Below, one piece after another: positions 1-64,000 of a stretch of DNA of 64,000 nucleotides (position 1 is its first letter; each line of letters starts with the position of its first letter). The translations under genes were made by a program, and so were the position numbers. The stretch lies in contig NZ_AP024620.1 in the NCBI RefSeq assembly GCF_023734095.1, positions 1,918,501 to 1,982,500 on the forward strand, given 5' to 3'. The notes under the pieces were generated by a model. The model saw nothing but the letters and a program-made list of their open reading frames with translations, did no database searches and was not told the origin of the DNA. The DNA is from Moorella sp. Hama-1 (GTDB lineage: Bacteria; Bacillota; DSM-521; Neomoorellales; Neomoorellaceae).

Positions 1-126
1 CAGGAAAAAACCCGCCACCTGGACGCCTTCGGGGTAACCGTTGTTGAGCAGCGGCGCCGCCCCGGCCAGGAGCATGACCAGGGGCAGTACCGGGTGCTGT
101 TTCTGGGCCTCGAAAATAACCAGCAC
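1..126 (-). CDS. Partial unidentified ORF running off the left edge
   Basis: An open minus-strand frame starts at a possible GTG (124-126) and runs off the window after 42 codons. It reads as a hydrophobic stretch (LPLVMLLAGAAPLL) followed by NNGYPEGVQVAG, with third-position GC typical of the neighbours. An in-frame TAA at 145-147 bounds it upstream, and no good ribosome site precedes the GTG. It lies just downstream of prepilin peptidase in the same direction. The family is not recognised; it may be a pilus-linked or unrelated membrane protein. Confidence 0.3.
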   Translation of the reverse strand, partial: MLVIFEAQKQHPVLPLVMLLAGAAPLLNNGYPEGVQVAGFFL

Positions 127-261
127 CTTCTTTTGAGGTAGAAATTACTTATTGGTTAACGCCTCCCGGGCGTATTCCGGTCTCTCAAGCTCTTCTCCAC
201 GCTGGTACTTACCTTCCCCACCCGTTACCTGGAAGTCGAGTAAATAACTGCATTTATGACT

Positions 262-1014
262 TCAAAAAAAGGTGGCCGTGTACCAGTTGATTATTGTTGT
301 CCCCCACCAGATGGTGCTCATGGTTCCCAGGGCCAGGAAGGGGGCAAAGGGCAAAGGGTCGCGGCGTCCCCGGCGGCCCAGGAGCACCAGCAGCAGCCCG
401 GCTACGGCCCCCGCCAGGACCGCCAGGAAAAGGGCCAGGAGGACCTCCTGCCACCCCAGGAAAAGCCCCATCACCAGGCCAACCTTGACGTCACCGCCGC
501 CCATGCCGCCCCGGCTGAGGACCGCGATCAGGAGCAGCAGGCCCCCGCCCAGGCCGGCTCCCAGGAGGGCCGCCGGCCACGGCATTTCCCCCAGGGGCAG
601 GAAAACCAGGCCCCCCGCCAGGCCCAGCCAGACCAGGGGGTCCGGTATGGTGCAGGTCTGCAGGTCAACGCCGGCAATCACCAGGAGTAAAGAGGCCAGG
701 AAGGCGTATTTGACCGTTAGCGGGGAGAAACCGAAACGTTGCCAGAGGCTCAAATAAATGGCCGCCGTCAGGAGTTCGATCCCCGGGTACCACCAGGGCA
801 CGGGGGTGCCGCAGTTGCGGCAGCGCCCCCGGTAGATGAGATAACCCAGAACCGGCATCAACTCCAGCGGTCCCAGGCGCCGCCCGCAGGCGTCACAGTG
901 GGACGGCGGGTAGACGACGGACTCCCCCCGGGGGATACGGGTGATGCACAGGCCCAGGAAACTGCCGGTAGTAAGGCCGAGCAAAGCAATAAGTACCTGA
1001 ACTATACCTGCCAT
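262..1014 (-). CDS. pilD: Prepilin peptidase (type IV leader peptidase, A24)
   Basis: Membrane aspartyl protease that cleaves and N-methylates type IV prepilins; 250 aa, the usual length. The N-terminal half has the two zinc-type Cys pairs of the methylase domain (CDAC near residue 40, CRNC near 65). The catalytic aspartates are visible in VDLQTCTIPD and in GGMGGGDVK. Several hydrophobic segments match the integral membrane fold. It is the last gene of the pilC-pilin-pilD unit, 6 bp after the pilin stop, so it should follow the same c-di-GMP riboswitch control. Confidence 0.95.
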   Translation of the reverse strand: MAGIVQVLIALLGLTTGSFLGLCITRIPRGESVVYPPSHCDACGRRLGPLELMPVLGYLIYRGRCRNCGTPVPWWYPGIELLTAAIYLSLWQRFGFSPLTVKYAFLASLLLVIAGVDLQTCTIPDPLVWLGLAGGLVFLPLGEMPWPAALLGAGLGGGLLLLIAVLSRGGMGGGDVKVGLVMGLFLGWQEVLLALFLAVLAGAVAGLLLVLLGRRGRRDPLPFAPFLALGTMSTIWWGTTIINWYTATFF

Positions 1015-1020
1015 TGAAGA

Positions 1021-1422
1021 CTATTGTTGTGTCGGCGGATAATATACTGGGCTACCATTGGGAGCCTGGTAATATAAGGTAAAGGGAACGTAAATATTAT
1101 TGCCCGATGGATTGTAAGTAATAGTTGAATAGTAGTATTCTCCATTCCATGGCGTCTTGGGTACACTGGCAAGGTATTTGCCAGCCACCAAGTTGGACAA
1201 AGCACCAGGCTTTTCCCCCTCTGCCGTATAATACATCTCTATGGCCGAACCTATGGTCTTCAAGTCGGCATTTGCTTTGGCTACCTTCGCTTTATCGCTC
1301 TGTCCCATAAACTGGGGCACGGCGATGGCCGCCAGGATGCCGATAATGATGACCACCACCATGAGTTCAATCAGGGTGAAGCCGCGGCTGTTCCGCAGTA
1401 TTGCCCGTAACTTTTTAGCCAT
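1021..1422 (-). CDS. pilA: Type IV pilin-like protein (GspG/PilA type)
   Basis: 133-aa prepilin. After a short basic leader comes the class III signal G|FTLIELMVVVIIIGILAA, with Glu at +5 of the mature protein, then the hydrophobic N-terminal helix used for assembly. The globular part has the DLKTIGSAIEMYYTAEG pattern of major pseudopilins or pilins. I chose the ATG at 1422 because GGGAGG lies about 8 nt upstream; a TTG 18 nt earlier overlaps that ribosome site. It sits directly upstream of its processing peptidase and is probably the major or a minor pilin. Confidence 0.9.
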   Translation of the reverse strand: MAKKLRAILRNSRGFTLIELMVVVIIIGILAAIAVPQFMGQSDKAKVAKANADLKTIGSAIEMYYTAEGEKPGALSNLVAGKYLASVPKTPWNGEYYYSTITYNPSGNNIYVPFTLYYQAPNGSPVYYPPTQQ

Positions 1423-1476
1423 AAATTTAAACCCTCCCAAAAACTTAATTGTTACTAACCGGCATATTTCCTTGCT

Positions 1477-1638
1477 CTACTTACCCCCGTAACAATAGAT
1501 AATGCAGGCCCGGCAAGGCAACTTTCCCTGGCCTCTACCAGGGTACCCCTTCCAGTTGGCTTCTATCTGGCCAACCAGGGCGGCTTCCAATAGGCAGATA
1601 ATCAGAATACCTGCATGTAACCAATTTTCAACCCACAT
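1477..1638 (-). CDS. Possible small membrane protein between pilC and pilin
   Basis: 53-codon minus-strand ORF filling the otherwise empty gap between pilC and the pilin. It starts MWVENWLHAG, has one hydrophobic segment (ILIICLLEAALVG), and a Cys-containing tail (CRACIIYCY). Codon use resembles the neighbours, but no clear ribosome site precedes the ATG. It could be a pilus accessory peptide or a degraded minor pilin lacking the GFTLIE leader. No family recognised. Confidence 0.3.
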   Translation of the reverse strand: MWVENWLHAGILIICLLEAALVGQIEANWKGYPGRGQGKLPCRACIIYCYGGK

Positions 1639-1698
1639 AATCGCCCGGGAAACTGGCGCTAACGGGAGTATACCCCGCCTAAATGTAACTTTTCCCCC

Positions 1699-2913
1699 TC
1701 AATGCACCCCGCCGGCCAGGGAAAAGACCGGCATGAGTACCGAGATCACCACCAGGCCGATGATCCCCCCCAGGGTCAGGATCAATACCGGTTCGATTAA
1801 AGACGACAACCGGGTTACCGTCTCCCCCACTTCGCGGTCGTAGCAGCTGCTGATCTTCGCCAGCAGGGCGTCCAGGGCTCCCGTCTCCTCGCCGACGGCA
1901 ATCATCTCCACCACCATGGGCGGGAAAACGCCGCTGGCTTCCAGGGGCGCTGCCAGGCTCTGGCCGTCCCGCACGCTCTCTTCGGCCCTGGCTACAGCCC
2001 CGGCTACCACGGCGTTGCCCACCGTGCGCCGGACAACCGCCAGGGCGGACAGGACCGGTACCCCGCTGTGAATAAGGGTCCCCAAGGTGCGGCTAAAGCG
2101 GGACAACACCGCCTTCTGCATAACGGGTCCAAAAACCGGCAGGCGGAGGAGGAGGCGATCCAGCTGGTAACGCCCGTTCGGCCCCTGCTGCCAGCGCCAG
2201 AAACTATATGTAGCCACGGCCAGAGTAACCAGCAGTACCGGCCAGGCCCACCGCAGGGTGCTGCTCATCCCCAGGACCAGGCGCGTCGGCCAGGGCAGGG
2301 GCACCTGCATACTGGCCAGCATGTTTTGAAAGGTCGGCAGGACATAGGTCAGGAGGAACATCACCGCCCCCACCGCCACCAGGCTCACTACAGCCGGGTA
2401 GGTGAGGGCCGACTTCACCTTTTCCTCCACTTCGTGCTCCCGTTCCAGGTGCTCCGCCAGGTGCTCCAGGGTCTCGTCCAGGGTGCCCCCCAGCTCCCCG
2501 GCCTCCACGGTGTAGACAAAAATCGGCGGGAAGACCCGGGGCTGGTGCTCCAGAGCCCGGTAAAGGGCCTCTCCGGCTTCCAGCTCCCCCAGCAAAGCAG
2601 CGGTACTCTCCCGCAGGGTGGAGTTATCCAGCTGCTTCTGCAAGATCTGCAGGGCCGAAACAATGGGCAGGCCGGCTCCCAACATGGTGGCCAGCTGGCG
2701 GCAGAAGAGAGCCAGGTCGCGCCGGCTCACCCGCCGCCGTAAAAACTGTCGCCAATCCCTGGGCCTAATCCCGGTGCCAGCCGCCGGCCGGCAGGCAGTG
2801 ATAAAAATACCCCGGCCACGCAATTCCCGGACGGCCAGTTCCTGGTTGCCGGCTTCAATCGTCCCCTGCACCGCCTCCCCCCGTGTATCTCGCCCCCGGT
2901 ATGCAAAGGTCAT
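1699..2913 (-). CDS. pilC: Type IV pilus inner-membrane assembly protein PilC
   Basis: 404-aa platform protein of the T2SF/GspF family. Two homologous T2SF domains are visible (about residues 70-190 and 275-395), each with the conserved hydrophobic segments; LALFCRQLATMLGAGLPI and LGTLIHSGVPVLSAL are the repeated cores. It couples the PilB/PilT motors to the growing pilus in the membrane. It is the first gene after the c-di-GMP riboswitch and is followed by the pilin and peptidase. GGGGG precedes the ATG. Confidence 0.95.
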   Translation of the reverse strand: MTFAYRGRDTRGEAVQGTIEAGNQELAVRELRGRGIFITACRPAAGTGIRPRDWRQFLRRRVSRRDLALFCRQLATMLGAGLPIVSALQILQKQLDNSTLRESTAALLGELEAGEALYRALEHQPRVFPPIFVYTVEAGELGGTLDETLEHLAEHLEREHEVEEKVKSALTYPAVVSLVAVGAVMFLLTYVLPTFQNMLASMQVPLPWPTRLVLGMSSTLRWAWPVLLVTLAVATYSFWRWQQGPNGRYQLDRLLLRLPVFGPVMQKAVLSRFSRTLGTLIHSGVPVLSALAVVRRTVGNAVVAGAVARAEESVRDGQSLAAPLEASGVFPPMVVEMIAVGEETGALDALLAKISSCYDREVGETVTRLSSLIEPVLILTLGGIIGLVVISVLMPVFSLAGGVH

Positions 2914-2924
2914 AATTTACCCCC

Positions 2925-2970
2925 AAAAAAAGCCCCCGGTTGCAAGGAAAGATCTAGCTTCCCCGGCAGC
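2925..2970 (-). terminator. Riboswitch expression-platform terminator
   Basis: On the minus strand the arm GCTGCCGG can pair with CCGGGGGC (one mismatch, one GU), followed directly by seven T residues and then the pilC ribosome site. The upstream arm is also the 3' strand of the c-di-GMP aptamer. Ligand binding should therefore compete with the terminator and favour read-through; that direction is inferred. Confidence 0.6.
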
Positions 2971-3046
2971 CCGGCGGCCATAGACAGGTCTACAGGCCCG
3001 TAGCTTTGCGCCCCCGGCTTTCGCCGGGTTTGCCTTGAGCAAGGAT
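2960..3046 (-). promoter_or_regulatory. Cyclic di-GMP class I (GEMM-I) riboswitch
   Basis: Read on the minus strand, the leader of pilC carries the hallmark GEMM-I blocks in order: AAGGCAAACC, a GC-rich hairpin closed by a GAAA tetraloop, GGGGCGCAAAGCTACGGGCC, and a 3' helix strand GGCCGCCGGGCTGCCGG. These match the GGCAAACC / GACGCAAAGC / GGTTACCG-type core of the Vc2 aptamer, including the GNRA loop of P2. It starts about 10 nt after the -10 of a sigma-H-like promoter and ends in a terminator just before pilC, so it should control pilC, the pilin and pilD. Confidence 0.9.
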
Positions 3047-3055
3047 AATAGTCAT

Positions 3056-3084
3056 TTATTCGCCATCAAAAGCCAGAATCCTGC
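3056..3084 (-). promoter_or_regulatory. Sigma-H-like promoter for the riboswitch-pilC unit
   Basis: Minus strand GCAGGATTC, 11 nt, then GGCGAATAA. This fits the Spo0H consensus RNAGGAWWW-N11/12-RNNGAATWW. The expected start point lies immediately before the c-di-GMP aptamer, which supports a real promoter. Confidence 0.65.
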
Positions 3085-3099
3085 CAGTTCATACCCCGT

Positions 3100-4119
3100 T
3101 TAATCATAATTTAATGCTGCGCCGGCAATTACGCCCTCAACCGTGAGCTGTCGCAGGGCGGCATCCATGGTCTGCATCCCGTAACGGGCCCCTGTCTGCA
3201 TGCTGGATATAATCTGGTGGGTCTTGCCTTCACGGATGAGGTTTCTGACTGCCGGGGTAGCAATCAAAATCTCCACTGCCGCGACCCGGCCTGCCCTATC
3301 CGCTCGCGGCAAGAGCTGCTGGGTAATAACCCCTTCCAGGGTATCGGCCAGCTGGATGCGGATCTGGCCCTGCTGGTGGGGCGGAAAGACGTCGACGATG
3401 CGGTCGATACTCTGGATGGCGCTGCTGGTATGGAGGGTGGCCAGGACCAGGTGACCGGTTTCCGCGGCGGTAATGGCCGTGGCGATGGTTTCCAGGTCGC
3501 GCATTTCCCCCACCAGGATGACATCCGGGTCCTGGCGCAGGGCGGCCCGCAGGGCCCGGGCAAAGGAATGGGTATCAGAACCCACCTCCCGCTGGTTGAC
3601 GATGCTCAACCGGTGCTGGTGCAGGTACTCAATGGGGTCCTCCAGGGTAATGATATGGCAGCGGCGTTCCCGGTTGATTTTATCCACCATGGCCGCCAGG
3701 GTGGTGGACTTGCCGCTACCCGTCGGTCCCGTGACCAGGACCAGGCCATGCCGGCGCTCCGCCAGTTCCCCCACCACCGGCGGTAAACCTAAGGTCTCCA
3801 GGCCCGGGATCGCCCTGGGGATCAGGCGGATGGCAGCCCCGGTGCTGCCCCGCTGGTGAAAGACGTTGACCCGGAAACGGCTTACCCCGGGCAGGGAATA
3901 GGCCAGGTCGATTTCGCCCTGCTCCTGAAATACCTCCCAGCGCTCGCTCACCATCGGCCGTACCAGGCCTGCGGCCATCCCGGCATCCAGGGGCTCCCAC
4001 TGGTGCTGGACCTGGAGTTCACCATTGATCCGGAAGACCGGCGGCAAGCCAACAGCGAGATGGACATCGGAAGCCCCGGCTGCGGCGGCGGCCACCAGGA
4101 TGGTTTTTATATCGAGCAT
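3100..4119 (-). CDS. pilT: Type IV pilus retraction ATPase PilT
   Basis: 339-aa hexameric motor that depolymerises pili (twitching). It has the PilT N domain (SDVHLAVGLPP), Walker A GPTGSGKSTT, Asp box (IITLEDPIEYLHQH), Walker B (DPDVILVGEMRD) and the His box ETGHLVLATLHT, and ends near the AIRNLIREGK-type motif (here AVRNLIREGK). The ATG at 4119 is preferred over one at 4125 because AAAGGGGG abuts the earlier one and is 6 nt from the later one. It follows pilB by 12 bp and is separated from pilC by the riboswitch. Confidence 0.95.
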   Translation of the reverse strand: MLDIKTILVAAAAAGASDVHLAVGLPPVFRINGELQVQHQWEPLDAGMAAGLVRPMVSERWEVFQEQGEIDLAYSLPGVSRFRVNVFHQRGSTGAAIRLIPRAIPGLETLGLPPVVGELAERRHGLVLVTGPTGSGKSTTLAAMVDKINRERRCHIITLEDPIEYLHQHRLSIVNQREVGSDTHSFARALRAALRQDPDVILVGEMRDLETIATAITAAETGHLVLATLHTSSAIQSIDRIVDVFPPHQQGQIRIQLADTLEGVITQQLLPRADRAGRVAAVEILIATPAVRNLIREGKTHQIISSMQTGARYGMQTMDAALRQLTVEGVIAGAALNYD

Positions 4120-4131
4120 CTGCATCCCCCT

Positions 4132-5793
4132 TTACAGGCCCCCCAGGGAAACCCGCAGGACCTCGTTCACCGTGGTGATTCCCTGGCGGACCTTGGCCAG
4201 CCCATCTTCTATTAAAGGTACCATACCAGCGGTAATGGCCGCCTCCTTCAGGGCCGTGGCCGGTGCCTTGGCGGCCACCAGGCCCCGGAGTTCCTCGTTC
4301 ATGACCAGGACCTCCTGGATGGCCGTCCGACCGGCATAACCGGTATAGTGGCAGCCCTCACAGCCCCGGCCGCGCCAGAGTTCCTCGCTCTCCGGTAGCC
4401 AGGATCGTTCCAGGGTCCCGGGCTCGGGCCGGTAGGCTTCCCGGCAGCGGGGGCAGATCTGGCGCACCAATCGCTGGGCCACCACGCCGATGAGGGAGGA
4501 ATTCACCAGGTAGGCCTCGATACCCATGTCCAGCAGGCGGGTTATCGCCCCGGCGGCGTCGTTGGTGTGCAGGGTGCTGAAGACCAGGTGCCCGGTAGTT
4601 GCCGCCCGGACGGCTATATCGGCCGTCTCCCGGTCCCGGATTTCCCCCACCATGATGATATCCGGGTCCTGGCGCAGGATGGAACGCAGGCCGGAGGCAA
4701 AGGAGAGTCCGGCCCTGGGGTTGACCCGCACCTGGTTGATGCCGGGTAGCAGGTACTCTACCGGGTCCTCAATGGTAACGATATTTTTCTCCGGTGAACT
4801 CAAGGAATTGAGGGTGGCGTACAGGGTCGTCGTCTTGCCGCTCCCCGTTGGTCCGGTAATCAATAACATACCGTAAGCACTCCGGACCAGGCTGTTATAG
4901 CGTTCCTGAACGGCAGGCAGGAACCCCAGACGGTCCAGGGGCAGGAGCATGGCCTCCTGGTCCAGCAGGCGCAGGACGACTTTTTCTCCGTAGACCGTCG
5001 GCAGGCTGGAAACCCGCAGGTCAACGCTGCGCTTCCCCAGGGTAAACTGGAAGCGGCCGTCCTGGGGCAGCCGTTTTTCGGCAATATCCATCCCGGCCAG
5101 GATCTTGATTCTGGAGATCAGGCTACTTAGAACCCCCAGGGGCAGGCGGGTCAACTCCCGCAGCAGGCCGTCCACCCGCAGGCGCACCCGGACTTCCCCC
5201 TCCTGGGGCTCAATATGGATGTCGCTGGCCCGGGTCTGGATGGCCTGCTGGATAAAGCTGTTGACCAGGCGCACAGCCGGCGCGCCTTCAGTGCCGCCGG
5301 CGCGCCCGCCAGATTCCGCGGCAGCGACGGCTGCCGCCACTTCGCTCATACTCGTAACGGTTTCCTGCTGCCAAAACCGGCTTAAAGCTGCCTCGATCTC
5401 CCCCTCGGCGGCGATGGCCGGCATAATCTCCTTGCCGGTGACCAGGCGCAGATCGTCCAGGGCCAGGAGGTTCAGGGGGTCGGCCAGGGCTACCAGCAGG
5501 CGGTTGCCGTCCAAGCGGATGGGTATAGCCTGGTAACGCCGGGCCAGGCCCTCCGGCACCAGGCGGACTACCTCCGGGTCCAGGTGGTAGTCCGCCAGGA
5601 CCACCTTGGGAATGCCCAGCTGGAATTCCAGGACCTCCAGCATGCTGGCTTCGGTGACCAAGCCTAGGCGCAGCAAGACCTTACCCAGGCGTTCCCCACT
5701 GCGTTTCTGCTCCTGCAGGGCCTGGTCCAGCTGTTCCCTGGTGATCATCCCGGCTTCTAATAAAAGATCCCCCAGGCGCCGGCGACCGTCCAT
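4132..5793 (-). CDS. pilB: Type IV pilus extension ATPase PilB
   Basis: 553-aa GspE/PilB assembly motor. An N-terminal MshEN/T2SSE_N domain (about residues 1-150) precedes the ATPase core: Walker A GPTGSGKTTTLYA, Asp box TIEDPVEYLLPG, Walker B DPDIIMVGEIRD, His box TTGHLVFSTLHTND, and a tetracysteine zinc motif (CPRC ... CEGC). Start at 5793 is set by GGAGGGG 5 nt upstream; an in-frame extension to 5853 lacks one. It heads a pilB-pilT pair downstream of aroB, with a palindromic repeat in the gap. Confidence 0.95.
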   Translation of the reverse strand: MDGRRRLGDLLLEAGMITREQLDQALQEQKRSGERLGKVLLRLGLVTEASMLEVLEFQLGIPKVVLADYHLDPEVVRLVPEGLARRYQAIPIRLDGNRLLVALADPLNLLALDDLRLVTGKEIMPAIAAEGEIEAALSRFWQQETVTSMSEVAAAVAAAESGGRAGGTEGAPAVRLVNSFIQQAIQTRASDIHIEPQEGEVRVRLRVDGLLRELTRLPLGVLSSLISRIKILAGMDIAEKRLPQDGRFQFTLGKRSVDLRVSSLPTVYGEKVVLRLLDQEAMLLPLDRLGFLPAVQERYNSLVRSAYGMLLITGPTGSGKTTTLYATLNSLSSPEKNIVTIEDPVEYLLPGINQVRVNPRAGLSFASGLRSILRQDPDIIMVGEIRDRETADIAVRAATTGHLVFSTLHTNDAAGAITRLLDMGIEAYLVNSSLIGVVAQRLVRQICPRCREAYRPEPGTLERSWLPESEELWRGRGCEGCHYTGYAGRTAIQEVLVMNEELRGLVAAKAPATALKEAAITAGMVPLIEDGLAKVRQGITTVNEVLRVSLGGL

Positions 5794-5892
5794 AGAGCTC
5801 CCCTCCGAATTAGATGTAGCTGCTCTTCCTATGGAGCCTTTCACAGGGCACACGCCCCATCCGGCAAGCCACTAAAATGTAGATTTAAACGA

Positions 5893-6040
5893 AGGGCCGG
5901 GGGCTACAGGCGCAGGGCGACTTGGTTTGCGGTTCCTGGATACCTGCTTGAAAATAAGCCACCCCCGCCGGTTAAGTAACTGAGTGCCAGGTTCACCCTC
6001 CGGGGAACCGCTGGAGCCCGGAGCCTGTACACCGGCCCTT
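5893..6040 (-). repeat. Palindromic dispersed repeat, short copy (D)
   Basis: A 148-bp element with inverted ends (GGGCCGG...CAGGC at both termini) fills the aroB-pilB gap. Its minus strand aligns with the repeats near 39.2 and 52 kb: GTACAGGCTCC-GGCTCC, GGTTCCCCGG, CACTCAGTTA, GGCGGGGGTGGC, and the 3' block AACCAAGTCGCC-GCGCCTGTA. The centre is about 100-150 bp shorter than in the other copies. It contains no coding frame of note. Confidence 0.6.
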
Positions 6041-6046
6041 ATCCAG

Positions 6047-7138
6047 CTACAAGGCTTCCCTTTCCGGGCCAACAGCCGCCATTATCTCATCAACAGCAAT
6101 CGGGGTGATCTGCACCCGGCCCAGTTTTTCCGGCAGGATCATCCGCAGTTGTCCCCGGGCGATCTTTTTATCGTGGCCCAGGGCTGCCCGGAGGGCCGCC
6201 GGGTCCAGGATGGGGAGTTCCACCGGTAGAGCCGCCCGCTCCAGAAGGCGCACCAGGCGCCCGGTCTCTTCGGTAGAAAACATTCCCCGCTGGACGGCAA
6301 TCCTGGCGGCGGCCACCATGCCCATAGCCACCGCCTCACCGTGACGGTAGGTGTTGAAGCCGGTTACCGCCTCGACGGCATGGCCCACAGTGTGACCAAA
6401 ATTTAAAATGGCCCGCCGGCCCCCCTCCCGTTCATCCCCGGCCACTACCTCCGCCTTTAAAGCGCAGCAGCGCAGGATGAGGCTTTCCAGGACCCCTCCA
6501 TCACCCCGCAGGGCCTGGTCCAGGTGCTCCTCCAGGTAGGCGAAGAAATCGGCGTCGGCGATAACACCGTATTTGATGACCTCGGCCAGGCCGGCCCGGA
6601 TCTCCCGCGGTGGCAGGGTGGCCAGGGCGTCGGTATCGGCGAGGACCACCCGGGGCTGGTAAAAAGCCCCGATCAGGTTTTTGCCCCCGGGGTGGTTGAC
6701 AGCCACTTTACCGCCGACGCTAGAATCCACCTGGGCCAGGAGGGTGGTGGGTAATTGGATCAAAGGAACCCCCCGTAACCAGGTGGCGGCTATAAACCCG
6801 GCCACATCCCCGACCACCCCCCCGCCCAGAGCAATGACGGCGGCCTGGCGCTCAATCCCGGCGTCCAGGGCGGCGTTATAAAGCCCTGCCGCCACCTTCA
6901 GGCTCTTAGCCTCCTCACCGTCGGGCACCAGGGCCAGGTGGGGCTGGAAGCCGGCTTCCCTAAGGCCGGCTTCCACTGCCGGCCAGTAAAGGTCAGCCAC
7001 TGTAGTGTTGCTCACCACCAGGCAGGGGGTCGCCAGGTCCAGGGCCTGCAGATAGGAGCCGGTTTCTGGCAGGAGTCCGGAACCACAGTGAATCTTATAG
7101 GTACGTTCACCCAGGTCTACGACAAGCTGGCCAGCCAC
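6047..7138 (-). CDS. aroB: 3-dehydroquinate synthase
   Basis: 363 aa, normal length. Converts DAHP to 3-dehydroquinate, step two of the shikimate pathway; NAD- and divalent-metal-dependent, cytosolic. Visible motifs are PDGEEAKSL, the NAD-binding GGGVVGDVAGF, TTLLAQVDSSVGGK, and the metal ligands in AEVIKYG, NFGHTVGHAVE and YRHGEAVAMGM. It starts with GTG, with GGAGG 9-10 nt upstream, and overlaps the end of aroK by about 20 bp, so the two are translationally linked. Confidence 0.97.
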   Translation of the reverse strand: MAGQLVVDLGERTYKIHCGSGLLPETGSYLQALDLATPCLVVSNTTVADLYWPAVEAGLREAGFQPHLALVPDGEEAKSLKVAAGLYNAALDAGIERQAAVIALGGGVVGDVAGFIAATWLRGVPLIQLPTTLLAQVDSSVGGKVAVNHPGGKNLIGAFYQPRVVLADTDALATLPPREIRAGLAEVIKYGVIADADFFAYLEEHLDQALRGDGGVLESLILRCCALKAEVVAGDEREGGRRAILNFGHTVGHAVEAVTGFNTYRHGEAVAMGMVAAARIAVQRGMFSTEETGRLVRLLERAALPVELPILDPAALRAALGHDKKIARGQLRMILPEKLGRVQITPIAVDEIMAAVGPEREAL

Positions 7139-7638
7139 GTCTTTAAGGCCTCCTCTATCTCCCCGGCTACGGCGACTGCATCCTTGCCGTCAGTGTCGAT
7201 GCAGAGATCGGCAAAAGCGTAATATGACTCCCGTCTTTGCAATAGGTCGGCAATATCCTTCACCCTGCGTCCCTGCAGGAGGGGACGGTCGCCGGCAATA
7301 CCGGCCCGCTTCAGGGCCGTCTCCGGCCGTACCTGCAGCCAGACGACCCGGTTGCCCTGTCGCAGGCGCTGGACGTTGACCCCCGAAAGGACGGCCCCGC
7401 CGCCGGTAGCAATAACGGCCCGGCTGGCAGCAGCCACCCGGGCCACAGCTTCCATCTCGATCTCCCGGAAGAAACTCTCCCCTTTCCTGGCAAAGATCTC
7501 TTTCACCGGCAGGCCCGTTCGCTCTTCTACCAGAGCATCGGTATCCAAAAAAGACCATCCCAGATGGTTGGCCAGCAGCCGGCCGATAGTTGTTTTGCCG
7601 CTGCCCATAAAGCCGATTAACACAATATTACCCGGCAT
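7117..7638 (-). CDS. aroK: Shikimate kinase
   Basis: 173 aa. Phosphorylates shikimate at O3 with ATP. P-loop GFMGSGKTTIGR near the N terminus, shikimate-binding DTDALVEERTG, GGGAV and the lid segment GDRPLL are all present. The ATG at 7638 is better placed relative to AAAGGGG than a GTG at 7647 that overlaps it. It lies between aroC and aroB in the aromatic amino acid block. Confidence 0.96.
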   Translation of the reverse strand: MPGNIVLIGFMGSGKTTIGRLLANHLGWSFLDTDALVEERTGLPVKEIFARKGESFFREIEMEAVARVAAASRAVIATGGGAVLSGVNVQRLRQGNRVVWLQVRPETALKRAGIAGDRPLLQGRRVKDIADLLQRRESYYAFADLCIDTDGKDAVAVAGEIEEALKTWLASLS

Positions 7639-7695
7639 CTCCCTCACCCCTTTAGTAATTTAACCGCCAGTTAAATGTTCCGCTGGTAGCTATTT

Positions 7696-8862
7696 TTAAA
7701 GCTGCCCCTCATGGGGGTTCTGCAGGTATCTCCTGTAATCCTCCAGCCGTTCTTTAAGCACCGGCAGGTAGTCCCCGCCGAACTGTTCTAGGACGGCCCC
7801 GGCCAGGACCAGGGCCACGGCGGCCGCAGCTACTACCGCCGCCGCCGGTACGGCACAAACATCCGAACGTTCCACACTGGCTACGGCCGGTTTTTTCGTC
7901 AGAAAGTCGACACTGGGCAGGGGGTGCATGAGGGTGGGGATGGGTTTCATGGCCGCTCGTATAACCAGGGTTTCCCCGTTGGTCATACCACCTTCCAGAC
8001 CGCCGGCCCGGTTGGCAGAATGGTAAAAACCCTGTCCTTCCCGGTAGGCAATGGCATCGTGGGCCTGGCTCCCCGGCAGGGCGGCCAGCCCAAAGCCGGC
8101 ACCGATCTCTACCCCTTTAATAGCCGGAATGCTCATCAGGGCCTGGGCCAGGCGGCCGTCCAGACGCCGGTCCCACTGCACATGGCTGCCCAGGCCGGCA
8201 GGGACCCCCCTGACTTGAACCTCCACCGTTCCCCCCAGGGTATCGCCCTGCCGGCGCGCCTCTTCAATGGCCGCCACCATAGCCCGGCCCGTTTCCCCGT
8301 CGGCGCAGTAGACCGGCGACTCCAGGGAACGACAGGCGGCCTCCCAGGCAACCGGACCGGGCACCGCTACAGGGCCAATCCGCACGACGTGGAAGGCTAG
8401 ATTGATAGCCAATTCCTGCAGCAGGGCCGCTGCCACGGCCCCGGCAGCCACCCGGGCCGCCGTTTCCCGGGCGCTGGCCCGTTCCAGGATATTGCGCAGG
8501 TCCGTCTGGTGATACTTTAACCCCCCGGGCAGGTCGGCATGGCCGGGCCGCGGCCGGGTTACCACCCTCTCCGCCCGGGCCGCCGGTCCCGGAGCCATGA
8601 TCTCCTGCCAGTTCTCCCAGTCCCGGTTGGCTATAAAGAGGGATATGGGACTGCCCAGGGTCAGGCCTCCCCGAACCCCGGCCAGGATCTGCGCCCGGTC
8701 CTGTTCAATGGCCATGCGACCGCCCCGGCCGTAGCCCCCCTGGCGACGGGCCAGCCAGTTATTGATATCTTCCTCCGCCAGGGGTACCCCGGCCGGCAGG
8801 CCTTCGATGATTATACTCAATCCCCGGCCGTGGGACTCGCCGGCAGTCAGGTAACGCAGCAT
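7696..8862 (-). CDS. aroC: Chorismate synthase
   Basis: 388 aa. Converts EPSP to chorismate using reduced FMN. Family signatures are GESHGRGL at the N terminus, the [12 protein letters not shown] segment, [26 protein letters not shown], and [20 protein letters not shown] near residue 300. It lies between aroE and aroK in one direction. AAAGGA is about 9 nt before the ATG. Confidence 0.97.
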
Positions 8863-8868
8863 ATGTAT

Positions 8869-9828
8869 CTATCCTTTCTCAGAGTTTAACCGACCGGCAG
8901 CAGGCCCGCCTGAACTTGCCCCCAGGGCCTCCCGGAGAACCCTGTCCATGACTGCTATGGGGGCCTGGCGGCCCGTCCAGAGGGTAAAAGCCTCTGCCCC
9001 CTGGTAAAGGAGCATGGCCAGCCCGGAGACCACCCGGCAACCCCGGCGCCGGGCCTCCCTGAGGAATCGGGTTTCCAGGGGGTTGTAGACCAGGTCGTAG
9101 GCCCACTGCCCGGCCTGCAACCAGCCAGGAGCCAGCGGTATCGTTTCTACCCGGGGCCACATGCCCAGGCTGGTGGTATTAACCACCAGATGGGCCGCTG
9201 CCACCTCGTCCTGCAACCCGGTTGCCGGATTTCCGGCCCCTGCTGCCCCGGGGTCCCCGGGCCCCGGCCGGCCGGTTCCCGGCAGGGGGAAGGTGACGGC
9301 GCCGGAATAACCGGATACGGCCAGGGCGGCTGCCAGTTCCCGGGCCCGTTCCGGGGTCCGGTTGGCCAGGACCAGGCGCCGGCAGCCGCCCGTGGCCAGG
9401 GCGAAGGCCACCGCCCGGGCGGCTCCCCCGGCACCAAGGATGACCGCCCTTTTCCCCTCAGGATCAAAACCGGCTTCCTTGAGGGAACGCAAAAAACCGC
9501 TGCCGTCGGTGTTATAGCCTTTCAGGCACCGGTCGTCATTAACAATAGTATTCACCGCCCCTATCCTGGCCGCCACTGGATCGACCACATCCAGGCAGGG
9601 GATTATCGTTTCCTTATGGGGTACGGTTACATTGGCCCCCCGGAAGCCCAGGGATCTTAACCCCGCCAGGGCAGCGGGCAAATCCCCGGGGTCCACATCG
9701 AAGGCCAGATAAACCAGATCAAGGCCTGTGGCATTGAAGGCCGCATTATGCATCAGGGGCGAAAGGGAGTGTCCTACCGGGTGACCCAGGAGGGCCACCA
9801 GCCTGGTTGAAGCCTTTACCTGTACCAT
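8869..9828 (-). CDS. aroE: Shikimate dehydrogenase
   Basis: 319 aa. NADPH-dependent reduction of 3-dehydroshikimate to shikimate. Substrate motif GHPVGHSLSPLMHN near the start, catalytic VTVPHKE and NTIVND, nucleotide loop LGAGGAARAV, and NRT for NADPH. It is about 35-40 residues longer than typical because of a Gly/Pro/Ala-rich insertion (about residues 185-210: PLPGTGRPGPGDPGAAGAG) between strands of the nucleotide domain. It is the first gene of the aro block. Confidence 0.95.
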   Translation of the reverse strand: MVQVKASTRLVALLGHPVGHSLSPLMHNAAFNATGLDLVYLAFDVDPGDLPAALAGLRSLGFRGANVTVPHKETIIPCLDVVDPVAARIGAVNTIVNDDRCLKGYNTDGSGFLRSLKEAGFDPEGKRAVILGAGGAARAVAFALATGGCRRLVLANRTPERARELAAALAVSGYSGAVTFPLPGTGRPGPGDPGAAGAGNPATGLQDEVAAAHLVVNTTSLGMWPRVETIPLAPGWLQAGQWAYDLVYNPLETRFLREARRRGCRVVSGLAMLLYQGAEAFTLWTGRQAPIAVMDRVLREALGASSGGPAAGRLNSEKG

Positions 9829-9863
9829 TTGCCATTCTGCCGTCCTCTATAAAAATCAAGCCT

Positions 9864-10388
9864 TTAGGGGCGTTTGTTACCGCTAAAATCAGTTACCGGC
9901 AGGTGCCGGGTAAAAAAGCGCTCTACGTGACGCATCATCCTGGTGCCGAAAAATTCCCGGCTGTTAATAGGCATGACCAGGATCGTATACATTCCCAGGC
10001 GGTTACCACCCAGGATGTCGGTAAAGACCTGGTCACCGATGACGGCGGTACTGCCAGTCTTGGTGTCCATAACGGCCATGGCCTGGCGAAAGGCCCGGCG
10101 CCGGGGCTTGCCGGCCCGGGAGATACCGGGGATCCCCAGGGCGTCGGCTACCTTTTTAACCCGGCTGCTGCGGTTGTTAGAAACCAGGCAGGCCTTGATA
10201 CCCTGCTCCTTTAAATCCGCAAACCACCGCCGCACCCCCCGGTCCAGGGTGGCCCGGCCCCATTCGGTAACCGTATTATCCAGGTCGATAATCAAGCCCC
10301 TGATACCCTGATCTTTCAAAAGGGCCAGGGGTATATCACACAGGGAACGTACATAGAGGTCTGGTTGCAGCAGTTTGATTGTTGTCAC
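9864..10388 (-). CDS. yqeG: YqeG family HAD-IIIA phosphatase
   Basis: 174 aa. HAD motif I is LIIDLDNTVTEWG and motif II is the VSNNRSSR segment; GDQVFTDILGGNR is motif IV with the paired acids. Members are putative phosphoglycerol- or phosphatidylglycerophosphate-type phosphatases; the exact substrate cannot be read here. It sits directly upstream of aroE, a common arrangement in Firmicutes. A TGGTATAAT extended -10 lies in the short gap upstream, so it may have its own promoter. Confidence 0.9.
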   Translation of the reverse strand: MTTIKLLQPDLYVRSLCDIPLALLKDQGIRGLIIDLDNTVTEWGRATLDRGVRRWFADLKEQGIKACLVSNNRSSRVKKVADALGIPGISRAGKPRRRAFRQAMAVMDTKTGSTAVIGDQVFTDILGGNRLGMYTILVMPINSREFFGTRMMRHVERFFTRHLPVTDFSGNKRP

Positions 10389-10459
10389 CCCAATAACAGG
10401 AACTCCAAGATTATTATACCATAAAAAACCGGCCGGCTGCGCCTATCGGCGTGAAAATC

Positions 10460-11191
10460 CTACCCCGTCCCGGCAACGCCTATCCGGGGGCAGATTGCAC
10501 CCAGGGGGCAACGGTCACAGGCAGGCTCCTTCTTCAGGCAGATCCGGTTGGCCAGGGCGTCGATCAAGGCATGGTATTCGTTATAAAGCCGGTTATCCCG
10601 GGGCAGGTTGGTCATAAAAAAATCCTGCATCTCCTGGTAGGATACCTTGGCCGTCAAAAAGCCCAGGCGGGAAAAAACCCGGCGGGTATAAGCGTCCATG
10701 ACCATGATGGGGTAGTTCCCAGCATAGCAGAGGATGGCATCGGCCGTTTCCGGGCCAATACCGAAAACATCCAGGATCTCGGTTCGCAATAACTCCAGGG
10801 GCTGGGCGAACATGACCTCCAGGGAGCCGCCATACCGCTCCTGGAGATAATCGCTAAAGGCCTTGAGCTTCCTGGCCTTGACGCGGTAATACCCCGTGGG
10901 CCGAATGTGGGGTTCCAGTTCTTCCGGCGTTGCCTGCATCACGGCCTCCGGGGTAAGGAGTCCCGCTCTGTTGAGGTTGGCAATGGCCTTTTCGACGTTC
11001 TTCCAGGCTACGTTCTGGGTGAGGATGGCCCCCACGATAACCTCAAAGGGTGTTTCCGCCGGCCACCAGTGCCGGGGGCCAAAATGCCGGTAAAGACGTT
11101 CGAATATCTCCTGGAGTCTAGCCGCCGCACCGGTGATTAGCGATTGGGTTGGATGGTTGCCCCGGGCGGCAGTTCGTTTTTCTGGCCGCAA
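10460..11191 (-). CDS. Endonuclease III-family DNA glycosylase (MagIII-like)
   Basis: 243-aa HhH-GPD base-excision glycosylase. The helix-hairpin-helix reads DVFGIGPETADAI; the Lys that gives Nth its lyase activity is Glu here, as in MagIII-type 3-methyladenine glycosylases. The catalytic Asp is in VMDAYTRRVFSRLG. The C terminus carries the [4Fe-4S] spacing C-X6-C-X2-C-X5-C (CLKKEPACDRCPLGAIC). A TTG start is inferred from AAGG upstream. Monofunctional glycosylase is an inference. Confidence 0.85.
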   Translation of the reverse strand: MRPEKRTAARGNHPTQSLITGAAARLQEIFERLYRHFGPRHWWPAETPFEVIVGAILTQNVAWKNVEKAIANLNRAGLLTPEAVMQATPEELEPHIRPTGYYRVKARKLKAFSDYLQERYGGSLEVMFAQPLELLRTEILDVFGIGPETADAILCYAGNYPIMVMDAYTRRVFSRLGFLTAKVSYQEMQDFFMTNLPRDNRLYNEYHALIDALANRICLKKEPACDRCPLGAICPRIGVAGTG

Positions 11192-11337
11192 ACTCGCTGT
11201 GCCTTCCCTTCTATAGCCTGCTAATATATTTTGCTTCCCGGTGCTACCGGTTAGACATGAACATGATCCGGTTGGGAACCGATCCGGGCCTCCTTAAAGT
11301 GCTGGCCGGGAGGCGAGGGCAGGGCCGTAAATGTTTT

Positions 11338-11366
11338 TTATTCGGCACGGGGATATGTTTTCCTGC
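11338..11366 (-). promoter_or_regulatory. Sigma-H-like promoter upstream of the glycosylase
   Basis: Minus strand GCAGGAAAA, 11 nt, GCCGAATAA: a full match to RNAGGAWWW-N11-RNNGAATWW. It lies about 150 bp upstream of the glycosylase start, in the gap below sigK. Confidence 0.6.
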
Positions 11367-11437
11367 TGCCTGTAGCCGCCCTGAATAAGAAATTAAGGGA
11401 GGAACTATATTCCCCCCTTTCAGGCCAGGCCGGCCCA

Positions 11438-12130
11438 TCAAACCGATAATTCCTTCAACAACTTCTGGATGGCTTTTTTTTCTATTCTGGAGACGTAGGA
11501 GCGGGAGATGCCCATCTTCCGAGCTATATCCCGCTGGGTACGGCGGAAACCATGTAATAACCCGTAACGCATCTCCAGGACCTTCCTCTCCCGCGGGGTC
11601 AGGGTATTGACCTTCTGCCGCACTCGTTGTTGTTCGCAGAAGGATTCCACCATTTCGGCCACATCCTGCTCCGAGCCCAGGATGTCAATTAGGGCGATCT
11701 CATTGCCCTCGCGGTCGACGCCGATGGGATCATATAGAGAGACCTCGCCCCGGGTCTTCTTTAAGGCCCGCAGATGCATGAGGATCTCATTTTCAATACA
11801 GCGGGCCGCATAGGTGGCCAGTTTGGTTCCTTTATTCATATTATAAGTATTAATCGCCTTGATGAGGCCTAGGGTACCAATGGAAATCAGGTCGTCGTTA
11901 TCCTCACCGGTATTCGCAAACTTTTTCGTTATGTGGGCTACCAGGCGCAGGTTATGTTCAATTAGAATATTGCGGGCCTTTTGATCGCCCTGCAGCCAGA
12001 GTTCCAGGTATTTTTGCTCTTCTTCCTCCGACAAGGGTTGGGGAAAGGCGTTATTGGTAATGTAAGACAGGAGAAGACTAAGGCCCTTCAAAACCGAAAG
12101 GGCTACCAGGGTGAGAAAACCGGCTTCCAT
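11438..12130 (-). CDS. sigK: Sporulation sigma factor SigK (pro-sigma-K)
   Basis: 230 aa, late mother-cell sigma factor. A hydrophobic pro-sequence (residues 1-25, [20 protein letters not shown]) is the part removed by SpoIVFB. Region 2 ([35 protein letters not shown]) and region 4 ([33 protein letters not shown]) are complete. The gene is uninterrupted, so there is no skin element. A CATATATATA box about 25-35 bp upstream resembles a sigma-E/K -10, as expected for autoregulation. Confidence 0.96.
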
Positions 12131-12465
12131 ATTATATACCCCCCGGCAAGGATGACTTCACCCTTTATATATATGGAAGCGCGGTGCGAATGGTGCTTGT
12201 CCGGGACTTATTTTTAGCCGGCAAAAACCCTGAAAAGATAGCGGGGTATGACAAGGGCAGACATCATGCCCCAGGTGACAGTAACCGTAAATAGTATTTT
12301 CCGGGCTTCTACAAAGCGTATTGAAATTAACCATTTGCGGCGTTCAGGGGAAAATTTCCGCCTTGTAAGCCTGACCCGTACCCGCCGGAACTAAACTCTG
12401 CCCCGTGGTTTCCTTTCCTTTTCGCGGGGATATACGGAAGTAAAAGCCTAAAGAGGTCGTGAAGG
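12131..12465. other. Gap between sigK and IclR gene; one weak ORF
   Basis: About 335 bp without a convincing gene. The plus strand has a 48-codon frame at 12248-12394 (starts MTRADIMPQVTVTVN, ends SLTRTRRN) without a clear ribosome site; I do not call it. No RNA gene is seen. Confidence 0.3.
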
Positions 12466-12490
12466 CGAAGAAAGCCGGTCATCGCCGGCT
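12466..12490 (-). terminator. Terminator after the IclR regulator
   Basis: Minus-strand hairpin AGCCGG-N6-CCGGCT followed by TTTCTTC, starting just past the IclR stop codon. Confidence 0.6.
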
Positions 12491-12499
12491 ATCAGCTTG

Positions 12500-13273
12500 C
12501 TAATCCGTTTTATAGCCCAGATGGCGGGATATCTCCCGGCCGGCCTGGCGCACCAGTCGCCCCAGTTCCGGTAACCGTTCCGGCGTAACGTGCAGGGTGG
12601 GGCCGGATATACTCACCACTGCTACCACCCGGCCGCGGTGATCAAAAATGGGCGCGCCGACACAGCGGATCCCCTCTTCATTTTCGCTATCATCAATAGC
12701 GTAGCCGCGTTCCCGTACCCGGGCCAGTTCCGCTTCCAGGGCGGCCATAGTGATAATAGTGCGGGCGGTAAAACGGGGCACCCCCCTGCCGGTAATTATT
12801 TCTTTTACTTCCTCCTGCGAAAGGAAGGCCAGCATGGCCTTGCCTACAGCTGTCGAGTGCAGGGCCACCCGGCGGCCGATCTGGGAATACATACGGATGG
12901 TGCGGTTGCCTTCCACCTTATCCACATAGACGGCCTCGCCGCCGTCCCTTATAACCATATGCGCCGCTTCCTGGCTGGTAGCAGCCAGTTCCTTGAGGTA
13001 AGGGTGGGCTACGGCACGGACATCGAGACGGTCCAGGAGGCTGCTGCTTATATCCAGGACCTTTAAGCCCAGGGTGTATCTTTCAGTAACCGCTTCCTGG
13101 TCAACGTAACCATAAGCCTTCAGTGTGGTCAGCAGGCGATAGACGGTGCTTTTATTGAGGCCCAACCGGCGGCTGAGCTCGCTCAAGCCCACACCCCCTC
13201 CGGCCGCGGCTAGGGCTTCCAGGACTTTGAGCCCCTTCTCCAGGGACTGGACGTAACCTTCCATCGGTGGCAA
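12500..13273 (-). CDS. IclR family transcriptional regulator
   Basis: 257 aa. N-terminal winged helix (residues 1-70; GLSELSRRLGLNKSTVYRLL) and a C-terminal IclR effector domain (AVGKAMLAFLSQEE, IDDSENEEGIRCVGAPIFDH, VVAVVSISGP). IclR proteins control catabolic operons with small acids or aromatics as ligands; the ligand is not readable. The TTG start has GGGGTGA 6-7 nt upstream. The genes it once controlled may be the remnants directly upstream (LivG-like and old-yellow-enzyme-like fragments), which would make it an orphan. Confidence 0.92.
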   Translation of the reverse strand: MPPMEGYVQSLEKGLKVLEALAAAGGGVGLSELSRRLGLNKSTVYRLLTTLKAYGYVDQEAVTERYTLGLKVLDISSSLLDRLDVRAVAHPYLKELAATSQEAAHMVIRDGGEAVYVDKVEGNRTIRMYSQIGRRVALHSTAVGKAMLAFLSQEEVKEIITGRGVPRFTARTIITMAALEAELARVRERGYAIDDSENEEGIRCVGAPIFDHRGRVVAVVSISGPTLHVTPERLPELGRLVRQAGREISRHLGYKTD

Positions 13274-13342
13274 AACTTTTCACCCCGGAAACAAAGTGTT
13301 TCTTTATATTGTAGCACTATTTTGGGGCCGAGGGAATCCATC

Positions 13343-13501
13343 TTATTGGGATGATTTGGATGCACGACCGGCTTTATATATCGGCAGGTAGACATAGGCA
13401 TCCCGGATTACGCAACCGGTTTTACCGCCATCGCGCATGATCTGCGTACAGCGACTGCAGGCGATACATACTTTATGCGTCCAGGTAACTCTGGGAAAGT
13501 C
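13343..13501 (-). pseudogene. C-terminal fragment of an OYE/dienoyl-CoA reductase-like gene
   Basis: Minus-strand remnant of about 52 codons beginning DFPR and containing KVCIACSRCTQIMRDGG, TGCVIRDAYVYLPIYK, then a stop. This matches the iron-sulfur Cys region of NADH:flavin oxidoreductases (2,4-dienoyl-CoA reductase type). Everything N-terminal is missing; a LivG-like fragment in another frame abuts it. Confidence 0.6.
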
Positions 13502-13620
13502 CGGCCCAAACCGGCCCGGGCCACCTGGTGTTGCTCATGATTGGTAATATCCTGGCCGGCAAGGGTTATTCGACCGGCGTCAGCCCTGTAAATACCGAAA
13601 ATGAGATTAAAAATCGTGCC
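13495..13620 (-). pseudogene. LivG-like ABC ATPase fragment
   Basis: 42 in-frame codons resemble the stretch after Walker A of branched-chain amino acid transporter ATPases: FNLIFGIYRADAGRITLAG, then QDITNHEQHQVARAGLGRTF. The P-loop itself is lost and the match stops at RTF, exactly where the old-yellow-enzyme fragment starts. This is a decayed, recombined gene. Confidence 0.65.
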
Positions 13621-13640
13621 CCTGGAGGGGCTTTGTAGTA

Positions 13641-13769
13641 TTATAGGTGGTTGATGGCCGCCTGGCCCAGGGGATTGGCTGGTACTTTGGTGATAAAGGC
13701 GGCCTCAACCCCGGCTGCCCTAACCCCCTCCCGGGACAATTTTCCCGGTAACATCAGCAAGCAATGTGG
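13641..13769 (-). pseudogene. Unidentified C-terminal gene fragment
   Basis: An open stretch of 42 codons with host-like codon use ends at a TAA at 13641-13643: PHCLLMLPGKLSREGVRAAG, then FITKVPANPLGQAAINHL. It has no start codon with a ribosome site and looks like the tail of an enzyme I cannot name. It lies in the same direction as the two other remnants. Confidence 0.4.
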
Positions 13770-13807
13770 CATAAGATACAATATCAAAAAAGATGGGGGG
13801 AAGCCAG

Positions 13808-13942
13808 ATGGCCGATGAGAAAAACTTTTTCGCCCCGAAAAAGGGCAGCCAGGAGAGTGGGATGGGGGTTACCTTCCCCGGCGGTAATTTCGCTTTTATC
13901 CTGTTCCTGATCTTGATCCTCCTTTTTATGGGCGATAATTAG
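13808..13942 (+). CDS. YjcZ-like small sporulation membrane peptide
   Basis: 44 aa. A charged N-terminal half (MADEKNFFAPKKGSQESG) is followed by GGNFAFILFLILILLFMGDN. The glycine-then-Phe-Ala-hydrophobic tail is typical of YjcZ/SscA-type sporulation peptides of Bacilli and Clostridia. GGGGGAAG lies 5 nt before the ATG. It is the first of two similar tandem genes. The family assignment is by pattern only. Confidence 0.7.
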   Translation: MADEKNFFAPKKGSQESGMGVTFPGGNFAFILFLILILLFMGDN

Positions 13943-14034
13943 CAACTATTTTAACCAGGTAACCTTTTAACGTGGGAAGCCATATATTAATTATTGGAAT
14001 ATGCTTCCAGTAAGGAACCAAGAGGAGGGCTATC

Positions 14035-14124
14035 ATGGGCGGCTTGGGCTTTGGACCCGGTTTCTTCGGCAACTGGGGTTTCATCCTGTTCTTAATCCTC
14101 ATCCTGCTGTTCTTTGGTAATTAG
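14035..14124 (+). CDS. YjcZ-like small sporulation membrane peptide, second copy
   Basis: 29 aa: a Gly/Phe-rich start (MGGLGFGPGFFGNWG) and the tail FILFLILILLFFGN, almost the same as the C terminus of the preceding gene. AGAGGAGGG 5 nt upstream is a strong ribosome site. A strong terminator follows. It is probably a spore-related single-pass membrane peptide duplicated from its neighbour. Confidence 0.7.
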   Translation: MGGLGFGPGFFGNWGFILFLILILLFFGN

Positions 14125-14141
14125 TAAATATGGTCTCCGGG

Positions 14142-14179
14142 GGCTGCCGGCTAAAGATACCGGCAGCCTCTCTTTTTTT
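14142..14179 (+). terminator. Rho-independent terminator after the small peptides
   Basis: Perfect 9-bp stem GGCTGCCGG / CCGGCAGCC with a 9-nt loop, then TCTCTTTTTTT. Confidence 0.9.
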
Positions 14180-14391
14180 AGCCCCTTTTGCAACACTTCG
14201 CCGTATTCTGCCAGGCAGCTCGACCATTGCCTGGTTGGCTAGCCTTCTTACCCCCGGTCACCCCTCCCCGGTATCGCCTACCATTAAAAATATTACCAAC
14301 AACTCCCGGAGACTACTTACCTAGCTGCAAATTTTCTGTTATACTATATTTAACCAGTATGCTTCAACAACGACCGGGAAGGGTGAACCTT

Positions 14392-14724
14392 ATGGAAGAG
14401 CTCCTCAAACAAATCTTAAACGAATTACATACGTTAAACAACCGTGTCGGCGGCCTGGAGCAGGGTCAAGAGGCTATGAACGCCCGCCTCACCAGCATCG
14501 AGCAGGGTCAAGAGGCTATGAACGCCCGCCTCACCAGCATCGAGCAGGGTCAAGAGGCTATGAACGTTCGCCTCACCAACCTCGAGGAGGATGTTGCCAA
14601 AATCAAACTTACCACCAGGCGTATTAAGCATGAATTACGTTATGTTTGGGAAGATATCAAGCGCCTCAGCAACCGCCTGCAAAGGCAGGAAGATGAAATC
14701 GTCATGTTAAAACGCCTGAAGTAA
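14392..14724 (+). CDS. Coiled-coil protein with internal 14-residue repeats
   Basis: 110 aa with no recognised domain. Residues 20-65 are three 14-residue repeats (EQGQEAMNARLTSI), i.e. two heptads each, flanked by further heptad sequence (LLKQILNELHTLNNRVGGL; RIKHELRYVWEDIKRLSNRL). The whole chain is predicted by eye to be one long alpha-helical coiled coil, like small DUF-type proteins whose length varies by repeat number. AAGG is about 9 nt before the ATG. The likely role is oligomerisation or scaffold; the function is unknown. Confidence 0.75.
   Translation: MEELLKQILNELHTLNNRVGGLEQGQEAMNARLTSIEQGQEAMNARLTSIEQGQEAMNVRLTNLEEDVAKIKLTTRRIKHELRYVWEDIKRLSNRLQRQEDEIVMLKRLK
14458..14583 (+). 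repeat. Three tandem 42-bp repeats inside the coiled-coil gene
   Basis: Units at 14458-14499, 14500-14541 and 14542-14583. The first two are identical; the third differs only near its end. The unit is a multiple of 3 and of a heptad, so copy-number change keeps the frame and coil register. Confidence 0.95.
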
Positions 14725-14748
14725 GCTCCTACGTTAAATTTTATAACA

Positions 14749-14809
14749 GGTCAAATATGAGTTCCGGGGAGGTTCGTAACAGCTACAAAATTACTAATCA
14801 TATTTGACC
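14749..14809. repeat. 12-bp inverted repeat at the IS607 left end
   Basis: GGTCAAATATGA (14749-14760) and its exact complement TCATATTTGACC (14798-14809) flank 37 bp upstream of tnpA. This fits transposase binding sites at the left end of the element, although a terminator for the coiled-coil gene is an alternative. Confidence 0.6.
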
Positions 14810-14838
14810 ATACTTTACTATTTTGTTAGTATAAAAGC

Positions 14839-15501
14839 ATGGAATTGTTATCCATTAGTCAAGCAGCGAAAAAGTTAGGAGTGCATCCGAACCGTTTGCG
14901 AGCTTGGGAAAAACAAGGATTGCTTATCCCAGTAAGATTGCCTAGCGGTCAAAGAAGATACCCGATAGATGAGATCAACCGCATTTTAGGGACTGGGGGG
15001 ATAAAAGCAGAACCGGAAGCAGTTGTGCTTTACGCCCGGGTATCTACCAAAAAGCAGGCCGACGCGGGCAATCTGGAGCGGCAGATGGAACGGCTGCGGC
15101 AATAGGCCTGGGAAAACGGATTTACCATAAGGGCGGAACTCATGGACGTAGCCAGTGGTTTGAACCGGAAACGCCGAGGATTAACAAATGTGCTCAAGCT
15201 GGCCGAACAAGGGGAGTACAAGAAACTGCTCATCGAATATCCCGACCGGCTGGCCCGTTTCGGTTACTCGTATATTGAGCGGCACCTGAAATACTGCGGC
15301 GTGGAAATAACCGCCATTGCGGCAAAGGAACCGGAGGACGCCCCATCGGAACTGGTTAGAGATTTGCTGTCCCTCGTGACCTCCTTTTCGGCCCGATTAT
15401 ACGGAGCCAGGGGCGGCAAAAAGGTCAGACAGGGTTTTCGGGAACTGATCGCGGGAGTGAAACCGGATGCAGAAACCGAAAAAGAAGAAACCGACTATTA
15501 A
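14839..15501 (+). pseudogene. tnpA: IS607 TnpA serine recombinase, split by an amber codon
   Basis: The N-terminal MerR-like helix-turn-helix (SISQAAKKLGVHPNRLRAWE) and catalytic segment YARVSTKKQ (Ser nucleophile) are followed by TAG at 15103-15105 in the middle of ERLRQ-stop-AWENGF. The same frame then continues with normal recombinase sequence (DVASGLNRKRRGL, YPDRLARFGY) to 15501. A single CAG-to-TAG change explains it. Without suppression the product is an 88-residue fragment lacking most of the catalytic core, so the element is probably not autonomous. Confidence 0.85.
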
Positions 15502-17173
15502 CCCGAGCGAAGGCAACAAATATACCATCTGCGGCGAGTGGTTTCCGGCAATCTATCCAGCCCGGCGCAACGAGAAGTGGGCGAAAGGTATGGAAGACCC
15601 CCTTACCACAGAAATGCGCCTATACTGCGCTTGCACCCGCTGGGCTTTCAACCGGATGCTGGAAGGCTATTCGCGGAAAGCACTGAAAAAGCAGGGTCAG
15701 GAAATATTCGGTATAAACTCCCGCTACTGCGATGATGCCATCTTAAAGGCCCAAGAAATCATCGGCTCCCAAAAGGAATTGCTTACCCGCGAGATTGACG
15801 AAACCCAAACCAAACTGGGTCGGGCGCAAAAGAAACTCCACCAGGCTGAAAAAGACCTGGCCAGGGCGATTAAAGCCGGCGACGCGGTTAAAAGCGAAAA
15901 AGCCAAACGCACCGTCCAGGGTCGTAAAACCAGGGTCAAAAAGCTGGCCGCTAAACTGGCGGATCTACAAACCCACCAGAATAACGGCACCATACCCAGG
16001 GTAGTCTTTGGCGGCCGGGCCTTGTGGCGGCTGGTCTGCCAAGGCAAAGCCACCCGGGAAGAGTGGCGTAACGCTAGACAGAACCGGCTCTACGCCCGGG
16101 GAGACGAAACCAAAGGCGGCAACCCGAATATGAAGCTAAGTTACCAGAATGGCGGCTTCACCCTGGCGGTAACCATCTCCCACTTGTCGGAACAGATAGG
16201 TACAGATAGCAAAGGGCGGCCAATCATGAACAGAGCGCCCCGGGTGACAGGTAAACTGTGGCTGCCGGCAAAGCACCGGCTAAAAATGGGGGAACTGTTA
16301 CTTTCCGGTGCACCATACACCGTGGAGCTAATCAGAGACAATGACGGTCGTTACCGGGCCCACATTACCTTTACCATTACCGCACCCGCAACAGTGACCA
16401 ATCCTAACCGGGGCTACCTGGGAATGGACACCAACCCGGACGGCGTAGCGTTAGCCAACGTAGGTTACACCGGCCAGCCGGAACCCTGGCCGGAAGGTTT
16501 CACCGTACCCTACCCGAAAGCACTGCGCAAATATGACGGGGAATTGCAGGTAACGGTGCATCCCAATGGCTTTCTCTCCGTCAAGGTACCCGAACTGGCT
16601 TACAGCCGGGGGTACCGGCGCACCTACCTGATCGGCATACTGGCCCAGGTAGTGGTAAGCATAGCCAGAGCCCTGGGCAAACCCCTGGCGGTGGAAAAAC
16701 TGGATTTCGGTAAAGACCGGCTGGACACGAACAAAAGATTCAACCGCATGGCGGCCAACTTTCCCTTCCAAAAGATAATCGCAGCCGTCATGCGCAAAGC
16801 TTTCAAAGAAGGCGTGGAAGTAAGACCGGTTTGGCCGGCGCACACCTCCACCATCGGTTACTGGAAGTACAGGCAGCGGTACGGGATAACTATCCACCAT
16901 GCCGCAGCCTTAGTCATCGCCCGCCGGGCGATTGGTTTTAAAGAGCGCATCACCAAAGAGTTGAAACAAAGGGTCCAAGCCGTAAGAGAAAAGCTGATCC
17001 CAAAGGCGAATTCCTTGCCTGGGGAAGGAAAAGGGATGACCCGAAAGGTAAAGCGGCTTGTCACACAGCTGGACGGCAAGATTCCCGTTCACAACGGGCT
17101 GACCCGTTTCAAACAGGAATCGTTTTATTCCGCCTGGCACGACTTGAAGCAGCTCGCTCTATCAAGTAGGTGA
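15467..17173 (+). CDS. tnpB: Divergent TnpB-type RuvC nuclease
   Basis: 568 aa, longer than canonical TnpB (about 400). A coiled-coil insertion covers residues about 100-170. RuvC-I is LGMDTNPDGVAL and RuvC-II is LAVEKLDFGKDR. The usual zinc finger between RuvC-II and III is absent, and the third motif reads GITIHHAAALVIARR, with His where canonical TnpB has Asp. TnpB proteins are RNA-guided nucleases using an RNA from the element's right end. Whether this variant cuts DNA is open. It overlaps the end of tnpA by 35 bp. Confidence 0.85.
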   Translation: MQKPKKKKPTINPSEGNKYTICGEWFPAIYPARRNEKWAKGMEDPLTTEMRLYCACTRWAFNRMLEGYSRKALKKQGQEIFGINSRYCDDAILKAQEIIGSQKELLTREIDETQTKLGRAQKKLHQAEKDLARAIKAGDAVKSEKAKRTVQGRKTRVKKLAAKLADLQTHQNNGTIPRVVFGGRALWRLVCQGKATREEWRNARQNRLYARGDETKGGNPNMKLSYQNGGFTLAVTISHLSEQIGTDSKGRPIMNRAPRVTGKLWLPAKHRLKMGELLLSGAPYTVELIRDNDGRYRAHITFTITAPATVTNPNRGYLGMDTNPDGVALANVGYTGQPEPWPEGFTVPYPKALRKYDGELQVTVHPNGFLSVKVPELAYSRGYRRTYLIGILAQVVVSIARALGKPLAVEKLDFGKDRLDTNKRFNRMAANFPFQKIIAAVMRKAFKEGVEVRPVWPAHTSTIGYWKYRQRYGITIHHAAALVIARRAIGFKERITKELKQRVQAVREKLIPKANSLPGEGKGMTRKVKRLVTQLDGKIPVHNGLTRFKQESFYSAWHDLKQLALSSR

Positions 17174-17464
17174 CCCCGTTAGCCGGTATCGGACAAACCG
17201 GTAGGCCGTATCTAACAGATCGCGGGAGGCAGAAGCCGAAAGGCTTTCCCTTGACGGTCAACGCAGGACGGAAATCCCTCGGGGTTTCCCAAATGGCCAC
17301 GTCCTGCGCCCGTAAAGTGCAGTTCTCCCGTCCGGGTGGGACTCCCGGGGCCGAGGCCCCCCTGTCGTATGCCTGCTTCCAGGAGCAGGAAAAACAAATC
17401 CGAAAGGAGCGAAAGCCTGGTCATGGGGGTGGCCGGCTACACTGATTAAAAACAGTTAGCTTTT
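17174..17464 (+). ncRNA. Candidate omega-RNA/right-end region of the IS607 element
   Basis: A 290-bp GC-rich non-coding stretch directly downstream of tnpB, with several hairpin-forming blocks (for example CCGAAAGGCTTTCCC and GGGACTCCCGGGGCCGAGGCCCCCC). In TnpB systems the guide RNA scaffold spans the tnpB 3' end and this region. No sequence motif proves it, so the call is positional. Confidence 0.35.
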
Positions 17465-17860
17465 TTGAACCAGGTGCCTGACATACAAATAACTATAAAT
17501 TTTAACAATGTTACTGTTTCCGCCGAACTAAATGATAGCGCGGCAGCCAGGAGAATCCAGGCCGCCCTCCCCTTCTCCAGCCGGGTCAATACCTGGGGGA
17601 ATGAAATCTACTTCCCTATTCCGGTGAAAGCAGAGCTGGAGCAAGAGGCCACAGATGTAGTAGAAGTCGGAGACATTGCCTACTGGCCCCCCGGCCATTC
17701 CCTTTGCCTCTTTTTCGGCCCTACCCCGGTAAGTCACGACCAGGAACCCCGGGCAGCCAGCCCGGTGAATAAAGTTGGTCGTATCAGCAGTGATATCAAT
17801 ATTTTAAAGGACATTTCCGATGGGGCCAGGGTGGAGATAAAAAAGCCGGAAATTAGATAA
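17465..17860 (+). CDS. Cyclophilin-like fold protein
   Basis: 131 aa (or 128 from a GTG at 17474). The pattern IQITINFNNVTVSAELNDSA, ALPFSSRVNTWGNEIYFPIP and the acidic WPPGHSLCLFFGPTP block match the small cyclophilin-like domain (TM1367 type). Members have a cyclophilin-like barrel but no proven isomerase activity. No ribosome site is visible before TTG or GTG, and the IS607 right end lies directly upstream, so the insertion may have removed the native start region. Confidence 0.75.
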   Translation: MNQVPDIQITINFNNVTVSAELNDSAAARRIQAALPFSSRVNTWGNEIYFPIPVKAELEQEATDVVEVGDIAYWPPGHSLCLFFGPTPVSHDQEPRAASPVNKVGRISSDINILKDISDGARVEIKKPEIR

Positions 17861-18149
17861 ACATCTGCAGACCATACAATCATGCCGCCCAGGTGGCACT
17901 CGCAGTAGTTGGAAATGGCAGGGGGCCTTATTTTCATGATAAAGAAGGCCATATTCGTAAAAAGGTCATTTTAAGCCCCCTAGGAGACTGTTGACTAACC
18001 CCCACTTTTCAGGGGCTTAATCCACAACCCAAAAACTATTTAACAGAATTTAGGTGGTAAAGGCCAGCTAAGGAGACGCGAAGGGATGGTTTTTAGTCAT
18101 ATTCGATATCATGCTCCTTGATTTCCTTGGTATTTCCATTTATTACCGG

Positions 18150-18562
18150 CTACCAGGCGACACTTACCCCTGGGCTTGCAACTTGATTTTTTACGGCGGC
18201 TGCTTTCTCCTGGAGTTTTTTGACTAAGAGCTTGTAGTTAACAGTAGCCGTTACAAAGAGCATCTGCAGCCGCACTTTGGTCAGGCCGAAGTAGCGGGCT
18301 TTCCGGGCACCATGGCGCACCATCTCCGCCTGTTTGCGTTCGACGGCCGGGCGATGCTGGCGGTATTCCGCTTTAAATGCGGGTGTTTCTTGTTGTTTCC
18401 TACCTTCCTGCAAGTAGCGTTCATACGGATGCACCGGAATGCTGCGATAGCCTTTTTTGTTGGTAAAGCATTGACCTTTTAAGGGACAAGACTGGCACTG
18501 TTCCGGGGAGAAGTCAAAGGCTTTAAGTTCTTTAGTTTTATGGTCCCGGCGTACTTTTACAG
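18150..18562 (-). pseudogene. IS1182-family transposase, C-terminal part
   Basis: The distal part of the split transposase: KVRRDHKTKELKAFDF, the Cys-rich QCQSCPLKGQC segment, and the DDE glutamate region RPAVERKQAEMVRHGARKAR. It joins in frame to the N-terminal part at 20452-21676 (…CPAGQKAV + KVRRDHK…) once the IS1634 insert is removed, giving a 543-residue protein. Translated alone it lacks a start with a ribosome site. Confidence 0.9.
18557..18562. repeat. Target-site duplication TTACAG, left copy
   Basis: TTACAG flanks the inner IS here and at 20452-20457. A 6-bp duplication is usual for the IS1634 family. Confidence 0.85.
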
Positions 18563-18624
18563 CCCACATTCCGCACCTCTGGATATAGTTACCAACATTT
18601 TTTGGGGGGCCTTAAAAAATATTC

Positions 18625-20313
18625 CTACCCACCACCGCTAGGTGGGAAAAGGTAGATTTCCTTACCGAACCCCGCGAGTTCAAGGGCTCTAATCACCTCC
18701 GAACCGTGGTAATTGATTAACGCCCTGTCCGGACCTTGTTTAACTACCAGGAGATAATCAAACATCTCCAGGAGTGCCCGGGCCGTAGGGTTAGTACTTT
18801 TCCTCTTGCCCGGCAGGATTAAAGGAGCCTCTTGTTGCTCCAGATTTTTTCTAACCCGATACTCCAGGTAAGCTGCCACCAGAAGGGCTAACTGAAAGAC
18901 GAAGGACATGGCTTCTACCCGGTCCTTGTTTTTGAGAAAGATAGGCCCCAGGAGGACCGGCTGTTTAAGAAAACGGAACTGCCTCTCGACAGCGTTCTGT
19001 TCCTTATACTCCTTGAGCACTTCCCCGTCGGGGTAGGCTGCGGTATCCATGAGATTGGTAATAAGGACGAAGGTGGAAGCCAGGTCCTTCTCCTGGGCCA
19101 TTGCTTCCGGATCTTCATCTACCTGGATGTAGGCATGGTAAACAACTGTGTTCTGGGGCTGCTCTTCTTTCTTGGGCCGCCCCCGTTTGGCATAGCTGCT
19201 CTCTATCTCTTCAGTAACTGTACCCTTGAAGATGAAAGGTTGGTGGCGGTATTCCTGGCAGAAGAGCTCTATGGCTTTCCTGGCATCGGCATCACAGGCG
19301 AAGGGACGCCGGGAGAGTTCCCGGGCGGCCTTTGCTAAAGTTTCCTTTTGCTTGGCCCACTTTTTTAAGAGGCTCTTCTCTTTGCGTTTATCCAAGGTCG
19401 TGGAGTGAACTACGATTAACCGGAAGTCCTTGCCGTCTATTTCCCGGACAAAGCTCTGGCTTTTATACCTGGCGGCGTCTTCCTTCTGGCTTAAATTCCC
19501 GATCTCCTGCCAGGCGCCGGTGTGAAAGGCCTCGGCTTTGATCTCCTTGTTAAGGCCAAAGTTCTCCGGTAACAGGGAGATGAATTGGAGGGCTGGTTTG
19601 TTTTCTTCCTCCTGGACCAGCAGCGCCAGGTTATCCTTGGTTACCAGGGCGCAGTCCGCCACAAAGATGATCTCTTTAAGCTTTGCCGGGCTGAAGTTTT
19701 GCACCAATTCCTCAATAACCTGAGGATACCAGGACTTATCACTCGTATTGCCGTCCAGGCTCTGACCTAAAATGGGTAACCCGTCCTTGTTTACGGTTAA
19801 ACCGATGAGAAACTGCTTGAGGTCGGGGCGATGATCTTTGCTAAAACCGAAGGTGATATCTAAATCTCCTTCACCCTCATAGGCTCCCTGCACGGAAATG
19901 GAGGTAGTATCGACGTGGATGCCTTCGATAGGCACGTTGTGAGTTGCGGCGGCAGTTAAGGCAATGCTGGAGAACAACTTCTTTAACTGGCCGCTGGCGA
20001 AGAGTTTATCCAGGGCCCGACCCAAGGCGTCGTCGTTAAAATCTTCAGCCCGGATCTGTTGCTCAGTTCCAAACAAGACCTCCAGGTCCTGGTTCTCAAA
20101 AAAGCGCTCGACATGATAAAGGGCCTCCCGGTCTACTAGGAGATTAATGATCAGCGCCTTAACCCGAGTGCCCGGGGAAAGATGGCACTGGACCGGGTCC
20201 CATTCGACTACGGCATCAATGATTTCTGTTATCTTTAGGACGTCACATGGCCTGGCGATCAGGGCTGCGGGACCGGCCCGGAAGAAGCGCATATTATCGA
20301 TGGCTACGGGCAT
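18625..20313 (-). CDS. IS1634-family transposase
   Basis: 562 aa DDE transposase. The catalytic residues lie in HVDTTSISVQG, FVADCALVTKDN and NAVERQFRFLKQPV (YREK-like region of the IS4 superfamily). I place the start at 20313 (MPVAIDNMRFF), with GGAGGA 7 nt upstream. A longer in-frame ATG at 20355 would overlap the -10 element of the promoter at 20345-20373. The reading frame is complete and lies wholly inside the inverted repeats. Confidence 0.92.
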   Translation of the reverse strand: MPVAIDNMRFFRAGPAALIARPCDVLKITEIIDAVVEWDPVQCHLSPGTRVKALIINLLVDREALYHVERFFENQDLEVLFGTEQQIRAEDFNDDALGRALDKLFASGQLKKLFSSIALTAAATHNVPIEGIHVDTTSISVQGAYEGEGDLDITFGFSKDHRPDLKQFLIGLTVNKDGLPILGQSLDGNTSDKSWYPQVIEELVQNFSPAKLKEIIFVADCALVTKDNLALLVQEEENKPALQFISLLPENFGLNKEIKAEAFHTGAWQEIGNLSQKEDAARYKSQSFVREIDGKDFRLIVVHSTTLDKRKEKSLLKKWAKQKETLAKAARELSRRPFACDADARKAIELFCQEYRHQPFIFKGTVTEEIESSYAKRGRPKKEEQPQNTVVYHAYIQVDEDPEAMAQEKDLASTFVLITNLMDTAAYPDGEVLKEYKEQNAVERQFRFLKQPVLLGPIFLKNKDRVEAMSFVFQLALLVAAYLEYRVRKNLEQQEAPLILPGKRKSTNPTARALLEMFDYLLVVKQGPDRALINYHGSEVIRALELAGFGKEIYLFPPSGGG

Positions 20314-20344
20314 CGAACATTCCTCCAGAATTCTCTTGGAGAAA

Positions 20345-20373
20345 TGATTCGACATGGAATTAGTAATTCCTGG
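20345..20373 (-). promoter_or_regulatory. Sigma-H-like promoter of the IS1634 transposase
   Basis: Minus strand CCAGGAATT, 11 nt, GTCGAATCA, placed about 30 bp before the transposase ATG at 20313. Same geometry as the host copies. Confidence 0.55.
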
Positions 20374-20451
20374 TTAGAAGATTCTCTCTACTTTTATTTT
20401 CTTCTGCACCTAAAAATCATTTTTAGTTGCTCACAGGGTGCGGAATGTGAG

Positions 20452-20457
20452 TTACAG
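20452..20457. repeat. Target-site duplication TTACAG, right copy
   Basis: Right-hand copy of the 6-bp duplication made by the IS1634-family insertion. Confidence 0.85.
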
Positions 20458-21676
20458 CTTTTTGTCCGGCCGGGCAGAGGCAAGTTTCTGTCTCCAAGTC
20501 AAGCTGGAAAGCGGTCTTTTTAAGAAATCCTTGGGGATTCCTGCTTTCGGCTACCGGGGCCACTACTTTGATATGGCGTTCGGCCATATCTTTACGGACA
20601 GGGCCGGTGCCGTAGCAGGCATCACCCATCATCGTATCGGGCTGCCGCTCCTCGGGTTGCTGGTCAATCAAGCCTTTGGCTGCCTCGCCGTCGTGAACGT
20701 TGCCCGAGGTTACCTCTACGGCGCTGATGAACTCCGACTCCTGCTCCATGGCGATATGGGTCTTATACCCGTTAAAGGTACGGGCCGCCGATTTCCGGCC
20801 ATGGCGCATGTCGGGGTCGACGGTGGAGATGAGCCGGTCTTTAGCTACCCCCTTTTTGATTGCCAAAGCGTTACCCTCTTCCCGGGGTTCGATGTCCTGA
20901 AAAGTAACTTTTTCTAAGACTTCCCGGAGCTTTTGCTCGGTTTCCGTAAGAGGAAGGGTGGCCGTCACTGCTAATACCCGCTGGGCATCAGTTACCAGGT
21001 CGTTGAGCAATGCCTCCCGGGCCGCAGCATCACTCCAGTCAATATCCGGCTTCTTTCTCTCCTGGTAATTCAGCTTCAACCCGGCAAACAGTTGCGGGTC
21101 CAAGTTGGTTTTCCGGGTCAAGGAGTGCAGGAGCTTACGGATGGCGGTACGGATGAGGGTATAGGTGTTCTGCACCGCTGCCGCCCCAATGGTAAAGGTG
21201 GAGTCCATGATCTGGGTAACCTGTTCCTGGGTGAGAAAGCCCTGCCCTGCCGCCTGCTGCAGGATTGCTTCAAAGACCGTCCGTTCTTTATTAAAGAGCA
21301 GCAAACGGGTACGAAACTTGGACAGAGTGGAGTAATCGAAGCCGGCTTCACCCAATGGCACTCCCAGAGCCTTTTTCCAGCGCAGGTCATAACGGGCACG
21401 TGCTTCGGCTTCGCGGTCGGAGACGTTATCCAGAAATTGCAATACTATCACTTTACACAGGAAAGCTGGCGACGTGGAGGGGTGACCTACCTGGGCGTAG
21501 GCGTCAGCAAAGAGTTCGTCCCGAAAAATCTCTTCGTCTCGGCCCAGGGCGGCGTAGATGCTATCTTCCGGGACAATCGGCAGCCCTTCCCATTGGTTCA
21601 GGTTTTCCAGGCTGGTAAAGGAAAGTTGTCTGGTTTTTGCGCTCTTTCCCATCATGGCCACATTCCTACCTTTCAT
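20452..21676 (-). pseudogene. IS1182-family transposase, N-terminal part
   Basis: The N-terminal 408 residues of the split transposase, including the DUF772-like region (PSTSPAFLCKVIVLQFLDNVS), the first catalytic Asp region QIMDSTFTIGAAA, and MMGDACYGTGPVRKDM. The frame runs a few codons into the inserted element and stops (…VTHIPHPVSN). It is non-functional unless the insert excises precisely. Confidence 0.92.
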
Positions 21677-21689
21677 GGCTTTATTCTAT

Positions 21690-21718
21690 ATATTCGCCAT
21701 GAAAGCGGAAAATCCTGG
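21690..21718 (-). promoter_or_regulatory. Sigma-H-like promoter of the IS1182 transposase
   Basis: Minus strand CCAGGATTT, 11 nt, GGCGAATAT, ending about 14 bp before the transposase start at 21676. Confidence 0.55.
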
Positions 21719-21814
21719 TTGGTTATTATGGGATTAAAGTTAATTTGTGGAAGTCACAATGGGCTTCTTCATCCTCTCCTACCCCTATGGGGTAGATTGG
21801 TCAACACTCTCCTA

Positions 21815-21847
21815 GGGCTGTCGTTGGTATAACGGCAGCCCTTTTTT
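21815..21847 (+). terminator. Orphan rho-independent terminator at the IS1182 right edge
   Basis: GGGCTGTCGTT / AACGGCAGCCC stem (one GU pair), 5-nt loop, then TTTTTT. It begins at the first base after the IS1182 right end. It may have terminated the cyclophilin-like gene before IS1182 inserted between them. Confidence 0.85.
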
Positions 21848-21943
21848 ATAACAACAAACAATATCTACCCGGGTAAAGGGGCACGGTACCTATCTCCAGG
21901 GCATATACTAATTTGCAAGCCATTTGCGAGGAGGTTTACATTT

Positions 21944-22765
21944 ATGCGTTTTGGCCTCGCCCTGGGAGGAGGGGGACTCAAAGGAGCAGCCCACCTGGGG
22001 GTCCTGCGCGTCCTGGAAGAGAACGGCCTGAAACCCGACCTCATCGTCGGCACCAGTGCCGGTTCCATCGCCGCCGCCCTTTATGGTGCCGGACTCCTAC
22101 CGGCTGTCAGTTCCATGAATCACCTGCCCTTTTTTAATGCCTTCAGCCTGGAAAACTACCGGTTGACCGGGTTACCCCTGGGTTTACTAAATGGTGGTAC
22201 CATTGAGGGAATGCTCAAACGGACCCTCGGTAAACGCCACCTCTCAGACATGCAACCCCTAACTACGGCCGTTACCTGCGACCTGGTAACCGGAGAAACA
22301 GTTATTTACACCAGCGCCCGGCCTGTCCAGCCTTTACCACCGGACTTCGCCATAGGTGGCGATGTACCCGCCTGGCAGGCCGTCCGAGCCAGCATCTCCA
22401 TCCCGGCTCTCTTTGCCCCTTACAAAATAGGTTCCCGTCTCCTGGTGGACGGTGGCCTGACGGATAATGTACCGGCCGATATTGCCCGTTATCTGGGCGC
22501 CGATACTGTCATCGCCGTTGATTTGGGCTGCGGCCTACCCAACCGCAATTTCCATCACGCCGGTGAGGTTCTCCTCCAAAGCTTGGATATCATCAGCCAG
22601 CGTAATACCTCCTTAACCCTGCGTCTCTATGCCGATCTGGTCCTGACCCCCATTAAAAAGCCTGTCAGCTCCTGGGATGTCAGCCAATTCAGTAACCTGA
22701 TGACTGCCGGGATGGAGGAGACCCGGCAACGGTTACCAGAGATTCGCCGCTTGCTTGGACGTTAA
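21944..22765 (+). CDS. Patatin-like phospholipase (RssA/YlbK type)
   Basis: 273 aa. Oxyanion loop LGGGGLKGAAHLG, nucleophile GTSAGS (Ser in GXSXG) and the dyad Asp in LLVDGGLTDNVP; the order and spacing match bacterial patatin-like acyl hydrolases. GGAGG is 9 nt before the ATG. A CATATACTA box about 35 bp upstream, with ACGG 16 nt before it, resembles a sigma-K promoter, which would place it in the mother cell; this is tentative. The substrate is unknown. Confidence 0.92.
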   Translation: MRFGLALGGGGLKGAAHLGVLRVLEENGLKPDLIVGTSAGSIAAALYGAGLLPAVSSMNHLPFFNAFSLENYRLTGLPLGLLNGGTIEGMLKRTLGKRHLSDMQPLTTAVTCDLVTGETVIYTSARPVQPLPPDFAIGGDVPAWQAVRASISIPALFAPYKIGSRLLVDGGLTDNVPADIARYLGADTVIAVDLGCGLPNRNFHHAGEVLLQSLDIISQRNTSLTLRLYADLVLTPIKKPVSSWDVSQFSNLMTAGMEETRQRLPEIRRLLGR

Positions 22766-22794
22766 AAAAAGCCGGCTCCCGCTAAAGGAGCCGG
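22763..22794 (-). terminator. Terminator after the ClC gene
   Basis: CCGGCTCC / GGAGCCGG stem with a 7-nt loop, then C and seven T on the minus strand. It lies between the convergent patatin and ClC genes and may work for both. Confidence 0.85.
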
Positions 22795-22799
22795 TCTCA

Positions 22800-24395
22800 C
22801 TATAACTTACCCCGGGTAATCCTGCTTAGCTCCCGGTAGACGAGTGGTGCTCTACCTTCCGGGACAATCACTGCCAGGTGATCCCCATCCAACAGTCTGG
22901 TATTACCCCGGGGGATTATCTCCCGGCCACCCCGGCGAATAGTCACCAGCAGACAGTCCGTAGGTAGTTCCAGGTCCTGTACCCGGCAACCACAGGCGCC
23001 GGCCCCGTTTTCCAGGGCAAAATCCAACATCAGCATCTTACCATCCGGGGAGGACGCATCCGTCTGGAGCCGGGCCAGGTCGCGCTCCAACAGCATTTCA
23101 TAAGCCGGTCTGCTACCCAGGGCCTCCGCCACCAGGTATGCAATCATACAGGTAAAAATGAGAAGCATCACATGCTGGTAACTGCCCGTCATCTCAATTA
23201 TTAAAACAATACCGGTGAGGGGTAAACGGAGAATGGCGACAAAGTAGGCTGCCATGCCAATCATGGCAAAGGCCGGGACCATACCCTGAAAGCCGGCATA
23301 CAGCAAGCCACTCACCTGGCCTACCAGGGAACCCAGTAAGGCCCCCAGGACCAGTAAGGGTAAAAAAATCCCTCCGGGTACCCCGGCGCTGTTACTGATC
23401 ATCGTTAACAGAAACTTGGCTCCAAAAAGAATGGGGATTAGAGTCCAGGCAACCCGTCCCGACAGGGCCGCCTCGGCCAGGGGATGCCCGCCACCTAGGA
23501 CCTGGGGTAAAGAATACCCCAGAATACCTACCCCAAAAAGTATACATAAGGCCCGCAGCCAGCGGGGGATTCTCTTTAACTTATCACCTAGATCAAGGCT
23601 GGCTACCAGAAAGCGGTTAAAGAGGGCACCCAGGATACCCGCCAGTACCCCCAGGACCAGAAAGGCCGGGAGGGTGGTCAGGGGTAAGAATGGCCACGCC
23701 TCCATTACCCTAAAAGTGGGTAAGGGCCCCAGAATGCGCCGGGATACCATATCCCCAATAACCGAGGCCATCAGAGCCCCCACCAACGTATAGGGGGAGA
23801 AGTTACGGCGCAGCTCTTCTAAAACAAAAACCGCTCCCGCCAGGGGGGCGTTGAAGGCTGCCGCCAGCCCGGCCCCGGCACCGCAGGCTATCAGGTGCAG
23901 TTCCTCGGTTTTCGAGGGACTAAACCGGTCACTGACCGCTTTGCCGGCGGCAGCCCCCATCTGGACGGCCGGGCCTTCAGGGCCCAGGGATAGACCGGCC
24001 CCAATGGCCAGGGCCCCGGCGATAAATTTTACTGGTATCACCCGCCACCAAACAAGACGGCGCAGGTTAATTAAAACAGCTTTCACATGGGGGATACCAC
24101 TGCCGGCGGTTTCCGGCGCCAGGCCGGTCAACCACCCGGCCAGCCCCCCGGCCAGGGACCCTATTACAGGTAGCACCAGCCAGCCCCAAATTGGTATACC
24201 ACGGGCCCATATTAAGAGGTTATTGCGCCACAGATCCCCTTCGGTCAGGGTCAACCGGAAGGCCGCGCCAATCACGCCGGCGCCGACTCCCGCCAGGGCT
24301 CCCTTAAATAAAAAACGCAGGAGGTAATTATAGCGTTTAAGTAAAATACCTTCCGGCACCGAATGTTGCTGTAGTATAGATTCCTCCTGGACCAT
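22800..24395 (-). CDS. ClC family chloride channel/antiporter with TrkA-C domain
   Basis: 531 aa membrane protein. ClC motifs are GSGIPHVKA, LSLGPEGPAVQMGA (GxEGP with the gating Glu) and GVPGGIFLPLLVLGA. The gating glutamate fits a proton-coupled antiporter. Residues about 440-525 form a cytosolic TrkA-C-like domain (CRVQDLELPTDCLLVTIRRGG). It is transcribed alone and ends in a strong terminator. Confidence 0.92.
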   Translation of the reverse strand: MVQEESILQQHSVPEGILLKRYNYLLRFLFKGALAGVGAGVIGAAFRLTLTEGDLWRNNLLIWARGIPIWGWLVLPVIGSLAGGLAGWLTGLAPETAGSGIPHVKAVLINLRRLVWWRVIPVKFIAGALAIGAGLSLGPEGPAVQMGAAAGKAVSDRFSPSKTEELHLIACGAGAGLAAAFNAPLAGAVFVLEELRRNFSPYTLVGALMASVIGDMVSRRILGPLPTFRVMEAWPFLPLTTLPAFLVLGVLAGILGALFNRFLVASLDLGDKLKRIPRWLRALCILFGVGILGYSLPQVLGGGHPLAEAALSGRVAWTLIPILFGAKFLLTMISNSAGVPGGIFLPLLVLGALLGSLVGQVSGLLYAGFQGMVPAFAMIGMAAYFVAILRLPLTGIVLIIEMTGSYQHVMLLIFTCMIAYLVAEALGSRPAYEMLLERDLARLQTDASSPDGKMLMLDFALENGAGACGCRVQDLELPTDCLLVTIRRGGREIIPRGNTRLLDGDHLAVIVPEGRAPLVYRELSRITRGKL

Positions 24396-24473
24396 TTCTA
24401 TAACCCCATCTTTCCCTTTTTCCAGCCTTACTTTCCCATTATACCACCCGCCTCCTTTTATTGTTAAGCATTT

Positions 24474-25415
24474 CTAGCGTTTCCCCATTTCCTCCCGGAC
24501 TTTATTGACACAACGAACCAGGGCCTTCGTAAAGGCCGACCGGCCCCGGCCGGCAGTCAGGACCGGCTGGTAACCCAGTTCCCGGCTGGCCTTTTCCCAG
24601 CTGAGATCCCAAACCTCTTTTAAAAAGGCAGGTCCGGTCCATTCGTCCTGGGGTATGAGCTGCATAATCCCCGCCGAGCCAGTGAGTTCAATGATCTTGC
24701 TCACTATCTCCTCCCAGGTCAGGTATAGACTACCCAGGTTATAAACCTGACCGGAAGCATTCTCCCTGGCCAGGACCAGCCGGCAGGCGGCAGCCAGGTC
24801 GGCCATACTGACAAAGGTACCCCCGGCGGCGACTGGTACCGGGATGGGTTCATCACGAAGGGCGGCCCGCACTAGATTGCGCAAATGCCGGCCGCCGATT
24901 GCATCGCCAAAGGCCCACCAGAAACGAAAGATCGTAACCGGCAAACCATGTTCCCGATAATAAAGGCGGCATAACTCCTCGGCGACAAACTTACCCAGGG
25001 CATAGAGGGGTTTACGGGCTTCACCTATCAGACAAGGGTGGTCCTCAAGGACAGGCTGGGTTGTAGCTCGGCCGTAAACCGTAGCCGTACTGGTATAGAT
25101 AAAATGTCTGACCCCAGCGGCGACGGCCGCCTCCAGCAAATTGATGTGCCCTACCAGGTCGCCGCCAAAGACGTCCAGGGGCGCGTCGCTGAAGCTCCAG
25201 GCCAGGTGGATTACTGCTTCGACCCCCTCAACGACCCGGGCCATTAATTCTTTATCCTCTAGGCTTCCCATCAACGGTTCTACCTGGCCGTCTTTTAAAC
25301 CTTCGCAAAAGCCGGAAGTACGATCTACAACCCTTATCATATGGCCGCGGCCCATGAGATCCCTAATCAGGTAACGACCAACCTCACCGGCTCCACCGGT
25401 TACCAGAATCCGCAA
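24474..25415 (-). CDS. NAD-dependent epimerase/dehydratase
   Basis: 313 aa extended SDR. Rossmann loop LVTGGAGEVGRYL; the catalytic Tyr-X3-Lys is YALGKFVAE with the upstream Ser/Thr in IYTSTATVYG. It resembles UDP-glucose 4-epimerase-like proteins; the substrate is unknown. The start at a TTG (25415) is chosen because AAAGGTGG is 9 nt upstream; a GTG at 25424 abuts that site. Its neighbours (ClC, oxalate transporter) give no pathway. Confidence 0.85.
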   Translation of the reverse strand: MRILVTGGAGEVGRYLIRDLMGRGHMIRVVDRTSGFCEGLKDGQVEPLMGSLEDKELMARVVEGVEAVIHLAWSFSDAPLDVFGGDLVGHINLLEAAVAAGVRHFIYTSTATVYGRATTQPVLEDHPCLIGEARKPLYALGKFVAEELCRLYYREHGLPVTIFRFWWAFGDAIGGRHLRNLVRAALRDEPIPVPVAAGGTFVSMADLAAACRLVLARENASGQVYNLGSLYLTWEEIVSKIIELTGSAGIMQLIPQDEWTGPAFLKEVWDLSWEKASRELGYQPVLTAGRGRSAFTKALVRCVNKVREEMGKR

Positions 25416-25497
25416 GCTTATCACCCACCTTTAGTTTAAAGCAGGGGTAGGATATACCCCTGCTTTAAAAATTCTTCTAATTTAGACGCTGGTTAAT

Positions 25498-26793
25498 TCA
25501 CGCCCCGGTTGTAAAACCACTATCCCCGGTCGTAATTCCCGGCGGCACGGGTTTGGGCAGGCTCCGCAGCAGGAGGGCACCCAGGCCGGCCAGCACTGAC
25601 ATCACCGCTCCGGTCAAGAATACTGGAACCCAGCCGGTCATTTGCGCCACCAGGGCGGCCACAAAACCGCCGACGATGCCGCTGACACCCTTGGCGCTAT
25701 AAATAAAACCGTAGTTGGTAGCAGCGTAGGTGGTGCCGAAGATATCGGCATTGACGGCCGGGAAGAGAGCATAAAGCTCCCCCCAGGTGAACATAATCAG
25801 GGCAAACAGGAAAACAAACATGAAGGCATTATGGCCAATCAGCGGCACCAGGGCCATGGCCACCGCATTGATGGTAAAAGCGACGAACATGGTGTTATAC
25901 CGCCCCAGCTTGTCGGAAATCATACCCCAGATGATCCGGCCGGCACCATTAGCAATGGTATTTACTGTAGCCGCGACTACAATAATGTTGGCGGCAATGC
26001 CGGCTTCTTTACCAAAGGGGTTGGTCTGGGCGGTAACAATCATGCCGCCGGTACAGATAAACAGAAACATCAGGTAAATCAACCAGAAGTGGGCAGTCTT
26101 AAACATTTCTATCGTAGTAAAATCCCGGCGCCCGGCAGTTGCCTGCGCTCCAGCCTTGGGAGCATTACTTGGGGGAGCCTTCGGCGGGAACCGCATCATC
26201 TGGGCGGCAATCAAGGCAATAATACCCTGAATGATGCCCGTAGTCACGAAGGCGGAGTTATAACCCTGCTTTTTCAATATTATCGCGATAAAGGGTATAA
26301 ACAGGGCCGCGCCGGATCCAAAGGCAGCCGCCACCAGGCCGGAAGCCATCCCGCGTTTGGAGGCTTCAAACCACCGTACGCCGGCGGCGATGGAACCGCT
26401 GTAAATAAAAGCCGCCCCAATTCCGGCCAGGCTATAAAGTACATAGAGAGCCGTCAGGGATTTCGCGAGTCCCATTCCGCCCCAGCCAATACCAATCATC
26501 AGGGCCGCGATGGTCAGGAGCATTCTCGGGCTATACCGGTCGATAAAATAGCCGGCCACCGGTTGCCCCCAGCTTTCGAAGGCGATAAAGAGGGAGAAAC
26601 CCAGCTGCACTGCCGCTTTAGTGGCGTTAAATCCCTTCATTACTTCTGGGACAAAGAGGGTCCAGGCGTATTGCAGGTTGGCAATCATAATCATGCCAAT
26701 AATAGCTAACACCAGTTGCGTCCATTTGTTACCAATAAAAGGGCCATACGCTTCCCTGGGGTCAAGGACATTTTTCGACGGCTCAATAGCCAT
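25498..26793 (-). CDS. OxlT-like MFS transporter (oxalate:formate antiporter family)
   Basis: 431 aa with about 12 membrane segments. The N-terminal MFS loop is RYSPRMLLTIAALMIG and the family's YAWTLFVPEVMKGF start is present; IWGMISDKLGRYNT is the second-half loop. OxlT exchanges oxalate for formate. Here it lies directly downstream of oxalate oxidoreductase, behind that operon's terminator, so oxalate import is the natural role. GGGAGG precedes the ATG. Confidence 0.88.
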   Translation of the reverse strand: MAIEPSKNVLDPREAYGPFIGNKWTQLVLAIIGMIMIANLQYAWTLFVPEVMKGFNATKAAVQLGFSLFIAFESWGQPVAGYFIDRYSPRMLLTIAALMIGIGWGGMGLAKSLTALYVLYSLAGIGAAFIYSGSIAAGVRWFEASKRGMASGLVAAAFGSGAALFIPFIAIILKKQGYNSAFVTTGIIQGIIALIAAQMMRFPPKAPPSNAPKAGAQATAGRRDFTTIEMFKTAHFWLIYLMFLFICTGGMIVTAQTNPFGKEAGIAANIIVVAATVNTIANGAGRIIWGMISDKLGRYNTMFVAFTINAVAMALVPLIGHNAFMFVFLFALIMFTWGELYALFPAVNADIFGTTYAATNYGFIYSAKGVSGIVGGFVAALVAQMTGWVPVFLTGAVMSVLAGLGALLLRSLPKPVPPGITTGDSGFTTGA

Positions 26794-27060
26794 GATACCT
26801 AACCTCCCAAAAGATTTTGTTTTAATCCACGGGTTTGTCTTTCTCTATTATTGCGTCATATTTCGTTATAAATAATAAGTATATTTGGGAGGTGGAATGA
26901 TTATTAGATGTCCTCTGCCATAATTAAGTGAGCAACAATTTCGACACAATTTGCTATTTTTTCGGTCACTACAACGAAAAACATCATGCAATAACCCAAA
27001 ATATGAACTAAGGAAATACTAGCAAGTGATAAATCACAAGCAACATCATGAAATATTCCT
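26794..27060 (-). promoter_or_regulatory. AT-rich upstream region of the OxlT-like gene
   Basis: About 270 bp, much richer in AT than the surroundings, between the oxalate oxidoreductase terminator and the transporter. It should hold the transporter's promoter and operators; several TTTCG/CGAAA words occur, but I cannot fix a -35/-10 pair. Confidence 0.4.
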
Positions 27061-27090
27061 ACCCCCGGGGCGTAAATAACCCCGGGGGCA
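27061..27090 (-). terminator. Terminator of the oxalate oxidoreductase operon
   Basis: CCCCCGGGG / CCCCGGGGG stem with a 9-nt loop, just downstream of the beta-subunit stop. The T-run is weak. Confidence 0.7.
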
Positions 27091-27099
27091 GGCAGGTAT

Positions 27100-29261
<2,162 letters not shown>

Positions 29262-29282
29262 GCTATTCACCTCCTGGCTAAA

Positions 29283-30230
29283 CTAATCTTTAAAGTCTAA
29301 TTCCGGCACGTTGGTCAGCGCACCGACAGGGCAGACCGCCGTGCAAAGGCCACAGCCTTTGCAGTACTTTAGATTCCAGGCCGGCCCATCATCAGTCCGG
29401 GTGATGCAGGCATCCGGGCAGGAGATCCAGCAGGTATAGCACTCGGTGCAGACCTCCCGGTCGATTATCGGCCGCTGGATACGCCAGCCGCCGGTGATCA
29501 TGCCCTCATTTTCGCAGACCGGCGAGGGCACCGTGCCGGCGAAGGGCATTTGGCGCAGTAACTCCGTGGCCGATACAGCCACCTCTTCTACTGCCTCGTG
29601 GGGTGGTAGCTGACGCACCTGGGCTTCGGCAAAACCGCGCCGCATGGCGGCCGGGTTCTTAACGACGCTGGCCAGGTTCTCAATATCCACAATCCCGGTA
29701 GCCTTCGCCACCGCGCCGGCAATGGGCGCTGCGATCCCGGCACCAATACCAGTGGCATCAGTGGCTCCCTCGGCTCCGGACAGAGTCCTAACGGCACTGG
29801 CCATACTGTTGGCATCGACCGTTACAACCTGGGCCAGGTTCCCGGTATCCCCCAGGAATTCCAGGATGGTATCGATGGAGCGTTTTGTATTGACCACCAG
29901 GGTGCTGCCGGGTCGGATACCCTTCAGGACGGGGGCCCGCTTGATCAATGCTTCCTCAATAACCACGACAATATCGGGGGTCTCATTCTCATAGACATAC
30001 TTGCTTTCAATGGGATCGCTGCTGATACGGGCATAGGCCCGGACCGGAACATAGACCCTGTCGGGAAGGTCAACATAGTTCTCCCAAGCCTGGACATACT
30101 TGCCCTCTTTGGCGGCCGCTTCGGTCAGAGCGACCACGATATCGCGGGCGTCCTTATTCATGACCACGCCCCGGGCCCAAACAGTAATCTGTTTGAGATT
30201 GGGTTCGGCAAAGAGATCTTTCGTGGACAA
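29283..30230 (-). CDS. Oxalate oxidoreductase, fused gamma-delta subunit
   Basis: 315 aa. Residues about 1-190 form the gamma domain (ITVWARGVVMNKDARDIVV). The C-terminal delta part is a two-cluster ferredoxin with CTECYTCWISCPDAC and CKGCGLCTAVCPVG. It moves electrons from TPP to external ferredoxin. First gene of the three-gene operon. The TTG start is supported by AAAGGAGG 9 nt upstream. The N-terminal domain is unusually short on the Gly motif typical of pyruvate enzymes. Confidence 0.92.
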   Translation of the reverse strand: MSTKDLFAEPNLKQITVWARGVVMNKDARDIVVALTEAAAKEGKYVQAWENYVDLPDRVYVPVRAYARISSDPIESKYVYENETPDIVVVIEEALIKRAPVLKGIRPGSTLVVNTKRSIDTILEFLGDTGNLAQVVTVDANSMASAVRTLSGAEGATDATGIGAGIAAPIAGAVAKATGIVDIENLASVVKNPAAMRRGFAEAQVRQLPPHEAVEEVAVSATELLRQMPFAGTVPSPVCENEGMITGGWRIQRPIIDREVCTECYTCWISCPDACITRTDDGPAWNLKYCKGCGLCTAVCPVGALTNVPELDFKD

Positions 30231-30385
30231 CTTAACCTTCCTCCTTTCTGGCCAATCAGTGTCGCAATCCGCTCGGCTCCCTGTTATTTTGAGAGCCCCC
30301 GGGGATCGGTAACCGGTCTACCCGGGCTTCTTCCAGGAACAGCATCTGCGCCTATCCGGAAACTCCTCTTGAACTTCTGTTATCC

Positions 30386-32581
30386 TCACCTCCCGGCCCG
30401 GGCCAATACCCCGGCATTAGGGTTATTCCAGACGGGGCGGAGGGTGGTATTATCCGCCCCGGTCCGTGCTTGATGTTTTTCGGCCTGGATTTCGGCCAGG
30501 GCCTGCTCCAGGTGCCTGGTCCTGAGGAGCTTTTCCTGGCCCTCCCTGGCGGCTATGTAGTCGCCGATGGCCAGGAGGGCCGCCCTCTTACATAAGGCCT
30601 CAATCTCTGACCCCACCAGGCCTTCGGCCGCCAGGGCCAGGGCGTCTAGATTAAGGTCCGGCTCCACCGGGCGGTTGCGGAGATAGACATGGAAAATCTC
30701 CTTCCGGGCCTCCTGATCCGGATAGGGGAAGACCAGGATTTGATCGAACCGGCCCGGCCTGAGCACCGCCGGATCAATCATATCGATCCGGTTGGTGGCA
30801 CCCAGGACTATGACCTCCCGCAGGTCTTCCAGCCCATCTAACTCCATTAAGAACTGGGAGACCAGGCGACTGCCGGCACTGCTGCCCTCGCCGCCCTTCC
30901 GGGCCGGAACCAGGGCGTCCAGTTCATCGAAAAAGAGGAGGCAGGGAGAGGCCTGGCGGGCTTTGCGAAAAACTTCATGGAGGGTCTTTTCCGCCTCCCC
31001 CCACCAGTGGGAAAAGAGGAGGGAACTATTGACCGGTATAAAATTGATCCCACTTTCCCGGGCCAGGGCGCGGGCGACCAGGGTCTTACCCGTTCCCGGG
31101 GGCCCGGAAAGGAGGATGCCCCGGGGGCTTTGCAGCGCAAACTGCCGGAAAATCTCTGGATATTGTAAGGGCCACTCAACCATAGCCCGTAAGCGCTGTT
31201 TTATCTCTTCCAGGCCGCCGATGTCCTGCCAGGTGGCGTCAGGGATCTCCATGGCGAATTCCCTGGTAGCCGAGGGCTCAACCTCCGTCAGGGCGTCGAG
31301 GAAATCCCGCATATTCACCTGCAGTTCCAGGTCTTCCAGATGGTCGTTACCCAGCTGGAAGCCAGCCAGACCCCGGCGTAGGGCGTACATGCCGGCTTCC
31401 CGGCAGAGGGCGGCCAGGTCGGCACCGACAAACCCGTGAGTTATGGCCGCCAGCCGGTCCAGGGAGACATCGTCAGCCAGGGACATGCCCCGGGTGTGAA
31501 TCTGCAGGATCTCCCGCCGGCCCCTCTGGTCGGGCACGTTAATGGCTATTTCCCGGTCAAAACGCCCCGGTCGCCGTAGGGCCGGGTCGACCAGATCGGG
31601 AATATTTGTGGCGGCAATCACAATTACATGGCCACGGGATTCCAACCCGTCCATCAAGGCCAGGAGCTGGGCAACCACCCGTTTTTCTACATCGCCGTGG
31701 ACATCGGCCCGGCGGGGGGCCAGGGCATCGATTTCATCCAGGAAGATAATGCTCGGGGCTTTCTTCCGGGCTTCATCAAAGACCTGGCGCAGGCGGGCTT
31801 CGCTTTCGCCGTAGTATTTATGCATGATCTCCGGGCCATTGACGTGGATGAAGTGGGCCTCCGTCTCTGAAGCTACGGCCCGGGCAATCAGGGTTTTACC
31901 TGTACCAGGAGCACCGTGCAACAGGATGCCCTTGGGGGCTTCCACCCCCAGGCGCCGGAAGAGTTGCGGGTATTTTAATGGTAATTCGATAATTTCCCGT
32001 ACCCGGCGGACTTCTTTGGCCAGGCCGCCAATATCCTCGTAGGTAACCTTTTGGCCTTGACCTTCGGTTGTTTCTCCACCCTTAAAGCGTACCGCCGTAT
32101 CCCGGGTAATGATTACAGCCCCCCGGGGTGCCGCTCCCTCAACGGTAAAGGCTTCATCGTTACCGCTGAACTGGGGAATGGTTACCTGATCCCCCGGGAC
32201 TACGGCCCGGCCTATCAGGTGCTTTTTCAAGTAGACAATCTCGTGGTCGCCGCCCATGGTCCAGCCGGGCAAGACCGGAGCCAGGACCACAGTCCGGGCC
32301 GCCTGCCAATCCGTGGGGGTGAGGGTCACGCCTTCACCGATGCTGACCCGGGCGTTTTGGCGCTGGAGGCCGTCCATCTGGATGTTCCCCGGCGGGCAAC
32401 CATCCTGAAAGGCGGGCATCACCCGGGCGACGGTCTGGCGCTTACCGGTAATGGCGACTACATCATTGGGCTGCAAACCCAATTCTTCCATCACCGATGT
32501 CAATACCCGTACTATCCCTTTGCGGGCATCCTCCACCATGCCCTCACAAACACGGAGTTTAACGGCCTGCTCTTCCGGCAT
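30386..32581 (-). CDS. Cdc48/VAT-type AAA+ ATPase (two AAA domains)
   Basis: 731 aa. An N-terminal double-psi barrel/VAT-N-like domain (residues about 1-170) precedes D1 (Walker A HGAPGTGKTLIARAVASE, Walker B IIFLDEIDALAPRR) and D2 (SGPPGTGKTLVARALARESG, LLFFDELDALVPAR), each with Arg fingers (LRRPGRFDREI; LRPGRFDQI). Typical of archaea and rarer in bacteria. It is an unfoldase/segregase. The ATG at 32581 has AAGGAG 9 nt upstream. It lies upstream of oxalate oxidoreductase in the same direction with a 150-bp gap. Confidence 0.92.
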   Translation of the reverse strand: MPEEQAVKLRVCEGMVEDARKGIVRVLTSVMEELGLQPNDVVAITGKRQTVARVMPAFQDGCPPGNIQMDGLQRQNARVSIGEGVTLTPTDWQAARTVVLAPVLPGWTMGGDHEIVYLKKHLIGRAVVPGDQVTIPQFSGNDEAFTVEGAAPRGAVIITRDTAVRFKGGETTEGQGQKVTYEDIGGLAKEVRRVREIIELPLKYPQLFRRLGVEAPKGILLHGAPGTGKTLIARAVASETEAHFIHVNGPEIMHKYYGESEARLRQVFDEARKKAPSIIFLDEIDALAPRRADVHGDVEKRVVAQLLALMDGLESRGHVIVIAATNIPDLVDPALRRPGRFDREIAINVPDQRGRREILQIHTRGMSLADDVSLDRLAAITHGFVGADLAALCREAGMYALRRGLAGFQLGNDHLEDLELQVNMRDFLDALTEVEPSATREFAMEIPDATWQDIGGLEEIKQRLRAMVEWPLQYPEIFRQFALQSPRGILLSGPPGTGKTLVARALARESGINFIPVNSSLLFSHWWGEAEKTLHEVFRKARQASPCLLFFDELDALVPARKGGEGSSAGSRLVSQFLMELDGLEDLREVIVLGATNRIDMIDPAVLRPGRFDQILVFPYPDQEARKEIFHVYLRNRPVEPDLNLDALALAAEGLVGSEIEALCKRAALLAIGDYIAAREGQEKLLRTRHLEQALAEIQAEKHQARTGADNTTLRPVWNNPNAGVLARAGR

Positions 32582-32783
32582 CCAGCACAACTCCTTCACT
32601 CAAGGCCTTCTGGTATACGGTATACCTTATCTTTAGATAAAAATTTTAATCTTGCTTGATCAGGTCCCTCTGATTTATCGCCAACCCCTTTCTAGTAAAC
32701 ATAAAGTCAATTGCCTTGGGATTTTCTTTTTGTCCCCCTAGTCATCCTTTGGTTTTTGGTATACCCTGTTTGCTTGTTATAAA

Positions 32784-32812
32784 TTATTCGACGTCTCTTC
32801 TGGGATTCCTGC
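32784..32812 (-). promoter_or_regulatory. Sigma-H-like promoter of the AAA ATPase
   Basis: Minus strand GCAGGAATC, 11 nt, GTCGAATAA, about 200 bp upstream of the ATPase start and just past the stop of the GntR gene. Confidence 0.6.
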
Positions 32813-32833
32813 TGGTTCCCGGCGACTTTTTCG

Positions 32834-33529
32834 TTAAATAATGGTATTTTTTTGATCCCTTAAAGCCAGCTGGACAAAATAGGCATGGCGGGAGTTTTCA
32901 ATATGCTGCCGGGCCAGACGTTCAGCCTTATCCCCGTCGCCTTTACTGAGGGCCTCAAGGATTTCCCGGTGCTCCCTGGTGGCGGCCCGTAACCGGCCTG
33001 GTACACTGTAACCTATTTTCGTAAAACCAACAATATAGTCACGCAGGTTATGAATCATCTGGTGCAAGCGTGGGCTCTCGGCGGCAGTCCAGATAGTTTC
33101 ATTGAATTCCACGTGCAATTCCTGGAACCGCTCATGGTCGTCGCTTTCGCAGGCCCTTTCCATGGCGCCGACAACCTCGTTTAATTTCCGTAACTGGGCC
33201 AGGTTGATATGTTCCGCCGCCAGCCTGGCTGCCAGTCCCTCCAGGACGGCGCGGATGCTGTAGACCTCAAAGGCCTCCCGGCTGGACATGCGGGCCACCA
33301 CTACTCCCCGGCGGGGCTGGTGCTCGACCAGGCCCTCCAACTCCAGCTTGCGGATGGCCTCCCGCACCGGTGTCCGGCTGACCCCCAGTTGTCGGGCTAT
33401 TTTGCGCTCCACCAGGCGCGTGCCCGATTCCAGGCGCCCGGTGAGGATGGCTTCCCGCAAAGCCTGGTAGGCTTCCTGGCGCACTTGCTGGTAGTTGTCA
33501 AAGTTGATAGGTTCAAGTAAGGTTTCCAT
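32834..33529 (-). CDS. GntR family regulator, FadR/FCD type
   Basis: 231 aa. Winged helix (YQALREAILTGRLESGTRLVER ... LGVSRTPVREAIRKLELEGLV) and an FCD ligand domain with metal-binding His/Asp (ELHVEFNETIW; ATREHREILEAL). FCD regulators sense small carboxylates. Its position upstream of the ATPase and oxalate operon makes oxalate or a related acid a reasonable ligand, but this is inference. The ATG at 33529 is chosen for its AGGGGG site; a 24-codon in-frame extension has none. Confidence 0.9.
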   Translation of the reverse strand: METLLEPINFDNYQQVRQEAYQALREAILTGRLESGTRLVERKIARQLGVSRTPVREAIRKLELEGLVEHQPRRGVVVARMSSREAFEVYSIRAVLEGLAARLAAEHINLAQLRKLNEVVGAMERACESDDHERFQELHVEFNETIWTAAESPRLHQMIHNLRDYIVGFTKIGYSVPGRLRAATREHREILEALSKGDGDKAERLARQHIENSRHAYFVQLALRDQKNTII

Positions 33530-33827
33530 TGTGTAACCCCCTGCGTTTATTGCTGTAGAGAATGCCGCCAGTCCTTTAAAGAAGATAAAAGGGACTGTCA
33601 TTGGGATACCTTAACATAAAATTAACACACTTCTGCCCGAATTACAAGGGGTGAAATAGATTAAAACAACACTTCGCTATAGGTATATTAATCGGTGGCG
33701 GTGTAAACTACTCCACTATTTCCCTGTTTAGATAGCGGGATGAAGGTTGATAGGCTAATCACAAATGGCCAGGATTGTAATAAGTTTTGTGGGCCCAAAC
33801 GGCACTCCTAACTTTGTTTGACAGGGA
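33530..33827. other. Divergent intergenic region, GntR and fmdB genes
   Basis: About 300 bp between divergent genes. Apart from the fmdB promoter at its right end, no gene or RNA is recognised. It should contain the GntR promoter. Confidence 0.4.
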
Positions 33828-33846
33828 TCCTGCCAGTTGTTAAAAT
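33828..33846 (+). promoter_or_regulatory. Sigma-A promoter of fmdB-HEAT unit
   Basis: TTGACA at 33828-33833, 17-nt spacer, TAAAAT at 33841?-33846 by the window numbering, about 50 bp before the fmdB ATG. The -35 is a perfect consensus; the spacer covers 33834-33840 plus the following bases up to the -10 as written in the sequence. Confidence 0.4.
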
Positions 33847-33898
33847 AAAACCGTAACGTTAGGTTAAAGCCAGGAATTAAAGAAAGGAATAGAGATCA

Positions 33899-34144
33899 AT
33901 GCCAGTTTATGAGTTTCGCTGTCTGGAATGCGGCCAGCTCCTGGAAAAGAGGTTTACCCGTTTTAACGAAAAGATTGAACTTCGCTGTCCCCACTGTCAA
34001 TCCTCTTCCCTGGAACGGGTCATCAGTAAGGTTAACTTTATCACGCGTTCCGGTAGCAGCCGGTCCAAACCAACGTTAACAACTAAATCATGTCAACCGG
34101 GGAGCAAATGCATGACCCTGGATATCCCCGGTGCTGATGAATAA
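33899..34144 (+). CDS. FmdB family zinc ribbon protein
   Basis: 81 aa. Begins MPVYEFRCLECGQLLEKRFT and carries the second Cys pair in RCPHCQSSSLERVIS, the standard CXXC-CXXC zinc ribbon of putative FmdB regulators. The C-terminal tail has extra Cys (KSCQPGSKCMT). Its stop codon overlaps the next ATG (TAATG), so the two are coupled. The function is unknown; genes of this type recur near sulfite-reduction genes. Confidence 0.88.
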   Translation: MPVYEFRCLECGQLLEKRFTRFNEKIELRCPHCQSSSLERVISKVNFITRSGSSRSKPTLTTKSCQPGSKCMTLDIPGADE

Positions 34145-35280
34145 TGGAGCCGCTGGCAGTACAAGAGCCTGTCCGGGAGCCCACCTGTCCCTTCTGCGGC
34201 CTGCCTGTTGAACGCCCGCGGGAGCTGGCAACCCATCGTCCCGGCGAGATGCCCGTAGGGGCCTGCACCTGCGGCGCCGTGTACGCCTGCGATGTAACCG
34301 GGTACAACCAGGGAGCCGCTTTTATCGAAGCCCTGGTCTTTGGCTGTAACCAGGACTGGGATCTGGCCTGGGAACTGTTGCCGGAAGAGGATTACCTGGT
34401 AAAAACAGTAGAAAATTATGATTACGAGACCCATCTCATTATCCCGGGCCGTTCCCAGGACGGTCGCCGGATTAGTGGAATCCTTTATTTTGTTCGCCTG
34501 CAACCGGATATCCGGGAGGTAACAGCGCCCGGGGTGCGGGGGAAATTAAATCAAGCCGCCACCCTTTCCCGCCGGGAAGGGGAAGACCGGGGGCATCCCC
34601 CTGGTGCCAGGCAGTATAACAAAGGGGAGATTGCCGGGTTGGTAAGGGAGTACCGCGTCCCTCCCCTGTTGGCCATTGCCCGGCAGGACAGGCGGGTTAT
34701 AAACGACCTCCAGCGGCTTCTCTATGCAACTGAAGAACTCCTGCGTCTCCGGGCCGCCGATATTTTGGGCCAGGTCGCGGCCATCATAGCAGCCAGGGAC
34801 CCGGAGATTATTGCCAACCTCCTCCAGCGTCTTCTGGCCTCAGTCAGCGATCCCGGGGCCGCCGGCTGGGGAGCCGTTGACGCCATGGGGGAAATTATCG
34901 CCGGTACTCCGGCCGTCTATGCCGGCTATATCCCCCAGTTATATGCCTTCCTGGAGGATCCCGCCCTGCGTTCCCGGGTATTACGGGCCCTGGGCCGGAT
35001 TACTCGGGTTAAACCGGAACTCCTGCAGGGAGCCGCCCTGCATTTCCTATCCTACCTTAAAGATCGGGACCCGGAGGTCAGGGGCTATGCCGCTGTTCTC
35101 CTGGGCCATCTGGGTACAGGAGCGGCCCGGGAGGATTTAAAACGCCTGGCTGGCGACAACTTTATAATTGGCGTTTATCATGAGGGTGTTATTGAAGAGC
35201 ATACAGTCGGGGAACTGGCCACTGCGGCCCTGGCCGGGTTACGTCCCCCCCTGCCCCCCGGGCCTGCCGCCGGGGTCTGA
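34144..35280 (+). CDS. DVU0298-like HEAT-repeat protein
   Basis: 378 aa. The N-terminal zinc-type segment (CPFCGLPVERPRELATHRPG, then ACTCGAVYACD) is followed by a mixed domain and C-terminal HEAT-like helical repeats (RLRAADILGQVAA, RSRVLRALGRITR, EVRGYAAVLLGHLG). It resembles the DVU0298 family found in sulfate reducers, whose role is unknown. Translation is coupled to fmdB, and it lies next to the dsr block on the opposite strand. Confidence 0.8.
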   Translation: MEPLAVQEPVREPTCPFCGLPVERPRELATHRPGEMPVGACTCGAVYACDVTGYNQGAAFIEALVFGCNQDWDLAWELLPEEDYLVKTVENYDYETHLIIPGRSQDGRRISGILYFVRLQPDIREVTAPGVRGKLNQAATLSRREGEDRGHPPGARQYNKGEIAGLVREYRVPPLLAIARQDRRVINDLQRLLYATEELLRLRAADILGQVAAIIAARDPEIIANLLQRLLASVSDPGAAGWGAVDAMGEIIAGTPAVYAGYIPQLYAFLEDPALRSRVLRALGRITRVKPELLQGAALHFLSYLKDRDPEVRGYAAVLLGHLGTGAAREDLKRLAGDNFIIGVYHEGVIEEHTVGELATAALAGLRPPLPPGPAAGV

Positions 35281-35325
35281 CCTTGCTGTAGAGCTGTTTT
35301 CACTCCTCCGGTGCCGGCAGGAAAA

Positions 35326-35349
35326 AGCCCTCCTGCCGCGGGGAGGGCT
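35326..35349. terminator. Bidirectional terminator between the HEAT and TPR genes
   Basis: AGCCCTCC / GGAGGGCT stem. On the minus strand it is followed by TTTTTCC, on the plus strand by TATTT. It overlaps the stop codon of the TPR gene. Confidence 0.8.
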
Positions 35350-35975
35350 TATTTCCGGCGGTAGGGTTGAAGCTTGCTCAGGAACTCGGGGTGGACGGCA
35401 AAACCGAGTTCCCCGGCCCGGTCCACGTGTTCGATGGCCCGGTCGTAGTCGCCTTTAAGATAATAGGCGTAGGCCAGGTTATTATGACCCAGGGCGAAAT
35501 CGGGGGCGATTTCCAGGAGCTTCTGGCCGGTAGCAATGGCTTTTTCCACTTCGCCCTTCTGGAGGTAGGCGTTGACCAGGTTGTTCCAGGCCTGCACGAT
35601 CCGCGGGTTCAAGGTGAGGGCCTTCTCCGAGGCGGCGATGGCTTCATCTGTCTTCCCCATCTGGGCGTAGGCGAAACCCAGGTTGGCGTAACCCCGGGCA
35701 TAACGGGGTTCAATGGCAATGGCCTGTTGATTGGCCTCAACTACCTTCGCCAGATCTCCCAACTGAAAGTAAATATAACCCAGGTTCACATAAGCTTCAA
35801 ACATCCGGCCGCTATTGGCAATGGCCTCCTCAAAGGCGGCAATAGCCTCCGGATATCTCCCCTGCTCCATGTAGGAAACTCCCAGGTTATACTGGGCGCT
35901 GGCGCAACCAGGGTTCTCCGCCAGCCGCGCCTTTTGCTCCCCGATAAAATCCTCAAAATCCCGGGGACCCTGCAT
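35349..35975 (-). CDS. TPR-repeat protein
   Basis: 208 aa made almost wholly of tetratricopeptide repeats (about five: SAQYNLGVSYMEQGRYPEAI, EAYVNLGYIYFQLGDLAKVV, GYANLGFAYAQMGKTDEAI and so on). A cytosolic protein-protein adaptor with no catalytic domain. The start at 35975 has AGAGGGG 8 nt upstream. It is last in the dsrA-dsrB-dsrD direction, so it may be co-transcribed and act in assembly of the sulfite reductase system. Confidence 0.88.
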   Translation of the reverse strand: MQGPRDFEDFIGEQKARLAENPGCASAQYNLGVSYMEQGRYPEAIAAFEEAIANSGRMFEAYVNLGYIYFQLGDLAKVVEANQQAIAIEPRYARGYANLGFAYAQMGKTDEAIAASEKALTLNPRIVQAWNNLVNAYLQKGEVEKAIATGQKLLEIAPDFALGHNNLAYAYYLKGDYDRAIEHVDRAGELGFAVHPEFLSKLQPYRRK

Positions 35976-36092
35976 AACAACCACCCCTCTTTTGGCGGGT
36001 TAAAGCTAAAGAGAGGCCGCCCAGTACTAAGAGGCTGCCTCTCTTTTCTCATATTCGTTAGCGACGAACCGCCATTCATGGGCGGCTCCCCT

Positions 36093-36326
36093 TTACTCGT
36101 CCTCGGTAATACCCCGGCCCTTTAAGCCGTACATGGTGGTACTCCCGGTGGAGAAGTAGATTAGCTTCTCTTCGTTGACCAGTTCGGTAGCGGCCTTCTT
36201 AATCTCCCGGGCTTTAGCTTCCGGGAATTTCTCCTGGACGGCGCGCTCCAGGTCTTTAAAGTAGAACTTGCTCTTCTTGCTAGCAGCGGCAAACTCCAGG
36301 ATCGCTGCCTTGATCTCTTCCATCAT
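36093..36326 (-). CDS. dsrD: Dissimilatory sulfite reductase accessory protein DsrD
   Basis: 77 aa winged-helix protein, the usual size. The core KSKFYFKDLERAVQEKFPEA and the YFSTGSTTMYGLKGRG end fit DsrD. DsrD is confined to reductive-type Dsr systems and is reported to stimulate DsrAB. It follows dsrB by 28 bp, the standard dsrABD order, which supports sulfite reduction rather than sulfur oxidation. Confidence 0.92.
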   Translation of the reverse strand: MMEEIKAAILEFAAASKKSKFYFKDLERAVQEKFPEAKAREIKKAATELVNEEKLIYFSTGSTTMYGLKGRGITEDE

Positions 36327-36354
36327 GGTTATTACCCCTTTCCCTCAGGCAGGT

Positions 36355-37542
36355 CTAGTCGTCAATACCCCCCGCCGCCCGGGAGACTTCCCAGGCCTTA
36401 CCGGTAAACTTGAACTGAGTGCTGGTCCGGTAGGTGTCGTAGGCCAGGCGGTAGTCATCGATAAGGTGTTCGGTAAAGGGCAGATCGCATTTCTCGAAGA
36501 ACTTCTCCCAGCCGATCCGCTCAGCCCAGTCACCAATACGCTCGTACTTGCGGGCGTCGCTGGCGTAGGCCTCAATTATCTTCTTAACAGCATCCACCAC
36601 TTCGGGGAACCGCGGGAAGTTGTTGGGCAACCAGGGTACGACGACCTTGGAGAACTTGGGTTCGCTGATGCGGTTGGAGATCTTGCCGCCGGCCAGGATA
36701 GTTACGCCATCACCCTCTTTATCAGCCAGGGGCAGGGCCGGGCACATAGTGTAGCAGTTGCCGCAGAACATGCACCGCTCTTCTTTAATTTTAACTGATT
36801 TGCGGCCGTCCTCCGTCTTGGCCGGCGAGATGGCACCCACCGGGCAGGCAGCAATGGCCAGGGGGATTTCGCAGATAGAATCGATATTATCATCAACAAT
36901 AGGCGGTTTGCGGTGAATGCCCAGGAGGGCTATATCCGAGCAGTGGACGGCACCGCACATGTTCAGGCAGCAGGCCATGGAAATACGCACATGGGCCGGC
37001 AGGGTCATGCCGGTGAAGTAGTCCATCAGCTCATCCATAACCGCCTTGACCATGGAGGAAGCATCGGTGGCCGGGGTATGGCAGTGGATATACCCCTGGG
37101 TGTGGACGATGTTGGTCACCCCGGCCCCTGTGCCGCCGATGGGGAATTTGTAACTCCCGGAGATATACTTCCGGCTTAGGAGGTCCTTTTTCAGCTCCTG
37201 GACCTTCTCATAACTTGTTACCATGAACTCGATATTATTCCGGGTGGTAAAGCGGACATAGCCGTCGCAATACTTGTCGGCGATATCGCAGATCTCCCGG
37301 ATATTCTCGGCCGACATCAACCGGGAACCGCCACAGCGGACGGTAAAGACCTTATCCCCGGTCTCGGAGACGTGAACCAGGATCCCCGGTTCTAGGATGT
37401 CGTGATAGGCCCACTTGCCGTAGTTCTGCTGGATAACTGGAGGAAAGTTGCTCCAGAAGTGCCGGGGTCCGATGTCGGTAATCCTGTTTTCCGTTGGTTT
37501 CTCAGGGTTGTACTTGCCCAATCGTCCTTGTGATAGTGCCAT
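36355..37542 (-). CDS. dsrB: Dissimilatory sulfite reductase beta subunit
   Basis: 395 aa. Siroheme/[4Fe-4S] region [13 protein letters not shown] and an inserted ferredoxin domain ([26 protein letters not shown]). With DsrA it reduces sulfite by up to six electrons, forming a DsrC trisulfide. It begins 12 bp after dsrA and is followed by dsrD. The length and domain order are those of reductive DsrB. Confidence 0.96.
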
Positions 37543-37554
37543 GAATATAACCCC

Positions 37555-38979
37555 CTATCTCTTATGCCGCTGCCGGTAGTCTTTGATATCGCGTTTCCAG
37601 CCGCCGGGTACGTCTTCTTCCTTCCAGAAGATGTAGGGGTTGGTACGCGGGTGGCGCACCATCTGCGGGGCGGCAGGTACACCGATGACTTCCAGGAATT
37701 TCGGTAGACCCTTGCGCTGGATGAGTTCGCCCAGGCGCTCGCGGTTCTTGCCTTCCTCCATCCACCAATCCCAGATCTTCTCAATGAGTTCCTTCAAGTT
37801 GTCATAAGGAGGTTCGACCTTCATGAAGGGCACCGTCAATACTGCCATCTGGGCACCCTCCAGGATCGGCGCCTTGGCCCCGAAAAGAACACTGACGCCG
37901 GTATCGACACCTGGCCGCAGGGCCCGGGGCATGACATTTATACAGTGCATGCAGCGGTTGCATTCGCTGTTATTGATCTTCAATCGGCCGTCTTCCATGG
38001 CCATACAGCCCGTTGGGCAGAGATCGATGACCTCTTTTTGGATATCAAATTTACCCCATTCGCGGCCGCTATGGGCACCGGCATTGGGTTGAATATCCCC
38101 GGCCATATAGGCCCGTACGGCTTCCTGGTCGATGCGGATGTCGTCCCGCCAGGTACCAATCAGGGACATATCGGAACGGGCGATGGAGGCCACGCACCCG
38201 TTGGGGCAGCCGTCGATCTTGATCTTGAACTTGTAGGGGAAGGCCGGGCGGTGTAGCTCGTCCTGATAATGGGTGGTCATTTCATAGCAGAGATCCTGGG
38301 TATCAATACAGGCAAACTCGCACCGGGCCTTACCGATGCAGCAGGAAGGCGTCCGCAGGTTGGAGCCTGAACCGCCCAGGTCCTGATCGAGTTCGTGGGT
38401 CAGGTCATAGAAAATCGGCTCTAATTGTTCCGTGGAGGTCCCCAGGAGGATAATGTCGCCGGTGGAACCATGCATATTGAACATGCCGCTGCCCCGGTAT
38501 TCCCACAAGTCAGCCAGAGCCCGTAAAAAATCGGTTTTATAAAACTTGCTGGCCGGCTGGTTGACCCGCAGGGTGTGGAACTGGGCCACGGAAGGGAATT
38601 TTTCCGGCACGTCGGAATAGCGGCCGATGACGCCCCCCCCGTAACCGAAGACACCGACAATACCGCCGTGTTTCCAGTGGGTTTCCCCGTCATCAAAGGA
38701 TAACTCCAGCTGGCCGAGCATATCGTCTACTACGTCCTTAGGAATCATCACCCGGTCGTCAGGCAATTTTTTGCGGTGCAGGGCCTCCTGTTTGGCATCG
38801 GCGACAAAGCTGGGCCAGGGCCCCTTCTCTAACTCGTCCAACTTGGGAATATCATGTTTTAGTTTCAGGTTCTTTAATTCTTCATCGGTGTAATTATGGA
38901 GTTCGGCATCAGAGTAGATACGTAACTCGTCATACTTTAAATCCTTCTGGGGCCGCTTGGGCTTAAACTCCATTGACAA
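37555..38979 (-). CDS. dsrA: Dissimilatory sulfite reductase alpha subunit
   Basis: 474 aa, somewhat longer than the common 430-440. Siroheme-cluster ligands C-X5-C in CIGKARCEFACID and C-X3-C in GCPNGC. The ferredoxin insert has CPTGCMAMEDG and CNRCMHCINVMP. First gene of dsrABD. A 470-nt leader upstream contains a sigma-A-like promoter and a palindromic repeat. Confidence 0.97.
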   Translation of the reverse strand: MSMEFKPKRPQKDLKYDELRIYSDAELHNYTDEELKNLKLKHDIPKLDELEKGPWPSFVADAKQEALHRKKLPDDRVMIPKDVVDDMLGQLELSFDDGETHWKHGGIVGVFGYGGGVIGRYSDVPEKFPSVAQFHTLRVNQPASKFYKTDFLRALADLWEYRGSGMFNMHGSTGDIILLGTSTEQLEPIFYDLTHELDQDLGGSGSNLRTPSCCIGKARCEFACIDTQDLCYEMTTHYQDELHRPAFPYKFKIKIDGCPNGCVASIARSDMSLIGTWRDDIRIDQEAVRAYMAGDIQPNAGAHSGREWGKFDIQKEVIDLCPTGCMAMEDGRLKINNSECNRCMHCINVMPRALRPGVDTGVSVLFGAKAPILEGAQMAVLTVPFMKVEPPYDNLKELIEKIWDWWMEEGKNRERLGELIQRKGLPKFLEVIGVPAAPQMVRHPRTNPYIFWKEEDVPGGWKRDIKDYRQRHKR

Positions 38980-39111
38980 TACCTCCTTGAATAGAGAATT
39001 ACCTAGTCAGTGCACAGGATAACCTTTACTTTAATTTTTAAAGCTGTATATCGCCCCCTTTAAAAATAGAGTTCTACCAAAAATAGTTATCGCTTGGTTA
39101 AGTTTCTAGGA

Positions 39112-39352
39112 AGCTGGGGGTACAGGCTGCAGGCTCCGATGGTTCTCGGCTAGCAAACTTGGCGCTTAGTTGCTGAAGCGACGGGGGTGGCACGACTTTA
39201 TCTTTTTACATAAGCGGAGCGGGGAGCGGAACTCTTAGTTCCTAAACGTACGTTACGAGCCCCACCCCGTTCACCGCTGCCGAAGCTCAATGCTTCGCTG
39301 AGTTTGCTTACGCCTCAAACAAAGTCGCCTTCCGCTTGTATCCGCCAGCCCC
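39112..39352 (-). repeat. Palindromic dispersed repeat in the dsrA leader (copy C)
   Basis: About 240 bp that aligns on the plus strand with the tandem repeats at 51.9-52.6 kb: GGTACAGGCTGCAGGCTCCG, GGTTCTCGGCTAGCAAACTT, GGCGC, GGAGCGGAACTCTTAGTTCC, TTCGCTGAGTTTGCTTACGC, AAGTCGCCTTCCGC and CGCCAGCC. The ends are inverted relative to each other. If the promoter at 39453 is used, this lies within the dsrA 5' untranslated RNA. No coding potential seen. Confidence 0.7.
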
Positions 39353-39452
39353 TGCTAAGCCTACCTTTTCAAAGACATAATAACTCCAGGTTGAATTTAA
39401 AAATTATGGTAAGAATAAATTTGTGAAAGCTCTTTTTAGAACGCTCAGTCTA

Positions 39453-39481
39453 AACTTAGCACACCCGGTACCAGGTGTCAA
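39453..39481 (-). promoter_or_regulatory. Sigma-A-like promoter of dsrABD with palindromic operator
   Basis: Minus strand TTGACA, 17 nt, TAAGTT. The spacer is itself an 18-bp near-perfect palindrome, ACACCTGGTACCGGGTGT (39461-39478, one mismatched pair), so a dimeric repressor or redox regulator could sit between -35 and -10. It predicts a leader of about 470 nt. Confidence 0.55.
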
Positions 39482-39620
39482 GTTGTTTTAAACAAAACGA
39501 AAATGAATCCATAAATTACGAATGAAAGATCACCGCCTGGCAATCATTATTAACCCCTCCGTTTGCCCTCCGGGCAACTCACTCAACCAACCTGGACGCT
39601 AAAACTAATCACGTACAGGA

Positions 39621-40613
39621 CTATTCCTTCTCTAACGGTAAACCTGCAAGTTTCATTTTGTCCCTGAACTCCTCCTCGTACTCAGCATAGGTATGGACCG
39701 GCACCGGGTAATTCCACGGATTGATATGCCGGTAGGCCCGGCTGTTATTGGCCAGGTTGCGGGTCGGGCTGAGGAAGACCCCGCCCATATGCATTAACTT
39801 GCTGAAGGGGAAGTAAGACCCCAGGACACTGACGAAAAAGAGATGGATGTAGAAGAGCAGGCCAATTGCTCCCGGTGCCTTGGGTTGGAGGGTAACCAGT
39901 CCCATGGCCAGTTCCTTTACGGCCGTAATATCGACCCGGTAAAAGTAGCGCATTAAAACCCCCGAGAGAGCCAGCCCAAAGATGAGCAGCAGGGGGAAAT
40001 AGTCGGCCGGCAGGGAGATGTAGCGCACCTGGGGAATTAAGACCCGGCGCAGGAAGAGATAGGTTATAGCCACCAGAATACCCAGATCCGTCAGGTACAG
40101 GGCGCGCACCCCCACGCGCAAAAAGCCGTCCAGGCCTTCCAGGAGGGGTATAAATCCGGGTACCGGCTCGGTGAAAAAGCGCAGGTGGCGGAGAAAAATG
40201 AGGAAAAAGGACCAGTGAAAGACCAGGGCCGCCAGCCACAGCCATTTTTCCCAGTGATAAGTTAACTTGGGTCCCTCGTGGAGCTCGAATTTGGTATTCC
40301 GGAACAGGGAGCGGAAAAAGAGAACCTCCAGGGCCATCCTTACGGCCACCCCGGCCGGTGTTGAGGGGTTATCAAATTTGCTGTCTTTAATCCAGGGTAA
40401 GGATTTCTGTTGCCCGGCTGTCGTCGGGATGTGAAAAGGCACTGGCACCCGCGCCCACTTGATGATGCGATAAATGATCCCCAGTAAGAAAATGGCTATA
40501 GCCAGATAGGGCACAACTACCCCAAAGAAGTAGTACAGGTGCAGGACTCCTGTGCCCAGGATTACAATTAAAAGCAGCGCGGCCATTACCAGCAACGATA
40601 GGGTGATGCCCAT
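39621..40613 (-). CDS. dsrM: DsrM, membrane cytochrome b subunit
   Basis: 330 aa NarI-like protein with about six membrane helices and His residues for two b hemes (VFHWSFFLIFLRHLRFF; YIHLFFVSVLGSYFPFSKLMHMGG). It carries electrons from menaquinol toward DsrK. Here it is last in the membrane-complex cluster instead of first, 185 bp after dsrP. A small palindrome CATTTCGTGAAATG lies about 20 bp upstream of the start. Confidence 0.92.
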   Translation of the reverse strand: MGITLSLLVMAALLLIVILGTGVLHLYYFFGVVVPYLAIAIFLLGIIYRIIKWARVPVPFHIPTTAGQQKSLPWIKDSKFDNPSTPAGVAVRMALEVLFFRSLFRNTKFELHEGPKLTYHWEKWLWLAALVFHWSFFLIFLRHLRFFTEPVPGFIPLLEGLDGFLRVGVRALYLTDLGILVAITYLFLRRVLIPQVRYISLPADYFPLLLIFGLALSGVLMRYFYRVDITAVKELAMGLVTLQPKAPGAIGLLFYIHLFFVSVLGSYFPFSKLMHMGGVFLSPTRNLANNSRAYRHINPWNYPVPVHTYAEYEEEFRDKMKLAGLPLEKE

Positions 40614-40798
40614 CTACCGTCCCCCATTTCGTGAAATGCTCCCGTCATCTGGGCCTCTATGCTAATTCTGCCGTAAACCGGCGGTTGCCGGTGGGTAAAA
40701 AATTTCCACGGCTAATATAACACTTTATGTTTCGTTTGCTACCTGAACTACAACGCCAGTCCCTATCAGCGACTGACGCAGGAATTGGACTCCTGGAG

Positions 40799-41956
40799 CT
40801 ACAAAATTTCCTCCTTAACGGTCACGGCGATTTTATAGAGGAAGGTCAGGATCAGGGCGCCTATGGCCCAGATACCCAGGGTAATCAACATCTCCAGGGG
40901 GGTGGGGCTGTATTCCGTCACCTGGTTGAAGGCATTGGGGATAAAACCGCCGATGACCAGGCCGATGCCCTTTTCCAGCCACATGGAGACAAATACCGCC
41001 CCGCAGGCCACCATCAAGGTCTTCTCCCGGGTCCGGGTACGCGGGTTGATTAGCAGGATGAGGGCGATAAACGCCAGGATAACAAACAACCACATCAGGG
41101 GCACCAGCTTGCCGTGGCCGTCCAGGCCAGTAAAGAGATAAAGCAGGGTATCCATGCCATGGGCCGGCACCTGGCTGTAAAAGGCGGTAAAGAACTCCAG
41201 GCCGATAAAGAAGACGCTGATGATCATGGCATAGGTGACGATGGCCGCCAGTTTGTTGATGGCCTCCTGGCCGGGATCAAACTTACTGAAACGCCGGATG
41301 ACGAAACAGAGGAGAATGAGCAGGGCCGGGCCGGAAGCAAAGGCCGAGGCCAGGAAACGGGCGGCCATAATGGCCGTCAGCCAGTAATGGCGTCCCGGCA
41401 GACCGGCATAGAGAAAGGCCGTCACCGTATGAATACTTACCGCCCAGGGAATGGAGATATAGATTAAAACCTTAACCCATGATGGCGGGGCTACAGTTTT
41501 GTACTCCGCCTCTAGCATGGTCCAGCCGATGACGATATTGAGGAGGAGGTAGCCGCTCAGGACCACCATATCCCAGAAAAGAATGGAGTTGGGGGTCGGG
41601 TAGAGGATCATATTCAACAGGCGCATGGGTTTCCCCAGGTCGACGAAAACGAATAACAAGCACATAATGATGGCGGCCACGGCCAGGAACTCGCCCAGGA
41701 TGGTAATGCGCCCAAAGGCTTTGACATTATGCAGGTAGTAAGGTAACACCAGCATTACGGCCGAGGCGGCCACGCCTACCAGGAAGGTCAACTGGCCGAT
41801 ATACAGGCCCCAGGAGACGTCCCGGCTCATACCGGTAACAGTCAGGCCCTGGTTGAACTGGACCAGGTAGCAGGCGAAGCCGGTGGCGGCGAGGACCAGC
41901 AGGAAGGTTACCCAGCTCCAGTACCTGCGGCTGCCAGTAAAGGCCTTGGCGATCAT
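40799..41956 (-). CDS. dsrP: DsrP, NrfD-like membrane subunit
   Basis: 385 aa with about ten membrane helices, the NrfD/PsrC fold of quinone-reactive subunits (SWGLYIGQLTFLVGVAASAVM; ARFLASAFASGPALLILL). Works with DsrO and DsrJ in the periplasmic half of the DsrMKJOP complex. GGAGGAG is about 10 nt before the ATG. Confidence 0.92.
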   Translation of the reverse strand: MIAKAFTGSRRYWSWVTFLLVLAATGFACYLVQFNQGLTVTGMSRDVSWGLYIGQLTFLVGVAASAVMLVLPYYLHNVKAFGRITILGEFLAVAAIIMCLLFVFVDLGKPMRLLNMILYPTPNSILFWDMVVLSGYLLLNIVIGWTMLEAEYKTVAPPSWVKVLIYISIPWAVSIHTVTAFLYAGLPGRHYWLTAIMAARFLASAFASGPALLILLCFVIRRFSKFDPGQEAINKLAAIVTYAMIISVFFIGLEFFTAFYSQVPAHGMDTLLYLFTGLDGHGKLVPLMWLFVILAFIALILLINPRTRTREKTLMVACGAVFVSMWLEKGIGLVIGGFIPNAFNQVTEYSPTPLEMLITLGIWAIGALILTFLYKIAVTVKEEIL

Positions 41957-42106
41957 CTAGCTCTCGCTCCTCCGTACTTGGATGTGAGAAGTGGGAGGTG
42001 AGAGGTGGGATGCTTGTAGAAACTGGCTATGCCAGTTTCAGATTAAAGCTGTCCTGCTTCTCATTTCTCCCGCTCGTGATGGCGGTTTGCCCTATGATTG
42101 ACGCCT
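41957..42106 (-). other. Gap between dsrO and dsrP with hairpin and GA-rich tract
   Basis: A 150-bp break in an otherwise overlapping operon. It holds the hairpin AACTGGC-TAT-GCCAGTT (about 42018-42035) and a purine-rich tract of GTGAGA/GTGGGA words on the plus strand. No gene. It could be an mRNA processing or attenuation site. Confidence 0.4.
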
Positions 42107-42889
42107 CTAAACGATATAGTAAACGCTGGGATGGGTGCCCAGTTCAGGTTTGCGCTGGAGGGTATACCGGGTTTTCAGGAGCTGCCGGACCGGTGAAGCC
42201 GGGTCTTCCAGGTCACCGAAGGCCAGGGCCCCGGCCGGGCAGGCTTCGACGCACGCCGGCGGCAGGCCGGTATCGATGCGTTCGACACAGAGGGTGCACT
42301 TCTCGACGACGCCCTTTTCCCGGGTCGGATAGGCAGGATTCGTTTCTTTAATATAAGGCCGCGGGTCACGAAAATTGAAACTCCGGGCCCCGTAGGGGCA
42401 GGCGGCCATGCAATAACGGCAGCCGATGCAGCGGTGGTAGTCGATCATGACAATGCCGTCTGGACGCTTAAAGGTGGCTTTGGTGGGACAGACCCGAACG
42501 CAGGGCGGGTTGTCACAGTGATTGCAAAGGACGATAAAGGGATTATCCTTGACGTCCGCGGGTATGAATTCATGCTCCTGGTCAGGGAAGGCATTGGCAA
42601 AGGGTTCCGGCCAAATCCATTTGATCTCTTCTTTCGAGTTATCAATGACGGGGATGTTGTGCTCCCGCCGGCAGGTGTCAAAACAGCGGCGGCAGCCCTC
42701 CTGGTAGCGGGGCCAGCATTTCTTCATGTCGATAACCAGCCCCCATCGCTTACCCTGCAGGGCCTTGGGGCTGGCCAGGTGCTGGGGACTACCGGTACCG
42801 GCCGCGAACCCCTTAACTGCCGGCAGCAGGGCCAGGCCCAGGGCGCAGGCACCGCCCAGTTTTAAGAACTCCCTCCTGCTCGTATCCAT
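42107..42889 (-). CDS. dsrO: DsrO, periplasmic iron-sulfur subunit
   Basis: 260 aa. A twin-arginine signal (TSRREFLKLGGACALGLALL) shows Tat export. Multiple ferredoxin motifs follow: CWPRYQEGCRRCFDTC, CNHCDNPPCVRVCPTKAT, CIGCRYCMAACPYGAR, CTLCVERIDTGLPPACVEAC. The ATG overlaps the dsrJ stop (TAATG). Electron link between DsrJ and DsrP. Confidence 0.94.
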   Translation of the reverse strand: MDTSRREFLKLGGACALGLALLPAVKGFAAGTGSPQHLASPKALQGKRWGLVIDMKKCWPRYQEGCRRCFDTCRREHNIPVIDNSKEEIKWIWPEPFANAFPDQEHEFIPADVKDNPFIVLCNHCDNPPCVRVCPTKATFKRPDGIVMIDYHRCIGCRYCMAACPYGARSFNFRDPRPYIKETNPAYPTREKGVVEKCTLCVERIDTGLPPACVEACPAGALAFGDLEDPASPVRQLLKTRYTLQRKPELGTHPSVYYIV

Positions 42890-43293
42890 TACTTATTCCC
42901 CTCCGGCACAATATGGCAGGACCAGCAGTCCGGTTCCACACCAGCATAGTTGTGGCATTGATCGCAAAACTCGGCTTTGTTGGTGTGACACTGGAAGCAG
43001 GTGTTTTCCAGGCTCATGGCGTACTGTTTGCCGTCACTGGCGACGTAAATCTCTTTACCGTCCCTGACCACCCGGGTCCGCCAATCGTTCAACAACTGCA
43101 TGTGGTTATCGCGCATGTACTGGGTGGCCTCAATGCACTGCTGCGTGGGCAGCTGGCGGATGGCCGGCGTATCCAGGCTCGGATTAGGTGCTGGAGCGGC
43201 CCGGCCGGCATTGACCCAGAAGGGGAAAGTCAGCAGGCCGACGAAGATTGCCAGGCCGGTTAAGATATAACGGGCATCACGATACATGGTCAT
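42889..43293 (-). CDS. dsrJ: DsrJ, triheme cytochrome c
   Basis: 134 aa. An N-terminal hydrophobic segment (ILTGLAIFVGLLTFPFWV) acts as anchor or signal, and three heme motifs lie at the C terminus: CFQCH, CDQCH and CWSCH. Matches the small periplasmic cytochrome of DsrMKJOP. It overlaps both dsrK and dsrO by a few bases. Confidence 0.94.
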   Translation of the reverse strand: MTMYRDARYILTGLAIFVGLLTFPFWVNAGRAAPAPNPSLDTPAIRQLPTQQCIEATQYMRDNHMQLLNDWRTRVVRDGKEIYVASDGKQYAMSLENTCFQCHTNKAEFCDQCHNYAGVEPDCWSCHIVPEGNK

Positions 43294-44902
43294 CTACCGC
43301 CCCTTCTTTGCCGGGTAAGGGTTCCCCCCGCAGGTTGGTGGTTCTCTCGCCCTCGCCCTGCATTACCAGGGCATTGCCCACCAGTTCGTGGACACCGGTC
43401 ACCCCGACCCCCGGCACCCAGTAATCCATCAAAGCCGGGAAGACGGCCCGGTCAACGGCGCAGATGCAGGCCAGCATATTGACGCCGTATTTGTCATGAA
43501 CGTACTTAACGGCGTTGGCCCGGGGCAGGCCGCCCCGCATGCGCATCTCCATGTACTCGTCAGCGTTTAAGCCGGCTCCACTGCCGCAGCAGAAGGTCTG
43601 CTCCCGGATGGTGTTCTCCGGCATCTCAAAGAAGTTGTTGCAGGCGTGCTTGATAATATAACGTGGTTCCTCAAAAAGCCCCATGGATCGCGCCGGGTTG
43701 CAGGAGTCGTGGAAGGTAACCCGCAAGTGGTCGTTACGGCTGGGATCCAGCTTTATTTTGTTGTGCCGGATAAGGTCGGCAGTAAACTCGACGATATGGA
43801 CCATCTTCGTTGATTGGGCGTTCACAAACCTGGTACCGGTGATGGGGGAAACAGGCACCTCCAGGAAATCAGCCGGGCCGTTCATAGTATCCATATATTG
43901 GTTAATGACCCGCCACATGTGGCCGCACTCGCCGCCCAGGATCCACTTCACCCCCAGGCGCTTGGCCTCGGCATACATCTTGGCGTTAAGGCGTTTCATC
44001 ATCTCATGGGAAGTAAACATACCGAAGTTGCCGCCTTCGGAGGCGTAAGTGCTCCAGGTGTAGTCCAGGCCGATCTCGTGGAAGAGCATAAGATAGCCCA
44101 TGAGGGTGTAGGTGCCCGGGTCGGCAAAGACGTCCCCCGAAGGGGCGATAAAAAGGATCTCGGCCCCCTTACGGTTAAAGGTGGGCTCCACCCGGATGCC
44201 GGTTATATTCTCGATTTCATCGACGCAGAACTCCACCATATCCTTAAAGGCGTGGGGTTCAATGCCGACGTGGTTCCCGGTGCGGTAACAGTTGGCTACC
44301 GGTGAGGCAATCCAGTCGATATTGCAACCTACCAGGTTGAGAAGTTCCCGGCCGATCATGGTAATTTCCGCCGTATCAATGCCGTAGGGGCAGAAGAGGG
44401 AGCACCGGCGGCATTCAGTGCACTGGAAGAAATAATAGAACCATTCCTTCAAGACATCCACCGTCAGGTCCCGGGCACCGACGAGCTTTCCCAGGAGCTT
44501 GCCGGCGGTGGTAAAGTCTCGCCGGTATACCGAGCGCAGGAGTTCCGCCCGCAGGACGGGCATATTCTTAGGATCACCGCTGCCGAGGAAAAAGTGGCAT
44601 TTATCGGCGCAGGCACCGCAGCGGACACAGATATCCATGAAGATCTGCAGGGAGCGGAAGCGGCCCAGGCGTTCCCGCAGGCCTTCCATGATAATCTCTT
44701 GCCAGTTCTCCGGTAGTTTCCAATCCTCGTCCTCCGGCGACCATTCCCGGGGGTTGGGCAAGCCCACGGCTTCCAGGCTTTTGGGCTTGGCCGCGTATAA
44801 GTAGTTACCGCGCCGGAAGTGGACCGGCGTATCCATCCACCCCGTCCGGGGCGGCCGGTGATCGATCTTTAAAAGTTCTTCTGGTTTGGGAACAGCTGCC
44901 AT
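43277..44902 (-). CDS. dsrK: DsrK, HdrD-like catalytic subunit
   Basis: 541 aa cytosolic subunit that reduces the DsrC trisulfide. Two [4Fe-4S] ferredoxin motifs (CVRCGACADKCHFF; CTECRRCSLFCPYG) are followed by CCG-type cysteines for the noncubane cluster (GGECGHMW; FHDSCNPARSMG; TFCCGSGAG). The ATG at 44902 has GGAGAAGG 7 nt upstream. Its start overlaps the end of the RsbRD_N gene. Confidence 0.95.
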   Translation of the reverse strand: MAAVPKPEELLKIDHRPPRTGWMDTPVHFRRGNYLYAAKPKSLEAVGLPNPREWSPEDEDWKLPENWQEIIMEGLRERLGRFRSLQIFMDICVRCGACADKCHFFLGSGDPKNMPVLRAELLRSVYRRDFTTAGKLLGKLVGARDLTVDVLKEWFYYFFQCTECRRCSLFCPYGIDTAEITMIGRELLNLVGCNIDWIASPVANCYRTGNHVGIEPHAFKDMVEFCVDEIENITGIRVEPTFNRKGAEILFIAPSGDVFADPGTYTLMGYLMLFHEIGLDYTWSTYASEGGNFGMFTSHEMMKRLNAKMYAEAKRLGVKWILGGECGHMWRVINQYMDTMNGPADFLEVPVSPITGTRFVNAQSTKMVHIVEFTADLIRHNKIKLDPSRNDHLRVTFHDSCNPARSMGLFEEPRYIIKHACNNFFEMPENTIREQTFCCGSGAGLNADEYMEMRMRGGLPRANAVKYVHDKYGVNMLACICAVDRAVFPALMDYWVPGVGVTGVHELVGNALVMQGEGERTTNLRGEPLPGKEGAVDDHVS

Positions 44903-44904
44903 TT

Positions 44905-45414
44905 TCACACCTTCTCCAGGAGATTGGCTTTTTGCAGTAATCTGGCGGTCCTGTTTTTTACTTCATTCACCCGGATCTCATAGAGCTGCTCCCGGCAGGC
45001 CATATAGATATCGAAAGCCTGCAGGGCCAGCCTGTCGACCCGCCCGGCAAAATTAATTATGTCTTCTGGCGGGACGCGGGCGGCCTGGATCTCCCCCGCC
45101 AGCTCCTCCTGGATTATTTTTTTTATAAGGAAGAGACTGCCAATGGCCTGGGAAGGAGGGAAATCCTGAACCGCCTTCAGGCGCAAGAGATCGTCCAGGC
45201 AGGCGGCGACTTTAGCTCTATCCTTTACCTCCAGGAGTTCCTCAAATAACCCGGTTATTGCCTCATAGATGGTATACCCCACCGGATTAGCAAAGCGGTC
45301 TTTTTCGCGTTGCAAAAACCCGGCCGTCTCGGGGGTATACTCCGCCGCCAGCAACTGGAACCACCTGTTCACTACAGCAGTCTTTCTCCCCGCCAGAAAA
45401 TCCTCTAATTTCAT
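44905..45414 (-). CDS. RsbRD N-terminal-domain protein linked to dsrMK
   Basis: 169 aa, all helical. The FLAGRKTAVVNRWFQLLAAEY start and DRFANPVGYTIYEAITGLFE core match the RsbRD_N (globin-like sensor/regulatory) domain that precedes dsrMK in many sulfate reducers. Its role is unproven; regulation or assembly of DsrK is suspected. First gene of the membrane-complex operon, about 160 bp after a sigma-H-like promoter. Confidence 0.85.
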   Translation of the reverse strand: MKLEDFLAGRKTAVVNRWFQLLAAEYTPETAGFLQREKDRFANPVGYTIYEAITGLFEELLEVKDRAKVAACLDDLLRLKAVQDFPPSQAIGSLFLIKKIIQEELAGEIQAARVPPEDIINFAGRVDRLALQAFDIYMACREQLYEIRVNEVKNRTARLLQKANLLEKV

Positions 45415-45571
45415 GTCTATCACGCCTTTATAGGGTAACCGTCTGCCGACCCCGAATCAGCAAGCGCCAGTAAAAGGCATTTTAAAGCCCGGGGTAGGTC
45501 AAACCCCCTTTTTCACAAAACAGGTTCTCGCTTTTTGTCACCGAAGGAACTACTTTTGGTATTTATAAATT

Positions 45572-45600
45572 CAATTCGCTATTTCTCCTCAAAATCCTGC
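45572..45600 (-). promoter_or_regulatory. Sigma-H-like promoter of the dsrKJOPM operon
   Basis: Minus strand GCAGGATTT, 11 nt, AGCGAATTG, about 160 bp before the RsbRD_N start and just past the stop of the lytic transglycosylase gene. Confidence 0.6.
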
Positions 45601-45619
45601 TGCCAGCAGAATTTTTTTC

Positions 45620-46255
45620 TTAAACTAAAACCTCTAATTGTCCGGCTGCCGCCAGGACGCGTTGAATATAGGCCCGGGTTTCCTTATAGGGAGGCACGCC
45701 GTGATAGCGCTCCACAGCCCCGGGACCGGCGTTATAGGCCGCCAGGGCCAGGCGAGTATCGCCCTGGAAACGATCCAGAAGTTGTCGCAGGTAACGGGCG
45801 CCCCCGTCCAGGTTGGCCGCGGGATCAAAGGGGTCATTTACCCCCAGGGCCCTGGCCGTAGCCGGCATAAGCTGCATTAAGCCCAAGGCCCCGGCCGGGG
45901 AGACGGCCCGGGGGTTAAAACCGGACTCGGCTGCTACTACACCCCGTAGAAGATCCGGGGAGAGGTTATACCTGGCAGCTATGGCTCCAATCAAAGTCTG
46001 AATGTTGGTACTGGCCGGTAGGGGGATGGCCGGCCGGTTTCGAGTGTTTTCCCGCGCGACTCCTTCGGCTCCTCCGTGCCCGTTAAGGGCCGGGGGAGCC
46101 GCAGGTACCCCTTCCCCGACCTTCTCATTTTCCGCCAGAAGGGCCAGCAGAAACAAGGTGTTAAAGCTCTGTTTACCCGTATCATTGGACCCGACAGCCG
46201 TAGCCTGCATCTTCGCCCAGGCTGCTAATACCGGTGCCAGGATATCGATGTTCAC
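45620..46255 (-). CDS. Lytic transglycosylase (SLT domain)
   Basis: 211 aa. A linker-like N-terminal half precedes a C-terminal SLT domain: [22 protein letters not shown] with the catalytic Glu, then [21 protein letters not shown] and [15 protein letters not shown]. It cleaves peptidoglycan glycan strands. No clear signal peptide, so export is uncertain. Transcribed toward the dsr operon but separated by its promoter. Confidence 0.9.
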
Positions 46256-46480
46256 GACAGCATCCTCCCTTCACTTGCTATTATTTATAATTCTTTACTT
46301 TTATGTATAATTATTGCTTTCGCCCGTTCGCAGCTTGTCTATCTATGGTTACCTAGTATCGTCTGCTGCCCGCCGCTATCTACCTCGTGGCTATCTGCCC
46401 TCTGCCCTGGTTGCCCTTTCCTGTTGCCCATTATATCATAATCGTCATCTTTGTGGTTGTTTAAACCGGTTATCGCTCAT
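46256..46480. other. Gap with pyrimidine-rich degenerate repeats
   Basis: Holds CTATCT/CTGCCC words repeated loosely between about 46330 and 46430 and an AT-rich segment. No gene or known RNA is recognised. It probably contains the transglycosylase promoter. Confidence 0.35.
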
Positions 46481-46504
46481 AAAAAAAGCAGGCTTTCCGC
46501 CTGT
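46481..46504 (-). terminator. Terminator after the thioredoxin-like gene
   Basis: Minus-strand ACAGGC-GGAAA-GCCTGC stem followed by seven T, about 70 bp past the stop codon. Confidence 0.8.
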
Positions 46505-46575
46505 TAAAAACCACGTTGCCTACCTAATAACTTCTTAACTCCGCTGTGGTGCCCCTCGTGGTAGGGGACTCCCCC

Positions 46576-46821
46576 TTACCCGGCCGCAGCGCTGGTGAGG
46601 ATACCGGTCAGCTCAGCCTTATTGGGCACCCGGCCGGCTATAACTACCTTGCCGTTAACTACCAGGGCCGGGGTGCTCATGACGCCGTAACCCATAATCT
46701 GCTTGATATCAGTAACCAGTTCAACACCAGCGTCCAACCCCAGTTCGCCAACTACCTGCCGGCTCAACTGCTCCAGTTTATGACAGTTGGCGCAACCGCC
46801 GCCCAGGACCTTGATCTCCAT
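46576..46821 (-). CDS. Small thioredoxin-like redox protein (TM0996/MTH895 type)
   Basis: 81 aa. Redox pair in GGGCANCHKLEQ (CXXC), then the thioredoxin-fold VMSTPALVVNGKVVIAG with cis-Pro. This small family is proposed to reduce disulfides in anaerobes. It is about 50 bp downstream of selD in the same direction and may serve selenium or sulfur transfer; that link is inferred from position. Confidence 0.88.
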   Translation of the reverse strand: MEIKVLGGGCANCHKLEQLSRQVVGELGLDAGVELVTDIKQIMGYGVMSTPALVVNGKVVIAGRVPNKAELTGILTSAAAG

Positions 46822-46874
46822 ATGTCTCGCGCCTCCATAGCTTTTTGCTAATATTATTATCTGCCTGATAGGCG

Positions 46875-47954
46875 CTATGTCAAGACAATTACCTGCCCGG
46901 AGCCGGCTTCCACCCGGCCGATAACCCTGGCCTCCTTAACTCCCCGGGCGTCCAGGTCGGCCAGCAAGTCGGTGACCCTGTCCCTGCCTACAGCAATGAG
47001 CAGCCCTCCCGAAGTCTGGGGATCATAGAGGACGTCCCGGAGGTCCTCCGGTACACCGGCGTCAATCCTGACGCTGTTTTCTACGTAATGGCGGTTATTA
47101 TAAGCTCCCCCGGGCACCAGACCCATGGCCGCCAGTTCCCGGGCATGGGGCAGCACCGGGATGGCCCCGGCGTTAAAAACTAGATCAACCCCGCTGCCCC
47201 GGGCCATCTCCACGCCGTGGCCCAGGAGACCAAAACCGGTAATGTCGGTACAGGCATGGGCGCCGGCGGCTACCATGGCCAGGGCCGCTTCCCGGTTTAG
47301 GGTGGCCATCCAGCGGCTGACCTGCTCCTCCAGGCCCGGTGGGGCCATCTCCGCTTTAATAGCCGTAGTGATAATCCCCGTGCCCAGGGGTTTGGTCAGG
47401 ACCAGCTGATCACCGGGACGGGCGGCGCAGTTGGTAATTATATGTTCAGGATGAATGACACCGGTGACTGCCAGGCCGTACTTAGGCTCGTCGTCATCGA
47501 TGCTGTGCCCGCCTACCAGGACCGCCCCGGCCTCGAGGATCTTATCGGCGCCACCCCGCAGGATCTCTCCCAGGACGGTAACATCAACCTTCTTGCTGGG
47601 GAAGGCCACCAGGTTCAGGGCTGTTACCGGCCGCCCGCCCATAGCATAGACGTCGCTCAGGGCATTGGCGGCGGCAATCTGGCCGTAGAGATAGGGGTCA
47701 TCAACGATGGGGGTAAAAAAGTCGACGGTCTGGATAATGGCCAGGTCGTCGGTCAGGCGGTAAACCCCGGCATCATCAACACTATTCATGCCTACCAGCA
47801 GGTTAGGGTCAGCCATAGCCGGCAGGTACTGTAATACCTGGTTAAGGGTCCCCGGACCCATCTTCCCCGCTCAGCCGGAGCTGCAGGAAAGCGAGGTCAG
47901 CCTGGGCTTTCCCGGTAAGGGGTTGAAGCCGCATGTATCTTTTTCTGCTGCCAT
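46875..47954 (-). CDS. selD: Selenide, water dikinase, selenocysteine-containing
   Basis: 359 aa. Makes selenophosphate from selenide and ATP. The true start is the ATG at 47954 (GGGAGGTC upstream), and the frame runs through an in-frame TGA at 47871-47873: SSG-U-AGKMGPGTLNQVL, with Sec28 at the position of the catalytic Cys/Sec of SelD and the conserved Lys three residues on. Annotation from the ATG after the TGA would lose the active site. Later motifs such as VGGHSIDDDEPKYGLAVTG and DITGFGLLGH are standard. A SECIS-like hairpin follows the TGA. Confidence 0.94.
47846..47873 (-). promoter_or_regulatory. SECIS element of selD
   Basis: After the TGA and 11 nt comes GGGTCCGGGGACCC, a GGGTC/GACCC stem with a small G-rich apical loop. 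Position and loop G fit bacterial SECIS hairpins read by SelB. Confidence 0.75.
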
Positions 47955-48270
47955 TTGTCGACCTCCCTTCTTGTCTGGCCTCTTGTTTTATCGGTGCAGG
48001 TTGCAGCGCTGTCACCGGAGCTTGCGGTTTGGCGCCAGCAACTTGAAGCAACCCGCACCAGTACCAGCGAGCCTCCCGTGCCGGCCCCCATATTTATTTG
48101 TTACGAGGGGGGCATAAGCCCCCTGGAGGCCTCTTTTTATTCTACCAGTTTTTCTCCCGCCCATGTATGACAAATTGGCATAAGAAAAAGGCCCCCGGGA
48201 AGCCCTCGAATATTTAAAATACCGTAGCTGCGGGTAAGGGGTTTTCCCCTGGTTCCCGCAGGGGGAAGTT
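47955..48270 (-). other. Gap between tusA-like gene and selD with strong hairpins
   Basis: About 315 bp. A hairpin at 48228-48261 nests CTGCGGG/CCCGCAG around GGGG-TTTT-CCCC and starts 9 nt past the tusA-like stop; a second, GGGGGC-ATAA-GCCCCC, lies near 48110. They may be terminators, although T-runs are weak. No tRNA gene was found here. Confidence 0.4.
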
Positions 48271-48498
48271 TTACCCCTTTTTTTTGATTAAAAAGGAGTA
48301 ATAATCCTCCCGGGGTTCCACGGCTACCAGGGTATGCCCGGCCTCCTGGCACCAGGCCGGGAGGTCAAACTCGGCCGCCAGGTCATCGGTCCAGACCTCC
48401 AGGAGCTGTCCGGGCTGCAACCGCTTCATCCTTTTTACTGTAGCCATTAAAGGCCCCGAACAGGTCATCCCCCGGCAATCCAGAATCTTCGCGGCCAC
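48271..48498 (-). CDS. TusA/SirA-like sulfur-carrier protein
   Basis: 75 aa. Begins AAKILDCRGMTCSGPLMATVK: the conserved CPxP-type site is degenerate here (CSGP), with Cys at the carrier position and another Cys five residues earlier. The WTDDLAAEFDLPAWCQEAGH segment fits the TusA fold. Such proteins pass sulfur, or selenium when near selD, to acceptors including Dsr-linked ones. Its start overlaps the end of the triple-HTH gene. Confidence 0.88.
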   Translation of the reverse strand: MAAKILDCRGMTCSGPLMATVKRMKRLQPGQLLEVWTDDLAAEFDLPAWCQEAGHTLVAVEPREDYYSFLIKKKG

Positions 48499-49400
48499 TA
48501 AACCTCCGCCCCCCGGTATTGTTTATTCAACAACCCGATCAGGTTGCTGATCAGATTCCTCTCCTCTTCCTTGCTGTGCCGGACAAAATCCTTGATCTCC
48601 TGGTACTCCTCCTCGGCCTCAGCATCCAGGGGGCGACGGTTTTCGTTTATTATCCCCAGGAAATCGAGGAGGCCCTTGATCTCCCGGTCACTCCATCCCG
48701 CCAGGTCCCGGACGACCTGCTGCAGGGCAGGCCGGCGCAGGGCTTCCCGGATATCGGCAGCCAGGCGATAATCCAGGTAGAGTTCTTCTTCCTCATCCTC
48801 CATCAGGAAGTAGCAGGTGGAAACCCCCAGGGCTTCCGCCAGGCTGCTCAGGGTAGCCAGGGAGGGCTGGATGCGGTCGGTTTCAATCTGGCCGATAAGG
48901 CTGTGGGAAATCCCGACCTGTTGGGCCAGTTCCTTCTGGGTGAGACCTATCTTTTCCCGCAGGCGTTTCAGCCTGTTACCCAGGGTATCCTCCTGCCCGT
49001 AACGCAGGAGGGAACTGGTGGTAACCTCCAGGACGGCGGCCAGCTTCTCCAGGGTCTTCAGGGAAGCGGTAGAACGGGAACGCTCAATCTCGCTGATGTG
49101 GGCCAGGGACACCCCGGAGCGGCGGCTCAACTCACTCAGGGTAATCCCCTTTTGCTCCCGTAGACGCCGCAGCCGGGCGCCAACGTTGTTCTCGTTCTTA
49201 TTACCATTTTCTTCTTGAAAGTAACTGGCATCTACCCCCAGGATGGTAGCGACTTCTGCCAGGGTGGCCACGGACAACCTCCTGGTCCCCTCCTCGACCT
49301 CGATCATGCAGTCAGGGGCTATATCCAGGCGATCAGCCAGTTCCTCCAGGGGCATACCCTTCTCTTCCCTGAGCTTTTTTAATTTCTCGCCGATGGTCAT
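48498..49400 (-). CDS. Regulator with three XRE-type HTH domains
   Basis: 300 aa. Three consecutive HTH_3 domains: residues 3-60 (KLKKLREEKGMPLEELADRL), 73-130 (RLRRLREQKGITLSELSRRS) and 143-200 (RLKRLREKIGLTQKELAQQV). A C-terminal charged helical region follows. No membrane segment or enzyme domain. It overlaps the cbiA-like and tusA-like genes on either side, so it probably regulates this second dsr cluster. Three intact HTH units in one chain is uncommon. Confidence 0.9.
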   Translation of the reverse strand: MTIGEKLKKLREEKGMPLEELADRLDIAPDCMIEVEEGTRRLSVATLAEVATILGVDASYFQEENGNKNENNVGARLRRLREQKGITLSELSRRSGVSLAHISEIERSRSTASLKTLEKLAAVLEVTTSSLLRYGQEDTLGNRLKRLREKIGLTQKELAQQVGISHSLIGQIETDRIQPSLATLSSLAEALGVSTCYFLMEDEEEELYLDYRLAADIREALRRPALQQVVRDLAGWSDREIKGLLDFLGIINENRRPLDAEAEEEYQEIKDFVRHSKEEERNLISNLIGLLNKQYRGAEV

Positions 49401-50797
49401 ACCAGACCCTCCTTCGTTCCCGGCAATGGTCCATCCTTTAAATTTTCCTTACCTGCTGCCAGGGCCACCAGCCGGGGCGCCCATCCAGGGCTGGCCGGGG
49501 CATATAAATGGTTGTAGCCGGCCAGGGTTCTCCGGTAGAGAATACCGTCCACCTGACCGTCAATGCCAAAACCGCGGCGCATCCGGTAAAGGAAAGCCAG
49601 CTCCTGGCGGTCCAGGTTAATTACCCGTGAATGATGAAATTCGTGGCCCCGGATCAGGCTACCCCGGGGTAGGAAGGGGCTATCGCCGGCGACCTCCAGG
49701 GCCGTATAACCGTGCCCTTGGGGGCAGGAGGACATAGTTACGTCATAGGGCAGGGCGCCGCTCATTTCGTACCAGCGCCCCTGGTAATTGAGCCTGCGGG
49801 CCAGGTACATTAAACCGCCACACTCGGCATAGACCGGCAGGCCGGCAGCCACTGCCTCTTTCACCCCGCGGCGCAGGGACCGGTTGGCTTCCAACCGGGC
49901 GGCAAAGACCTCGGGAAAACCGCCCCCCAGATAGAGCCCCTGGATATCCGGCAACTCCTCATCATCCAGGCTATTGATCTTTACCAGCTCGGCACCGGCG
50001 GCTACCAGGGCCTCCAGGTTCTCCGGGTAATAGAAGCTAAAGGCGCGATCTTGAAAGACACCCAGGCGTACCCGCGGCGGGATGCTCCCGGTTTCTACTA
50101 CCGGGACCGGTATTGGCGAAACCCTGCTGGCAATGGCCAGGAGAGCCTCCAGGTCGACGGCCGTTACTATGGCCTTGCCGGTGGCTTCCAGGGCTACGTG
50201 GAGGCGTTCGTTTTCCACTGCCGGGATCAGGCCCAGGTGGCGGTCCGGTATACCGAAGTCTTTATTCTTGGGCAGGGCCCCCAGGACCGGCAGGCCGGTA
50301 TAATGCTCAATGGAGCGCCGCAGGATGTCCTCATGGCGGGCGCGGGCCACCCGGTTCAGAATTACCCCGGCGATCCGGACCCCGGGGTCAAAGTTGCAGA
50401 AACCCTGCACCAGGGCGGCGGCGCTCCTGGTCATGCGGGTGGCATCGAGCACCAGGATTACCGGTGCCGCCAGGGAACGGGCCACGGCAGCTGTGCTATC
50501 ACTGCCCTCCAGGTCCAGGCCGTCAAAGAGGCCCATGGCCCCTTCCACCAGTCCCAGGTCGGCGCCCTGGCAGGCAACAGCAAAGTGTTCCCGGAGTTTT
50601 TCCGGCGGTAAAAAATAAAGATCCAGGTTGCGGCAAGGGCGGCCTGCCACCAGGGTTAACCAGCTGGGATCGATAAAGTCCGGGCCCTTTTTGAAGGGCT
50701 GCACAATGAGACCCTTTTGCCGCAGGGCGGCTATTAAGCCCAGGGTTATCGTTGTTTTGCCGGAACGGCCGTGGGGCGCTGCAATTACTAAACGCAC
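49397..50797 (-). CDS. dsrN: CbiA/CobB-type amidotransferase, probable siroheme amidase DsrN
   Basis: 466 aa. N-terminal P-loop domain (IAAPHGRSGKTTITLGL, DFIDPSWL) and C-terminal class I glutamine amidotransferase (nucleophile in YAECGGLMYLA, His in IRGHEFHHS). The family amidates cobyrinate a,c-carboxylates; the dsr-linked member DsrN is thought to amidate siroheme for DsrAB. No cobalamin genes lie nearby, while DsrAB-like genes are 16 bp upstream, so DsrN is favoured. GTG start with AAGGGGG about 10 nt upstream. Confidence 0.88.
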   Translation of the reverse strand: MRLVIAAPHGRSGKTTITLGLIAALRQKGLIVQPFKKGPDFIDPSWLTLVAGRPCRNLDLYFLPPEKLREHFAVACQGADLGLVEGAMGLFDGLDLEGSDSTAAVARSLAAPVILVLDATRMTRSAAALVQGFCNFDPGVRIAGVILNRVARARHEDILRRSIEHYTGLPVLGALPKNKDFGIPDRHLGLIPAVENERLHVALEATGKAIVTAVDLEALLAIASRVSPIPVPVVETGSIPPRVRLGVFQDRAFSFYYPENLEALVAAGAELVKINSLDDEELPDIQGLYLGGGFPEVFAARLEANRSLRRGVKEAVAAGLPVYAECGGLMYLARRLNYQGRWYEMSGALPYDVTMSSCPQGHGYTALEVAGDSPFLPRGSLIRGHEFHHSRVINLDRQELAFLYRMRRGFGIDGQVDGILYRRTLAGYNHLYAPASPGWAPRLVALAAGKENLKDGPLPGTKEGLV

Positions 50798-50813
50798 CGG
50801 TCCGTTTCCCCCT

Positions 50814-51887
50814 TCAATACCTCAGGTGCAGGTCTTGGCGCAGGCTGATTACCGGAAAGTGGTTATCAACGATATCAGCTACCGGGTTGGCACCGGTGGC
50901 TTTAAAAAAGGCCGGCCAGCCCACCCGTTCCACAAAGGTATGCAGCCTTTCCCCTGGTTTTCCCCCGGACCGCCAGGCGGCAATAATTCGCTGCACCCTG
51001 GCAATGATTGCCCCATAGCCGACTGCTGTCGCCGGTACCCGGGTGAAAACCACCGCCGCCATCTCCGGTCCTCGCCGGCTATTACCGCCGTGCCCCCCGA
51101 CGGCAATAGATACATAGCGTTCCGGTCCGGGTTTAATCCCTTCCGGGGCCACCTGGATGCACGAGGTACAACGAATACAGCGGTTGGCATTTATCACCAC
51201 CGTTGTACCCCCTGCTACCTGGCGGGGGCGGATGGCCCCTACCGGGCAACCGGATAGCAAGTGCCCGAAATCAATATTGGCCGCCAGGAGGGCAGTATCG
51301 TCAACCTGGGGAACGGTGGCAAAGTACCCGGAGATGCCGATGTCGGCCTCGACGCCGCCCCCGCACTGGTTAGGACAACCGGTTACGGATATCTTTAAAG
51401 GTGCCGGCAATTCCTGGCAGAAGAACTCCCGGTATAAACTGTCGGCCAGGACCTTGGCAATACTGGGCGCGTCGACAGCGGCATTCTGGCAGTGGACAAA
51501 GGAGGTACAGCATTTTATCTGGTGCAGGCTGTTGCCGGTACCCCCGGCCGGAAAACCGGCTGCGGCCAGCTCGGCCAGGAAGGTATCCAGAAGCTCCGGC
51601 CGGACGCCTACAAACTCAAAGCCCTGGCGGCTGGTGCGCCGGCCTGTCCGGGCATAAGTGCGAATCCAGCGGGCCAGTTGCCGCAGGGTGGTTGCGCTCA
51701 GCAGGCCGTTGGGTGGCAGGATGATCCTGACCGTCAGGATGGCGGTACCGCCGGCGGCCAGGTGACGGATGACCCCCGGACGGACCAGTTCATGGCTGAT
51801 CAGGTTGCCCCGGTAGGCCATTAATTCCGGCGGTATCTGGCGACGATAATCGGGCATCAGCCCTGCCGGCAGGTCGTCGTTGGCCAC
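50814..51887 (-). CDS. Second-copy DsrB-like siroheme sulfite reductase subunit
   Basis: 357 aa from a GTG at 51887, set by GGAGGAGG 8 nt upstream. The open frame extends 68 codons further, but that part is repeat sequence. Siroheme ligands C-X5-C (CCTSFVHC) and C-X3-C (GCPNQC), then a ferredoxin domain (CPVGAIRP; CIRCTSCIQVAP). It pairs with the DsrA-like gene at 52600, from which the tandem repeats separate it. Divergent from dsrB in the same window; probably a sulfite or related oxyanion reductase subunit. Confidence 0.85.
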   Translation of the reverse strand: MANDDLPAGLMPDYRRQIPPELMAYRGNLISHELVRPGVIRHLAAGGTAILTVRIILPPNGLLSATTLRQLARWIRTYARTGRRTSRQGFEFVGVRPELLDTFLAELAAAGFPAGGTGNSLHQIKCCTSFVHCQNAAVDAPSIAKVLADSLYREFFCQELPAPLKISVTGCPNQCGGGVEADIGISGYFATVPQVDDTALLAANIDFGHLLSGCPVGAIRPRQVAGGTTVVINANRCIRCTSCIQVAPEGIKPGPERYVSIAVGGHGGNSRRGPEMAAVVFTRVPATAVGYGAIIARVQRIIAAWRSGGKPGERLHTFVERVGWPAFFKATGANPVADIVDNHFPVISLRQDLHLRY

Positions 51888-51895
51888 CCTTGACT

Positions 51896-52250
51896 CCTCC
51901 TCCGAAAATAGGGTTTTGGCAAAAATGGATTCTTGTGGTAAGCATTTGGCTAGGGGGCTGGCGGTACAGGTCTCCAGGCTCCGTGGTTCTCGGCGAGCAA
52001 ACTTGGCGCTCTGCTTTGCTCGGCAGCGGGGGTGGCTCGGCTGTATCTCTTTGAATAAACGCAGCAGGGAGCGGAACTCTTCGTTCCTCAACTTACGTTA
52101 CGATCCCCATCCCGTTCACCGCCGCCTCACTGCGGCTTCGCTGAGTTTGCTTACGCCTCGAACCAAGTCGCCTTCCGCCTGTACTCGCCAGCCCTCTACT
52201 CAACCAATATTTTCATATCTTCGTGGTGGGAGCGTCAGCCCCCATGAGGG
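51896..52250 (-). repeat. Palindromic repeat, tandem copy A
   Basis: First unit of a 355-bp tandem duplication. The core (51956-52194) has inverted ends GGCTGGCGGTACAGG and GGCTGGCGAGTACAGG (complement). About the first 190-220 bp are identical to copy B; the distal part differs. Within it GGTTC and ACTTGG on the left can each pair with the overlapping GAACCAAGT on the right, giving two exclusive folds. Confidence 0.85.
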
Positions 52251-52599
52251 GCTCCTCCGTAAATAGGGTTTTGGCAAAAATGGATTCTTGTGGTAAGCAT
52301 TTGGCTAGGGGGCTGGCGGTACAGGTCTCCAGGCTCCGTGGTTCTCGGCGAGCAAACTTGGCGCTCTGCTTTGCTCGGCAGCGGGGGTGGCTCGGCTGTA
52401 TCTCTTTGAATAAACGCAGCAGGGAGCGGAACTCTTCGTTCCTCAACTTACGTTACGATCCCCATCCCGTTCACAGCCGCCTCACCTCGGCTTCGCGCAA
52501 GTATCTTGTGCCTCGAACCAAGTCGCCTTCCGCCTGTACCAGCCAGCCCTTACCCCAGCATTTTCGTGGTTAGTGGTGATAACGTTAGACCCTTCTACG
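52251..52599 (-). repeat. Palindromic repeat, tandem copy B
   Basis: Second unit, offset 355 bp from copy A, with core about 52311-52547. It is identical to A through the GGAGCGGAACTCTTCGTTCC block and the GATCCCCATCCCGTTCAC stretch, then diverges (GCGCAAGTATCTTGTGC in place of GCTGAGTTTGCTTACGC). It ends against the stop of the DsrA-like gene. Confidence 0.85.
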
Positions 52600-53724
52600 T
52601 CAGTATACGTTACGTTTAGGGCTCAAGAGGATCTGGGGTTCGGCTTCCAGGCCCAGTTCCTGCAGGATCTTTACGGGACCCACCCGGGCGATGAAATCCC
52701 CCACCCGCTCCTTTTTCCGGGCATTATCAGCCCAGAATTCCAGGAAGGCGCCGTAGATATCACCGATGGCGGTAAAATCGTCATCCTTTACCGGGATAAA
52801 GGGTACCAGGACATACCCGGCCATGGGGCCCTGGGGGCCCCGGTGGCCGTATTTGCCCCCGGCCACCCAGGCCACCCCCCGCTCTCGGCCAGGGCGAATA
52901 GCCGGGCAATAATTAATGCAAGCCATGCAGCGCCAGCACTTCTCCCCGTCCAGCTGCAGGGTATCTTCCTGCCAGGACAGGGCACCGGCCGGGCAGGCGT
53001 CCCGGAGAGCAGCCGGGTCGCCGCCTTTCTGGAGCCAGCCGGCCAGCAGGGCGGCGTCGATCTGCGGTAGGTCCCGGTAGACGCCAATAAAGGAGTGATC
53101 CTTTTGCATCATGGCCCGGATGCAGTCGTTGGGACACCCGGCAATGGCGCTCTTAACCTTCTGGGGATAACCGGGATACTGCTGGTCATCAATAAAACGC
53201 TGGCCCAGGTAAGTGGCCAGGGCCGGGGCATCTATCAGGGCCATCTCGCAGCGCACCGGGCCACAGCAAGCTGTAAGGCAGCGCAGGTCATCTCCCGTTG
53301 AGCCTACATCCAATCCCTGGTCATTTAATTCCTTGACCAGGGGTAACATCTCCTGGCGGTCGGCGTAAATCTCCATGGTGCCACCGCTGGTCAAGTGGAC
53401 TAACCCCCGGCCGTATTTTTCGGCGCATTCCGCCAGTTTCTCTAAGGTTGAGGCTGCAAGCCAGCCCCCGGCCGGTGACAGGATGCGAATATATGAGGAT
53501 TCCTGGATAATTTCCGGCCGGCGGCTGTTACGCACTGCTACCCCGGCCGGGAGTTCCGGGATGCTGATATAGCCGCCGTGGCCGAAGGCAGATTCTCCGG
53601 CTGCCAGTCCGGCTTCGTACATCGCCAAGGGATAATTGCTGTTAACCATCTCCCGGACATGGCTCGGGGATAATCCGGCCATTAACTGTCGGCACAGGGT
53701 AAAATCCCGGTTTATTTCCGGCAA
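52600..53724 (-). CDS. Second-copy DsrA-like siroheme sulfite reductase subunit
   Basis: 374 aa. Siroheme ligands in TACCGPVRCEMALIDAP (C-X5-C) and AGCPNDC (C-X3-C); ferredoxin insert with ACPAGALSW and CWRCMACINYCPAIRPG. It is shorter than DsrA at 37555-38979. A TTG start with AAGGAG 9 nt upstream, the latter inside the last codons of the DsrC-like gene, indicates coupling. With the 50814 gene it forms a divergent DsrAB-like pair. Confidence 0.87.
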   Translation of the reverse strand: MPEINRDFTLCRQLMAGLSPSHVREMVNSNYPLAMYEAGLAAGESAFGHGGYISIPELPAGVAVRNSRRPEIIQESSYIRILSPAGGWLAASTLEKLAECAEKYGRGLVHLTSGGTMEIYADRQEMLPLVKELNDQGLDVGSTGDDLRCLTACCGPVRCEMALIDAPALATYLGQRFIDDQQYPGYPQKVKSAIAGCPNDCIRAMMQKDHSFIGVYRDLPQIDAALLAGWLQKGGDPAALRDACPAGALSWQEDTLQLDGEKCWRCMACINYCPAIRPGRERGVAWVAGGKYGHRGPQGPMAGYVLVPFIPVKDDDFTAIGDIYGAFLEFWADNARKKERVGDFIARVGPVKILQELGLEAEPQILLSPKRNVY

Positions 53725-53727
53725 AGT

Positions 53728-54015
53728 TTAACACTCCTTGGGCATGGGCAGGCCGGTAATCTGGCTGATCTCGCCAATGGGGTTACCGGGGAATAGTTTA
53801 TAAATCCTTTTTTTCTCCAGGCCACTCAGCTTAATCAGATTGCGCAGGGTGCAGATGGTCTGGTGCTGCCGGTAATAGGCAAAACTTACTTCAATCAGGT
53901 GCCAGTGCTCACCGGTCAGGGTAAGACCCCGCTGTTCCGCCTTGACTCTGATGGCCTCACGCTGTTCTTCCGGCAGCAACATTAAGACCTCCTCTATTGA
54001 TTTAGAGGCCAGCAA
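53728..54015 (-). CDS. DsrC/TusE-like protein with one C-terminal Cys
   Basis: 95 aa. The DsrC fold is clear (LTGEHWHLIEVSFAYYRQHQ; KKRIYKLFPGNPIGEISQITGLP), and it ends …PMPKEC with the Cys as the last residue. The second Cys that DsrC has about ten residues earlier is absent (GEISQI here versus GACKVA in the neighbour). It therefore cannot form the intramolecular disulfide/trisulfide and may act as a TusE-like or regulatory homologue. Confidence 0.88.
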   Translation of the reverse strand: MLASKSIEEVLMLLPEEQREAIRVKAEQRGLTLTGEHWHLIEVSFAYYRQHQTICTLRNLIKLSGLEKKRIYKLFPGNPIGEISQITGLPMPKEC

Positions 54016-54045
54016 CTAGCGCTGGCCTCCCTGCCGGATCCCTCT

Positions 54046-54363
54046 TTACACGCAGCCGGTGGGTTTTGGTAGACCGGCAACCTTGCAGGCCCCTTTGGCC
54101 GGGCCGCTGGGGAAGAGGTCGTAGATCTGCTTCAGGCTGAAGCCGGTTTCTTTGCAGACCTTACGAATCATCGGAGCAATACCAAACTGGAGGTAGTACT
54201 GGCGCAGGTAATTGACCAGTTTCCAGTGGTCCTCCGTCATTTCCGTTACCCCTTCGGCTGTGGCCAGGGCCTGAGCTACGGCCTCGTTCCACTTGCTGGG
54301 GTCGGCCATGAACCCATCTTCATCGACTTCCAGTTCTATACCGGCAAGATTAACTGTCGGCAT
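54046..54363 (-). CDS. dsrC: DsrC, sulfite reductase sulfur-carrier
   Basis: 105 aa. C-terminal arm GPAKGACKVAGLPKPTGCV contains both redox cysteines, ten residues apart, so it can form the trisulfide that DsrAB makes and DsrK reduces. Start at 54363 (MPTVNLAG) has AGGAGG 8 nt upstream. It is the only full DsrC in the window and likely serves both Dsr enzymes. Confidence 0.95.
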   Translation of the reverse strand: MPTVNLAGIELEVDEDGFMADPSKWNEAVAQALATAEGVTEMTEDHWKLVNYLRQYYLQFGIAPMIRKVCKETGFSLKQIYDLFPSGPAKGACKVAGLPKPTGCV

Positions 54364-54435
54364 GTACAACACCTCCTGCTAGATTTTATTATACCTGTTC
54401 CTTAGTATTTAGGCTACAGGTAAAAACCTCTTTTA

Positions 54436-55815
54436 TTAACTACGTACCAGGGCATTGGCAACCAGCTCGCTAACACCCATAAATTGTACTGGCAGCTTAT
54501 AATAATTGATGATCTCCCGGAACTGGCCCTTGCAGTTGGAACAGGCCAGGGCCAGGATGCTGGCGCCGGTGGCCTTGAGTTGCTCGGCCTTCAGTTTGCC
54601 GTAGGTCTCCATGCGGAATTTGCGGAAATCCCCCTTCTCCATAATTGCAAAACCGCTGCCGCCACCGCAGCAGATACTCATTTCCCGGTTGGGGGTCATC
54701 TCCCGGAAATCAGTACAGCAGGCCTGAAGGATGCGTCGCGGCTCATCATACAGCCCCCCCAGGCGGCCCAGTTTACAGGAATCGTGGTAGGTCACCGGCT
54801 CGGTATTCCGTTGCGGATCAACCTTGATCCGCCCTTCGCGGATCCACTGGTCCTCCAGCTCGAGGATGCTCTTGACTTCAAAGGGCCGCTCCTCCGCCGG
54901 GATGAGGCGCTGAATTAAATACTTCAGGGCTTCGAAGGCGTGACCGCACTCGCCGACGACGAAGGTCTTGATCCCAAGTTTTTTTGCCGTTTCGATGTGG
55001 GCCCGGGCGACATTGGCAAACTCGCTATCGCTATAAAACACCCCGTAGTTGACGGCATCGTTGAGGCCCGTCTCCGGCGAGTTGAGGGTCCAGTCGACCC
55101 CGGCGGCGTTCATGACCTCGGCCGCGCCCATGACCGTCTCGGCAAAGGCCAGGTAATCGCCGGCATTATGCATCAGGAGGTATTCGGCCCCCTGTTTATC
55201 AACCGGCATTTTTATCTTATACCCCCGGCTGTCCTCAATCTCCTCTTCTAGGAATTCGATCATATCGATAAAGGCCGGCGCCGGCATGCCGGTGGCATTG
55301 CCCATTTGGATCTGCTTCTGGGTGCCATTTTTCTTCAGTTCGTCCGGAGCAATATCAATGGCGTCAAATATCTTGCGCGCTTCCCGGGCGATCAGGCCGT
55401 TATCAATGGCCACCGGGCAGACATAGGCGCAGCGGCGGCAGATGGTGCAGCGGTAAATATTCTCGGCCATGGCGTTGAGTTTGTCTTCCGTCAGATCTTC
55501 AGCCCCAACCAGGCCGGGAAAAAGCCGCCCCGCCAGGGTAAAGTACCGTTTATAAACCTTACGCAGCATATCGGAACGGTAGACCGGGTGGTAGATCTCC
55601 TGACGCCCGCTGGCCAGGTATACCGGGCAGACCTCGGCGCAGGTCCCGCATTTCATACAGGTGTCCAGGGAGAGGGTATAGGGTAACCAGAAGGTCCAAT
55701 TTTCCCGCTGCTGCAGGGACTTGCGCATGGCCTGCAGGAATTTCTCTACCCGCGGTTCATCCGGTTTCAGAGTTTCATCCGAAAGGACCCGGTAATCATC
55801 GAAGACTTTACGCAT
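54436..55815 (-). CDS. Second DsrK/HdrD-like iron-sulfur subunit
   Basis: 459 aa. Ferredoxin motifs CMKCGTCAEVCPVY and CTICRRCAYVCPVA, then CCG-type segments (VVGECGHAFE; YHDSCKLGRLGG; ICCGGGSGFAI; ACSNCKGQF). Resembles DsrK or TmcB. With the cytochrome b gene upstream it forms a two-subunit quinol:DsrC-type module without J, O or P. The adjoining ATG/stop overlap indicates co-translation. Confidence 0.9.
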   Translation of the reverse strand: MRKVFDDYRVLSDETLKPDEPRVEKFLQAMRKSLQQRENWTFWLPYTLSLDTCMKCGTCAEVCPVYLASGRQEIYHPVYRSDMLRKVYKRYFTLAGRLFPGLVGAEDLTEDKLNAMAENIYRCTICRRCAYVCPVAIDNGLIAREARKIFDAIDIAPDELKKNGTQKQIQMGNATGMPAPAFIDMIEFLEEEIEDSRGYKIKMPVDKQGAEYLLMHNAGDYLAFAETVMGAAEVMNAAGVDWTLNSPETGLNDAVNYGVFYSDSEFANVARAHIETAKKLGIKTFVVGECGHAFEALKYLIQRLIPAEERPFEVKSILELEDQWIREGRIKVDPQRNTEPVTYHDSCKLGRLGGLYDEPRRILQACCTDFREMTPNREMSICCGGGSGFAIMEKGDFRKFRMETYGKLKAEQLKATGASILALACSNCKGQFREIINYYKLPVQFMGVSELVANALVRS

Positions 55816-56477
55816 TATTCCATTTCACCCCACTTGACCTTGTGGTAGGTAAAATACTTGACGGCAAAGTGCGCCATCCGGGTAAAAGGCAGGTAAACCA
55901 GGAAAAACTCCAGCACCAAGAGAAAAATCAAATAGCTACCCGGCAACGGCAAGCGGGGTTGCAGGGTGAATAAACTGATTAAGTAAGTCCTGAAAGCCCA
56001 GTCGCTTACCACCCCGCCGGTCAGGGCAGTAAAGGCCACCAGGAAAACAAGCACCAGGTTTATATACTCCACTGGCGTAGATATCTGACGAAGGTCCGGG
56101 GCGAAGGCCCGCAATAAAAAGAGGGCGCAGGAACCCAGCACGGCCAGGATACCCCCGGCCAGACCCAGATAAAGGGCGAGGGGAGTGCCCAGCAGCAAGA
56201 AGAAGAGCCAGAAAACTACCAGGTAAATGCCATAGTGCATGACCAGGGAAGGCAGCCATAATTTACGGTTGTAGTTATAAAGACTGCGCAGGGTAAAAAC
56301 CTCGGTCAAGAGTTCACCCAGTTGCCCTCCCAGGGTATGCGGGTAGGGAAAGAGTTCCCAGTGCAGGTTGACCGGGGCCCGGAGCAAAAAGATAATTTTA
56401 TAAGCCAGCCCAACCACCAGAATCGCGAGGGATAAATACGGCAGGATACCACCGATAAGTGACTGCCAGAGATCCAT
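55815..56477 (-). CDS. Second DsrM-like membrane cytochrome b subunit
   Basis: 220 aa with about six hydrophobic helices, NarI/DsrM type (LPSLVMHYGIYLVVFWLFFLL; YLPFTRMAHFAVKYFTYHK with likely heme His). Shorter than DsrM at 39621-40613. The ATG at 56477 has GGAGGAGG 7 nt upstream. First gene of the second dsr operon, 75 bp after a sigma-H-like promoter. Confidence 0.88.
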   Translation of the reverse strand: MDLWQSLIGGILPYLSLAILVVGLAYKIIFLLRAPVNLHWELFPYPHTLGGQLGELLTEVFTLRSLYNYNRKLWLPSLVMHYGIYLVVFWLFFLLLGTPLALYLGLAGGILAVLGSCALFLLRAFAPDLRQISTPVEYINLVLVFLVAFTALTGGVVSDWAFRTYLISLFTLQPRLPLPGSYLIFLLVLEFFLVYLPFTRMAHFAVKYFTYHKVKWGEME

Positions 56478-56498
56478 ACGCCGGCCTCCTCCTATCGT

Positions 56499-56512
56499 TC
56501 GCACAAGTGCGA
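56499..56512. promoter_or_regulatory. Palindrome in the second dsr operon leader
   Basis: TCGCAC-AA-GTGCGA, a 14-bp perfect-arm inverted repeat between the sigma-H-like promoter and the dsrM-like start. Candidate repressor site or small RNA hairpin. Confidence 0.45.
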
Positions 56513-56551
56513 CTATGATATTTATAAAATTAACCTCGTGAACATCATATG

Positions 56552-56580
56552 TATTTCGCTGCCCAGGGCCATTTTCCTGC
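56552..56580 (-). promoter_or_regulatory. Sigma-H-like promoter of the second dsr operon
   Basis: Minus strand GCAGGAAAA, 11 nt, AGCGAAATA, about 75 bp before the dsrM-like ATG. Confidence 0.6.
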
Positions 56581-56609
56581 TACCCGGCGAAATTTTTTTT
56601 GGTATAACT

Positions 56610-56643
56610 AAAACACGGCGGCCCCGGTAAAAACCGGGCCGCC
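56610..56643 (-). terminator. Terminator after the second YeiH gene
   Basis: GGCGGCCCGG / CCGGGGCCGCC-type stem with an A/T-rich loop, about 40 bp past the stop, followed by GTGTTTTAG. Confidence 0.75.
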
Positions 56644-56683
56644 CTTAGTAGCGGTACTTCCGTTGTGGTAAACTTTAATGCCT

Positions 56684-57994
56684 CTAGTGCAAAGGCGCGG
56701 CAATGATCCCGCCGAAGAAGAGGTTGGCCATAATAAAGCCAACAATGACATTAACCAGGACCACTGTCGTGAAGGCGATGATGGGTTTCCGGCCCATGGC
56801 CCGGATATCCTGGATCTTGGTGTTCAAGCCGATGCACAGGAAGGCCAGGACGAAGAGCCAGGTCCGCATGGTATTAAGGTTGGCCGAGATATGAGCATCA
56901 ACAGCGGGTTTGCCCAGGGAAACGACCCAGGAAGTCGTTATAAATGAAGCTACCAGAAAGGCCAGGACGAACTTGGGAAAGCGCTCCCAGATAACAATGG
57001 CGCTGGGGCGTTCGCCACTGGCCGACGCTTCCCAGCGGGTTATGGCCAGGGTAGCAAAAATGAAAGAGAGGACGCCGATCATCACGTCACGATTGAGTTT
57101 CACCAGGGTGAAGGCTTTGACGGCGTTATCCGAGACCATGGCTGCTGCTGCCAGGCCGGCGGCGTCGGCCAGTTCGGATCCACCAATCCAGGCACCCGTG
57201 ACGTACTCATTGAGGCCAAAGAGCCGTCCCAGAACCGGCAGGAGGAAAATGAGAACTAGCGCATAGAGGACTACCAAAGAAATTACGTAGCCCACATGTT
57301 TTTCCTCGGCTTTAACGGAACTACCGACGGCAATGGCTGCCGAAACGCCGCAGACGGAACCGCCGGCACCCAGGACGGCGGCGAAACGGGGATCATAACC
57401 CAGCCGGCGGGCGATGGTGAAGGCTACGGTAAAGCCAACGGCGACAATACAGACAGCTTCCAGGAAACCCCAGACGCCACCGGAAATAATTACCGTAAAA
57501 GGCAGGCCGGCGCCCAGGAGGACGATACCGGTTTTAATAAAGAATTCCGTCCGTTTGGCGCCTTCCTGGAACCACTCGGGTAGAGTCGTAAAGTTACCTA
57601 TGATCAGGCCGATGACCAGGGACCAGAAGGGGTATTCCAGACCATAGTGCTTGATGGTGTGCTGGCTACCGATAATCAGGATAATAAGGGAAGCGATGAA
57701 TAAAACCGTAAAGGAAGCGATATAATTACCTACCTTGCCACCCATAACGGAGACAGCAATGGTAGTTAGAACTAGCAGAACAAGGTACATGGCGATATAG
57801 GAACCGATATTGGCGGCGAAGTGGGCCCCCAGGCTCTTGGTCGGCCACTCCACCGGCATGGCGGCCTTCAGAAAGTCCAGGGATGAACCTGCTTTGAAGG
57901 CGAAGTAGGTCAATAACACTAAAAAGAGGCCTAGATAAACTGACCACCAGTCTTCACTGGCTAAAAAAGGACTGCGTTTGTTACCGTTTGGCAC
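56684..57994 (-). CDS. YeiH family putative sulfate/sulfite exporter, second copy
   Basis: 436 aa, about 11 membrane segments. GLIIGNFTTLPEWFQEGAKR and the repeated glycine/serine motif AAVLGAGGSVCGVSAAIAVGSSVKA are typical of UPF0324/YeiH. The family is annotated as putative sulfate exporters and is linked to sulfonate or sulfite metabolism. Placed directly upstream of the second dsr operon but with its own promoter and terminator. The substrate is inferred from context. Confidence 0.88.
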   Translation of the reverse strand: MPNGNKRSPFLASEDWWSVYLGLFLVLLTYFAFKAGSSLDFLKAAMPVEWPTKSLGAHFAANIGSYIAMYLVLLVLTTIAVSVMGGKVGNYIASFTVLFIASLIILIIGSQHTIKHYGLEYPFWSLVIGLIIGNFTTLPEWFQEGAKRTEFFIKTGIVLLGAGLPFTVIISGGVWGFLEAVCIVAVGFTVAFTIARRLGYDPRFAAVLGAGGSVCGVSAAIAVGSSVKAEEKHVGYVISLVVLYALVLIFLLPVLGRLFGLNEYVTGAWIGGSELADAAGLAAAAMVSDNAVKAFTLVKLNRDVMIGVLSFIFATLAITRWEASASGERPSAIVIWERFPKFVLAFLVASFITTSWVVSLGKPAVDAHISANLNTMRTWLFVLAFLCIGLNTKIQDIRAMGRKPIIAFTTVVLVNVIVGFIMANLFFGGIIAAPLH

Positions 57995-58195
57995 TTTGTC
58001 TCCCCCCAGAGTATGTTTTTTCGAGCGGTCATTGGGTTTGAGTTATTTTATCTTTCTTTCCGCTCCTATCCCCCTCCTTTCTTGTTTACTCCCACATCAC
58101 CTCCTCCGAATTGGTTTTAGCAAGCAGTCACTTTCACAAAGAGAACTACGTTATTTGTAATACATCGTTAGGTATTATAAATCTTTTCCATATTT
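57995..58195 (-). other. 5' leader of the second YeiH gene
   Basis: About 200 bp of AT-rich leader between the sigma-H-like promoter and the gene. No known riboswitch motif was recognised. Confidence 0.4.
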
Positions 58196-58224
58196 TATTT
58201 CGCTATCGCTCGTAAAATTCCTGC
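58196..58224 (-). promoter_or_regulatory. Sigma-H-like promoter of the second YeiH gene
   Basis: Minus strand GCAGGAATT, 11 nt, AGCGAAATA. TTGTCGAA, a 0A-box-like word, overlaps the upstream edge. Confidence 0.6.
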
Positions 58225-58251
58225 TTCGACAAAATATTTTTTGTTATAATT

Positions 58252-58286
58252 AAAGCCCGGCTTCCGCTCCTGCGGCCCGGGCTTTA
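58252..58286 (-). terminator. Terminator after the 47-aa membrane peptide
   Basis: AAAGCCCGGG / CCGGGCTTT stem with a hairpin-rich loop, just past the small gene. Confidence 0.75.
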
Positions 58287-58298
58287 TAGTTTAGGGTT

Positions 58299-58442
58299 CT
58301 AAATTGTGTGGGTCACCAGCAATAGGACTACCAGCAGGACTACCCCAAGGCCCAAACTGTAGCTAATCAACTTCTTTTCAGCTGGCATCAGGTCGAACCA
58401 TTCTTCCTCCTGGGGCAATCGTTCCTTTTCGGGTACACTCAT
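58299..58442 (-). CDS. 47-aa single-pass membrane peptide linked to YeiH
   Basis: MSVPEKERLPQEEEWFDLM then AEKKLISYSLG and a C-terminal helix GVVLLVVLLLVTHTI. GGGAGG is 9 nt before the ATG and the gene starts 18 bp after the first YeiH gene, so they are co-transcribed and share the terminator. An acidic cytosolic head and one membrane helix suggest a small subunit or regulator of the transporter. No known family recognised. Confidence 0.75.
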   Translation of the reverse strand: MSVPEKERLPQEEEWFDLMPAEKKLISYSLGLGVVLLVVLLLVTHTI

Positions 58443-58459
58443 TGTTAACTACCTCCCTT

Positions 58460-59926
58460 TTAGCTCACGATGGGCGGGGTGATACCGTGGAAGAAGAGCC
58501 AGGATATAATCAGGCCAATCCAGATGATAAACCCGAACAGGCAGACGACATAGACGGCGGCCAGTTTACCCATGCCCTCTTCCCAAAGCTTTTTAAAGTT
58601 GGACATCAAGCCAATGGTAAAGAAGGTCAGGGCAAAGAAGATACCCCGGAAGTTACCTGCCTGGCTGATACCGGCATTCAGGAGCTTCAGGGCCGGCGTA
58701 CCCTTCAGGGCGACACCAATGAGGATGACCAGAATGAACAGGCCGGCGTAACCCAGGACGAATTTGGGGAAGCGCAGCCAGATCTCTCCGGCGTTGGCTT
58801 TCTCCCCGGAGCGCCGGTCAATCTTCAGGGACCAGATAATGGCCAGGATGAAGGCCCAGATAGCGATGAAAATATCGATAAAGACCTTAACGGTAGTAGT
58901 AGCCATGAGCATCCAGCCTTCCTGCCACTTGACCCCCAGGGCACTCAGGGCCTTGCTGCGAATCAGGGCGTCCACCATGGCGCCGCTGGCTGCCGCCGCG
59001 CCGTCGGTCTTTACGGCCAGGCCCATCCAGGCCCCGGCCACCATGGGCTCTTTGTAGAGCCAGGCTTGGGCCACAAAGGGCAGGATAATCAGCTCGACGA
59101 CGGCAAAGATAACCACCAGGGATGAGACAATAACGGGGATGACCGGACGGGCCTTGATGGCGCCGCCGGTGGCGATAGCCGCCGACACCCCACAAATAGA
59201 GATACCTGAGGCCAGGGGCGCCGCCCACTCAGGGGTGAACTTGAAGTACTTCCGGGCGATAAAGTAGACCAGGGGCCAGTAAATAAGATAGGCTTCGATG
59301 ATGGCGCAGAGGCCCCGAAAGACCACCTGGGCCGTCAGCCCGGTGGACTGAAGGGCATTGAGGCCGATCTGGCCGCCCAGGATAACAATGGCCGTCTTAA
59401 CAAACCACTCGGGCTTGGTAGCATCCTGCAGGTACCTGGTCAAACCGGGGAAGAAGTTACCAATAATCAGGCCAACAATTAAGGCGATAACGAAGCCCGA
59501 CTCGCCCGTCATCCTTAACGACCAGGGAAGTTTGAATTTAGCCATCTGGTCCGGGGTGGCGGCGATGTAGGCGTAGTTGCCGATCATCCAGCAGACATAG
59601 GTAATGAAGAAGATAATAGTGAAGCCGGTAGCAAAACGGCGGACATTGCCGCCCATGCTGGCGACGCCGAAACTGAGAATCACCGTAAGGAAGATATAGG
59701 TAAGAATAAGAGAAACAACACCAGGCAGGCCCTTATAAACATCAGATACCGGCGCCAGGGCCTTGGAGAGATCCAGCCACATATTGGTTTTAACGGCCCA
59801 ACCGATGATATCCAGGTTGCCGAGCTTCAAAATGCCGAGGAAAAAGATAAAGAGACCAATCCATACAGCCCACCAGTCTTCGCTCTTGAAAAGGGGCGAA
59901 CGCCCGTTCTTTGCTTCTGGAGCCAA
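58460..59926 (-). CDS. YeiH family putative sulfate/sulfite exporter, first copy
   Basis: 488 aa, longer than the second copy by about 50 residues. Same layout: GLIIGNFFPGLTRYLQDATK, PLASGISICGVSAAIATGGAIKA, ending in FHGITPPIVS. About 11-12 membrane segments. Its partner is the 47-aa peptide just downstream. Two distant paralogues in tandem suggests different substrates or conditions. Confidence 0.88.
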   Translation of the reverse strand: MAPEAKNGRSPLFKSEDWWAVWIGLFIFFLGILKLGNLDIIGWAVKTNMWLDLSKALAPVSDVYKGLPGVVSLILTYIFLTVILSFGVASMGGNVRRFATGFTIIFFITYVCWMIGNYAYIAATPDQMAKFKLPWSLRMTGESGFVIALIVGLIIGNFFPGLTRYLQDATKPEWFVKTAIVILGGQIGLNALQSTGLTAQVVFRGLCAIIEAYLIYWPLVYFIARKYFKFTPEWAAPLASGISICGVSAAIATGGAIKARPVIPVIVSSLVVIFAVVELIILPFVAQAWLYKEPMVAGAWMGLAVKTDGAAAASGAMVDALIRSKALSALGVKWQEGWMLMATTTVKVFIDIFIAIWAFILAIIWSLKIDRRSGEKANAGEIWLRFPKFVLGYAGLFILVILIGVALKGTPALKLLNAGISQAGNFRGIFFALTFFTIGLMSNFKKLWEEGMGKLAAVYVVCLFGFIIWIGLIISWLFFHGITPPIVS

Positions 59927-60172
59927 TTTTTACTCCCCCCTGTTTAACTTTAGGATATAAACCCGGCTGGCGCAGCTTTTGTTATTTGGCATCCCTCCTC
60001 CGGCATATATTAAGACCATTTAAGTTGCTCACCACCTCCTCGTCCAACTCTTGACGCCATACTGATAATGATGATATAAGCATTTATTAAGGTTAACCCC
60101 CCATACACAATATGGCGAAATAGATATTTTGCAATCATCTTGTGGTTACTTTCCCATTACTATTATTAATTT
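59927..60172 (-). other. 5' leader of the first YeiH gene with a palindrome
   Basis: About 245 bp. GCGAAATA-GA-TATTTTGC at 60115-60132 is a near-perfect inverted repeat, a candidate operator downstream of the sigma-H-like promoter. Nothing else is recognised. Confidence 0.4.
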
Positions 60173-60201
60173 TATTTCGCCGTCAATAAGAATTTTCCTG
60201 C
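60173..60201 (-). promoter_or_regulatory. Sigma-H-like promoter of the first YeiH unit
   Basis: Minus strand GCAGGAAAA, 11 nt, GGCGAAATA, after the rex terminator and about 250 bp before the gene. Confidence 0.6.
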
Positions 60202-60230
60202 CTGGACCTAAAATTTTTTTCCATAAAAGG

Positions 60231-60257
60231 AAAAGCAGCCATTCCAGGAAGGCTGCC
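60231..60257 (-). terminator. Terminator after rex
   Basis: GCAGCC / GGCTGC stem with a 10-nt loop, followed by TTTTCCTTTT on the minus strand. Confidence 0.75.
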
Positions 60258-60283
60258 GATAAATACCGAAACATGTTGGTTTG

Positions 60284-60937
60284 TTAATCTTCTTCCCCCG
60301 CTGAACTGCCATCGTTACTGATGTAATAAGCCAGGCGCTGGAGATCCAGGTTATAATCGGCGTTATAAACCATCACCCCTGGCGGTACGCTCAGGGTTAT
60401 GGGGGCATAACTCAAAATCCCCTTGATGCCGCACTTGACCATCTCCAGGGCCACCCGCTGGGCTTCTTCCGCCGGCACGGCCAGCAAGGCCAGCTTGACG
60501 TCGTGTTCTTTGATAAACTCCGGCATGGCTTCCATGGGACTGACCTCCTGCCCCCCCACCAGGCGGCCGACTTTATCGGGATCCCGGTCGAAAATACCGG
60601 CTATATGGAAATGCTGGCCGTACTTGCGGTTGTGTTCGGCCAGGGCGGAACCCAGCTTACCGACCCCTACCAGGATCAGGGGCCACTCTTTATCCAATCC
60701 TAGAATGCGGCCGATGGCTTCTTTCAAGTAACTGACGTTATAGCCGACTCCCCTTTTGCCGAGTTCGCCGAACCAGGCCAGGTCCTTGCGGATTACCGAG
60801 GGATCAACACCTACTCGCACCCCCAGGACCTGGGAGTTGATCTCTTCGATGCCGTGGTCTTCAATTAAATTCAGGCAGCGATAATAAAGGGGCAGGCGCT
60901 CAATGGTCGAGCGGGGTATTTTAATCCGGAAAGGCAT
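60284..60937 (-). CDS. rex: Redox-sensing transcriptional repressor Rex
   Basis: 217 aa from the ATG at 60937. Winged helix (STIERLPLYYRCLNLIEDHG; VDPSVIRKDLAWFGELGKRGVGY) and a Rossmann NAD(H) domain (LVGVGKLGSALAEH; IAGIFDRDPDKVG). Rex represses fermentative and respiratory genes at low NADH/NAD+. It ends in a terminator upstream of the YeiH/dsr genes, which are plausible targets, but no clear TTGTGAA-type Rex box was found by eye. Confidence 0.95.
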   Translation of the reverse strand: MPFRIKIPRSTIERLPLYYRCLNLIEDHGIEEINSQVLGVRVGVDPSVIRKDLAWFGELGKRGVGYNVSYLKEAIGRILGLDKEWPLILVGVGKLGSALAEHNRKYGQHFHIAGIFDRDPDKVGRLVGGQEVSPMEAMPEFIKEHDVKLALLAVPAEEAQRVALEMVKCGIKGILSYAPITLSVPPGVMVYNADYNLDLQRLAYYISNDGSSAGEED

Positions 60938-61027
60938 TGTGGTCCACCTCACTTATACCAGTATGAGTTTAATTATAGCAAAAATCCGGTAAAAAAGTCT
61001 ATGCTAAAGATGAGCCCCGCCGAACCT

Positions 61028-62086
61028 CTAGCTGCCCTTCCCCGTCTCGTAGCGGGCGGTAGCCTGGTTATGCTCGGCCAGGGTACTACTGAAGTAGTGG
61101 GAGCCGTCCGGCTTGGCGACGAAATAGAGGTAATCCGTCTGCGCCGGTTTTAATACCGCCAGCAAAGAGGCCCGGCCGGGTTCCGCAATGGGTGCCGGCG
61201 GCAGGCCCTCCACCCTGTAGGTATTATAAGGGGAATCAATCTGCAGGTCCTGATAGGAAAGGACAGCTTTGGGGGCCGGCAGGAGGTATTCTACCGTCGC
61301 GCAGGATTCCAGCCGCATCCCCCGCCGCAGGCGGTTAATAAAAACCCCGGCAATGAGGGGCCGCTCGCTGTCGACCTTCGCCTCCCGCTCAACGATGGAT
61401 GCCAGGGTGACAATCTGGCGGGTATTAAATTCCAGGCTTGGATCCTTTTGCGGGGCGAGCTCCTGGTAGACCTGGTTAAATCGGTTTAGCATCATCAGTA
61501 CGATCTCCCGGGCCGGGGTCCCTGGAGCCACCCGGTAGGTATCGGGAAAGAGAAAACCCTGCACATGCTCCGGTCCCGGGGGAAGGCCCTGTAAAAAATC
61601 GAAGGGATAATCCATTGCTGCCGCCTTTAAAAAATCCTCTTCCCGGACCAGTCCCTTTTGCTGCAAGAGGGCCGCGATCTGGCGAACTGTATACCCCTCG
61701 GGGATAGTAAACTCAACATCCCGGACTTTGCCACTGGCCAGCAGGCTGGTAATGGCCGGCAGGGGCCAACCGGGAGAGATTAAATAACTACCAGACTTTA
61801 ACTGTTTGTCCACTCCCTGGGCAAGGGCAACCACCCGGAAGGCCAGGGGGCTGCGGATCAGGCCCTTCTCCGCCAGGGAGGTAGCGATGGCGGCCGAACT
61901 CGTACCCGGTGGGATGGTTACCTCTACGGCCGGCGCGCCCGGGCGACGGGGGGCCAGGAGGGTCGTAAAGTACCAGCCCACCCCGACCAGCAGGGCAACC
62001 AGGATCAGCAACACAGTAGCCCGGCGGCGCCATGGCCGGGCTACTGCTATGGCATAATTGGTGCTTGTTTCAAGTTCTTCCCCCAT
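61028..62086 (-). CDS. mltG: Endolytic murein transglycosylase MltG
   Basis: 352 aa. One N-terminal membrane helix (ATVLLILVALLVGVGWYF), a LysM-like region, and the YceG catalytic core: IVEREAKVDSERPLIAGVFINR with the catalytic Glu, and SPYNTYRVEGLPPAPIAEPG. It cleaves nascent glycan strands and helps set their length. GGGGGAT is 6 nt before the ATG. Confidence 0.93.
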   Translation of the reverse strand: MGEELETSTNYAIAVARPWRRRATVLLILVALLVGVGWYFTTLLAPRRPGAPAVEVTIPPGTSSAAIATSLAEKGLIRSPLAFRVVALAQGVDKQLKSGSYLISPGWPLPAITSLLASGKVRDVEFTIPEGYTVRQIAALLQQKGLVREEDFLKAAAMDYPFDFLQGLPPGPEHVQGFLFPDTYRVAPGTPAREIVLMMLNRFNQVYQELAPQKDPSLEFNTRQIVTLASIVEREAKVDSERPLIAGVFINRLRRGMRLESCATVEYLLPAPKAVLSYQDLQIDSPYNTYRVEGLPPAPIAEPGRASLLAVLKPAQTDYLYFVAKPDGSHYFSSTLAEHNQATARYETGKGS

Positions 62087-62244
62087 CAGCTTATCCCCCG
62101 CCTTATTTATTTTATTATACCAGCTTCAGGGGGATAACAGCAATAGTTTACAGGTAACCGGGGTCCTGTGGTGATATATCCCTCGCCTCCGCCAAGTTTG
62201 CAAGCCACCAAAGGCCAGAGCAGCCCCAAAGACGCTAAAATAGC

Positions 62245-63594
62245 TTAACTTACAGGTGCCGGGCCGGCAGGTCGGCTCCCCCCGCGCCGGACGATCCGGG
62301 GTTGGGGTGGGTAGAGATCCCGGGAGACGATCTCCGGTTCCCCGGCCTGATCGCCCTGGTAGATAACCCGTACCACCCGGGTGCGCCAGCCTGGTTTGCC
62401 AGCCTGTTCTACTTCCACCCTCTCCGGGGGCCAGGAAGGTACCCACTCGATTTCCTCCGGCGGCGGCAGTGTTTCCGTTACCTGGCTGGTTACCTCGGCG
62501 CGGGGGGCTTCGTCGGCGGCATAAAAGGCCATGGTCAGTTTACCGGTTTCCACAGTGGTTTTTAACCAATACCAGAAGGAAGTATCATTGCGCAGTTTCA
62601 GATCGATAAGACCGTAGGCCACGGTGGCATCCCGGCCAGGGGGAACATAGCTGATAGCCAGGCCGTGGGGTTGGCGTTCCACGATGGTCAACCCGGCCAG
62701 GAGGGCGGCATTGTAAAGGGTTGAAGATACCTGGCAGACACCGCCCCCGGTACCGGGAACAAAATTGCTCTCCTCGATAACCAGGGCGTCCCGGTAACCT
62801 CGTTCTGCCGTCCGCGGCCCGACTACCCGGTTAAAAGAGAATGTCGCCCCTGGGGGCAACCAGAGGCCATCCAGGGCACCTGCGGCCAAGCGGATGTTAT
62901 GACTGCGGGCTCCTTCGGCCGGATTGAACAGGGTAGTAAAGGCAGCTACCTGGCGAGTAATCCGGCGGGCGGCCAGGGCCGCCGTAGTCAGGCCGGGCTC
63001 AAGGTGGTTTAAGGGAACATCAAGGGTTTGTCCCGGGGCAGCATTTTCCAGCAGGGTCTGAAAAGCCCCGATATCTAGTTGCCACCCGGTTTCTGCCGGT
63101 ACCAGGTGGGGTCGCCCACCGGTGTCGATCTCCAGCCGGGCGTCCCGGGGTTCCTGGCGCCAGGTACTACCCAGGCGCTGCAGCTCCGCCTGTAGGCGCT
63201 CCTGGTCCAGCCGGGTCACTGGTACCACCCGACGGTTCCGGGGCGCCAGCAGGGCCAGGCGGTCAGTTAGCCTCCCTTGGCGGCCCAGGGTATAAGCCAT
63301 ATCCAAGGTGGCGGCAGGATCAACTTTCAGGCCCAGGGCGCCCGGGGTGGTGCTCAGGAGCTGCCCGCCCAGGCGCAGGGTGATCGGCCGGTTTTCTAGG
63401 TCCCTCGCCAGGTCGGTTACTACTCTTCGGGCCCTTTCCAGCTCCATCCCGCCCACCGGGCGGCCGCCGATGTTTATCCCTGGTAAAATACGGCTTTTAA
63501 AACAAAAACTTGCCAGGGTCAGACCAGCCAGCCCCAGCAAGAAGAACAGCAGAACCCCTAGCTTCCACCTGGCCATGGGCTCACTTCCCGCCAA
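62245..63594 (-). CDS. VanW family protein with peptidoglycan-binding and G5 domains
   Basis: 449 aa. N-terminal membrane helix (LGVLLFFLLGLAGLTLASF), PG_binding_4-type repeats (residues about 40-225), VanW domain (FNPAEGARSHNIRLAAGALD; GGVCQVSSTLYNAALLAGL), and a C-terminal G5-like segment. Likely an extracytoplasmic cell-wall protein of unknown activity. The start could also be an ATG 18 nt downstream (63576). It lies directly upstream of mltG in the same direction. Confidence 0.9.
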   Translation of the reverse strand: MAGSEPMARWKLGVLLFFLLGLAGLTLASFCFKSRILPGINIGGRPVGGMELERARRVVTDLARDLENRPITLRLGGQLLSTTPGALGLKVDPAATLDMAYTLGRQGRLTDRLALLAPRNRRVVPVTRLDQERLQAELQRLGSTWRQEPRDARLEIDTGGRPHLVPAETGWQLDIGAFQTLLENAAPGQTLDVPLNHLEPGLTTAALAARRITRQVAAFTTLFNPAEGARSHNIRLAAGALDGLWLPPGATFSFNRVVGPRTAERGYRDALVIEESNFVPGTGGGVCQVSSTLYNAALLAGLTIVERQPHGLAISYVPPGRDATVAYGLIDLKLRNDTSFWYWLKTTVETGKLTMAFYAADEAPRAEVTSQVTETLPPPEEIEWVPSWPPERVEVEQAGKPGWRTRVVRVIYQGDQAGEPEIVSRDLYPPQPRIVRRGGSRPAGPAPVS

Positions 63595-63651
63595 AACTCT
63601 CTAAATTATAATATGCCCTGGCGAGGTTGGAGATACAAAATAAATATAGGT

Positions 63652-63680
63652 AAAGCCCGCCAGTTCCCCGGCGGGCTTTT
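63652..63680 (-). terminator. Terminator after the DUF1292 gene
   Basis: AAAGCCCGCC / GGCGGGCTTT stem with an 8-nt loop; T-run short. Confidence 0.8.
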
Positions 63681-63682
63681 GC

Positions 63683-63955
63683 TTACTCTTCCTCATCGGT
63701 TTCGGCAACGGCGTCTTCCCAGGCCTGGGTGACCCGCTGCCACTCGTCCTCATCCTCGATCTCATAAAGGATCTCGTTCCCGTCTTCGTCCAGGCCAATC
63801 TTCAAAACAATGGCCTCGCCTTCGTTGTCGGCGCCTTCCGCCGGCAAGAGGATGGCATACTCGTCATTCTCGATATTCAGGATGTCGACGACGATAAACT
63901 CGTGTTCCTGGCCTTCATCATCCGTTAGGATAATGGTGTTCTCCTCATCGGCCAT
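63683..63955 (-). CDS. DUF1292 family protein (YrzB-like)
   Basis: 90 aa, very acidic. IILTDDEGQEHEFIVVDILN, then EYAILLPAEG and EGEAIVLKIGLDEDGNEILYE are the DUF1292 signature. In Firmicutes it is usually found near ruvX and mltG, which agrees with mltG 1.6 kb away. Function unknown. GTGAGG lies just upstream of the ATG at the right edge of the window. Confidence 0.93.
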   Translation of the reverse strand: MADEENTIILTDDEGQEHEFIVVDILNIENDEYAILLPAEGADNEGEAIVLKIGLDEDGNEILYEIEDEDEWQRVTQAWEDAVAETDEEE

Positions 63956-64000
63956 GACCTCACCCCTTTTTCCAGGATGGGGTTATCATACCTCATTTTG

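What the first reader, a model, noticed from the sequence alone, without database searches (positions are those of the whole stretch)
2925..3084. c-di-GMP riboswitch plus sigma-H-like promoter set the pilC-pilin-pilD unit apart from pilB-pilT
Seen: the GEMM-I core blocks, a GAAA-capped P2, and a terminator whose 5' arm is the aptamer's 3' strand, all between pilT and pilC. Inference: pilin, platform and peptidase respond to c-di-GMP (probably switched on) while the two motor ATPases do not.
Basis: partly seen in the sequence, partly recalled or inferred. Interest (0 to 1): 0.6.

Follow-up and report, generated by a model that had tools for sequence, protein, structure and literature searches.

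The report
Pilus genes switched by c-di-GMP riboswitch
Between the pilus motor genes and the pilus assembly genes of a Moorella-type bacterium lies an RNA switch that most likely lets the assembly genes be copied only when the signal molecule c-di-GMP is present; this is a well-conserved new example of a known kind of switch.

Summary
Window 3043-2961 (-) is a class I c-di-GMP riboswitch aptamer (Rfam RF03167, 72.8 bits; RF01051 73.5 bits) between pilT and pilC, with a sigma-H-type promoter at 3084-3058 and a terminator (2979-2931) whose 5' arm is the aptamer's 3' strand, so a folded aptamer and the terminator exclude each other: a predicted ON switch. All three parts recur at pilC in 12 further genomes of the family. 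Among 96 other GEMM-I riboswitches of these genomes (flgB, chemotaxis, HD-domain and other genes) the terminator is mostly independent of the aptamer, as expected of OFF switches. The sigma-H motif occurs 95 times in the genome against 6 for a reversed control, at spoVS among others, and sigH is present. One correction: the extension motor PilB carries an MshEN domain with both c-di-GMP-binding motifs, conserved in its orthologues, so the signal probably reaches PilB as protein. The pilus cluster also continues beyond pilD. Precedents: C. difficile pilA1 (class II, ON) with flgB (class I, OFF), and Geobacter pilM (GEMM-I, ON). New member of a known kind. Ligand binding and read-through could not be tested here.

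The parts
3076..3082 (-). -35 box AGGATTC of the sigma-H-type promoter (preceded by GC, 3084-3083)
   Evidence: Pattern; conserved upstream of pilC in the orthologous loci; genome-wide 95 vs 6
3058..3061 (-). -10 box GAAT (CGAAT with 3062), 14 nt after the -35 box; transcript start expected near 3051 (inference)
   Evidence: consensus in PMC8510167
2961..3043 (-). class I c-di-GMP (GEMM-I) riboswitch aptamer, best Rfam family c-di-GMP-I-GGC
   Evidence: RF03167 72.8 bits, RF01051 73.5 bits
3019..3022 (-). GAAA tetraloop capping P2
2931..2979 (-). terminator hairpin; its 5' arm lies in the aptamer (3' strand of P3 and P1), so the two structures exclude each other
   Evidence: Folds; overlap in 13 of 13 family loci; shuffle test
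2925..2931 (-). U-tract of the terminator
   Evidence: Sequence
2920..2924 (-). ribosome-binding site GGGGG of pilC, right after the U-tract
   Evidence: Sequence
1699..2913 (-). pilC, platform protein (T2SSF, PF00482)
1021..1440 (-). type IV pilin (N_methyl, T2SSG)
262..1014 (-). pilD, prepilin peptidase (A24); the pilus cluster continues beyond the window
3100..4125 (-). pilT, retraction ATPase, upstream of the riboswitch; no MshEN domain
4132..5853 (-). pilB, extension ATPase with N-terminal MshEN domain: RLGDLLLEAGMITREQLDQALQEQ-KRSGE-RLGKVLLRLGLVTEASMLEVLEFQ
   Evidence: PF05157 78.1 bits; motif; consensus in PMC5013675

Best explanation
A sigma-H-type promoter just behind pilT starts a leader RNA in which a class I c-di-GMP aptamer folds first. 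With c-di-GMP bound, the aptamer keeps its 3' strand paired in P3 and P1 and RNA polymerase reads on into pilC, pilin, pilD and probably the pilus genes behind them. Without c-di-GMP, the same strand pairs with the sequence before the U-tract and transcription stops before pilC. The assembly genes are thus made when sigma-H is active and c-di-GMP is high (an AND arrangement), while flagellar, chemotaxis and other GEMM-I riboswitches of the same genome carry a terminator outside the aptamer and are probably OFF switches. The motor PilB is outside this RNA control but probably binds c-di-GMP itself through MshEN. Shown here: presence, position, conservation, mutually exclusive folds. Inferred: ligand binding, read-through, identity of the sigma factor, extent of the transcript.
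For: Aptamer match. Same riboswitch directly upstream of pilC in 12 other genomes of the family, and in Thermosediminibacter and Desulfofundulus/Desulfovirgula. Overlapping terminator in 13 of 13 family loci, -19.5 to -34.4 kcal/mol, starting 17-20 nt inside the aptamer, with no or only a weak independent terminator. Of 96 other GEMM-I sites in these genomes only 3 have an overlapping hairpin alone, and one of the 3 precedes another pilin-pilC operon. Free folding forms the terminator and enforcing the aptamer removes it, at 37 and 60 C. Sigma-H box kept at the family loci, 95 vs 6 genome-wide, also at spoVS; sigH at 378 bits. MshEN motifs in 11 PilB sequences in full and in one in part.
Against: No binding or transcription data. 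Formal covariation of the terminator among nine close orthologues is not above shuffles: one pair changed on both sides. The terminator fold is about 23 kcal/mol more stable than the aptamer-enforced fold, so the switch must act during transcription. In Desulfofundulus the pilC riboswitch has a sigma-A-like promoter and an independent terminator, so polarity is not fixed by the regulated gene.
Confidence: 0.84

Rival explanations
1. The aptamer is real but the switch is OFF: c-di-GMP ends transcription before pilC, as in the class I riboswitches of C. difficile.
For: The functional class I switches of C. difficile are all OFF (PMC6366702); the Desulfofundulus pilC riboswitch has an independent terminator.
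Against: In the window and 12 orthologues the terminator needs the aptamer's own 3' strand, so a folded aptamer cannot coexist with it; in most of them no independent terminator follows.
Confidence: 0.06
2. The riboswitch prefers another ligand: 3',3'-cGAMP, as the Geobacter pilM GEMM-I riboswitch does, or something else because it is a 'GGC' variant.
For: Best Rfam family is the variant c-di-GMP-I-GGC; Geobacter pilM, also ON at pilus genes, binds cGAMP (PMC9262584).
Against: The base at the place of Vc2 G20, a selectivity position, is G here and in the orthologues; orthologues in sister genera match ordinary RF01051 best at the same locus; the 7 of 8 GGDEF domains that could be read have Asp or Asn and not the Hypr Ser.
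Confidence: 0.06
3. pilB to pilD is mainly one transcript from a promoter upstream of pilB and the internal promoter matters little; the riboswitch only sets how much of it reaches pilC.
For: The genes are close and collinear; a pilB promoter was not mapped.
Against: The sigma-H box behind pilT is kept while its surroundings change. Even if true, the riboswitch would still control the distal part.
Confidence: 0.2

Closest known systems
Geobacter metallireducens pilM riboswitch (GEMM-I, cGAMP), PMC9262584
   Same: GEMM-I aptamer before pilus assembly genes; transcriptional ON switch; terminator and aptamer mutually exclusive
   Different: Ligand there is cGAMP and the first gene is pilM; here c-di-GMP is expected, the gene is pilC and the promoter is sigma-H-type
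C. difficile Cdi-2-4 (pilA1, class II, ON) and Cd1 (flgB, class I, OFF), PMC6366702
   Same: High c-di-GMP turns type IV pilus genes on through a riboswitch; flgB has a class I riboswitch too
   Different: There the two signs come from two unrelated aptamer classes; here both loci carry class I aptamers with different expression platforms
Rfam RF03167 c-di-GMP-I-GGC
   Same: Whole-length match over the gathering score
   Different: Orthologous riboswitches at the same locus in sister genera match RF01051 best, so the split between the two Rfam families does not follow the locus
MshEN domain of V. cholerae MshE and T. thermophilus PilF, PMC5013675 and PMC11731258
   Same: Two 24-residue motifs with a 5-residue spacer in PilB
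   Different: Met at two hydrophobic motif positions; binding untested
Bacillus sigma-H promoters (RNAGGAWWW / RNNGAATWW), PMC8510167
   Same: Both boxes; same motif upstream of spoVS
   Different: Last -35 base is C in the window; transcription start not mapped

Membership tests
c-di-GMP-I (GEMM-I) riboswitch | Covariance-model match over the whole aptamer | tested here: met
   RF03167 72.8 bits, RF01051 73.5 bits
c-di-GMP-I (GEMM-I) riboswitch | GNRA-capped P2 (its tertiary contact with P3 not tested) | tested here: met
   GAAA loop, conserved in the family
c-di-GMP-I (GEMM-I) riboswitch | Binds c-di-GMP | not testable with these tools
   Needs in-line probing or ITC
c-di-GMP-I (GEMM-I) riboswitch | Leader of a gene for motility, surface or membrane function | tested here: met
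   Directly upstream of pilC in 13 family genomes
cGAMP-selective GEMM-Ib | A in place of Vc2 G20 (numbering from own knowledge) | tested here: not met
   G at that position in the window and orthologues
cGAMP-selective GEMM-Ib | Hypr GGDEF (Ser signature) in the genome | tested here: inconclusive
   Absent in the 7 GGDEF domains read; the eighth could not be read
ON-type transcriptional riboswitch | Terminator competes with an aptamer strand | tested here: met
ON-type transcriptional riboswitch | Ligand raises read-through | not testable with these tools
   Needs in vitro transcription
sigma-H promoter | RNAGGAWWW and RNNGAAT boxes | tested here: met
   Kept at the orthologous loci; last W is C in the window
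sigma-H promoter | Sigma-H in the genome and motif at a known sigma-H target | tested here: met
   TIGR02859 378 bits; spoVS
sigma-H promoter | Transcription lost without sigH | not testable with these tools
   Experiment
MshEN domain (PilB) | Two motifs RLGxx(LVI)(LVI)xxG(LVI)(LVI)xxxxLxxxLxxQ with a 5-residue spacer | tested here: met
   PF05157 78.1 bits; relaxed motif of PMC5013675 met, the strict one not (Met at two positions)

The most novel reading that the evidence does not exclude
One signal controls the pilus at two levels behind a growth-phase gate: sigma-H opens the promoter, c-di-GMP lets the RNA through by an ON class I riboswitch and also binds the motor PilB through MshEN, while class I riboswitches of the same genome turn flagellar genes off.
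Probability: 0.5. Interest if true: 0.5.

Novelty: new member of a known kind. Interest (0 to 1): 0.4.

Why it matters
It shows, with conservation across a family of anaerobes, how one aptamer class can be wired ON for pili and apparently OFF for flagella in the same genome, and it puts a sporulation-phase sigma factor and a probable c-di-GMP-binding motor into the same pathway. It gives a testable layout for surface attachment in Moorella-type bacteria; the open papers searched here held nothing on this switch.

Tried and rejected
Covariation count on nine close orthologues: 92.4% of cells paired against 38-67% for slid versions, but compensatory changes not above shuffles, so it is not used as proof. 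Whole-sequence shuffles of the 51-nt terminator gave z -0.87: its stability alone is explained by composition; the overlap test and conservation carry the argument. SpoVG as a sigma-H control: absent from the genome. A sigma-H box near a GGDEF gene (genome 1517571) lies within its open frame, start uncertain, and was dropped. Antiterminator calculation for the other riboswitches of the genome: clear for L019 and L021, partial for L020 and L023, weak or absent for L022 and L027, so OFF is stated only as probable. Weinberg 2017, which I recall as the source of the GGC family, is not held.

Full report
What is there. On the minus strand, between the end of pilT (3100) and the start of pilC (2913), cmscan finds the only RNA family of the window: c-di-GMP-I-GGC, RF03167, 3043-2961, 72.8 bits against a gathering score of 59. 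The ordinary class I family RF01051 matches the same place with 73.5 bits. P2 is capped by GAAA. The hairpin before the U-tract (2931-2925) runs from 2979 to 2931; its outer 5' arm is the 3' strand of P3 and it continues through the 3' strand of P1. Upstream, GCAGGATT-N14-CGAAT (3084-3058) fits the sigma-H consensus RNAGGAWWW / RNNGAATWW (PMC8510167) apart from the last -35 base.

More than chance. The exact pattern RNAGGAWW-N14-SGAAT occurs 4 times in the window against 0.13 expected, and 95 times in the genome against 6 for the reversed pattern. Of 30 sites looked at, 24 have a plausible start codon shortly downstream; by eye these include a ribosome-hibernation-factor-like protein and a DnaG-like primase. 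One spoVS gene lies behind an exact copy and the other behind a one-base variant, and the genome has a full-score sigH (378 bits). The overlapping terminator is stronger than in all 60 shuffles of the downstream sequence, for the window and for nine orthologues.

Conservation. PilC homologues were found in 16 of 18 genomes of the family. In 13 of these genomes, the window's own included, the riboswitch lies directly upstream, with the sigma-H box (one has GAAA, one lies further upstream). In all 13 the terminator starts 17-20 nt inside the aptamer, at -19.5 to -34.4 kcal/mol, and an independent terminator is absent or weak. A search of named genomes places the same riboswitch upstream of pilC in Moorella stamsii, M. 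mulderi, M. sulfitireducens, Thermosediminibacter, Desulfofundulus and Desulfovirgula. The window genome is therefore Moorella-like (inference). Several of these records are the same genomes as the unnamed ones.

Polarity. Free folding of the leader forms the terminator; with the aptamer pairs enforced the terminator is gone, at 37 and at 60 C. That is the ON layout, as described for the Geobacter pilM riboswitch, whose aptamer and terminator exclude each other (PMC9262584). The 96 other GEMM-I sites of the same genomes were classed by the same rule: 60 with an independent terminator only, 23 with both kinds, 10 with none, 3 with an overlapping one only; one of the three precedes a second pilin-pilC operon in G013. 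The genes behind the others include flgB, methyl-accepting chemotaxis proteins, HD-domain proteins and a secreted protein with a copper-amine-oxidase N-terminal domain. In the window's own genome a strong antiterminator is predicted for two of them, so OFF is likely there and only probable elsewhere.

Ligand. The base at the place of Vc2 G20, described as a selectivity position between cyclic dinucleotides (numbering from own knowledge), is G. Orthologues in sister genera fall into RF01051 rather than RF03167 at the same locus, so the GGC label gives no reason to expect another ligand. The genome has 8 GGDEF domains; in the 7 that could be read the Hypr serine is absent (signature in PMC6456294). 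c-di-GMP is the expected ligand; this is inference.

PilB carries MshEN (PF05157, 78.1 bits) with both 24-residue motifs and the 5-residue spacer known from V. cholerae MshE (PMC5013675), and the motif is kept in the orthologues examined. PilT has none. So the signal most likely reaches the extension motor as protein, and the statement that the motors do not respond holds at most for transcription and for PilT. The unit downstream may also be longer: behind pilD follow a Wzy_C/TPR protein, a second pilin-like protein, PilX, PilM and a T2SSM-like protein, beyond the window. Whether they share the transcript was not tested.

Judgement. A conserved, probably functional ON-type class I c-di-GMP riboswitch behind a sigma-H-type promoter. 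The kind is known (C. difficile pilA1 and flgB, PMC6366702; Geobacter pilM). The combination of a sigma-H gate, an ON class I switch for pili, apparent OFF class I switches for flagella in the same genome, and a probable c-di-GMP-binding motor is the part that a specialist may find worth testing.

Noticed in passing
window 11366-11340, 32812-32786, 45600-45574 (all -): Three more exact sigma-H-type promoters; the second lies upstream of a two-domain AAA ATPase (30386-32599), the third upstream of 44905-45423 and an iron-sulphur, Hdr-like protein. 95 such sites in the genome suggest a large regulon.
   Followed up: partly
L157, L158, L159 near 2340-2465: In Desulfofundulus/Desulfovirgula the pilC riboswitch has a sigma-A-like promoter and an independent terminator, so the polarity may be the other way round at the same gene.
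   Followed up: partly
L024 12086-12179 (-): A class I riboswitch with an overlapping (ON-like) terminator but no clear gene for about 470 nt downstream.
   Followed up: no
G000:C1 2245613-2245690, 2259621-2259698, 2266436-2266492 (L025, L026): Three related degenerate GEMM-like elements (27-41 bits) with intact P2 but altered P3, followed by near-identical sequence; in L026 near genes that look like an AgrB-type protein and a kinase/regulator pair.
   Followed up: partly
L044 706-789: In G013 an ON-layout class I riboswitch precedes a different pilin-pilC operon.
   Followed up: partly
L161 2259-2438: A weaker class I riboswitch match (42 bits) upstream of pilC in an Armatimonadetes MAG.
   Followed up: no
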